Below, piece by piece: positions 1-33,525 of a stretch of 33,525 nt of DNA. Positions within the stretch are counted from its first letter, which is position 1, and the number at the start of each line of letters is the position of its first letter. Under the pieces are notes generated by a model. The model was not told the DNA's origin, made no database searches, and worked only from the letters and a program-made list of their open reading frames with translations. The position numbers and the translations under genes were made by a program. This DNA is from Bacteroidaceae bacterium. Its GTDB lineage: Bacteria > Bacteroidota > Bacteroidia > Bacteroidales > Bacteroidaceae. The stretch covers positions 1-33,525 of the forward strand of contig JAFNXM010000003.1 in NCBI GenBank assembly GCA_017383485.1, in the 5' to 3' direction.

Positions 1-333
1 GAATTATATGGTTGCCCCATTTGTCAACCGCGTTTAGTTCTAGAGGGCGACTTAGATGGAAATGGCACAGACGAGGTGGGTTATTTACATACTTGGGTAA
101 CGAGCCAATGGCGAGTTTATCGCATTTTCACTTTAATAAAAGGCAGATGGCGTTATTTAATTGAAGGAGAATTTTTAATCACAGACGAAGGATTCAGAAG
201 CACTGATGAAGAGGTAGCACAACCTGGCCCCCAAAAGGGGAGGATACTTATAACGTATGGATGTTTAACCGATACCGTATACGAAATTCATGACACCATA
301 GTACGCCCAACCTATTCAGAAATTTGGGATTAA
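1..333 (+). CDS. C-terminal part of an unknown protein (5' end outside window)
   Basis: The reading frame is open from the first base of the window to a TAA at 331-333, so this is the last 110 residues of a longer protein. The GTG at 76 is only an internal codon. The visible part contains DLDGNGTDEVGY near its beginning, an Asp/Gly/Asn-rich loop common in FG-GAP or calcium-loop repeats of secreted Bacteroidota proteins. It then has several aromatic-rich beta-strand-like segments (RVYRIFTL, RWRYLIEGEF) and ends in SEIWD. No type IX tail or membrane segment is visible. The gene converges on the RelA/SpoT gene, with a shared hairpin between them. I do not recognise the family. A secreted or surface repeat protein is plausible but unproven. 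Confidence 0.6.
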   Translation, partial: ELYGCPICQPRLVLEGDLDGNGTDEVGYLHTWVTSQWRVYRIFTLIKGRWRYLIEGEFLITDEGFRSTDEEVAQPGPQKGRILITYGCLTDTVYEIHDTIVRPTYSEIWD

Positions 334-389
334 AGACTTAATGAATGCAAAAAAAACGACAATTATACGCCGATAAAATAAACATAAGA

Positions 390-427
390 AAATCTCACGC
401 CATTCTCGATGAATTGACGTGAGATTT
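390..427. terminator. Bidirectional terminator between convergent genes
   Basis: A perfect 10-bp inverted repeat (AAATCTCACG at 390-399, CGTGAGATTT at 418-427) encloses an 18-nt loop. The A-rich 5' flank and T-rich 3' end of the stem suit termination from both directions, for the gene ending at 333 and the minus-strand gene ending at 451. Confidence 0.6.
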
Positions 428-450
428 AATCTATAATGCTAAACATACAG

Positions 451-2673
451 CTACATTCGCGACACAGCTTTAACCCCCTTTACTGTACGTAGCTTCTTGA
501 TTAAAGCATTCAACACCTGAGTATCATCGACCATAACCGTGAGAACACCAGAGAAAAGTCCTGCATGCGAATCAATATTGATACTACGGAGCATAATACG
601 CTGTTCCTTAGATATAATAGATGTAATATTATTAACAATTCCTAAATCATCCTGACCAATTACTTTCAATGCTATGGCGTACTTACCACTACCCTTTCCT
701 GCCCAGCGTGCGGGCACAATGCGGTAGGCAAATCTATCGCGCAAAGCAGGCGCATTGGGGCAAGTCGTGCGGTGTATCTTAATACCGCCGCCGATGGTTA
801 CGAAACCAAAGACTTCGTCGCCGTAGACAGGATTGCAGCAACGCGCCATTTGGAAGTCGAGCCCCTTCAGGTTGCGGTCGATCACCAGGACGTCCTCGCC
901 TGTGTGCTGCACGCGCTCTATCATTTCTTCGGTCATATTGAATTCCTCGGCCGAGCGTGTGGCTGCTCGTTCAGCAGTACCAGCTTCGCGGCGTGCCAGT
1001 TCTTGATACAATTCTATCAAATCGTTCAGATCGACAGTTTCCTCAGCAATAGCACGATAGAAGTCACCAGCCTCCTTATATCCCGCCTTGCGTATCAATT
1101 GGTTCACCACGCTTTCGTCCCACTCTATCTTGCGATTTTTCAGTTTACGCTCCAGAATTTCACGTGCCATCACCGTGTCACGCGTTTGCAGGTCCTTGAC
1201 CGCAGCACGTATTTTAGCCTTGGCATGACTTGACACGACAACACTTTCCCAGTCTTTCTTGGGTGTCTGTGTATTCGATGTCAAAATTTCCACCTTTTCT
1301 CCGCTATTGAGCACTTGACGAATTGATGCTACACGCCCATTGATACGTGCACCAACACACCTATTACCCACAGCAGTATGGATGTGGTAAGCGAAGTCAA
1401 GTACTGTGGATTGTGGAGGTAGACGAAAGAGGTCTCCCTTGGGTGTAAATACATAAATCTCTTGCTTCTTAGCATCAGTAGAAAGGCTGTCGGAAAGCAA
1501 TTGTTCGTTGCCTGTCTCAAGTGCTGCACGAATATCTGCCAGCCAACCATCCACACCTCCGCCACTACTCTTCACCCCCTTGTAGCGCCAGTGTGCCGCC
1601 AATCCATTTTCTGCAATTTCGTCCATACGTTCGGATCGAATTTGCACCTCTACCCATTTATCTTCTGGGCCTCGCACCGTGATATGCAGGCTCATATATC
1701 CATTGCTTTTGGGTACGGTGATCCAGTCGCGCAGGCGGCGCGTATCCGTTTCATAGGGGTGAGTCACAATAGAGAAAACATTCCAACATTCAGCCACTTC
1801 GCGAGACTGTGGCACATCCAATATAATACGTATAGCAAAGAGGTCGAATACACCATGGAAGCCACATCCTTGCTTCTTCATCTTCTGCCAAATGGAGTGA
1901 ATACTCTTCGTGCGCCCTTTGATATGATATTTGTAGCCGTGCTCGTCCAAAGCCTTGCGAATAGGGTCGATGAAGCGCTCGATATAGGCGTCGCGACTGC
2001 GCTTGGTGGCATTCAGGTTGTCCTTGATCATATAGTAGGCCTCATGCTCCAGATATTTCAGCGACAAATCTTCGAGTTCACTCTTCAACTTGTACAGCCC
2101 CAACTTGTGCGCCAAGGGAGCATAGATATAAGCCGCCTCGGTAGAGATACGCTGTTTGGCATCTTCTGCCTGTGTATCACGGATACGACGCATCTGGTCC
2201 ACACATTTTGCAATGAGGATCAGCACGACACGCATATCTCCAGCTTGACTGACCAGCAGATTGCGGAAGTTGTCAGTCTTGACAGTTTCCGCCTTGATTT
2301 CCAAAGCATCTATGCGACGAAAGGCTGAAACCGTGTCTGCAATCTCCTGGCCCAAACACACTTGCACAATCGCAACATCTACGTCTTCACACACCTGATC
2401 GACAAGGTAAGCCGACAGCACATTTCCCTTCAACCCAATAGCATCGACTGCCAAGCGAATTGTAGCCACTGCACGCACCATTTTCGACAAACCGAATTCG
2501 TCGCGCACGGGCACTTCAGACGAATTCTTTTTTATAAAATCCGCCAGCGTTGTCCAATCATTTCGACTAAATTTCAAACTGCTATTGCGATAAAGGGCAA
2601 AGAGGTCTCTGCGTAATTCGTTGCGTTCTTCTACATTCAGGATAGCCATATTCATCGTCATTCTATTAGTCAT
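451..2673 (-). CDS. RelA/SpoT-family (p)ppGpp synthetase with degenerate HD domain
   Basis: About 740 aa with the classic long-RSH order: HD-like region, synthetase (GRTKSIHSIW, FDLFAIRIIL, SNGYMSLHITV, VEVQIRS), TGS (EIYVFTPKGDLFRLP), a zinc-finger-like segment (ARCCNPVYGDEV, then HRTTCP) and a C-terminal ACT domain. Compared with bifunctional Rel, the hydrolase ligands are altered: LHDVVED reads LVDQVCED, the upstream His-Pro is missing, and the ADRLHN position reads AKCVDQ. The synthetase Asp, Tyr and Glu positions are kept. It is therefore probably a pppGpp synthetase without hydrolase activity. The frame is open up to an ATG at 2784, but a TATCTTTG box lies at 2688-2695 (minus strand), so the start is probably 2673, 2661 or 2649. 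It makes the stringent-response alarmone at the ribosome. The family call is firm; the start is uncertain. Confidence 0.93.
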   Translation of the reverse strand: MTNRMTMNMAILNVEERNELRRDLFALYRNSSLKFSRNDWTTLADFIKKNSSEVPVRDEFGLSKMVRAVATIRLAVDAIGLKGNVLSAYLVDQVCEDVDVAIVQVCLGQEIADTVSAFRRIDALEIKAETVKTDNFRNLLVSQAGDMRVVLILIAKCVDQMRRIRDTQAEDAKQRISTEAAYIYAPLAHKLGLYKLKSELEDLSLKYLEHEAYYMIKDNLNATKRSRDAYIERFIDPIRKALDEHGYKYHIKGRTKSIHSIWQKMKKQGCGFHGVFDLFAIRIILDVPQSREVAECWNVFSIVTHPYETDTRRLRDWITVPKSNGYMSLHITVRGPEDKWVEVQIRSERMDEIAENGLAAHWRYKGVKSSGGGVDGWLADIRAALETGNEQLLSDSLSTDAKKQEIYVFTPKGDLFRLPPQSTVLDFAYHIHTAVGNRCVGARINGRVASIRQVLNSGEKVEILTSNTQTPKKDWESVVVSSHAKAKIRAAVKDLQTRDTVMAREILERKLKNRKIEWDESVVNQLIRKAGYKEAGDFYRAIAEETVDLNDLIELYQELARREAGTAERAATRSAEEFNMTEEMIERVQHTGEDVLVIDRNLKGLDFQMARCCNPVYGDEVFGFVTIGGGIKIHRTTCPNAPALRDRFAYRIVPARWAGKGSGKYAIALKVIGQDDLGIVNNITSIISKEQRIMLRSINIDSHAGLFSGVLTVMVDDTQVLNALIKKLRTVKGVKAVSRM

Positions 2674-2687
2674 TAAGTCTATTTGGA

Positions 2688-2695
2688 CAAAGATA
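2688..2695 (-). promoter_or_regulatory. Putative -7 box for the rel-like gene
   Basis: On the minus strand this reads TATCTTTG, an exact match to the Bacteroidota -7 consensus TAnnTTTG, 14 bases upstream of the ATG at 2673. No TTTG is present at the expected -33 distance. It argues against the longer ORF start at 2784. Confidence 0.5.
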
Positions 2696-2819
2696 AACAA
2701 AATATACCAAACAGAGATAGAAAAGTAAGACAAAACCACACAAAAATGACAAAATGATATACATATTATATAATAGTGCCCCATAAAAGCCTATATTTTT
2801 TCCCATGCAAAACCTGCAT

Positions 2820-2892
2820 AAAAAAAACCTAGGCCTAATAAAAATTTCGCGACGGATAATTCAAAAAAGGTTAGACCTAATTTCAACAAAGC
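2820..2892. repeat. Intergenic repeat, copy 1 of the GGTTAGAC family
   Basis: The stretch holds an A-run plus CCTAGGCCTAA and, about 40 nt further on, AAAAAAGGTTAGAC followed by CTAATTTCAAC. AGGCCTAA and TTAGACCT are nearly complementary (one mismatch) and could form a hairpin. The AAAAAAGGTTAGAC core recurs near 9933, 26534 and 26556. The rest of 2696-2980 is AT-rich with no gene seen. Confidence 0.5.
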
Positions 2893-2980
2893 CTTGGATT
2901 GTAAAAATGAATATTATTATGGCAAAATTTCACAAAACGAATGCTGATCTATTATAAGACAAGAAAATCCATATAAAAAA

Positions 2981-3012
2981 TTTGGCAACACGAAGGAAAG
3001 TTTTTATCTTTG
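2981..3012 (+). promoter_or_regulatory. Bacteroidota-type promoter for the 6S-like RNA
   Basis: TTTG at 2981-2984, a 20-nt spacer and TATCTTTG at 3005-3012 match the phylum consensus at both elements. The predicted start is about 3018-3020, just before the closing stem of the structured RNA. Confidence 0.8.
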
Positions 3013-3018
3013 CCGATA

Positions 3019-3204
3019 CAAAGCTGTACTGGTTCGATTGGGATTCTCATCAATTACTTTAAACGCCGAGAATGCTACACTCGCCGATGGCGTGCCGATA
3101 TGCATCGCATTTGTGATGTAGGGTCGGATTACAAAGGTGGTGCGGGCGCTCAAATCTTACTTTACTCGGAGTTTCATCACATCATCGGTACAGCCTTTTT
3201 TATA
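3019..3204 (+). ncRNA. ssrS: Structured small RNA, probable 6S RNA
   Basis: The RNA begins just after a consensus promoter and ends in a T-run (3196-3201), giving about 180 nt. Its ends pair: 3023-3033 with 3184-3194 (11 bp, two G-U). Pairing continues with small bulges through 3036-3043 with 3074-3083-type partners at 3174-3183, and then 3046-3048 with 3169-3171. A large asymmetric internal loop follows (left 3049-3063, right 3149-3168), closed by CGCC/GGCG (3064-3067 with 3145-3148) and an inner hairpin at 3095-3127. A long closing stem, central bubble and terminal stem is 6S RNA architecture, and 6S inhibits RNA polymerase by mimicking an open promoter. It could alternatively belong to a Bacteroidales structured-RNA motif without known function. 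The open frame across it (3010-3243) has no credible protein features. The pairing was found by eye, not by folding software. Confidence 0.72.
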
Positions 3205-3264
3205 TCCGTTTCATTTCATGATCAGATCTCCCTTTTTCATTAAAAAATAAGCATTTAGCATAAA

Positions 3265-3350
3265 TTTACTAGTTTACAAGTTGGCGAGTGTACGAGTTGA
3301 CAAGTGCACCATATACTAGTAAACGAGTTTTTAGTAGACTAGTAAACGAG
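3265..3350. repeat. Degenerate 8-nt tandem repeat with inverted ACTAGTAAA copies
   Basis: Four near-8-nt units (ACAAGTTG, GCGAGTGT, ACGAGTTG, ACAAGTGC) run from 3276 to 3307. TTTACTAGT at 3265-3273 is inverted relative to ACTAGTAAACGAG at 3315-3327 and 3338-3350, which are two identical 13-mers 23 bp apart. The segment lies between the 6S-like RNA and the glycogen synthase promoter. I see no gene in 3205-3462. Confidence 0.65.
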
Positions 3351-3462
3351 CCATCGTTTTTATTACCGTTAAAAAATGTATCTCCACTTTACAGAATGGC
3401 AGATAAATGCCATAAAGTTGAGAATAAAGCGAAATATCGTGCGCATACTAATAAATATTTAT

Positions 3463-3470
3463 TAACTTTG
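3463..3470 (+). promoter_or_regulatory. Putative -7 box for glycogen synthase gene
   Basis: TAACTTTG matches TAnnTTTG and lies 19 nt before the ATG at 3490, implying a short leader of about 13 nt. No clear -33 TTTG is seen at the right distance. Confidence 0.55.
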
Positions 3471-3489
3471 CACGTGCAAAAATTAGACC

Positions 3490-5163
3490 ATGATAAAGAA
3501 TGACTTAACCCCTGACTATATCTTCGAAACGAGTTGGGAAGTGTGCAACAAGGTGGGCGGTATCCACACCGTGCTCTCTACGCGTGCCAACACTTTGCAA
3601 AATGAGATCGAAGGTACGGTCGTTTTTATTGGTCCCGAATTGGGCCAAGGAGAAAACATTTTCCAGGAAGATAAAAAATTGCTACCAAAGTGGAGAACCG
3701 CCTCTGCTAAAGCTGGTTTGAACGTACGCATCGGTAGATGGAACGTACCCAGTCAACCTATCGCAGTACTGGTGGATTTTCAACCCTTGATGGCAGAAAA
3801 GAATAATATTTATGCTCAGGCATGGGAATACTTCCAAGTAGATTCTATCAAAGCATACGGCGACTACGACGAAGCATCTATGTTTAGCTATGCTGCTGGA
3901 AAATTTGTAGAAATCGTAACAGAAAATTGCATTGGCAAGACCAAGAAGATCGTATACCAGGCTCACGAATGGATGTCGGGCTTGGGTATGCTCTTTTTGA
4001 AGAAAGCACAACCACGAGTGGCTACTATCTTCACAACTCACGCTACAAGCATGGGGCGCTCTATCGCTGGTAACAACAAATTGCTCTACAAATATTTTGA
4101 AGGTTACAACGGCGACCAAATGTCGCACGAACTGTCGATGGAAGCAAAGCACAGCATCGAAAAGCAAAGTGCACACGGTGCAGACTGCTTCACAACGGTG
4201 AGTACATTCACAGACCGCGAGTGCAAACAGTTGCTAGACAAACCTGCCGATGTGGTATTGCCTAATGGCTTTGAGGACGACTTTGTGCCCAAGGGCGCAG
4301 ACTTCACCAAGAAGCGCAAGGAGGCTCGTGCCTGCATCCTGAATGTAGCAAGCCGACTGATCGGCGAAAAGTTGGCAGACAGCACACTGATCGTCAGCAC
4401 TTCGGGCAGAAACGACTTCCGCTGCAAGGGCTTTGATGTATACATGGAAGCATTGGCACAATTGAACGCACAAATGAAGGAAGCAATCGGTGCTGGCGAA
4501 CAATTGGTGTCAGACAAAGTGTTGGCATTAATTGAAGTGCCCTGCTGGACAAAGGAGCCACGCCAAGACTTGATCGAACGCTTGAACGACAAGAGTGGAA
4601 AGTTCGGCGAAGCATTGCCCACACCAATGATCACTCATGACCTATATAATATAAATGAGGACCGCATCCTGTGCCTGATCAAAGACTTGGGCTTATGGAA
4701 TACTCCTGCCGACCCTGTCAAGGTGGTATTGATCCCTTGCTACTTGGAGGGAGAAGATGGTATCTTCAATATGCCCTACTATGATCTTTTGGCAGCCAAC
4801 GACCTCTGTCTGTACCCCTCATACTACGAGCCATGGGGCTACACACCGCTGGAAAGTTGTGCTTTCAAGACACCTTGTATCACAACAGACTTGTCGGGTT
4901 TCGGTCAATGGGTGAACGACATCCTGGGTCATGAGGGCGAACTGAAAGATGGTGTGCAAGTGATACACCGCGACGACGACAACTATTATGAAGTGGCAAG
5001 CACTATCTGTGGTGCTATCAAGGCTATGACAGTGATGCCTAAAACCGAACGTAATAACATTAGAAAGAAAGCTGCAGCTATTGCTGACAAAGCACAATGG
5101 AAGCACTTCATCAAGTATTACTTCGAGGCATACGCTTTTGCGCTTAAGAATGTTGAGGGCTAA
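3490..5163 (+). CDS. Glycogen synthase, GT3 (eukaryote-like) family
   Basis: 557 aa. It extends alpha-1,4-glucan chains using a nucleotide-sugar donor, in the cytoplasm. The N-terminus carries the KVGGIHTV glycine-rich donor loop at residues 21-28. The C-terminal Rossmann half carries YPSYYEPWGYTPLE, with the E-x7-E pair at 447 and 455, followed by TDLSGFG. The NGFEDDF segment and overall length fit the glycogen synthase family related to animal and fungal GYS (GT3) rather than the usual bacterial GlgA (GT5). It is followed 129 bp downstream by a glucan phosphorylase on the same strand, so synthesis and breakdown are paired. The gap between them has no clear terminator or consensus promoter, so they may be cotranscribed. 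The start is supported by the nearby TAACTTTG box. Confidence 0.9.
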   Translation: MIKNDLTPDYIFETSWEVCNKVGGIHTVLSTRANTLQNEIEGTVVFIGPELGQGENIFQEDKKLLPKWRTASAKAGLNVRIGRWNVPSQPIAVLVDFQPLMAEKNNIYAQAWEYFQVDSIKAYGDYDEASMFSYAAGKFVEIVTENCIGKTKKIVYQAHEWMSGLGMLFLKKAQPRVATIFTTHATSMGRSIAGNNKLLYKYFEGYNGDQMSHELSMEAKHSIEKQSAHGADCFTTVSTFTDRECKQLLDKPADVVLPNGFEDDFVPKGADFTKKRKEARACILNVASRLIGEKLADSTLIVSTSGRNDFRCKGFDVYMEALAQLNAQMKEAIGAGEQLVSDKVLALIEVPCWTKEPRQDLIERLNDKSGKFGEALPTPMITHDLYNINEDRILCLIKDLGLWNTPADPVKVVLIPCYLEGEDGIFNMPYYDLLAANDLCLYPSYYEPWGYTPLESCAFKTPCITTDLSGFGQWVNDILGHEGELKDGVQVIHRDDDNYYEVASTICGAIKAMTVMPKTERNNIRKKAAAIADKAQWKHFIKYYFEAYAFALKNVEG

Positions 5164-5292
5164 CGAACGAGCGAAAAATTAGGGGTCTTGTCTTAGTAAT
5201 TTATGCACAAGGGGACTTAATTGCTAAACCTTAATCGCAATCGATCAAAAAGCAAATCTATAAAATAAATATATTGTATTAAACAATCAATC

Positions 5293-7917
5293 ATGAACGT
5301 TAAACTTTGCAAATCAAATGAGCCTACTTGGAAGATGGTGAGCGTAAAGAGCCACTTGCCCGAGTCGCTCAAAGTGCTCGACGAAATCGCGCACAACCTT
5401 TGGTGGTCTTGGAACAATGAGGCTACTGAACTTTTCGAAAGCATTGACGCTAAGCTTTGGAGCAAGTGCGGCAAGAATCCCGTAGAATTGCTCAGCCGCA
5501 TTTCTTACGAACGTCTCGAAGAAATTGCTGAAGACAAAGTAATGTTGGCAAGCATCGAAAAGGTGTACAAGAATTTCCGCGCATATATGGACGTGAAGCC
5601 TAACGCTAAGCGTGCCAGCGTGGCTTACTTCTGTATGGAATACGGTTTGAACTCAGTACTCAAGATCTACTCTGGTGGTCTCGGTGTATTGGCAGGTGAC
5701 TACATCAAGGAAGCATCTGACTCAAACGTTGACATGTGTGCTGTAGGTTTCTTGTATCGTCACGGCTACTTCACTCAAACCCTCTCGATGGAAGGTCAGC
5801 AAATTGCTAACTACGATGCACAAAACTTCGACCGCCTGCCTATCGACCGCGTGTTGGATGAAAACGGCAACCAAGTTGTAGTAGATGTGCCCTACCCTGG
5901 CTACACCGTTCACGCAAGTGTATGGCGTGTCAATGTAGGTCGTGTATCTCTCTACCTCCTCGACACAGACAACGGTATGAACTCACCATTCGACGCAGGC
6001 ATCACATCAGCGCTCTATGGTGGTGACTGGGAAAACCGTATCAAGCAAGAATACCTCCTCGGTATCGGTGGTATGTTGATGCTCCAAAAGCTCGGTATCA
6101 CTAAGGACGTATATCACTGCAACGAAGGTCACGCTGCACTTTGCAACGCACAACGTCTCGTTGACTACGTAGCAAGCGGTCTCAACTTCTTCGAAGCACT
6201 CGAATTGGTTAAGGCTTCTTCACTCTATACCGTACACACTCCTGTACCTGCTGGTCACGACTACTTCGAAGAAGGCCTCTTCCGCAAGTACATGGACGCA
6301 TTCGCTGGTAAGCTCGGCATCACTTGGGACGAATTCATGGGCCTCGGTCGTATGAATCCTGAAGACAAGAACGAAAAGTTCTCAATGTCTGTATTCCTCT
6401 GCAAGACTTGTCAAGAAGTGAACGGTGTGAGCTGGTTGCACGGTAAGGTATCTCAAATGATGTTCAAGGGCACATGGCCAGGCTATATGCCAGACGAACC
6501 ACGCCGCGAATACGAAATCCGCGACCACGATACTTACTACACAGACTACAACTTGCAAGAAAACGAAAGCCACGTTAGCTACGTGACTAATGGTGTACAC
6601 TTCCCCACTTGGGCAGCAAGCGAATGGAAGGAACTTTACTGCAAGCACTTCGACAAGGCCTTCATGGGCGACCAAAGCAACATGAAGATCTGGGAAAAGA
6701 TCTACGAAGTATCTGACAAGGAAGTATGGGAAACTCGTTGCGCTCTGAAGATGAAGCTCATCAACTACATCCGCAATCGTTTCCGCGACACTTGGTTGAA
6801 GAACCAAGGTGATCCCAGCCGCGTAGTATCATTGCTCGACAAGATCAATCCTAATGCATTGCTCATTGGTTTCGCTCGTCGTTTTGCTACTTACAAGCGT
6901 GCTCACCTCCTCTTCTCAGACTTGGATCGTTTGGCTAAGATCGTGAACAATCCTGACTACCCAGTACAATTCCTCTTCGCAGGTAAGGCTCACCCCGCTG
7001 ATGGTGCTGGTCAAGGCTTGATCAAGCGTATCTACGAAATCTCTCAACGTCCTGAGTTCATCGGTAAGATCATCTTCCTCGACAACTACGATATGGAATT
7101 GGCTCACCGCCTCGTATCTGGTGTTGATATCTGGATGAACACACCTACTCGTCCTCTCGAAGCATCTGGTACATCTGGTGAAAAGGCACTCATGAATGGT
7201 GTTGTGAACCTCTCAGTACTCGATGGTTGGTGGTACGAAGGTTATCGTCCAGGCGCAGGTTGGGCTTTGACCGACAAGCGTACTTACCAAAACCAAGAAC
7301 ACCAAGACCGTCTCGACGCTGCTACTATCTACTCGCTCCTCGAACAAGAGATCATTCCTCTCTACTACGCTCGCGGCGCTCAAGGTTACAGCGAAGGTTG
7401 GGTGAAGACAGTGAAGAACTCAATCGCTCAAATCGCTCCTCAATACACTATGAAGCGTCAGCTCGACGACTACTACGATCGTTTCTACAACAAGGAAGCT
7501 GCTCGTTTCAAGGTATTGGCTAAGGACGACAACAAGTTGGCTAAGGAAATCGCTGCTTGGAAGCAATGTGTAGCTGAACGTTGGGACAACATCAACGTAG
7601 TAGCTTCTGAAGGTTTGGAAAACCTCAACAACATCGTATCTGGTCAAGACTTTACAATCAAGCACATCGTAGACGAACAAGGCCTTGATGATGCTGTAGG
7701 TATCGAACTCGTTGTTATCGAAAACATCGAAGACCGCGACGTGATCCAGACTACTATTCCAATGCAGATGGTTAAGCGCGAAGGCAACCTCCACACATTC
7801 GAATTGACTACAAGCCTCGACGTAGCTGGTTCGTTCAAGGTTGGTTTCCGTATGTATCCAAAGAATGCTAACCTCCCCTATCGTCAAGACTTCTCTTACG
7901 TGAAGTGGGTAGGCTAA
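5293..7917 (+). CDS. glgP: Alpha-glucan (glycogen) phosphorylase with DUF3417 N-terminus
   Basis: 874 aa. It releases glucose-1-phosphate from alpha-1,4-glucans using pyridoxal phosphate. The first ~100 residues ([11 protein letters not shown]) match the N-terminal domain found on the short bacterial phosphorylase type. The catalytic body follows, with [18 protein letters not shown] and [15 protein letters not shown]. The PLP site [14 protein letters not shown] has its lysine at about residue 631. Codon choice is unusually uniform (mostly CTC or TTG for Leu, CGT or CGC for Arg, GGT for Gly), like that of the ribosomal-protein genes in this window, which suggests high expression. It follows the glycogen synthase gene and ends before a strong hairpin terminator. 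Confidence 0.94.
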
Positions 7918-7936
7918 TCCAAATAGCATAAACTTA

Positions 7937-7976
7937 AAAGCAGGAAGTTCCGAAAAGGTGCTTCCTGCTTTTTTTA
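7937..7976 (+). terminator. Rho-independent terminator after glgP
   Basis: AAGCAGGAAG (7938-7947) and CTTCCTGCTT (7961-7970) form a perfect 10-bp stem around a 13-nt loop, followed by five further Ts. Confidence 0.9.
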
Positions 7977-8126
7977 TTGTTAACAACTTTTCTGGTTGAT
8001 TTACTTTTGATATTATTAAGCACTAATGAGCATAGCTTTTTTCACGAACAACAACAAAATAGGTAATGCTAAGACCCACAAGTCGCCAGAGTATTTCTTC
8101 ATAAGTTAAAAAAAGCGACACAAACC

Positions 8127-8156
8127 TTGTATATTAAAGGAGTTGCGTTAACTTTG
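8127..8156 (+). promoter_or_regulatory. Bacteroidota-type promoter for esterase gene
   Basis: TTG at 8127-8129, a 19-nt spacer and TAACTTTG at 8149-8156. The ATG follows 28 nt later at 8185. Confidence 0.7.
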
Positions 8157-8184
8157 CAAGACATTTTAAACTCATCACACACTC

Positions 8185-9018
8185 ATGAGTACCAAAAGAA
8201 TATTACTATCATTCGTATCATTACTATTGTGTGCTATACAGGGCTTTGCTTATCAAATCCAAGAGATTAAGGTTTGGAGCAAGAGTATGAAAAAGCCAAT
8301 TCCGGTGAATATCATCACACCACAAAGTTATAGCACAAACCACACCTATCCCACTATATATTTGCTCCACGGCCACGGGGACAATCATAAAGGTTGGAGC
8401 AGAGGCGAAGTCGTAGGAAAGTTGGCTGACATATATAATATAGTAGTCGTGATGCCTGACGGAGGTTATGATAGTTGGTATTTTGATAGTCCAGTCGAAC
8501 AAGGCTATTGCTACGAGACGTTTGTTTCAAAAGAATTGATTCCCTACGTCGACCACAATTACGCCACTATCAAGGATCGTCGATTCAGAGCTATCACTGG
8601 GCTTTCGATGGGTGGACATGGTGCGTTTTATATTGCATTCCGACACCAAGACCTATTTGCAAATGTCGGGAGCCTTTCGGGTGGTTTGGATATTCGCCCA
8701 TTCCCTAAGAACTGGAACATCGCTGGCCGACTGGGCGCCTATGATAAGTATCCCGAACGTTGGGAGGAAAGCACTGTCGTCAACATGACGCACCTATTGA
8801 AGCCGGGACAGTTGAATATCACCTTCGAATGCGGGGCAAGCGACTTCTTCTATCAGGTCAATTGCAATATGCACAAAAAACTATTAGAGGCTGGCATCCC
8901 ACACGATTTCACCTCGCGCCCAGGAGGTCATAGCTGGAATTATTGGCTGAACGGCATCAAGTACCAGTTTCTTTATTTTTCAGAACGATTTAATGACTAT
9001 TTGAAAGAGAAACATTGA
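8185..9018 (+). CDS. Secreted esterase, alpha/beta-hydrolase (esterase D/CE1-like)
   Basis: 277 aa with an N-terminal signal peptide (SFVSLLLCAIQGFA, cleavage probably after residue ~22). The fold signature is clear: LLHGHGDNHKGW oxyanion region, nucleophile motif GLSMGGHG with Ser141, a likely acid Asp220 in CGASDFFY and His249 in GGHSWNYW. It belongs to the putative-esterase family that includes S-formylglutathione hydrolase, mycolyltransferase and acetyl- or feruloyl-xylan esterases. The signal peptide favours an envelope esterase acting on glycan or lipid esters, but the substrate cannot be read from sequence. It is followed after one base by the patatin-like gene, so the two probably form one transcript. 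Confidence 0.85.
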   Translation: MSTKRILLSFVSLLLCAIQGFAYQIQEIKVWSKSMKKPIPVNIITPQSYSTNHTYPTIYLLHGHGDNHKGWSRGEVVGKLADIYNIVVVMPDGGYDSWYFDSPVEQGYCYETFVSKELIPYVDHNYATIKDRRFRAITGLSMGGHGAFYIAFRHQDLFANVGSLSGGLDIRPFPKNWNIAGRLGAYDKYPERWEESTVVNMTHLLKPGQLNITFECGASDFFYQVNCNMHKKLLEAGIPHDFTSRPGGHSWNYWLNGIKYQFLYFSERFNDYLKEKH

Positions 9019-9019
9019 T

Positions 9020-9871
9020 ATGCACAAGATAGGTTTAGTATTGGAGGGCGGCGCCATGCGCGGTTTGTTTTCAGCCGGCGTGATGGACGTCATGATGGAG
9101 CAGGGCATTCCTATTGATGGTATCGTGGGCGTATCGGCCGGTGCTTGCTTTGGTTGCAACTACGTCACTGGACAAATTGGGCGAGCCATTCGCTACAACA
9201 AACAATTTGCGGGCGACAAGCGGTATTGCGGATTTGGTTCACTGCTACGCACTGGCAATTACTACAACGCAGAATTCACCTACCACATCGTACCCACTCA
9301 ATATGACGTGTTCGACACACCAACCTTCGAGGCTAGTCCGATGGAGTATCACGTGGTTTGCACAGATGTGGCTACGGGCAAGGCGCACTATCAGCTTTGC
9401 CAAGAGGGCAGCCATACACTGTTCGAATGGATACGTGCCAGCGCATCGATGCCACTCGTTGCAAAAATGGTCGAGATGAACGGCAAGAAATATCTGGACG
9501 GCGGCATCTCGGATTCTATCCCCTTGAAGTTTTTTCAAGACAAGGGTTATGACAAAAACATCGTCATCCTGACACAACCCGAAGGCTATCTGAAGAAACC
9601 CATGCCGCTGCTCTCGGTGATGAAAAGGAAGTATCGCAAATTTCCCGAACTGGTCAAGGCAATGGCTCAGCGCCACGAGATGTACAATGCCCAATTGGAG
9701 TATGTGAAAGCCGAGGAGCGCGCAGGCCGATGCATCGTGATTCGCCCACACCAATCTATTGAAGTGGGACACTTTGGCATATCGGCAGAAGCCATGCAGC
9801 ACATTTATGACCAAGGCAGAGAGGCGGCTACAAAAGTACTAGATAAACTGAAAGCATATTGCCAAAATTAA
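9020..9871 (+). CDS. Patatin-like phospholipase, cytosolic type
   Basis: 283 aa. Patatin catalytic features are all present: the oxyanion motif GGAMRG at residues 10-15, nucleophile elbow GVSAG with Ser39, and the DGG motif with Asp160, which completes the Ser-Asp dyad. No signal peptide or barrel domain is present, so it resembles the RssA/YlbK-like cytoplasmic group rather than the outer-membrane PlpD type. Expected activity is hydrolysis of acyl esters in lipids; the physiological substrate is unknown. It starts one base after the esterase stop codon, implying translational coupling. Two long hairpins follow it. Confidence 0.88.
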   Translation: MHKIGLVLEGGAMRGLFSAGVMDVMMEQGIPIDGIVGVSAGACFGCNYVTGQIGRAIRYNKQFAGDKRYCGFGSLLRTGNYYNAEFTYHIVPTQYDVFDTPTFEASPMEYHVVCTDVATGKAHYQLCQEGSHTLFEWIRASASMPLVAKMVEMNGKKYLDGGISDSIPLKFFQDKGYDKNIVILTQPEGYLKKPMPLLSVMKRKYRKFPELVKAMAQRHEMYNAQLEYVKAEERAGRCIVIRPHQSIEVGHFGISAEAMQHIYDQGREAATKVLDKLKAYCQN

Positions 9872-9894
9872 AGCATAAAAATAGCAGATTTCAC

Positions 9895-9933
9895 AAACCT
9901 AGACCTTTTTCAAAAAAGGTCTAGGTTTTTTTA
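9895..9933 (+). terminator. Long-stem terminator after patatin gene (repeat-derived)
   Basis: 9895-9910 is fully complementary to 9913-9928 (AAACCTAGACC plus T-run against A-run plus GGTCTAGGTTT), followed by more Ts. The stem is about 14-16 bp with a minimal loop. It belongs to the GGTTAGAC-type repeat family. Confidence 0.75.
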
Positions 9934-9976
9934 AAAAAGGTTAGACTTTTTTTCAACAAGGTCTAACCTTTTTTTC
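9933..9976. repeat. GGTTAGAC-family inverted repeat, copy 2
   Basis: AAAAAAGGTTAGAC (9933-9946) and its exact complement GTCTAACCTTTTTT (9961-9974) form a perfect 14-bp stem with a 14-nt loop that includes TTTTTTTCAAC. It sits directly after the previous hairpin and would terminate transcription in either direction. Confidence 0.75.
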
Positions 9977-10075
9977 TTACCCCAAATCGCACGTGCTCCC
10001 TACCCTGCTTTACTGCGTTTCAGACGTCACTTTTTTCACTCAAAAATAGGAAAAATCGCTACGAAATCTTAAAAT

Positions 10076-10156
10076 ACTATAAATATCGTAGACAAATACT
10101 ATATTTATCGTAGAAAAATTTTGTCGGAATAAACCAACCTACTATATTTGCAGTAG
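10076..10156 (+). promoter_or_regulatory. Three phased dyads upstream of blaI-like gene (candidate operators)
   Basis: Three similar 16-mers: ACTATAAATATCGTAG (10076-10091), ACTATATTTATCGTAG (10098-10113) and ACTATATTTGCAGTAG (10141-10156). They reduce to CTAT-N7-GTAG and start 22 and 43 bp apart, roughly two and four helical turns. BlaI/MecI repressors bind short TA-rich dyads of this general kind next to their own genes. The third copy also contains TATATTTG, a -7-like box. The same half-sites recur in the 32783-32902 array, so these could be a dispersed repeat instead. Confidence 0.55.
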
Positions 10157-10224
10157 AAAACAAATCACAAGCTCAAATACTGAAAAAATTAGAACTCCTT
10201 CGTTGTTAACAACTTTTAACTAAT

Positions 10225-10260
10225 GGGGGGGGGGTAAATGAATATTGTTTAATAAATTTG
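10225..10260 (+). promoter_or_regulatory. G10 tract and putative -7 box before blaI-like gene
   Basis: Ten consecutive G at 10225-10234 precede TAAATTTG (10253-10260), a consensus -7 box 93 bp before the ATG. The expected -33 position falls inside the G-run. Slippage of this run could alter promoter strength. Confidence 0.45.
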
Positions 10261-10353
10261 CACCGTAAGACAACAATAAAGCAAGTTTAACTGAACATCA
10301 AAAAGACTAAAACGAAATAAATAATCCACTATAAATCAATAAATAAATAGAAT

Positions 10354-10713
10354 ATGCAAAAGAATTTGACTAAGGCAGAATTGCAACTGATGAATATCCT
10401 TTGGGACAAAGGCGAAGCGACAGTAAGTGAACTCATCGAAGTAATGGGCGAACCCAAACCGGCATATACCACAGTGCTGACGGTGATGCAAGTACTGACA
10501 CGCAAGGAAGTGGTGCGACCTGTGCGCAAGGGCAAAGCCCATGTATTTCATCCCCTACTCTCTCGCGAGGACTACATCAATAGTTTTATGCACGAGACGC
10601 GCGAATCACTCTTCCATGGTTCGGTGCGTAGTTTCTTCTCCTACTTCGTGAAGAGCGAAAAACTGAGCAAGGAGGAATTGCAAAAGATATTGGATGAAAT
10701 GAGCGAGGAGTAA
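10354..10713 (+). CDS. BlaI/MecI-family transcriptional repressor
   Basis: 119 aa, the usual length for this family. The winged-helix half starts LTKAELQLMNILWDKGEATVSELIE and continues AYTTVLTVMQVLTRKEVV, both strongly typical of BlaI/MecI/CopY repressors. The C-terminal half (YINSFMHETRESLFHGSVRS) is the dimerisation and cleavage region. The partner M56 protease gene begins 60 bp downstream, the arrangement of BlaI-BlaR1 pairs in which the membrane sensor triggers repressor removal. No beta-lactamase is in the locus; the likely targets are the envelope genes that follow. Three dyads upstream are candidate operators for autorepression. Confidence 0.9.
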   Translation: MQKNLTKAELQLMNILWDKGEATVSELIEVMGEPKPAYTTVLTVMQVLTRKEVVRPVRKGKAHVFHPLLSREDYINSFMHETRESLFHGSVRSFFSYFVKSEKLSKEELQKILDEMSEE

Positions 10714-10773
10714 GACTCATGCCCTGACATCATACAGCCACGGCATCAACTGCTTACCAAACCATAACCGATT

Positions 10774-12417
10774 ATGTTGAAAGAAATTCTCCCCTACCTA
10801 TACGGCTACGGGTGGCTCATTGCTACATCCCTACTGCTGTTGTCTTTCTATCACCTGTTTTTGTCACGCAAGCACAGCTACCGCTTCATGCGTCGCTATT
10901 TGCTGGCCATTCCCCTGGTGTGCTTGGTGCAACTCTGCGCTATGGCGATACACCATTACTATACGGCAGATCAGGCTCCCTTGATCATGCAAATGAATCA
11001 AGAAGAGGCCGACGCTTATCTGGCTAAACATCCCGAAAGGCACATCATGGTGCAAGACATGCCTACTGCAGCAGCCCCTGCACAAACGGCAATAGCAACA
11101 TTAGCAAACGAGCCTAAGCAAGCAACGACTCTGAGTTCATCTCGCACTATACATGTATATATTGAATGGGCACTACTTGGCATTTGTGGTGTATCAGTAA
11201 TTTTGATATTGGGGATGATTTCTTCTCTGCTACTGATGTATCGCAAGATGCGCCGTATGCCATCTACAGTCAGCGACGACGGCTATCGCATCATCCGCTC
11301 CTCGCATATCAACACGCCATTTTCTTTTTGGCGCACGATATTCTTGCCCCTCAATCGTACGACAGAAGCCGAAAAGGTATTCATCCGCCACGAAAAAGCC
11401 CATATCACCTGCGCCCACTATATTGATGTGTTGTGTATCGAAGTGATGGTGCGCCTGCTATGGTTCAACCCCTTGCTGTGGTATGTACGCAAGGCGCTGC
11501 GAGACCTGCACGAATACGAAGCAGACCGCATGGTGCTGAGCGCAGGTGAAGATCTGCACACCTATCAAACTCTGCTCTTGGGCGAAATCGGCGAATCGTC
11601 GAGCATTGTTGCCAATGGTTTTGCAAAATCCCTGATCCGCCGTCGCTTCCTCGAAATGAAGCAACAATCATCTGCACCTGTCGGTAGATGGCGTAAGGCG
11701 ATGGCTACGACTTGGCTCCTGCTGCTCTGCGGTGTATTCGTGTTGTACGCTTTTCCCAACGAGCAGCCCATCGTCCTGCAAATCCAGCAGGCAGAACCAT
11801 TCGTTCACGGCATAGACAGCACTATGGTAGCGGCAGACTTGAACACCTGCACGACAAAGGTCTTGACCGACACTGTAAATATTGAGAAAGATACCACAGC
11901 CATCAAGGGCAAAGTGGACTCACTCAAGGTTGAAGCCAAATCAGATAGCACCGCGACCGAACAATCTCAATCTATCGCAGAAGTGAGAATCGTTGCCTAC
12001 AAACAAGACGACACAGCAGAGCGTCCCACCCACGCTGAAGATGGATGGCCTATTCTCTACGATTTGCCAACTCCCGACGCGAGTGACAACAAGAGTATGC
12101 AAATCACACATACCGAAACCGAGACACATCTCACCTTCATCAGGCCCATCAAAAGCGACGACCAGTTGCTACGCTTCGGCGGTCCGGACAGTTATATCGT
12201 CGACTTTGCTACAGGTGCCCACTACAAAGCGCGCCGCAGTATTCCCGCTCAGGCATGGCATTACTTCCATTTGCAGGGAAAGCAGGGCACCAATTGCAAA
12301 GTGACCGTGGTATTTCCTCGTCTGCCTGAGACGACGCAACACATCCAACTCTATCAAGTGACACATCATCTGCAAAGTGGCGACATCTATACCGTCTCGC
12401 AGTGGCAAAACCCATAA
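10774..12417 (+). CDS. M56-family membrane metallopeptidase (BlaR1-like sensor)
   Basis: 547 aa. Membrane segments lie at about residues 10-28, 40-60, 128-152 and 311-328. The zinc site HEKAH is at 206-210, with third ligand Glu247 in HEYEAD (ExxxD), as in BlaR1/MecR1 peptidases. After the last membrane segment the chain runs about 215 residues outside the cytoplasm: first a low-complexity linker rich in Thr, Ser and Asp, then a beta-rich domain (about 450-530; LTFIRPI, VDFATGAHY, VTVVFPRLPE). BlaR1 has a penicillin-binding sensor there; this protein does not. The same pattern occurs in the next two proteins, so it may sense the same ligand or surface state. It presumably signals to the upstream BlaI-type repressor. 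Confidence 0.85.
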   Translation: MLKEILPYLYGYGWLIATSLLLLSFYHLFLSRKHSYRFMRRYLLAIPLVCLVQLCAMAIHHYYTADQAPLIMQMNQEEADAYLAKHPERHIMVQDMPTAAAPAQTAIATLANEPKQATTLSSSRTIHVYIEWALLGICGVSVILILGMISSLLLMYRKMRRMPSTVSDDGYRIIRSSHINTPFSFWRTIFLPLNRTTEAEKVFIRHEKAHITCAHYIDVLCIEVMVRLLWFNPLLWYVRKALRDLHEYEADRMVLSAGEDLHTYQTLLLGEIGESSSIVANGFAKSLIRRRFLEMKQQSSAPVGRWRKAMATTWLLLLCGVFVLYAFPNEQPIVLQIQQAEPFVHGIDSTMVAADLNTCTTKVLTDTVNIEKDTTAIKGKVDSLKVEAKSDSTATEQSQSIAEVRIVAYKQDDTAERPTHAEDGWPILYDLPTPDASDNKSMQITHTETETHLTFIRPIKSDDQLLRFGGPDSYIVDFATGAHYKARRSIPAQAWHYFHLQGKQGTNCKVTVVFPRLPETTQHIQLYQVTHHLQSGDIYTVSQWQNP

Positions 12418-12446
12418 AAATCCAACATTCCCTCTACTCAAACAAT

Positions 12447-13190
12447 ATGAAAAGGACCATCTTTCACCTCATACTCATGCTGTGCGCCGTAGGCATTGCT
12501 TCGTGCCGTTTCCATCGGACCATGCAGCCAGCACAGCAATATATCTCAATAGAACGCAACAGCGACGGCTCAATCAATGCCCAAGGTTTGCGAGTTGTAA
12601 CCGACTCGGCTGAATTAGCGCTCATCCAGCGCATGGCACAAGCGGAAATCACCTACGACACTGTGCCCCAATTTCGCCTACCTCAATTGAAGCGTGAAGC
12701 CGTGAACTATGACGAGAGCGACTACAACACCTTCGCCATATATACCCACCCGCACACCGTAGCAGCACAACCCTATAAAACCTCGAGACTTGAAAAGATG
12801 GCAATATGGTGTACGCCCGAAGCAACGTATTTGGCAGTGATTGACGAACTAAACTGGACGAGCAAATATTATCACGGCGGTAAAGATCAATACCTGCGCG
12901 ACTGCAAAACAGGCCAAGTCTACCCTATCCTCGGATACATCGGTTATCCACTCGGTCAGACGGTCTGGATAGAGGGCGTCGCGGGCGAATGGCATTGCCG
13001 CGTCATGATTTTCCCACCTCTGCCCAAACATTGCACGACCATCGACATCATGAGCGGAGGTGTGAGGCTGAAGAAAATTGAAGGCACCACCGGTTGGACA
13101 GAGCCCGAAGATCACCTCGGGGTAAAAGTGGCCGTTCTACAAGCACAACAACCCATCACAATATACAAGGAGACGGTGGTGGTGGAGTGA
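12447..13190 (+). CDS. Putative lipoprotein with domain shared by neighbours
   Basis: 247 aa from the ATG at 12447. This start gives a lipoprotein signal peptide ending IASC with Cys20 as the lipidated residue. The ATG at 12402, inside the preceding gene, would bury the signal and is rejected. The C-terminal half (about residues 125-205: TYLAVIDELNW, YLRDCKTGQVYPI, VMIFPPLPKH, IDIMSGG) resembles the ectodomain end of the M56 protein and the N-terminus of the thioredoxin protein. No known enzyme motif is seen. It begins 29 bp after the M56 gene and is probably cotranscribed. A role as surface or periplasmic partner of the sensor is an inference. Confidence 0.7.
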   Translation: MKRTIFHLILMLCAVGIASCRFHRTMQPAQQYISIERNSDGSINAQGLRVVTDSAELALIQRMAQAEITYDTVPQFRLPQLKREAVNYDESDYNTFAIYTHPHTVAAQPYKTSRLEKMAIWCTPEATYLAVIDELNWTSKYYHGGKDQYLRDCKTGQVYPILGYIGYPLGQTVWIEGVAGEWHCRVMIFPPLPKHCTTIDIMSGGVRLKKIEGTTGWTEPEDHLGVKVAVLQAQQPITIYKETVVVE

Positions 13191-13286
13191 GCTAAGATAT
13201 ATACATCCCTTCATTCTCGCGTTACAAATCGCACTCCACTGCGTTATATATTAAATGACCTACAACCAATAAACCTCAAATAAATC

Positions 13287-15683
13287 ATGAGACCTAAATT
13301 ACTGACCTTATTATTTACCTTCTTTGTTCTTTTCGTACATGCACAAGTACCACATACGACTTGGGAGCAGCCACGAGTCGGTTACAATAGCCACAGCCAC
13401 GTATTCAGCATCACCAAAGTAAAACTGGGCGACGAGCGCACCGAAGTGACTATGCACGTCAACTTCTTTCCGAAACACTGGATCAAGATGGCTTCGACAG
13501 CCTACTTACAAGTGGGCGACAAACATTACCCTATTCGCAAAAAGATGCCGATGTGGGGAGACAAGGGTACTACGCTTTTGGAACTTGACAAGGAATTTTT
13601 CTTGGACGAAAGCGGACAGCTGGATTTTGTCTGCGTCTTCGATGCACTTCCCAAAGGCACTGCGCATTTCGACCTGATAGAACCTGCAGGATGGCAGATA
13701 TATAATATTCGCCCCAACGATATGATGCCACAAGGTATCACCGACACCTATTGGCGCAACGACAAGACTGGCGATTGGTTCATAGGTATCACAGGGCAGC
13801 ACATCATTTACGACTGCCAAGTATGGCAAATCCTTTCACAAATGCAGAAGAAGGACAAGTATGAGTTTACCATTGCTCGAAGTAATGATACACTTGCTGT
13901 TAGTGTGAGTAAACTGAAGAAGGGTGTGCGCAAAGTGCGCATCGGTAAGACAAAAGCTATTGCATGCGAAGCCATTACCACAAAGACACTTCCCGATTAT
14001 CCTACCCCCGATGCCCGCACAACCTTCAAGGACAACGGCTACCGCGCCGGGGATAGCGTAACCATCTACGGTTGGGTAAAAAATCTTACTCCCGAATTGC
14101 TCAAAGCGGGAGGCGGGAAGTTTGCCGACATCGCTATCGAGAATTTCATTACCGAAGAGGAAGAATCCTTTAATGCACCACTCGATTCGCTCGGTCGCTA
14201 TCATATTACGGTGCCCGTGCTTAATGCGACAGAGGCTTACATAGATTGGGGCAGAAGTATGTTTAATATTGTACTCGAACCTGGAGAAACTTACTTCTTC
14301 CTCTACGACGCCAAGACGGGACAGCAATTGGTGATGGGCAAGGACGCACGCTTGCAAAACGAATTGCAGGCTTATCCAGAGGACATTAGAGGTAATGACA
14401 TCCATGCCTACTACTATCGAGTGCGCAAGAGTAAGGTTGATTTCAAAAGCTTACCTGACAATGAATTGTTGAAATACCTTGATTTTGTTAAGCAGGAAAA
14501 GGCAACAGCAGATAGTTTGCTCGACCTCCGTTTGAAGGAACATCCCAACCTTTCTCAACGCTATGCCCAATACCTCCGCAACCTTTACAAAGCAGAAGTA
14601 GGACGCAACTTGATGCAAGCGAAATTCTTTGCAAAATCCGACACCTTGCCGCCGGAATTTATGGATTATGTTACGCAAGAATGCTGGAACAAAATGGGAA
14701 CTCCCTATACGCTTTACCGCAATTTGAGTACGATGACCCAAAATTACTTGGAGTATATGGAGGAAGAAACTTCTGGCAGTGACGCTATTGAGAAGGTTCT
14801 GAACCTTGAGCGAAAAGGTATCGTCAAACTGACCGACAAGGAACTCAACTATTTCAAGGAATACAAAGGTAAGTTAGCAGAATTACAGAAGAAGGCCGAC
14901 GGTCGTCCCTTGGAGGAGCGACAGGCAATGGTGAGCGAATTTAATAATACAGAGATGGCAAAGACCATCAGCGAGGTGCTGAAACGCTTCCAGTCGGAAC
15001 TGATTGTAGATCTTGTACTTGATGAAACACAAACGGTTATTGACTCCATCCAACTGGATCCTGTACTTCAGGAAATCTACATAGCCAGAAAGTTGTATGG
15101 GCTTATTGAAGACAGAGTTCAACCACTTCCCAAGAGTACCATTCAGTGGATGAACGAAAACATCAAGATGGACTTTGCTCGCCAGGTGGTTCTTGCGCTT
15201 CACGAGAAGTACGACGCCCTTATGAGCAAAGACTTCTCCAACACCACCAACCTGCTCTCTACCGACAACCTGGAAGGCATCACCGAGGGCGAACAGATTC
15301 TGCGCGAACTCATCGCGCCATGGAAGGGCAAAATCATACTGATAGATGTATGGGGTACTTGGTGTAGACCATGCAAAGACGCCTTGGCACACAGTCAAGA
15401 ACTCTACGAGCGCATGAAACCCTACGATATTTACTTCCTCTACATGGCAAATCGTTCGGACGAGACTTCGTGGAAGAATGTCATCAAGGAATACAATGTT
15501 TCGGGCGAAAATGTAGGACACGTAAACTTGCCCGTTGAACAACAAGAAGCCGTAGAGCGCTTCCTAAAAGTAAACAAATACCCCTCCTACTTCCTGATTG
15601 GCCGAGAAGGGCATTTGCTTGACGTCAATGTTGATCCGAGAAATATGGAAGATTTTGAGAATTTGATAAAGAGAATTAAATAA
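13287..15683 (+). CDS. Secreted TlpA/ResA-like thioredoxin-domain protein
   Basis: 798 aa with signal peptide MRPKLLTLLFTFFVLFVHAQ. An N-terminal beta domain (about 20-150: TEVTMHVNFFPKHW, AYLQVGDKHYPI, VFDALPKG) resembles parts of the two preceding proteins. A linker (DARTTFKDNGYRAGDSV) leads to another beta-rich region and a long alpha-helical middle (about 370-660). The C-terminal thioredoxin fold has WGTWCRPC, with active cysteines 693 and 696, and the cis-Pro segment NKYPSYFLIG. This layout is typical of large Bacteroidota TlpA-family proteins thought to reduce or isomerise disulfides in the periplasm. The signal peptide DNA is nearly identical to that of the next gene, whose start lies 28 bp after this stop. 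The redox partner is unknown. Confidence 0.83.
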   Translation: MRPKLLTLLFTFFVLFVHAQVPHTTWEQPRVGYNSHSHVFSITKVKLGDERTEVTMHVNFFPKHWIKMASTAYLQVGDKHYPIRKKMPMWGDKGTTLLELDKEFFLDESGQLDFVCVFDALPKGTAHFDLIEPAGWQIYNIRPNDMMPQGITDTYWRNDKTGDWFIGITGQHIIYDCQVWQILSQMQKKDKYEFTIARSNDTLAVSVSKLKKGVRKVRIGKTKAIACEAITTKTLPDYPTPDARTTFKDNGYRAGDSVTIYGWVKNLTPELLKAGGGKFADIAIENFITEEEESFNAPLDSLGRYHITVPVLNATEAYIDWGRSMFNIVLEPGETYFFLYDAKTGQQLVMGKDARLQNELQAYPEDIRGNDIHAYYYRVRKSKVDFKSLPDNELLKYLDFVKQEKATADSLLDLRLKEHPNLSQRYAQYLRNLYKAEVGRNLMQAKFFAKSDTLPPEFMDYVTQECWNKMGTPYTLYRNLSTMTQNYLEYMEEETSGSDAIEKVLNLERKGIVKLTDKELNYFKEYKGKLAELQKKADGRPLEERQAMVSEFNNTEMAKTISEVLKRFQSELIVDLVLDETQTVIDSIQLDPVLQEIYIARKLYGLIEDRVQPLPKSTIQWMNENIKMDFARQVVLALHEKYDALMSKDFSNTTNLLSTDNLEGITEGEQILRELIAPWKGKIILIDVWGTWCRPCKDALAHSQELYERMKPYDIYFLYMANRSDETSWKNVIKEYNVSGENVGHVNLPVEQQEAVERFLKVNKYPSYFLIGREGHLLDVNVDPRNMEDFENLIKRIK

Positions 15684-15711
15684 GAGCAACCTTAAACTCT
15701 GAGAACACATC

Positions 15712-18549
15712 ATGAGACCTAAATTACTAACCTTACTATTCACCTTTTGCGCTATCGTTGCACAAGCACAAACATTCAGCGTCAAGGGCCTACTTTTCGA
15801 TAGCGAGACGAAAGGGGCTATACCTATGGTGAAAGTGCAACTACTGACAACGGATTCTGCACAAGTAGACATCGCTACGACAAATGATGATGGGGCTTTT
15901 GTACTACGCGCAAAGTCTGCAGGCAAATACATCGTCCGCACAAATATGATAGGCTATGAATCGCTGACAAAGCAAGTGTCGCTCACATCCCAAAAGGCGG
16001 CAATTGATTTGGGGAAACTTGCCCTCAAGGCTACTGACATACAATTAAGCGAAGCCCAAGTCACAGCGCTGTCACGTATGATGACGATGAAGGAAGATAC
16101 ATTGGTCTTTCACTCCTCTGCCCTGCGCTTGCCACCAGGCGCATCGCTCGCCACACTGATGAATCAACTGCCTGGTGTGTCTATTGACAAGGACGGCAAC
16201 CTGACCTTTCAAGGCAAGGCGGTGAGCCAGATCTTGGTCGACGGCAAGCCTTTCTTCGGCGACGTGAATACTGCGCTGGCTAATATGCCTACGGATGCCG
16301 TGCAGGATGTAAAGGTGTATGAGAAGACGGACGAAGAGAAGGAGTTTCGCGGAGAATTGGATGAGCAGAAAGCGACCGTAGTAGACCTGAAGATCAAAAA
16401 GGAATACAAGTCGACCTGGATGACCAATCTAAACCTGGGTGGCGGTACGGATAAGCGCTACATTGGTAAGTTCTTCACTACAAATTTTACCGACAAAAGA
16501 CGTACTGCGATATATGCGCAGATGAATAATATCAGTCAGAACCAACGTGTCGATGAGAATGGTAACTGGAGATATTGGAGCGGCACTGGTGGCGTCTACA
16601 CCTATCGCAAGGCTGGCGCCATGTTGCAATGGGACAATGGTAAGGGCAACAAAGAGGCGGGTAACTTGCGCACAAATATGAATGTCGAAGTGGCGCACAA
16701 CGACCAAACGTCCGTGATGCACAACAATAGTGAGACGTTCCTTGGAGGTAGCAAGTCGCTCTTCAACTATGCTCACAGTTCTAATTTTGAGAAAGACATT
16801 CGCACCAATATCAATGGTCAATTGACTTACAACATCGACTCCCTGAATCGCATCAATCTGTCTGCCAGATATAGCTACAATAATTATGATGAGGACAGTT
16901 GGAGTAAATCCTCGACCTATCACACACAGCCGGATATCACAGAAGGGTTGGCTGAAAGTCTGCTGGGCAATACTATTGACGAGACCTTGAAGCAAAAGGG
17001 TGTTTACTCAAACTACCATAGCGGATTGGGAGACGCACATTATCACAATGCTTCGCTCGATGCCAAATACACTCACCTTTTCAAGAAGAAGGGCAGGACA
17101 TTAGACTTCAGTCTTGGTGCAGGCTATAGGGAGAACAATAATGAAGCGCATCAATGGCAAGAAATACGCTACTTCCAAACCGGTGTGGCTGAGCCCGAGC
17201 GCTTGGTACGCAGATATGGCTTGGGAGTTCAGAAGGCCTACAATCTGGATGCAGGCATCAATTATGTAGACCGACTGACAGAGCATATCAAAATGAATGC
17301 TTCATATCGCTATGTGCACGCTATGAGTCGAGGTAATGAGAACCTGTACAACCTGGACCGCTATGCCGCCTATCGCGATCCGTATCTGCCTCTCGGTCAT
17401 CTGCCCACGGCTGGCGATTCGTTGGAATACACTCGCGACTCACTCAATTCGCAATATTCTCGCGAATACAACGACCAACACTCTCTACGCATCAGTATGT
17501 CGGGACAATGGGAAAAGTGGGAAGCAATGGTTTATCCCTCGCTCAACCTATTCCACGACCGAATCTATATGGAGCGCGGCGGCAATATATACGAGCCCAA
17601 GCGCACACACTTAGGATTAGGGCTCTATTCGTATGTGAAGTACAACATCAACAAGCAGAATTACCTGGAGCTCAATTACAATGGTAGAACAAGCCGTCCC
17701 TCATTGAGCCAACTCCTACCGATCAGCGACACTAGCGACCCTATGTCGGAAACCATCTATAATCCTGATTTGAAGGCAGGCTGGGCCAATAGTGTAGACC
17801 TCTACGGTCGTTTCTTCAATACCAAACGTGGCGACACCTACAGCGTAAGCTTAGGGATAAAGAATCAGAGTAATACACAAGTGTCCACACGACAGACCGA
17901 CCCCAACACAGGCTATACACGCTATAGTTATATGAATGTGAATGGCGACTACAGCACATGGGGCTCGGCATGGACCGAGCAACCGCTGGATACGGCTCGC
18001 TGCTGGATGCTGACTGCCAGTGCCAGAATAAACTACTCACACAACACTGGCTATGTGGGAACAATAGGCGACGAGCTTGGTCTGTCTGCCATCAACCGCA
18101 TCTTGCCGCACACCGGCCTGGGTCTACGTTACCGCAAGGACATCTGGAGCATTTCACTCAACGGTTCGTGGAGCGGCGACTACACACGCTACAAAACTTC
18201 GCCCTTGCACAACCAAAATGGTCACACCTATGAGGTCAGCCTCACCCCTCAGGTCGACCTACCCTTTGGTATGAAGATCAACACCAACCTGATCTACTAC
18301 ACCCGCACCGGCTATGCAGACGACCTATTGAACCACGATCAATGGATTCTGAATGCGTCGATATCGCAGAGTTTCCTGAAGAGCAAGGCCCTAACCTTGC
18401 AGCTCGAAGCCGTTGACCTGTTGAAACAACGTACGTCGGAATTCAACCACCTCACAGCAGGTGGCAGATATTTCAACCGTACGGAGTGTTTCCTGAGCTA
18501 CATCATGCTACACGCCACCTATAAGTTCAACATTGGTGGTAAGAAATAG
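15712..18549 (+). CDS. TonB-receptor-like outer-membrane beta-barrel protein
   Basis: 945 aa with signal peptide MRPKLLTLLFTFCAIVAQAQ. A carboxypeptidase-regulatory-like beta domain (about 22-110; SVKGLLFDSETKGAIPMVKV, NMIGYESLTKQV) is followed by a plug-like region (LMNQLPGVSIDKDGNLTFQG, ILVDGKPFFG) and a long C-terminal barrel of alternating aromatic strands. It fits the outer-membrane beta-barrel family related to TonB-dependent receptors. No SusD partner is adjacent, so it is not a canonical polysaccharide-uptake pair. It is the last gene of the BlaI/M56 locus and is followed by a terminator. Expected role is transport or surface exposure of a factor linked to the upstream sensor; the ligand is unknown. 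Confidence 0.85.
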   Translation: MRPKLLTLLFTFCAIVAQAQTFSVKGLLFDSETKGAIPMVKVQLLTTDSAQVDIATTNDDGAFVLRAKSAGKYIVRTNMIGYESLTKQVSLTSQKAAIDLGKLALKATDIQLSEAQVTALSRMMTMKEDTLVFHSSALRLPPGASLATLMNQLPGVSIDKDGNLTFQGKAVSQILVDGKPFFGDVNTALANMPTDAVQDVKVYEKTDEEKEFRGELDEQKATVVDLKIKKEYKSTWMTNLNLGGGTDKRYIGKFFTTNFTDKRRTAIYAQMNNISQNQRVDENGNWRYWSGTGGVYTYRKAGAMLQWDNGKGNKEAGNLRTNMNVEVAHNDQTSVMHNNSETFLGGSKSLFNYAHSSNFEKDIRTNINGQLTYNIDSLNRINLSARYSYNNYDEDSWSKSSTYHTQPDITEGLAESLLGNTIDETLKQKGVYSNYHSGLGDAHYHNASLDAKYTHLFKKKGRTLDFSLGAGYRENNNEAHQWQEIRYFQTGVAEPERLVRRYGLGVQKAYNLDAGINYVDRLTEHIKMNASYRYVHAMSRGNENLYNLDRYAAYRDPYLPLGHLPTAGDSLEYTRDSLNSQYSREYNDQHSLRISMSGQWEKWEAMVYPSLNLFHDRIYMERGGNIYEPKRTHLGLGLYSYVKYNINKQNYLELNYNGRTSRPSLSQLLPISDTSDPMSETIYNPDLKAGWANSVDLYGRFFNTKRGDTYSVSLGIKNQSNTQVSTRQTDPNTGYTRYSYMNVNGDYSTWGSAWTEQPLDTARCWMLTASARINYSHNTGYVGTIGDELGLSAINRILPHTGLGLRYRKDIWSISLNGSWSGDYTRYKTSPLHNQNGHTYEVSLTPQVDLPFGMKINTNLIYYTRTGYADDLLNHDQWILNASISQSFLKSKALTLQLEAVDLLKQRTSEFNHLTAGGRYFNRTECFLSYIMLHATYKFNIGGKK

Positions 18550-18635
18550 CATCTCATACGAAAACATAAAAACTGTTCGAAAAGGTTTTTCAAACGCAAT
18601 TAAACTGATATTAAATTAAACATCCCGAACAGTAC

Positions 18636-18666
18636 GGCACTGAGTCCCCACTCGGTGCCTTTTTTA
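18636..18666 (+). terminator. Terminator of the BlaI/M56 locus
   Basis: GGCACTGAGT and ACTCGGTGCC form a perfect 10-bp stem (one G-U) with a CCCC loop, followed by a T-run. An 8-bp inverted pair, ACTGTTCG at 18572-18579 and CGAACAGT at 18626-18633, encloses the AT-rich stretch just before it. Confidence 0.88.
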
Positions 18667-19028
18667 TTTTTCACACCACTATTATATATACAGACTCATG
18701 CAACAGATATAATGTACAATAAGTCAAAGAACGCATTGTTAATAAACGAATGCAAAGATAACACATGATACATCCTGTCTTCATCTTTAGCGTAGATAAG
18801 GGTTTGATAATAGTGATAGTAAAACGTTCAAAAGCACGATAAACAGAGTTGCTTTGAAAGATATTAAAAATATATATTTCGAGAGAGTTTTTTGGGGGAT
18901 GGCAACGATATAGAAAAAGACATATACTTTTAGCATTTGTGGGTACTACCAGAATGTAATATGTCAACGGTTGAAACGTATTTGGCGACTGCAATATCTA
19001 TTCCATTGATTATACTCTCCCAAACAAA
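18667..19028. other. AT-rich intergenic stretch, no gene recognised
   Basis: The only long frame (minus strand, 18671-18994) has no recognisable features or start signals. A TATCTTTG box occurs on the minus strand at 18753-18760, without a -33 partner. It would precede only a 21-codon frame starting MRSLTYCTLYLL, which I do not consider supported. Confidence 0.4.
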
Positions 19029-19062
19029 AAAAGTGCACCGACCTGCGAGGCCAATGCACTTT
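19026..19062 (-). terminator. Terminator of the rpsB-tsf transcript
   Basis: Read on the minus strand, AAAGTGCA pairs with TGCACTTT (plus positions 19055-19062 and 19030-19037) around a 17-nt loop and is followed by a T-run. It lies 27 bp after the tsf stop codon. Confidence 0.8.
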
Positions 19063-19088
19063 ATTGTTTTAATCGCTAAAGATAGAGA

Positions 19089-20078
19089 TTATTCTGCGCG
19101 GAGAGTGAAGCGGCTATAAGCAACTACAGTGAGTTCCTTGTCAAAGCTCTTCAAATATTCGCTTACAGACATCTTGCTATCTTGGATGTATTCTTGGTTG
19201 AGGAGGCAAGATTCCTTGAAGAACTTAGCCATACGACCATTAGCGATGTTTTGGATCATTTGTTCAGGAAGGTTAGCAGCCTTTTCTTCAGCTACAGTCT
19301 TCTTCAATTGGCGGATTTCTTCAGCTTGTTCAGCTGTGATGTTGCCCTTCATGATGCCTTCTTCGATGTGTTCTTCGTTTTCAGCAATGTAAGCATTGAA
19401 ACCAGCCTTCTTGATAGCAGCGTCAACTGCCTTCTTCACTTGCTCTTCCTTAGTCTTTTCGATAGCTACCTTCAACTCTTCAGCCTTCACGTTTTCAGGA
19501 ACGCTAGCTTCGTCGAGAGCTACAGGGTTCATCGCAGCCACTTGCATAGCTACGTTGTGTGCAGCTTCTTCAGCAGGCTTGTTAGTTTGAACCATAGTAC
19601 AGAGCATGTGACGGCCCATGTGGTCGTATACAGATACGTTGTCACCTTCGATGAAGTTGTAACCATCCAATTCCATCTTTTCGCCAGTGATACCACTGCG
19701 AGCAACTACAGCGTCAGCTACAGTGTGTTCGCCCATAGGAAGTGCGCTTACTTCTTCTACAGTCTTACACTTGTTAGCTACAGCCAAGTCGAGGATTTCT
19801 TGAGCCAACTTGATGAAGTCTTCATTCTTAGCAACGAAGTCAGTTTCGCACTTGAGGGCGATGATAGCGCTGAAGCCATCTACGCTCTTGCAGAGTACGC
19901 AACCTTCAGCTGCATCTCTGTCTGAACGCTTAGCTGCAACAGCTTGACCACGTTGACGAATGAGTTCGATTGCGCCTTCGATGCTACCGTTAGCTTCAGT
20001 CAAAGCCTTCTTGCAATCACCAAGACCAGCACCGGTCATTGCGCGCAACTTTTTGATATCTTCCATTCCTACTGCCAT
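19089..20078 (-). CDS. tsf: Translation elongation factor Ts
   Basis: 329 aa. It is the guanine-nucleotide exchange factor for EF-Tu. The N-terminal UBA-like motif is clear (IKKLRAMTGAGLGDCKKAL), followed by the EF-Ts core (IIALKCETDFVAKNEDF) and two dimerisation subdomains. It is longer than the E. coli protein, with an internal extension (about residues 200-260, rich in Glu and Lys) as in other Bacteroidota. The start MAVGMEDI at 20078 matches the usual MAV-type start of Bacteroidales EF-Ts; MEDI at 20066 is the alternative. It lies 27 bp downstream of rpsB on the same strand, the classic order, and a terminator follows. Confidence 0.97.
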   Translation of the reverse strand: MAVGMEDIKKLRAMTGAGLGDCKKALTEANGSIEGAIELIRQRGQAVAAKRSDRDAAEGCVLCKSVDGFSAIIALKCETDFVAKNEDFIKLAQEILDLAVANKCKTVEEVSALPMGEHTVADAVVARSGITGEKMELDGYNFIEGDNVSVYDHMGRHMLCTMVQTNKPAEEAAHNVAMQVAAMNPVALDEASVPENVKAEELKVAIEKTKEEQVKKAVDAAIKKAGFNAYIAENEEHIEEGIMKGNITAEQAEEIRQLKKTVAEEKAANLPEQMIQNIANGRMAKFFKESCLLNQEYIQDSKMSVSEYLKSFDKELTVVAYSRFTLRAE

Positions 20079-20105
20079 AGTAGTAAAAATTTTTAAGGTT
20101 TAAAA

Positions 20106-20897
20106 TTATTCAGCAGCTGGAGCTTCAGTTGCTTCGTTCTTCTTCTCAGCGCGAGCCTTAGTAGCACGCTTCTTGCCTTCGCCAGCAGCTTCAGCATCTA
20201 CGCGTTCAGCCTTGCGTTCTTCGAGACCTTCAGCGATAGCAGCACAACAAGCGTCGAGGATTACTTCAACACTCTTGTTAGCGTCATCGTTAGCAGGGAT
20301 CAAGTAGTCTACGCAGTTAGGATCTGAGTTAGTATCTACGATACCGAATACGGGGATACCGAGGCGTTGAGCTTCGCGTACAGCGATGTGTTCCTTGCAT
20401 ACGTCAACAACGAAGAGAGCTGCAGGGAGCTTAGTCAAGTCAGCGATAGAACCGAGGTTCTTTTCCAACTTAGCACGTTGACGTGAGATTTGGAGGATTT
20501 CACGCTTTGAGAGGTTAGAATATGTACCATCGCTCATGAGCTTATCGATATTGGCCATCTTTTTAACTGCCTTGCGGATGGTAGGGAAGTTAGTAAGCAT
20601 ACCACCTGCCCAGCGTTCTGTAACATATGGCATGTTTACAGAAGCAGCCTTTTCAGCAACGGCTTGCTTAGCTTGCTTTTTAGTAGCTACGAAGAGGATA
20701 CGACGACCAGACTTAGCGATTTGCTTCAAAGCTTCAGCAGCTTCGTCCACCTTAGCTACAGTCTTGTGAAGGTCGATGATGTGAATGCCATTACGCTCCA
20801 TAAAGATATAAGGAGCCATAGCGGGGTTCCACTTACGAGTGAGGTGACCAAAGTGACAGCCAGCCTCCAAGAGGGTTTCAAAATTTGTTCTAGACAT
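20106..20897 (-). CDS. rpsB: 30S ribosomal protein S2
   Basis: 263 aa. The S2 signatures are present: LLEAGCHFGHLTRKWNP near the N-terminus, YIFMERNGIHIIDL, and ALFVVDVCKEHIAVREAQRL, PVFGIVDTNSDP in the second half. The C-terminus is extended by about 30 charged residues rich in Lys, Glu and Ala (KKRATKARAEKK), longer than the E. coli protein. It is encoded just before tsf. A structured leader of about 100 nt precedes it and may be the site of S2 autoregulation. Confidence 0.97.
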   Translation of the reverse strand: MSRTNFETLLEAGCHFGHLTRKWNPAMAPYIFMERNGIHIIDLHKTVAKVDEAAEALKQIAKSGRRILFVATKKQAKQAVAEKAASVNMPYVTERWAGGMLTNFPTIRKAVKKMANIDKLMSDGTYSNLSKREILQISRQRAKLEKNLGSIADLTKLPAALFVVDVCKEHIAVREAQRLGIPVFGIVDTNSDPNCVDYLIPANDDANKSVEVILDACCAAIAEGLEERKAERVDAEAAGEGKKRATKARAEKKNEATEAPAAE

Positions 20898-21010
20898 TGT
20901 TTTAATTTTTTGTTTACGTTCTTTTTAAGTTGAGTGTTCAACCAGCTTATCGTGTAGTCTCGCGGCTCACCGTTTATTGCGACTCACGTCGCTGAGCTTT
21001 TGCAAAAGTC
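20898..21010 (-). promoter_or_regulatory. rpsB leader with two hairpins; weak promoter candidate
   Basis: On the minus strand GCGAC-GTGA-GTCGC (20979-20992) and a GTTGA-ACAC-TCAAC hairpin (near 20928-20941) precede the rpsB start. A GACTTTTG at 21003-21010 is one base from the TAnnTTTG consensus. The arrangement suits an S2-binding autoregulatory leader, as known for rpsB in other bacteria, but homology cannot be judged here. Confidence 0.35.
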
Positions 21011-21161
21011 ACGTAAGCTTAGATACTAAACACTGTATTTTGATTTGTTGCTAGTCGTGCAACTTTTCATTCAGCGTTTTGTGCGTAAATCTTTTGCTTT
21101 TCTCGCACACATACACATATATAATATATATAAGGTGCGAAAGATTGAAGTAAAAGGGATA

Positions 21162-21548
21162 TTAACGCTTGCTGAATTGGAAGCGACGACGTGCCTTTGG
21201 TTGACCTGGTTTCTTACGTTCAACCTCACGAGAATCGCGAGTCATGAAACCTTCAGCGCGAAGTGCTTTCTTGTCGTCTGCATTGATCTTAACAAGTGCG
21301 CGAGCGATAGCGAGGCGGAGCGCTTGGCTTTGACCTGTGAAACCACCACCGTTCAAATTTACCTTGATGTCATACTTTTCTTCTACATTCAAGAGAGCCA
21401 ATGGTTGCTTAACCACAAACTGGAGAATAGGAGAAGGGAAGTATTCAGTAAGGTCACGCTTGTTGATTGTGATTTTACCAGTACCTTCAGTAACAAAGAT
21501 ACGAGCAACCGAACTCTTACGACGGCCTAATGCATTTATCATTTCCAT
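21162..21548 (-). CDS. rpsI: 30S ribosomal protein S9
   Basis: 128 aa, normal length. It begins MEMINALGRRKSSVARIF and contains the S9 core GGGFTGQSQALRLAIARALV. It ends with the basic tail GQPKARRRFQFSKR, which reaches the P-site tRNA in ribosome structures. It starts 9 bp after rplM, the nearly universal L13-S9 pair. The downstream 264 bp before rpsB contain an imperfect hairpin (about 21085-21155) without a T-run, so read-through to rpsB-tsf is possible. Confidence 0.97.
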   Translation of the reverse strand: MEMINALGRRKSSVARIFVTEGTGKITINKRDLTEYFPSPILQFVVKQPLALLNVEEKYDIKVNLNGGGFTGQSQALRLAIARALVKINADDKKALRAEGFMTRDSREVERKKPGQPKARRRFQFSKR

Positions 21549-21557
21549 ACCTGCAAA

Positions 21558-22019
21558 TTATTTATAGAGGTTAATATCAATTGCCTTGGGTGATTGTGCT
21601 TCGTGCTTGTGTTCAGCTCCTTCGTACACATAGAGGTTGTTGAGGAGTTTCGCAGCAAGACGGTTTTTAGGAAGCATACCCTTCACTACACGACGGAGCA
21701 ATTTTTCAGCGCCATCAGGCTTAGCCATGATGCTAGCAGGTGTGTGTTCGCGTTGACCACCGGGATAACCTGTGTAAGTGTAATAGATGCGATCTGTCCA
21801 CTTCTTACCAGTGAGTCTCACCTTGTCGGCATTAATAATAATCACATTGTCACCACAGTCTACGTGAGGAGTAAAGTTTGGTTTGTACTTACCACGCAAC
21901 AGCTTGGCAACCTTTGTACAAAGACGACCCAATACTTGGTCAGTAGCATCAACTACAACCCATTCTTTGTTTACGGTCTCTTTGTTAGCAGAAATGGTCT
22001 TGTAACTTAAAGTGTCCAC
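21558..22019 (-). CDS. rplM: 50S ribosomal protein L13
   Basis: 153 aa. L13 signatures are present: WVVVDATDQVLGRLCTKVAK, LRGKYKPNFTPHVDCGD, VIIINADKVRLTGKKW and KGMLPKNRLAAKLLNNL. It is the first gene of the minus-strand ribosomal cluster and is followed after 9 bp by rpsI. A consensus promoter lies at 22161-22191, leaving a leader of about 135 nt that is unusually long for this genome and may carry autoregulatory structure. Confidence 0.97.
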   Translation of the reverse strand: MDTLSYKTISANKETVNKEWVVVDATDQVLGRLCTKVAKLLRGKYKPNFTPHVDCGDNVIIINADKVRLTGKKWTDRIYYTYTGYPGGQREHTPASIMAKPDGAEKLLRRVVKGMLPKNRLAAKLLNNLYVYEGAEHKHEAQSPKAIDINLYK

Positions 22020-22155
22020 TCTTGTAAAATTTTTAATTAAATAACTACTAAATTTATCTTTACCTACAAGCCTTTTGATGACTCGTCGCCCCGGCCAATG
22101 AGACGCTTTGTCGACTCATAGATTTGCAGAGTTTACCCCTGCTTGATAATAATCG
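22020..22155 (-). promoter_or_regulatory. Long structured 5' leader of rplM
   Basis: The leader between the predicted start (about 22155) and the rplM ATG contains a GC-rich block with ATGAG...CTCAT pairing (near 22097-22120) and two GAGTC copies, then an AT-rich tail before the gene. Ribosomal-protein leaders controlled by L13 have been proposed in Bacteroidia, and this is a candidate. The fold is by eye only. Confidence 0.4.
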
Positions 22156-22160
22156 GCGTG

Positions 22161-22191
22161 CAAAAGTACCACTTTTTTACGAAATAGCAAA
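22161..22191 (-). promoter_or_regulatory. Bacteroidota-type promoter for rplM-rpsI
   Basis: On the minus strand, TTTG (plus 22188-22191), a 19-nt spacer and TACTTTTG (plus 22161-22168). Both elements match the consensus. Confidence 0.75.
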
Positions 22192-22327
22192 CACTTCTCG
22201 CTCTTTTTTCCACATTTTTTCTTATAAATTAAGCACTTTTGCAACATTATAGCCATTACAAAAAAGCAACAAAATATCTGCCACAATACAGCACGTCGCA
22301 AATTCACAAAAAAATATTGCCATATAC

Positions 22328-22357
22328 TGTAGTTTTTTCGCATATTTGTGCGTCTAA
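22328..22357 (+). promoter_or_regulatory. ECF-type promoter module, copy 1
   Basis: TGTAGTTTT (22328-22336), 11 nt, then GTGCGTCTAA (22348-22357). The same two blocks with the same spacing lie before the paralogous sigma gene at 25191-25220. The CGTC core resembles ECF -10 elements, so autoregulation is likely. Confidence 0.65.
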
Positions 22358-22367
22358 TTATATATCC

Positions 22368-22859
22368 ATGAAATATACTATGAACCCTCAAGATATCGAG
22401 TTTGAAAGAATAATACACGAGCACAAGAGCACCATCTACACGGTGTGCTATATGTTTTCAAAAGATGCAGACGAGGTCAACGACCTGTTCCAAGAAGTTT
22501 TGATCAACTTGTGGAAGGGCTATGCCTCTTTCAAGGGCGAGAGCAAATTAGAAACATGGATATGGCGTGTCAGTTTCAACACCTGCTCTTCGGAGAAACG
22601 TAAACGCAGACTCCACGAAGACATACCTCTCGCTATGGACATCAACCTATTTTGCGACATGGACGACGACACCCAACAGATCCAAATGCTCTACCGCCGC
22701 ATCCATCGTCTTAAGCCATTTGACCGCGCCATTGTTTTGCTGTGGCTCGAAGGTCTTCCTTACGAAGAAATTGCCGCCATCATCGGCATCTCTGTAAAGA
22801 ATGTAAGCGTACGTCTCTATCGCATCAAAGAGGAACTAAAGAAAATCTCCGACCAATAA
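22368..22859 (+). CDS. ECF-type RNA polymerase sigma factor (copy 1)
   Basis: 163 aa from the ATG at 22368. Region 2 is clear (HEHKSTIYTVCYMFSKDADE, VNDLFQEVLINLWKGYASF, LETWIWRVSFNTC), then a short linker, then region 4 with helix-turn-helix (FDRAIVLLWLEGLPYEEIAA, ISVKNVSVRLYRIKEELKK). The start at 22368 gives nearly the same length as the paralog (161 aa) and the same MKxT beginning; 22380 is an alternative, and the open frame back to 22239 overlaps the promoter. The next gene, 12 bp downstream, encodes a membrane protein that is probably its anti-sigma partner. The duplicated cassette starts at 25246. Confidence 0.9.
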   Translation: MKYTMNPQDIEFERIIHEHKSTIYTVCYMFSKDADEVNDLFQEVLINLWKGYASFKGESKLETWIWRVSFNTCSSEKRKRRLHEDIPLAMDINLFCDMDDDTQQIQMLYRRIHRLKPFDRAIVLLWLEGLPYEEIAAIIGISVKNVSVRLYRIKEELKKISDQ

Positions 22860-22871
22860 TACCCGACCAAC

Positions 22872-23489
22872 ATGACACAACATATTGACTCAAAAGAACT
22901 GCTTGAAATGAAGGGGCAAATGGCTTTGTTGAAGCAAAAGCTGGAAAAAGAAACGATTGTCCACGAACAATTGATGCGAAAGGTCATGAAAGTAAAAGCA
23001 GACTCATTAAGGACAAAAGCTATCCTGGAAAGCATCCTGGCTCTAACGGTCATCCCTGTTTTCACATGGGTCATGCATTCATTATTTCACTTCTCTATCG
23101 CTCTGTGCTTGTTCTTTGGCATTGCTGTTACCTGCGCACAAATTTACAGCTATTATATTCATCATCACTTCCGCCCAAAAGATTTTATAAACAATAGCGT
23201 TATAGAAGCCAAAAAAGAAACACTTCAATTAAAGACGTACTATGCAAATTGGCTCAAGTATATCAGTATACCATTTGACATCACATTCCTTACTTGGTTC
23301 ATCTACGAAGCCATCCAGTTATCACAAGCCGATAACACAAGCACAATAATCTTCAGTATTTCCTTCGTTGTCATTTTCATAACTGTGTTCATATTAGCAA
23401 TGGGACAATACTTCAAGATACAACGCACAGCCGACGAAATAATCGGTCATATTGGGGAATTATGTCGTCTGAATGAGAAAAAACTCTGA
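22872..23489 (+). CDS. Membrane protein paired with ECF sigma (putative anti-sigma, copy 1)
   Basis: 205 aa. A charged, probably coiled-coil cytoplasmic N-terminus of about 55 residues (IDSKELLEMKGQMALLKQKL) is followed by two hydrophobic segments (about 57-105). A charged connector (RPKDFINNSVIEAKKETLQL) leads to two more membrane segments (about 130-150 and 160-183) and a short charged tail. It has no recognised enzymatic or periplasmic domain. It aligns along its whole length with the protein at 25737 (IDSKEL-EMK, F-P--FI---V-E--K-T--LK--YA-WL). Position directly after an ECF sigma gene suggests an anti-sigma or membrane sensor. Its compact four-segment form is unlike the usual FecR-type single-pass anti-sigma of Bacteroidota. 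Confidence 0.7.
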   Translation: MTQHIDSKELLEMKGQMALLKQKLEKETIVHEQLMRKVMKVKADSLRTKAILESILALTVIPVFTWVMHSLFHFSIALCLFFGIAVTCAQIYSYYIHHHFRPKDFINNSVIEAKKETLQLKTYYANWLKYISIPFDITFLTWFIYEAIQLSQADNTSTIIFSISFVVIFITVFILAMGQYFKIQRTADEIIGHIGELCRLNEKKL

Positions 23490-23515
23490 ATAACACAAAA
23501 AAGTCACGAATAAAT

Positions 23516-23549
23516 TTTGCTACAAAAAAAAAAAAAAAATACAACTTTG
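23516..23549 (+). promoter_or_regulatory. Promoter with A16 homopolymer in the spacer
   Basis: TTTG at 23516-23519 and CAACTTTG at 23542-23549 (consensus TAnnTTTG) are separated by 22 nt, of which 16 are an uninterrupted A-run (23524-23539). Loss of one to three A would give the 19-21 nt spacing seen at other promoters here. The secreted-protein ATG is 43 bp downstream. Confidence 0.55.
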
Positions 23550-23592
23550 CAAATAGAATTAGTTTATCAACCTTAAATACACATTATAGCCT

Positions 23593-25077
23593 ATGAAAAA
23601 GACATTTACACTCTTATTACTCCTCTGCTTTTGCGGGATTGCTGGAGCACAAACCAAAGTCATTCTCTCAGAAGATTTTTCGAAGTTTACGGCAGGTACA
23701 GAGGAAGCGCCAGACACAGTAGCTATAAATTCCAACGATGATTATTTCCAATCTCCAGGATATTTCCAAACTTCAGGATGGCGCTGGTGGGGTAACCTCT
23801 ATCAAGCGGGTGGAATAGCTCTGTTGAAGAAAAGTACGTCCTTATCAACTCCTGAAATAGATTTAGATGGTTATTTCGAAATCAAGATGCGTGTGAAGCG
23901 CGTAAGTCCTGGAAAAGAATGGTTGGACTTTGCGTGGGATATGCCTTATGCAGGTGCTAGTGGATCTGTTGAAATCAGCGATGAATGGTCAGAAGTGAAA
24001 TTGTCGGATATTGGCTGGAGTGGAGGACTTTCACGGATTTCGATGTCTGCAAGCAATAGTGATATTTTAATTGATTGGATTGAAGTAAGTTTAACCTCAC
24101 TCAGCCAACCTCAGTTGCAGGCAGAAAGTAATTTGAAATATGATGGCTTCACCGCTTCATGGAATCCCGTCGTGGGAGCAGATGAATATATCATATCTGG
24201 TTATGCTCAAAAGACAGTAGGCGAAGATAGTATATGTGTCATTGCCGATTTGAATTTTGATAATATCAAAGATACAGGTTATACGGAAGATGCCCCTTAT
24301 GTGGAAACGTCTAAGCGCGCTTTAATATATCTGGATAATATTTGCGACAATGACTATGCTGGTTGGCAAATCTATGCGCATGTTTATATTGACGGCGCAA
24401 TTGGGCTGTCTGGTGCATTCGGGCCTGGGAATTATGGTTGGCTCAGGTCTAACTCTTACGACCTGTCTGGTATTGACGGAAAGGTGACCATGAGTTTACG
24501 CATGAAAGCACCATTAGGTCATAAAATAAATATCGATTTGCTGTCACGCACAAACACAGCTCTTCAAGATTTCTATCAAGTCGACGGCAAACGATTTGCT
24601 GGGACAGGCGAATGGGAAACCTACGAATTTACGTTTTCTGGTGGACGTGAAAAGTGTCTCTTCGATATCTCATATTATGGCTCTACCGCCTCGGATATAT
24701 TATTGCTTGATGATATACGCATCGTGCAAGAGCTTCCCGCAGGGACAGTGCGCGAACACTTTTTCTTAAACAAGGCGGTAAAGGACACCGTCCAGAACGT
24801 CGTAATCCCTACTTGCTTTTATGGTTGCCCCATCAAATATATGGTAGCTGCAAAGAAATATTTACCAGAAGCGCCACAACATTGTTGGCCTTATATCCTG
24901 AGTGATTATTCAGAGAACCGTACGCTGACGTTGCCCGGCGTACCTGATGGCATCACCGCTACTCCTTCTGAGCAAAAAGCAATAAATGCTATTTACGACC
25001 TAAGCGGACGCAAACTTACTGAAAAACCACAAAGGGGATTTTATATCCAGGGCGGACGCAAGTATATCGCACGATAA
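23593..25077 (+). CDS. Secreted multidomain protein with Prevotella-type C-terminal tail
   Basis: 494 aa with signal peptide MKKTFTLLLLLCFCGIAGAQ. Two beta-sandwich-like segments (about 25-170 and 215-385) share a pattern of SEDF or DLNFDN start, W-rich middle and ILLLDDIRIV-type strand end, like jelly-roll adhesin or carbohydrate-binding domains. Between them is a fibronectin-III-like stretch (YDGFTASWNPVVGADEYIIS). The last 30 residues (AIYDLSGRKLTE, RGFYIQGGRKYIAR) form the short C-terminal tail common on Prevotella secreted proteins, probably a type IX sorting variant. No catalytic motif is visible. It lies between two sigma/membrane cassettes and may be their target or a phase-variable surface protein. 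Confidence 0.75.
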   Translation: MKKTFTLLLLLCFCGIAGAQTKVILSEDFSKFTAGTEEAPDTVAINSNDDYFQSPGYFQTSGWRWWGNLYQAGGIALLKKSTSLSTPEIDLDGYFEIKMRVKRVSPGKEWLDFAWDMPYAGASGSVEISDEWSEVKLSDIGWSGGLSRISMSASNSDILIDWIEVSLTSLSQPQLQAESNLKYDGFTASWNPVVGADEYIISGYAQKTVGEDSICVIADLNFDNIKDTGYTEDAPYVETSKRALIYLDNICDNDYAGWQIYAHVYIDGAIGLSGAFGPGNYGWLRSNSYDLSGIDGKVTMSLRMKAPLGHKINIDLLSRTNTALQDFYQVDGKRFAGTGEWETYEFTFSGGREKCLFDISYYGSTASDILLLDDIRIVQELPAGTVREHFFLNKAVKDTVQNVVIPTCFYGCPIKYMVAAKKYLPEAPQHCWPYILSDYSENRTLTLPGVPDGITATPSEQKAINAIYDLSGRKLTEKPQRGFYIQGGRKYIAR

Positions 25078-25105
25078 GTTACCACGACAATACAACCAAC
25101 TACAT

Positions 25106-25140
25106 TGGTGCTTGATAATTTATCGGGCACCATTTTTTTT
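25106..25140 (+). terminator. Terminator after secreted-protein gene
   Basis: A 12-bp stem (25106-25117 with 25121-25132, two G-U pairs, ATT loop) is followed by eight Ts. Confidence 0.9.
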
Positions 25141-25190
25141 GCGCAAACCATCTTTAAAATATAAATCAGAAGAAAAAAATAAAAAAATTA

Positions 25191-25220
25191 TGTAGTTTTG
25201 CCATAACACCGTGCGTCTAA
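25191..25220 (+). promoter_or_regulatory. ECF-type promoter module, copy 2
   Basis: TGTAGTTTT (25191-25199), 11 nt, GTGCGTCTAA (25211-25220), identical in both blocks and spacing to the module before the first sigma gene. The 11-nt spacers differ, which argues for selection on the blocks. Confidence 0.65.
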
Positions 25221-25245
25221 CGGGTAAAATTCTAAATCAAGAACC

Positions 25246-25731
25246 ATGAAAACTACAGAAATTGCATTCGAGGAAATGCTTCGAGAGCACAAGAATACGA
25301 TATACACCGTGTGCTATATGTTCTCGAAAGACCGAGAAGAAGTCAACGACTTGTTCCAGGAGGTGGTGATCAATATCTGGAAAGGTATGCCCTCGTTTAA
25401 GGGGGAAAGCAACGTGAAGACCTGGATATGGCGCATCAGTTTCAACACCTGCATTTCGTTAGGCCGAAAGAAGAAACGCGCCGAAAAGGTTCCGCTATCG
25501 ATGGCGATCGACCTGTTCAACGACGGCAATGAAGAGACGCGGCAAATCAAGCAGCTCTATGAGCGCATACACCGTCTGCAACCCTTCGACCGCGCCATCG
25601 TTCTTTTGTGGCTCGAAGGCTTGCCCTACGACGAGATCGGCGCCATCGTTGGTATATCTACGAAGAATGTCTCGGTGCGCCTCTACCGCATCAAAGAGGA
25701 ATTAAAGAACATGTCTAATCATCAAGAATAA
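25246..25731 (+). CDS. ECF-type RNA polymerase sigma factor (copy 2)
   Basis: 161 aa, closely similar to the sigma factor at 22368. Region 2 (REHKNTIYTVCYMFSKDREE, NDLFQEVVINIWKGMPSFKG, KTWIWRISFNTC) and region 4 (RAIVLLWLEGLPYDEIGAI, ISTKNVSVRLYRIKEELKN) are nearly the same. The linker (RKKKRAEKVPLSMAIDLFND) is more diverged. It is preceded by the same promoter module and followed after 5 bp by a paralogous membrane protein gene. The close match in recognition regions suggests the two sigmas read overlapping promoter sets. Confidence 0.92.
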   Translation: MKTTEIAFEEMLREHKNTIYTVCYMFSKDREEVNDLFQEVVINIWKGMPSFKGESNVKTWIWRISFNTCISLGRKKKRAEKVPLSMAIDLFNDGNEETRQIKQLYERIHRLQPFDRAIVLLWLEGLPYDEIGAIVGISTKNVSVRLYRIKEELKNMSNHQE

Positions 25732-25736
25732 AAGCT

Positions 25737-26333
25737 ATGATTAATAACGATATAGACTCAAAGGAATTGCGCGAAATGAAAGAGCAATTGGCGCTTTTGA
25801 CACGTCAATTGGAAAAGGAGGAAATCATCAGCAAACGCATGATTCGTCAGGCGATGAAAAGCAAGGCCTATTCGCTACGCAGAGATGCCATCATCGAGGG
25901 GGTGATTTGCATCATCTTGGCTCCCCTCTATATATGGCTTGCACCACTGCTGGGTTTCTCTATCTATTTTAGTATCTTCACTGCACTTTTTTTACTCTTT
26001 GCAGCCTACTACAACTACTACATGCACAGTCAATTTGACCCCGAGAATTTCATAGATGGCAACATCGTCGAGGTACGCAAGAAGACAATTAAGCTAAAAA
26101 GGCAATACGCCAAGTGGCTTCCCCAATTTGGCATTCCATTCATCATCATATTCCTTGTATGGTTCGTTTACGATGTCACACATTACTACCAGGGCGAATT
26201 ATTAAAGGGGGTGCTTGTCGGCGGCGCAGTTGGTCTAATCATCGGGGGTATAATAGGCTTGCGACAACGATTCAAAACCCTCCGCAAAACAGACGAAATC
26301 ATTCGACAAATAGAAGAATTGGAAGAAGAATAG
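25737..26333 (+). CDS. Membrane protein paired with ECF sigma (putative anti-sigma, copy 2)
   Basis: 198 aa, paralog of the protein at 22872. The cytoplasmic N-terminus (IDSKELREMKEQLALLTRQL) is the best-conserved part, as expected if it contacts the sigma factor. Two hydrophobic segments follow (about 52-98), then a charged connector (DPENFIDGNIVEVRKKTIKL), two further membrane segments (about 128-148 and 158-176, the last glycine-rich: GGAVGLIIGGIIGL) and a Lys/Glu-rich tail. The start ATG at 25737 lies 5 bp after the sigma stop. The signal sensed and the mechanism are unknown. Confidence 0.7.
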   Translation: MINNDIDSKELREMKEQLALLTRQLEKEEIISKRMIRQAMKSKAYSLRRDAIIEGVICIILAPLYIWLAPLLGFSIYFSIFTALFLLFAAYYNYYMHSQFDPENFIDGNIVEVRKKTIKLKRQYAKWLPQFGIPFIIIFLVWFVYDVTHYYQGELLKGVLVGGAVGLIIGGIIGLRQRFKTLRKTDEIIRQIEELEEE

Positions 26334-26401
26334 TCCGTTCACACACAAATACATATCAGATTTAGCAAAAGCACTGCTTTACAATTACCATTAAACCACT
26401 T

Positions 26402-26428
26402 CGCCAGCCCAAATGGGTTGGCGTTTTC
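26402..26428 (+). terminator. Terminator after second sigma/membrane cassette
   Basis: CGCCAGCCC (26402-26410) pairs with GGGTTGGCG (26415-26423) with one G-U pair and an AAAT loop, followed by TTTTC and a T-rich stretch. Confidence 0.85.
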
Positions 26429-26519
26429 TTATTTTATATTCCTAAATGTATATATTAGCCTCGCCTATTTGGACATTGAAGGGGACTCACTTTCTACCCC
26501 TTCAACCTCCACAAAAAAA

Positions 26520-26580
26520 CATTAGACCTTTTTCAAAAAAGGTTAGACCAAATTTAAAAAAGGTTAGACTTTTTTTCAAC
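26520..26580. repeat. GGTTAGAC-family repeats, copies 3 and 4
   Basis: ATTAGACC plus a T-run is followed by two direct copies of AAAAAAGGTTAGAC (starting near 26535 and 26556), about 21 bp apart; the second runs into TTTTTTTCAAC exactly as at 9947. ACCTTTTT and AAAAAGGT can pair. The remainder of 26429-26696 shows no gene. Confidence 0.65.
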
Positions 26581-26696
26581 GAGACGTCGCAAAGTTTTCA
26601 CAGCACTTTTTTCATCAAAACGAAAACTTTTCAAAAAAAGACAATGCTAAATGAAGTTTCTCGTTACGATTAGTCAACTTTATACGTAATATTCAT

Positions 26697-26704
26697 TAAA
26701 TTTG
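26697..26704 (+). promoter_or_regulatory. Putative -7 box for the DUF5063 operon
   Basis: TAAATTTG matches TAnnTTTG and is 8 nt before the ATG at 26713, so transcription would start almost at the start codon. No clear -33 element is seen. Confidence 0.45.
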
Positions 26705-26712
26705 CACGTATT

Positions 26713-27234
26713 ATGGAACAAAGCAACAAATACATTTATTCCACCCAGGTGCTGGAGTGGATGACGATATGCACAGAGTTTTGCAAATATTTGGAAAACT
26801 GTCGCGGCGAGGAGCAGGCACGCTTCGTCGATGTGATGCGTGGTCTGCTGCCCATGCTCTACCTGAAGACTTCGCTGCTCAGCAAAGATATTGATGCCGA
26901 GGGTTACAATGAAGACAGTGTCACCGAGGAGGACTACAACTATATCCGTGCCAACGTGGCGGCGATTATGAAGGAGAAGGACGACTACCTGGATGTATTC
27001 GTGGAGGACTTCAAATATTCCGACCAAGCCGTGCTGTGCACAGTGAGCGAGAACCTGGCGGATATCTATCAGACCGTACGCAACACCGTCGAGGTGTTCC
27101 GCGAAGGGTATGAAGAGGCGATGGAAGTGGCCGTCGTGGAAGCAATAGATAGTTTTGAACACTATTGGGGACAACGCTTGCTCAATGCACTGCGTGCCCT
27201 GCACGATGCACGATACTCCGACCAATACGAATAG
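26713..27234 (+). CDS. DUF5063 domain protein
   Basis: 173 aa, acidic, mostly alpha-helical, no signal peptide. The sequence (STQVLEWMTICTEFCKYLEN, DVMRGLLPMLYLKTSLL, FEHYWGQRLLNALRALHDA) matches the small cytoplasmic DUF5063 family of Bacteroidota as I recall it. The function is unknown. It opens a compact run in which the exonuclease gene starts 3 bp later, an order often seen in Bacteroidales, so a role linked to nucleic-acid processing is a guess from context only. Confidence 0.75.
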   Translation: MEQSNKYIYSTQVLEWMTICTEFCKYLENCRGEEQARFVDVMRGLLPMLYLKTSLLSKDIDAEGYNEDSVTEEDYNYIRANVAAIMKEKDDYLDVFVEDFKYSDQAVLCTVSENLADIYQTVRNTVEVFREGYEEAMEVAVVEAIDSFEHYWGQRLLNALRALHDARYSDQYE

Positions 27235-27237
27235 GCC

Positions 27238-27876
27238 ATGCAGATCATTCCACAACGCGAACTATTCGTCAGTACCAACAAAGCACTCATCGCTACGCTG
27301 CCACGCTTCGTCTTCAGCGGCAAGATTGTCGTGATCCAATCCGAGTCGGAAGCGATACGCGCTGTCCAGGTTTTGCGTCGATCCACCTTGCTGGGCATCG
27401 ACACCGAAACGCGACCTGCGTTCAAAAAGGGAGTGACGCACAAGGTGGCTTTGCTTCAGATCTGCGATGGCAAGGTGTGTTTCCTCTTCCGCTTGAATCA
27501 AATCGGCATGCCGTCGTGCCTGGTGGAATTGCTGAGCGATCCATCGATCACGAAGGTGGGATTGTCGCTCAAGGACGACTTCCTGATGCTGCGCCATCGC
27601 AAGAAGTTCAGTCCAAACGGCTGCATAGACATACAACATTTGGTGGGCGACCTGGGCATCAAGGATATGAGCCTGCAGAAGCTCTTTGCCAACATCTTTC
27701 GCCAGAAGATTTCGAAGAATGTCCAACTGTCCAACTGGGAAGCCGACGTACTGACCGCAGCACAACAGACCTATGCCGCCACAGATGCATATGCCTGCAT
27801 TCTGCTCTACGAGGCATTGAAACTTTATAGTCGACATAAGAATTACACATTGATAGAAAACGAAAATAGACCATGA
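27238..27876 (+). CDS. 3'-5' exonuclease, DEDDy (RNase D-like) fold
   Basis: 212 aa. DEDDy motifs are visible: ExoI GIDTET with Asp55 and Glu57, ExoII in the KVGLSLKDDF stretch, and ExoIII in QTYAATDAYAC, where Tyr and Asp are four residues apart. It has only the exonuclease domain, no HRDC domain, so it resembles the stand-alone RNase D or WRN-exonuclease-like proteins common in Bacteroidota. Metal-dependent trimming of RNA or DNA 3' ends is expected. Its stop overlaps the next start by 4 bases (ATGA), which couples it to the rRNA methyltransferase gene; structured RNA processing is therefore a reasonable guess. Confidence 0.88.
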   Translation: MQIIPQRELFVSTNKALIATLPRFVFSGKIVVIQSESEAIRAVQVLRRSTLLGIDTETRPAFKKGVTHKVALLQICDGKVCFLFRLNQIGMPSCLVELLSDPSITKVGLSLKDDFLMLRHRKKFSPNGCIDIQHLVGDLGIKDMSLQKLFANIFRQKISKNVQLSNWEADVLTAAQQTYAATDAYACILLYEALKLYSRHKNYTLIENENRP

Positions 27877-29117
27877 GAAAATATCGCAAACCAGCTGCGC
27901 CGACATTGATTCACGAAGATGAAATCCGTGGCGAGCACAAGAAATTGGTACAACTCCTGCCCAAGAAGGAAGAAAGTCTGAGACGCTTTCACCCCTGGAT
28001 ATTCTCGGGTGCCATAGCGCGGATGAGCGATTCGCTGAAAGAGGGCGATTTGGTATTAGTCGTAGACAACGAGGGCGAGTTTCTGGCCTGGGGACACTAT
28101 CAAATCGGTTCGATCGCCGTACGTGTACTCTCGTTCGAAGACCGTCCCATCGACGCTGCATTTTGGGAGGAACGCATCAGCGAAGCCTACGCTTTGCGCG
28201 TCACACTGGAACTGGCTGGCGCCAATGACAATGACATGTTTCGCCTGGTGCACGGCGAAGGCGACCGCTTGCCAGGCCTGATCATCGACGTCTATGGCAA
28301 AACGGCGGTGATGCAAGCCCACTCGGTCGGCATGCATTATTGTCGTGAAGACATCGCCAAGGCTATTGTCAAGGCCTCGAAGGGTGCGATACAGAATGTC
28401 TACTACAAATCAGAAACCACCCTACCCTATAAGGCAGACCTCAAACAGGAAAACGGTTTCCTCGTTGGTGGCGACCTGGAGAATGTGGCTCGCGAATACG
28501 GCATCAAATTTCATATCGACTGGCTGGAAGGACAAAAGACAGGTTTCTTTGTCGACCAACGCGAAAACCGCAAACTGCTGGAACAATATGCTGCCGGCAA
28601 GCGCGTACTCAATATGTTCTGCTACACTGGGGGCTTCTCTGTCTATGCGATGCGAGGTGGCGCAGAATTGGTGCACTCTGTCGACGCCAGTGCCAAAGCG
28701 ATTGAACTGACCAAGGCTAATGCCGAACTCAATTTCCCAGGAGACAAGCGCCACGAAGCCTACGCTGAAGATGCGTTCAAGTTCTTGGAAAGAGCCGGCA
28801 GCGAATATGATTTGGTCGTGCTCGACCCTCCTGCCTTCGCTAAGCACAAGGATGCGCTGCGCAATGCTTTGAAGGGTTACACGCGTCTCAATGCCATCGC
28901 TTTCAAGAAGATCAAAAAGGGCGGCATCCTATTCACCTTCAGCTGTTCGCAAGCGGTCAACAAAGATCAGTTCCGTCTGGCTGTCTTCACCGCCGCTGCG
29001 CAGAGTGGCCGACACGTGCGCATCCTGCACCAATTGCATCAACCAGCCGACCACCCTATCAACATCTATCACCCCGAGGGCGAATACCTGAAAGGTCTCG
29101 TCTTACAAGTAGAATAA
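27873..29117 (+). CDS. rlmI: RlmI-like 23S rRNA (cytosine-C5) methyltransferase
   Basis: 414 aa. An N-terminal PUA-like RNA-binding domain (RRFHPWIFSGAIARM, LVLVVDNEGEFLAWG) is followed by a middle domain and a Rossmann SAM methyltransferase: GQKTGFFVDQRENR, SAM loop LNMFCYTGGFSVYA, acidic DASAKAIELTKAN, VVLDPPAFAK, and FTFSCSQ with the cysteine characteristic of m5C enzymes. These features match the RlmI group that methylates C1962 of E. coli 23S rRNA. The start overlaps the exonuclease stop; the first ~25 residues are weakly conserved and could include an alternative start. ispE follows after one base. Confidence 0.88.
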   Translation: MRKYRKPAAPTLIHEDEIRGEHKKLVQLLPKKEESLRRFHPWIFSGAIARMSDSLKEGDLVLVVDNEGEFLAWGHYQIGSIAVRVLSFEDRPIDAAFWEERISEAYALRVTLELAGANDNDMFRLVHGEGDRLPGLIIDVYGKTAVMQAHSVGMHYCREDIAKAIVKASKGAIQNVYYKSETTLPYKADLKQENGFLVGGDLENVAREYGIKFHIDWLEGQKTGFFVDQRENRKLLEQYAAGKRVLNMFCYTGGFSVYAMRGGAELVHSVDASAKAIELTKANAELNFPGDKRHEAYAEDAFKFLERAGSEYDLVVLDPPAFAKHKDALRNALKGYTRLNAIAFKKIKKGGILFTFSCSQAVNKDQFRLAVFTAAAQSGRHVRILHQLHQPADHPINIYHPEGEYLKGLVLQVE

Positions 29118-29118
29118 T

Positions 29119-29949
29119 ATGGAAACGAAAGAAACTTTCCCTATTGCGAAGATCAACATCGGACTTTATGTGACGCGCCGCAGAGAGGATGGCTACCATG
29201 ATTTGGAAACGATCTTCTACCCCATTCCTCTGCACGACAACCTGAGTATTTCTTCGCTCAAGATGAGTGATGCGCCCTATCAACTGCAAACGGCGGGGCA
29301 CAAGATCGAGGGCAATTCTGAGGGCAACCTGATCGTCAAGGTGTACAAGCAACTGGCTGAGGAATTCGACCTACCCGCGCTGGATATTTACCTATATAAG
29401 CGCATTCCAATAGGTGCTGGTCTGGGCGGTGGCAGTAGTGACGCGGCGGCGATGATTAAGCTACTGAATGAGACCTTTGACCTTGGTCTGAGCACAGCGG
29501 ACATGGAGCGTAGAGTAGCACGCCTGGGGGCCGATTGTGCCTTCTTCGTACAGGGCAAACCTGCTTTTGCCACTGGCATCGGTGATATCCTAACTCCCAT
29601 CGAACTTTCGCTCAGCGGTATGCATTTGGTATTGGTAAAGCCTGACATCTTCGTTTCTACCAAGGAAGCCTACGGCGGCATTGTTCCAGCTACTCCCGAG
29701 CACGATCTGCTCGAGTCAATCAAGGCACCGATTGCAGAGTGGCGCCACACCGTGAGCAATGATTTCGAGAAGAACGTATTCCGCCTGTACCCCGAGATTG
29801 CGGCCATCAAGCAAACACTCTACGACATGGGCGCCGTGTATGCGTCGATGAGCGGTAGCGGCAGCACCGTATTTGCTCTATTCCAGCATGCTGTAGAAGA
29901 AGCAGAGCGCGTATTTGACGACTGCTTCGTGTGGCAAAGCAAACTATAG
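29119..29949 (+). CDS. ispE: 4-diphosphocytidyl-2-C-methyl-D-erythritol kinase
   Basis: 276 aa. It phosphorylates CDP-methylerythritol in the MEP pathway of isoprenoid synthesis. The GHMP-kinase features are present: AKINIGLYV with Lys11, RREDGYHDLETIFYP, the ATP loop PIGAGLGGGSSDAAAM (residues 97-112), GADCAFF with Asp139 and the C-terminal MSGSGSTVFALF. Length is normal. It follows the RlmI-like gene after one base. No terminator follows; a 9-bp tandem repeat lies between it and the hexosaminidase gene, and that repeat is open in a different frame. Confidence 0.95.
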   Translation: METKETFPIAKINIGLYVTRRREDGYHDLETIFYPIPLHDNLSISSLKMSDAPYQLQTAGHKIEGNSEGNLIVKVYKQLAEEFDLPALDIYLYKRIPIGAGLGGGSSDAAAMIKLLNETFDLGLSTADMERRVARLGADCAFFVQGKPAFATGIGDILTPIELSLSGMHLVLVKPDIFVSTKEAYGGIVPATPEHDLLESIKAPIAEWRHTVSNDFEKNVFRLYPEIAAIKQTLYDMGAVYASMSGSGSTVFALFQHAVEEAERVFDDCFVWQSKL

Positions 29950-29956
29950 GAGATAA

Positions 29957-30059
29957 TTCTGAGGACTCTGAGGACTCTGAGGACTCTGAAGACTCCGAGA
30001 ACTCCGAGCAATCCGAGGATTCCGAGGATTCTGAGGATTCTGAGCACTCCGACCGCTCC
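29957..30059 (+). repeat. 9-bp tandem repeat (about 11 units) after ispE
   Basis: Units of the form CTGAGGACT recur about eleven times with drift toward CCGAGGATT. In the frame starting at 29958 they read Ser-Glu-Asp repeatedly, and most differences (TCT/TCC, GAC/GAT, GAG/GAA) fall at third positions. This frame is one base off the ispE frame and ends at a TAA near 30087. On the minus strand it forms a Leu/Arg-rich shadow frame. Confidence 0.8.
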
Positions 30060-30104
30060 GCCCCCTTCCTCCCCCTCCGTAAAACCTAAAACTCTATATT
30101 CATT

Positions 30105-32414
30105 ATGACTAAAAAAATTGTAATTGCCGCATTGGCATTGTTCTCTACATTTACGATGAGAGCACAAGACATCAACATCATCCCTACTCCGGTAGAGATG
30201 CATGTGGGCAAAGGCACATTTACGCTCAACGCCGATACCCGCCTGGCTTCTAAGGGCAAAGGCGCCGACGAGGTAGCCAGTTTCTTTGCCGAAAAAGTAA
30301 GACGCACTGCAGGTTTCCCCCTGAAGAAGGGCAAAACCGGCAAGCAGTCTATCGCTTTCCTTCTGGACAAAAGCGTTAAGGGTAAGGAAGCCTACACACT
30401 CGAAGTTACTCCCAATGCAGTCATCGCTAAGGCGAGCACTCCAGACGGTCTGTTCTATGCCGCACAGTCTTTGTTGCAACTGCTTCCTCCCACAGTCGAA
30501 GGCAAGCAAGCCGTGAAGGCGACAGCATGGCAGATCCCCGTTGTACAAATCAAGGACCAGCCTCGCTTCCCCTATCGCGGCGTGATGCTCGATCCCTGCC
30601 GTCACTTCTTGCCCGTAGATGCAGTGAAACGACAAATCGAGATGCTCTCGGTCTACAAGATCAACCACCTGCACTGGCACTTGACCGAGGACCAAGGTTG
30701 GAGAATCGAGATCAAGAAGTATCCCAAATTGACAGAAATCGGCTCAAAGCGTGTCGAAGGTGACGGAACGATCCACCAGGGCTACTATACTCAAGATGAA
30801 ATCCGTGATGTCGTAGAGTTTGCACGCCGTCATCACATCACCGTCGTACCCGAACTGGAAATCCCAGGCCACGAACTGGCTGCAATCGCTGCTTATCCCG
30901 AACTGTCATGCCGCGGCGAAGCGACAGACCCTCGTATCATTTGGGGTGTCGAAGACGTCGTGATGTGTCCAGGTAAGGAACTGATGTTTGAGTTCCTGCA
31001 AGGTGTCATCGACGAAATGGCAGAATTGTTCCCCTCTACTTATTTCCACATCGGTGGTGATGAATGTCCCCGCGGCGAATGGGAAAAGTGTCCCAAGTGC
31101 CAGGCACGTATGAAGGAACTGGGCTATACCAAGGAAGCACAGTTGCAAAGTTATATCGTAGGCCGTGTAGAAAAATACCTGCGTACTAAGGGCAAGACCA
31201 TCATCGGTTGGGACGAAATCCTGGAAGGCGGCAATCTGGACACCACAGCCATCGTGATGTCATGGCGCGGCGAGTCTGGCGGTATTGCTGCGGCTAAGGC
31301 TCATCACCACGTACTGATGACGCCAGCCGACCAAGGTTGCTACTTTGACTACTACCAAGGCGACCCCATCGTCGAACCAGCCTACTTCGGCGGTTACTAC
31401 ACATTGGAACGCATGCATAGCTATGACCCCGTACCCGCCGTATTGAAGGAACAAGGCAAGGAGAAATATGTACTCGGTATCCAGGCCAACAACTGGAGTG
31501 AATATATCCACACACCTGGCCGTTTGGAAAATGGACTTTACCCACGTGCCCTTGCTTTGGCAGAAGTGGGATGGAGCCCTATGGAAACGCGCAATTTCCC
31601 CGACTTCGTACGCCGTGTCGACTACGATCACACCCTGCGTATGAAGGCCCACAATATCAATCTGCACGTCCCCGTGCCCGAACAACCAGGTGGCTCGTGC
31701 AATCACGTGGCCTTCACCGACCAGTATCAACTCGCTCTCAAGACCTCACGTCCTCTCCCTATCTACTACACCCTCGACGGCACTGCGCCCACTACAGCTT
31801 CTACGCTCTACACAAGTCCTATCGCTATCGATCGCACCACCACTGTACGCGCCATAGCTGTATTGCCAGCAGGCGTTTGTAGCCCAGTGCGTGATATCTT
31901 GGTAGAAAAACAAATCATGCTCCCTGCTGTCAAGACTGGCATCATTGAGAAAGGCCTCAGCTTGAAGTTGGTGTGGGGACGCCACAATACGCCATTCGTC
32001 CTCAATCAGCCTTCTGAAATCGGCGACACTATCGTTCCTGGCATCGAGAGCCTGCGCACCCTGACTGCCGTGCCTCGCAATGTACGCAATGTCAAGGATT
32101 ATGCTGCGCAAGTAGAAGGTTTGGTGGAAATCCCAGCAGATGGTATCTACGAACTTAATACACAAAACACGCAAGTGTATATCGATGGCAAATTGGTCAT
32201 TGACAATAGCAACCAGGCTATCCCCCGCATCTCTCGCAACAATGCACAGATAGCCCTTTGCAAGGGATTGCACCGCATCAGCGTATCCTTCCTGGGCGGC
32301 ATCTACGAAGGTTGGCCCACCTATTGGGACGAAGCCTACGTGAAGTACAAAGTCGCTGGCACATCCGAATGGAAGACCATCACACCCGATATGCTCTATC
32401 ACGAAGTGAAATAA
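30105..32414 (+). CDS. Beta-N-acetylhexosaminidase, GH20, with C-terminal PA14-like domain
   Basis: 769 aa with signal peptide MTKKIVIAALALFSTFTMRA. An N-terminal GH20b domain (to about 150) is followed by the TIM barrel: YRGVMLDPCRHFLPVDAVKR, HLHWHLTEDQGWRIEIKKYP, VVPELEIPGHELAA, the catalytic pair Asp319-Glu320 in HIGGDECPRGEW, and WDEILEGG. After the barrel come a chitobiase-type C-terminal domain (YYTLDGTAPTT) and a PA14-like beta domain (AAQVEGLVEIPADGIYEL, YIDGKLVIDN). It removes terminal GlcNAc or GalNAc from glycans in the periplasm or at the surface; no type IX tail is seen. No consensus promoter was found in the 155-bp gap, so it may share a transcript with ispE. Confidence 0.94.
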   Translation: MTKKIVIAALALFSTFTMRAQDINIIPTPVEMHVGKGTFTLNADTRLASKGKGADEVASFFAEKVRRTAGFPLKKGKTGKQSIAFLLDKSVKGKEAYTLEVTPNAVIAKASTPDGLFYAAQSLLQLLPPTVEGKQAVKATAWQIPVVQIKDQPRFPYRGVMLDPCRHFLPVDAVKRQIEMLSVYKINHLHWHLTEDQGWRIEIKKYPKLTEIGSKRVEGDGTIHQGYYTQDEIRDVVEFARRHHITVVPELEIPGHELAAIAAYPELSCRGEATDPRIIWGVEDVVMCPGKELMFEFLQGVIDEMAELFPSTYFHIGGDECPRGEWEKCPKCQARMKELGYTKEAQLQSYIVGRVEKYLRTKGKTIIGWDEILEGGNLDTTAIVMSWRGESGGIAAAKAHHHVLMTPADQGCYFDYYQGDPIVEPAYFGGYYTLERMHSYDPVPAVLKEQGKEKYVLGIQANNWSEYIHTPGRLENGLYPRALALAEVGWSPMETRNFPDFVRRVDYDHTLRMKAHNINLHVPVPEQPGGSCNHVAFTDQYQLALKTSRPLPIYYTLDGTAPTTASTLYTSPIAIDRTTTVRAIAVLPAGVCSPVRDILVEKQIMLPAVKTGIIEKGLSLKLVWGRHNTPFVLNQPSEIGDTIVPGIESLRTLTAVPRNVRNVKDYAAQVEGLVEIPADGIYELNTQNTQVYIDGKLVIDNSNQAIPRISRNNAQIALCKGLHRISVSFLGGIYEGWPTYWDEAYVKYKVAGTSEWKTITPDMLYHEVK

Positions 32415-32443
32415 TACAGAAACGCAGGCTACATAGTCTGTGC

Positions 32444-32477
32444 AAGGGAGGTACCCGTCGCGGGTACCTCCTTTTTT
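32444..32477 (+). terminator. Terminator after hexosaminidase gene
   Basis: GGAGGTACCCG and CGGGTACCTCC form a perfect 11-bp stem with a TCG loop, followed by six Ts. Confidence 0.93.
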
Positions 32478-32586
32478 GTTCACTCTAAGAGATAAGGACC
32501 AAGCGATATGAGATAGACTCAGAAGAGCAGTTATACCCTTGAATATTCAAACAAAAACTGACCCAACATACAAAGGTAAAACCAGC

Positions 32587-32623
32587 ATTTATCAACTCCA
32601 TTTTGTCAAAATTTTTCGCATTT
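32587..32623. repeat. 37-bp direct repeat, left copy
   Basis: It shares a 22-bp identical 3' core (32602-32623) with 32977-32998, and the preceding 15 bp are similar (ATCAACT shared). The two copies are 375 bp apart and in the same orientation, and they bracket the 21-bp array. Confidence 0.75.
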
Positions 32624-32782
32624 CTAGAGGCTGAGAATCGCTTAAAATCCATCAACCGAAGAGTTGGTCGGATTTACGCGAACTACAGCGCATTAGGAAA
32701 ACCGCCTTTTTTCGTGCAAACGAGGGGGATGATGGTCTAAATGTCCTAATTATGGTCAATTTTACCTTTAATCTATGAAATT

Positions 32783-32902
32783 CTACCCTTATTGTAGGAA
32801 AATCTACAAGTAACCTAGATTAAACTACCCGTAATGTAGATTAAACTACAAGTAACCTAAATAAATCTACAAGTAATGTAGATGAAACTATCCTTATTGT
32901 AG
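32783..32902. repeat. Six-unit 21-bp phased array of CTAY-N7-GTAG dyads
   Basis: Units start at 32783, 32804, 32825, 32846, 32867 and 32888, exactly 21 bp apart. Four are full CTAY-N7-GTAG; units 2 and 4 have the right arm changed to CTAG and CTAA. The N7 alternates between CCTTATT/CCGTAAT and AAGTAAC/AAGTAAT types. It lies between the 3' ends of two convergent genes. The rest of 32478-33031 holds no gene that I can see, only a partial GGTTA repeat at 32906-32917. Confidence 0.85.
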
Positions 32903-32961
32903 TTGGAAAAAGGTTAAGGTTTCTTCTTACGCCCCTTATCTTAGGCATACTTTCCCATTCT

Positions 32962-32998
32962 ATTTCATCAACTGCGTTTGTCAAAATTTTTCGCATTT
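32962..32998. repeat. 37-bp direct repeat, right copy
   Basis: Same orientation as the copy at 32587-32623; the last 22 bp are identical. A T-rich stretch follows. Confidence 0.75.
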
Positions 32999-33031
32999 TT
33001 TCATCATACAATACCAGACTACTCAGGCATC

Positions 33032-33068
33032 AAAAAAAGTGGGAGAAACCCATACGGATTCCTCCCAC
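33032..33068 (-). terminator. Terminator of the Omp28-like gene
   Basis: Read on the minus strand, a 13-bp stem with one G-U pair (33056-33068 with 33039-33051, GTAT loop) is followed by a seven-T run. Confidence 0.88.
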
Positions 33069-33103
33069 AAATTATATGAAATTAAAATTGGTTAGTCAGT
33101 AGA

Positions 33104-33525
33104 TTAGAGCATAACCTTCTTAACAGTTACACCTTCTGCAGTAACTACGCGTACTACGTAAGTACCATTAGCACCGAATACAGGAACTGACACTGTGCCA
33201 TTTACAGATACGTTAGAAACGAGTTGACCAGCAACAGTGTAAACTTGTACTTCACCCTTAGCGCCGCTTACTTGGATAGCACCACCTTCAGCAGAGATCT
33301 TCACGTTGTTGTTCACTACAACATTTTCGAGACCTGTAGAGAATACAGATTCGCCGATGAGTGCCTTTTCAGCAGTAACGATTTCGCCGCTAGTAGCGTC
33401 GAACAGGATTGCAGTAACACTTACGTTGTCGATATTTGCAATGCTTGATGGAAGAGTGATAGTGTAGTTGTGCATCACCTTCTTACCTGCAGTGAATACC
33501 ATATTTGCTGTAGAACCTTCGATAC
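33104..33525 (-). CDS. C-terminal part of Omp28-like type IX cargo (5' end outside window)
   Basis: The frame stays open to the window edge, so the ATG at 33502 is internal. The visible ~140 residues begin IEGSTANMVFTAGKKV. A beta-rich segment follows (HNYTITLPSSIANIDNVSVT, ILFDATSGEIVTAEKALIG) that resembles the end of Omp28-related outer-membrane proteins of Bacteroidales. The final ~75 residues form a type IX secretion sorting domain (VQVYTVAGQLVSNV, GTYVVRVVTAEGVTVKKVML). Such proteins cross the outer membrane by the type IX system and are anchored or released after tail removal. It converges on the hexosaminidase gene, with its own terminator. Confidence 0.75.
   Translation of the reverse strand, partial: IEGSTANMVFTAGKKVMHNYTITLPSSIANIDNVSVTAILFDATSGEIVTAEKALIGESVFSTGLENVVVNNNVKISAEGGAIQVSGAKGEVQVYTVAGQLVSNVSVNGTVSVPVFGANGTYVVRVVTAEGVTVKKVML

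Follow-up and report, generated by a model that had tools for sequence, protein, structure and literature searches.

BlaR1 and BlaI are the textbook example of receptor signalling by repressor cleavage and are tied to beta-lactams, and the operator sites of BlaI and MecI are of the TACA/TGTA type. The locus described here resembles the staphylococcal BlaR1-BlaI and MecR1-MecI systems in that a repressor and a membrane M56 protease with HExxH and ExxxD motifs occur as a pair, the autocleavage Phe of the protease and the Phe at the repressor cleavage site are conserved, and dyads lie over the pair's own promoter. It differs in the ectodomain, which is not a penicillin-binding domain but a domain (ECTO1) paired with a lipoprotein-borne one (ECTO2), and in its neighbours, a TlpA-type protein and an outer-membrane barrel with no beta-lactamase. 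The same gene pair is found in 43 other Bacteroidota sets in which, unlike in our locus, M56 bears no ECTO domain that could be detected and none of the following genes is an ECTO gene. We consider that a BlaR1/BlaI-type switch with a two-part periplasmic sensor (ECTO1 on M56, ECTO2 on the lipoprotein) best explains the locus, with a probability of about two in three (0.68).

The analysed stretch, hereafter the window, comprises 33,525 nt of contig JAFNXM010000003.1 (Bacteroidaceae bacterium, assembly GCA_017383485.1); the host is a gut bacterium, and its genome, a MAG estimated as 63.55% complete, contains one M56 gene. As the preliminary description had proposed, a BlaI/MecI-type repressor gene (10354-10713; PF03965, 3e-30; Penicillinase_R domain at 105 bits, cut-off 22.6) and a gene for an M56 zinc protease with a C-terminal ectodomain (10774-12417; PF05569, 3e-12, above cut-off) head a run of five genes on the + strand, which ORF and Pfam analyses bear out. 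They are followed by a lipoprotein gene (LIP, 12447-13190; lipobox IASC), whose product has no Pfam family above its cut-off, a gene for a TlpA-type thioredoxin protein (TLP, 13287-15683) and a gene for an outer-membrane beta-barrel with a CarboxypepD_reg-like N-terminus (OMB, 15712-18549; OMP_b-brl_3, 1e-21, and CarbopepD_reg_2), the intergenic gaps being 60, 29, 96 and 28 bp. TLP consists of an N-terminal ECTO-like domain, a variable middle and a C-terminal thioredoxin domain (Thioredoxin_8, 1.5e-10; 41.7 bits against a cut-off of 27), in which WCRPC at residue 692 provides the CxxC motif. OMB had been described as TonB-receptor-like; OMP_b-brl_3 and CarboxypepD_reg families were the only ones that Pfam gave for it at E<=0.01, and no TonB plug family was detected. 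The single terminator expected at the end of the run was located at 18636-18659 (+ strand) by a terminator scan that gave 11 sites overall versus 9.4 in shuffles, and the only other + strand match was a weak one within M56.

The M56 protein carries HEKAH at residue 206 and HEYEAD at residue 246, supplying HExxH and ExxxD. Comparison with Asp210, Tyr261, Asp246, Arg294 and Phe284 of S. aureus BlaR1 revealed that four of the five are kept, as Tyr264, Asp251, Arg291 and the autocleavage residue Phe283, while Asp210 aligns with His215. Hydropathy analysis called three transmembrane segments, two before the protease motif and one after; BlaR1 is described as having four (PMC9834060). By analogy with the BlaR1 topology, the M56 ectodomain would lie on the periplasmic side. 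Searches with Pfam and NCBIfam found no penicillin-binding or class D ectodomain on M56, and BlaR1 models matched the protease part only, in agreement with what had been claimed from the first reading. Beta-lactam sensing was accordingly rejected, as M56 lacks a penicillin-binding domain. Membership in the BlaI and M56 families would also fit an ordinary orphan BlaR1/BlaI pair still sensing beta-lactams or cell-wall fragments, and a peptidoglycan fragment is reported as the inducer in B. licheniformis (PMC3305447). This explanation has the missing penicillin-binding domain against it, as well as the absence of any beta-lactamase family from the Pfam results for 17 proteins of the window, and we regard it as highly improbable.

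The counterpart of the cleavage site, Asn101-Phe102 in S. aureus BlaI according to PMC9834060, is Tyr97-Phe98 in the window repressor, and Phe occupies the P1' position in 22 of 25 BlaI proteins in an alignment of relatives. From these aligned residues, cleavage of BlaI by its cognate M56 is predicted at Tyr97-Phe98; the protease and cleavage-site residues of the pair mostly agree with those of BlaR1 and BlaI. Upstream of the repressor gene lie two candidate operator dyads, TACTATAAATATCGTA and TACTATATTTATCGTA (10075-10112; starts at 10075 and 10097, 22 bp apart), and a third, TACTATATTTGCAGTA (10140-10155), which overlaps the -7 box of the operon promoter TTTG...TATATTTG (10120-10150, + strand), a promoter we take to be of Bacteroidota type. 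The dyads are 16 bp long with the pattern TAC(T/G)AT-N4-AT(A/C)GTA, which sets them apart from the TACA/TGTA-type BlaI and MecI operators. The 482-bp gap holds three TAC...GTA dyads, whereas dinucleotide shuffling (2000 replicates) yielded 0.026 on average and never as many as three.

All three dyads cover the BlaI promoter, a layout kept in congeners: the exact pair with 22 bp spacing precedes BlaI in G409 and G400, and G341 has the pair at the same spacing with one copy mismatched. More widely, 7 of 24 loci (window, L183, L182, L188, L189, L191 and L256) have a TTTG/TAnnTTTG pair whose -7 box is overlain by a dyad, and a dyad of either kind was missing from 11 of the 24 BlaI upstream regions examined. 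All eight exact operator matches in four genomes, six of them outside the genome from which the pattern was taken, fall within the BlaI-M56 locus, versus 1, 2, 0 and 0 sites for a reversed control pattern. The proposed autoregulation of BlaI through the upstream dyads is thus well supported by operator layout and exclusivity at the sequence level. A regulon beyond the locus was rejected, no further exact operator being present in the four incomplete genomes; when up to two mismatches were allowed, the own genome gave 10 matches versus 13 for the control pattern.

The preliminary description did not contain the domain family common to the M56 ectodomain, LIP and the TLP N-terminus. M56 and LIP matched each other no better than E 0.001 in pairwise BLASTP, which was of no use for TLP, so profile comparisons were used instead. 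ECTO1 (M56 residues 433-529; 12070-12360, + strand) and ECTO2 (LIP; 12720-13058, + strand) proved to be homologous domains of about 100 aa (hhalign 96.5%, E 8e-10), and a related domain forms the TLP N-terminus, which matched the LIP profile at 97.3% (E 2.6e-11) and the M56 profile at 84.3% (E 7e-6). At E<1e-3 the ECTO model detected 114 proteins out of 1976 and none when the same proteins were reversed, in a set that is ECTO-enriched because many of its loci were fetched for the domain. Of 37 TLPm-type proteins it found only 5 at this threshold, and therefore the link to TLP rests on the profile comparisons. Neither ECTO1 nor ECTO2 has a Pfam match, and three PDB searches with the domain returned weak scattered matches (best E 0.014, 0.024 and 0.087). 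The closest described family is DUF5643 (PF18705), which weakly matches the ECTO-like part of the TlpA proteins of L265 (E 3e-5) and L256 (E 0.027), but these matches are below the curated cut-off and 0 of 11 members of A1 are matched. Among the matches listed in the open-access literature, to which the search was confined, nothing was found on the ECTO domain or on BlaI-M56 with a lipoprotein and TlpA.

The two domain types occur split between M56 and LIP, as in the window, joined on one M56 protein in three relatives, or as a fusion in free proteins. Copy 1 is M56-type and copy 2 lipoprotein-type in all three fused M56 proteins, and in the free double-domain proteins 18/18 first domains scored are M56-type and 18/18 second domains lipoprotein-type, 17 proteins having been scored for both domains and some being close relatives. 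In the tree, a single split (support 0.996) places 93 of 99 domains on the side of their own type. L198 and the loci L184, L187 and L190, in the last three of which the ECTO gene lies between BlaI and M56, have an M56 ectodomain that clusters with ECTO2 and not with ECTO1; ECTO is undetectable on M56 of L181, and no lipoprotein follows M56 in L279. In the sequences compared, ECTO1 and ECTO2 behave as a fixed pair, and the two domains may be in physical contact.

In Prevotella-type genomes, free double-ECTO proteins are often encoded after an ECF sigma factor gene, with the domain order kept wherever scored. From 23 double-ECTO entries, the upstream gene is an ECF sigma factor in 11 of 11 scanned, and about ten further entries have different or cut neighbours. 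These ECF sigma/anti-sigma-like operons share with the window the ECTO1-ECTO2 pair and a downstream TlpA gene, sometimes with a barrel; in L265 and L267 the TlpA proteins are TLP homologues of the window's family. Their output, however, is an ECF sigma factor with a one-TM partner and not a repressor with a protease. One such operon is present in Prevotella communis E15-14. LIP might instead be an effector, the ECTO copies representing a duplicated binding domain, with LIP, TLP and OMB handling an envelope ligand and M56 alone sensing. Such a role would fit the presence of the domain on TLP proteins and the LIP-like genes with no adjoining BlaI-M56 in the stretch read (L172, L175, L179, L180, L186 and L193), but the pairing of ECTO1 with ECTO2, including their fusion on a single M56 chain, and the recurrence of the pair after an ECF sigma factor gene and a one-TM gene both point to sensing, making an effector LIP distinctly unlikely.

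Gene order was counted in the 26 non-redundant ECTO-bearing BlaI-M56 sets left after seven duplicates had been taken out by hand. The order BlaI-M56-LIP is found in 17; in the others ECTO is fused (3), encoded between BlaI and M56 (4) or present on M56 only (2). A search for conservation of the entire gene order had also been suggested, and sister G409 does have that order, including TlpA and barrel, which are separated there by 1.3 kb and two additional ORFs, but TLP is missing at this place in the congeners G341 and G400, where the barrel follows LIP 0.7-1.1 kb away. The close congeners are MAGs, with several loci split over contigs. A downstream thioredoxin gene accompanies 8 of 26 ECTO-bearing sets versus 2 of 42 without ECTO (Fisher p 0.005), the sets having been gathered by different searches with related species included. 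A barrel specific to ECTO sets was rejected: it is no commoner there (5/33, or 3/26 without duplicates) than in non-ECTO sets by the same count (7/43; of these seven, one is a second M56 protein and three are short, at 282-494 aa). The idea of TLP as a constant companion of BlaI-M56 was likewise rejected, since the stretches surrounding TLP homologues from the window's family, 26 in all, contain neither BlaI nor M56.

BlaI might regulate only BlaI-M56-LIP, with TLP and OMB as chance neighbours with their own promoters. The absence of TLP from its place in G341 and G400 and its occurrence elsewhere away from BlaI-M56 suggest this, as do the mosaic nature of TLP and OMB between sisters and a terminator-like hairpin, read by eye, after LIP in G341. 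Arguing the other way are the gaps of only 96 and 28 bp in the window with no terminator found between genes, an exact BlaI operator that in G341 lies between LIP and OMB, genes that are not contiguous there, the direct adjacency of BlaI-M56 and a barrel in G403, and the order BlaI-M56-LIP-x-x-TlpA(ECTO)-OMB in RGIG3754, whose TlpA and barrel pair differs from that of the window. We consider chance neighbourhood unlikely. Inclusion of TlpA and barrel in the unit, as first proposed, is backed only in part, by the barrel positions and the RGIG3754 pair but not by the TLP-homologue stretches; BlaI control of TLP and the barrel is plausible from the gene arrangement, and transcripts from the BlaI promoter may read through to both genes. 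A search for repeats bordering the TLP mosaic found none.

In the two-part sensor switch that we favour, BlaI dimers on the three dyads would cover the promoter at rest. The ECTO1-ECTO2 pair would meet a periplasmic cue, which may be a client, a ligand, or an envelope or thiol state (an envelope or redox cue had been proposed from the first reading), whereupon M56 would cleave itself and cut BlaI at Tyr97-Phe98. Derepression of the operon would then yield more sensor, periplasmic thioredoxin protein and barrel. Since an ECTO-like domain is also present on TLP, the sensor and the effector probably share a recognition target, and the effector could therefore switch the sensor off by feedback. 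A broader version, to which we give even odds, is that ECTO1-ECTO2 forms a portable two-part periplasmic sensor of Bacteroidales, mounted on two unrelated regulators (repressor-protease and ECF sigma/anti-sigma) that both steer TlpA and barrels, with the TlpA copy serving as feedback or decoy and the TlpA middle exchanged by recombination between close relatives. We call the locus a BlaR1/BlaI-type variant, its receptor being BlaR1-type with a different, two-part sensor, and the portable sensor module is what we call new. Occurrence of the ECTO pair on two unrelated regulator types amounts to a natural experiment in which the common parts (ECTO pair, TlpA and barrel) should reveal the cue, and dozens of Bacteroidales genes outside any Pfam family gain a testable role in envelope sensing. 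Elsewhere in the phylum, the genes listed as differentially expressed in a hemin contrast (PMC10470040) include a BlaI gene of P. gingivalis that adjoins one for an M56 protein.

All five genes run along the + strand between 10354 and 18549, are separated by gaps of 60, 29, 96 and 28 bp, and are closed by a hairpin terminator at 18636-18659. Pfam searches assigned the BlaI protein to Penicillinase_R, the M56 protein to Peptidase_M56, the C-terminus of the fourth, TlpA-like protein (TLP) to Thioredoxin_8, and the outer-membrane barrel (OMB) to OMP_b-brl_3 with a CarboxypepD_reg-like N-terminus; the third protein, a lipoprotein (LIP), matched no family above cut-off. As an observation the preliminary description, which had proposed a BlaI/M56 envelope-sensing locus without beta-lactamase, thus holds, and the inference at its core is a reasonable one. 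Of the named records found to contain the locus, the nearest, Prevotellaceae bacterium cow7.9 (L251), has the gene coordinates of contig C58 of the sister species G409, and the remaining named matches, judged by titles, are largely ruminant-gut MAGs. Nested inverted repeats (AAACCTAGACC...) at 9895-9974, between the patatin gene and the operators and largely kept in G409 (L287), are perhaps a bidirectional terminator. Elsewhere in the window, 25246-26333 encodes an ECF sigma factor and then a 198-aa protein without a Pfam match.

BLASTP of the M56 protein against the lipoprotein gave weak similarity (E 0.001). Iterated profile searching that started from the lipoprotein reached the C-terminal ectodomain of the window's M56 protein at E 3e-33, plus M56 relatives, and hhalign confirmed this homology and added the N-terminus of the TlpA-like family, indicating that one domain of ~100 aa, ECTO, is common to all three proteins. 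None of 11 ECTO members belonged to a Pfam family (scattered single matches, E 0.016 or worse), no relative was found in the PDB (best matches E 0.014 or worse), and reversed sequences gave no ECTO match in 1976 proteins. At E<=1e-5, ECTO was found in 104 of 399 genomes of its own family and in 3/395 phylum-wide genomes, all three from that family, and the lipoprotein profile in 6/198 order-wide genomes, of which three belong to other families, one with an E-value of just 5e-6. The lipoprotein occurs in 4 of the 58 genomes of the genus, many of which are incomplete, and the locus is therefore patchy. Further ECTO domains were not found in the window's own genome, a 1.68-Mb MAG of 63.55% completeness.

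Among 26 non-redundant ECTO-bearing BlaI-M56 sets from the fetched loci (33 minus seven duplicates removed by hand; close relatives such as L043/L173/L174 remain), 17 have the order BlaI-M56-lipoprotein(ECTO), including L181 with no ECTO detected on M56, four have an ECTO gene between BlaI and M56, and in two the M56 protein is the sole ECTO carrier of the run. In the other three, a second ECTO is fused onto the M56 protein without a separate adjoining lipoprotein; profiles built from split loci classified the first copy as M56-type (ECTO1) and the second as lipoprotein-type (ECTO2) in 3/3. In a tree, 93 of the 99 domains fell on the side of their own type (support 0.996); the number of label changes was 6, and shuffling gave 32 on average and at least 25. 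Four of the six misfits are the M56 ectodomains of L184, L187, L190 and L198; L238_S46, named with them, is an open frame that begins a contig and is interpreted as the end of an M56 gene. By sequence, ECTO1 and ECTO2 are indicated to be a pair, not a repeat, and we infer their physical contact from fusion and pairing only. An MG2-domain gene lies directly 3′ of the fused M56-ECTO-ECTO gene in L032 (6187-8682, over the Pfam cut-off) and L176 (4166-6679, below it).

Double-ECTO proteins of about 360-440 aa were common among the fetched ECTO loci (23 entries including duplicates). Scoring of 108 domains, with 13 duplicate loci and pieces <75 aa dropped, placed the first domain as M56-type in 18/18 scored proteins and the second as lipoprotein-type in 18/18, with both in 17; L265 and L266 score alike. 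An ECF sigma factor was found upstream in 11/11 scanned entries of the 23, namely those in which the second gene upstream encodes 160-194 aa, among which L203 has only a small opposite ORF between the two genes. L195 and L207 also have such a gene and fall outside the 11, about ten entries adjoin different or truncated genes, and L199 and L200 instead carry a BlaI-M56 pair downstream of the double-ECTO gene. The intervening gene, read in four loci, encodes 301-339 aa with one TM segment and is probably an anti-sigma factor. TlpA-type genes lie downstream in several of these loci, and those of L265 (Prevotella communis E15-14) and L267 include a homologue of the window's TlpA-like family. Since the pair occurs both in BlaI-M56 sets and in double-ECTO genes behind ECF sigma factors, it is attached to two unrelated regulators; the locus is of interest because the pair may constitute a two-part sensor, its halves in putative contact, common to both regulator types. 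A DUF5041 gene adjoins the TlpA gene in a BlaI-M56 context (L256, 6991-7587) and in an ECF context (L267, 12552-13145); the genes at corresponding positions in L265 and L257 gave no DUF5041 match.

The preliminary description also included TLP and the barrel in the unit, which stood in part. For co-control speak the gap sizes and the gene orders of G409 (full order kept, with 1.3 kb and two extra ORFs between TLP and OMB against 28 bp in the window), G403 (BlaI-M56-OMB) and RGIG3754 (L256, L260; BlaI-M56-LIP-493aa-198aa-TlpA(ECTO+TRX)-OMB), together with downstream thioredoxin genes in 8/26 ECTO sets vs 2/42 other sets (43 minus one duplicate). Against it, a barrel is no commoner downstream of ECTO sets (5/33) than of non-ECTO sets (7/43, duplicates included in both; counted among these seven "barrels" are a second M56 protein and three proteins of 282-494 aa). 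Homologues of TLP at other sites, matched in 49 genomes, had BlaI/M56 in 0/26 fetched stretches, several of them short; G053 has a BlaI-M56 pair about 14 kb from its homologue, those in G407 and G397 likewise lack BlaI or M56, and TLP is absent from its place in the congeners G341 and G400. On balance, co-control of TLP and barrel with BlaI-M56 is considered likely (roughly 0.7). TLP and OMB start with near-identical leaders (13279-13346 and 15704-15771; 68 nt, 78%; MRPKLLTLLFTF).

Comparing window and G409 revealed protein identities of 99% for BlaI, 96% for M56, 96% for LIP and 92% for OMB but only 63% for TLP. The first ~190 codons and the thioredoxin end of TLP are near-identical, and in its middle (about 13857 to 15265) DNA identity falls abruptly to roughly 39-57%; the first ~100 residues of OMB (15712-16050) also diverge. 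These two blocks in TLP and OMB are the sharp-edged, divergent ones of the window against L237, within otherwise ~95-97% identical loci. Exchange by recombination is the simplest reading of these blocks, and chimeric MAG assembly is a possible one; the G409 TLP middle had no match at E<=1e-5 in the window's own, incomplete genome.

Three dyads lie upstream of BlaI in the window, as in G341; a TTTG/TAnnTTTG promoter has its -7 box overlapped by the third. Read by eye in 24 loci, a dyad over the -7 box was seen in seven (window, L183, L188, L189, L191, L256 and, less perfect, L182), a TACTATTAAAATAGTT dyad further upstream in six others (L032, L171, L176, L184, L190, L198), and neither kind upstream of BlaI in the remaining 11. 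The exact pattern TACKATNNNNATMGTA has 8 sites in four genomes (2 each), 8/8 in the BlaI-M56 locus, the two window sites by construction and the other six not; the reversed pattern gave 1, 2, 0 and 0. Sites lie upstream of BlaI in 4/4 genomes, and one lies in the lipoprotein-barrel gap of G341. In G409, contig C18 ends with the patatin gene followed by these sites, and contig C58 opens with BlaI; synteny with the window suggests that the two contig ends are neighbours; the G341 locus is likewise split (C90 and C37). The residues named for S. aureus BlaR1 in PMC9834060 have counterparts in the window M56 except Asp210, Tyr97-Phe98 of the window BlaI aligns with Asn101-Phe102 of S. aureus BlaI, and Phe stands at P1′ in 22/25 BlaI proteins. 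In L192/L238 (G341, G400), a similar palindromic repeat element (GACGCTGAAGGCGTC...) occupies much of the lipoprotein-barrel gap.
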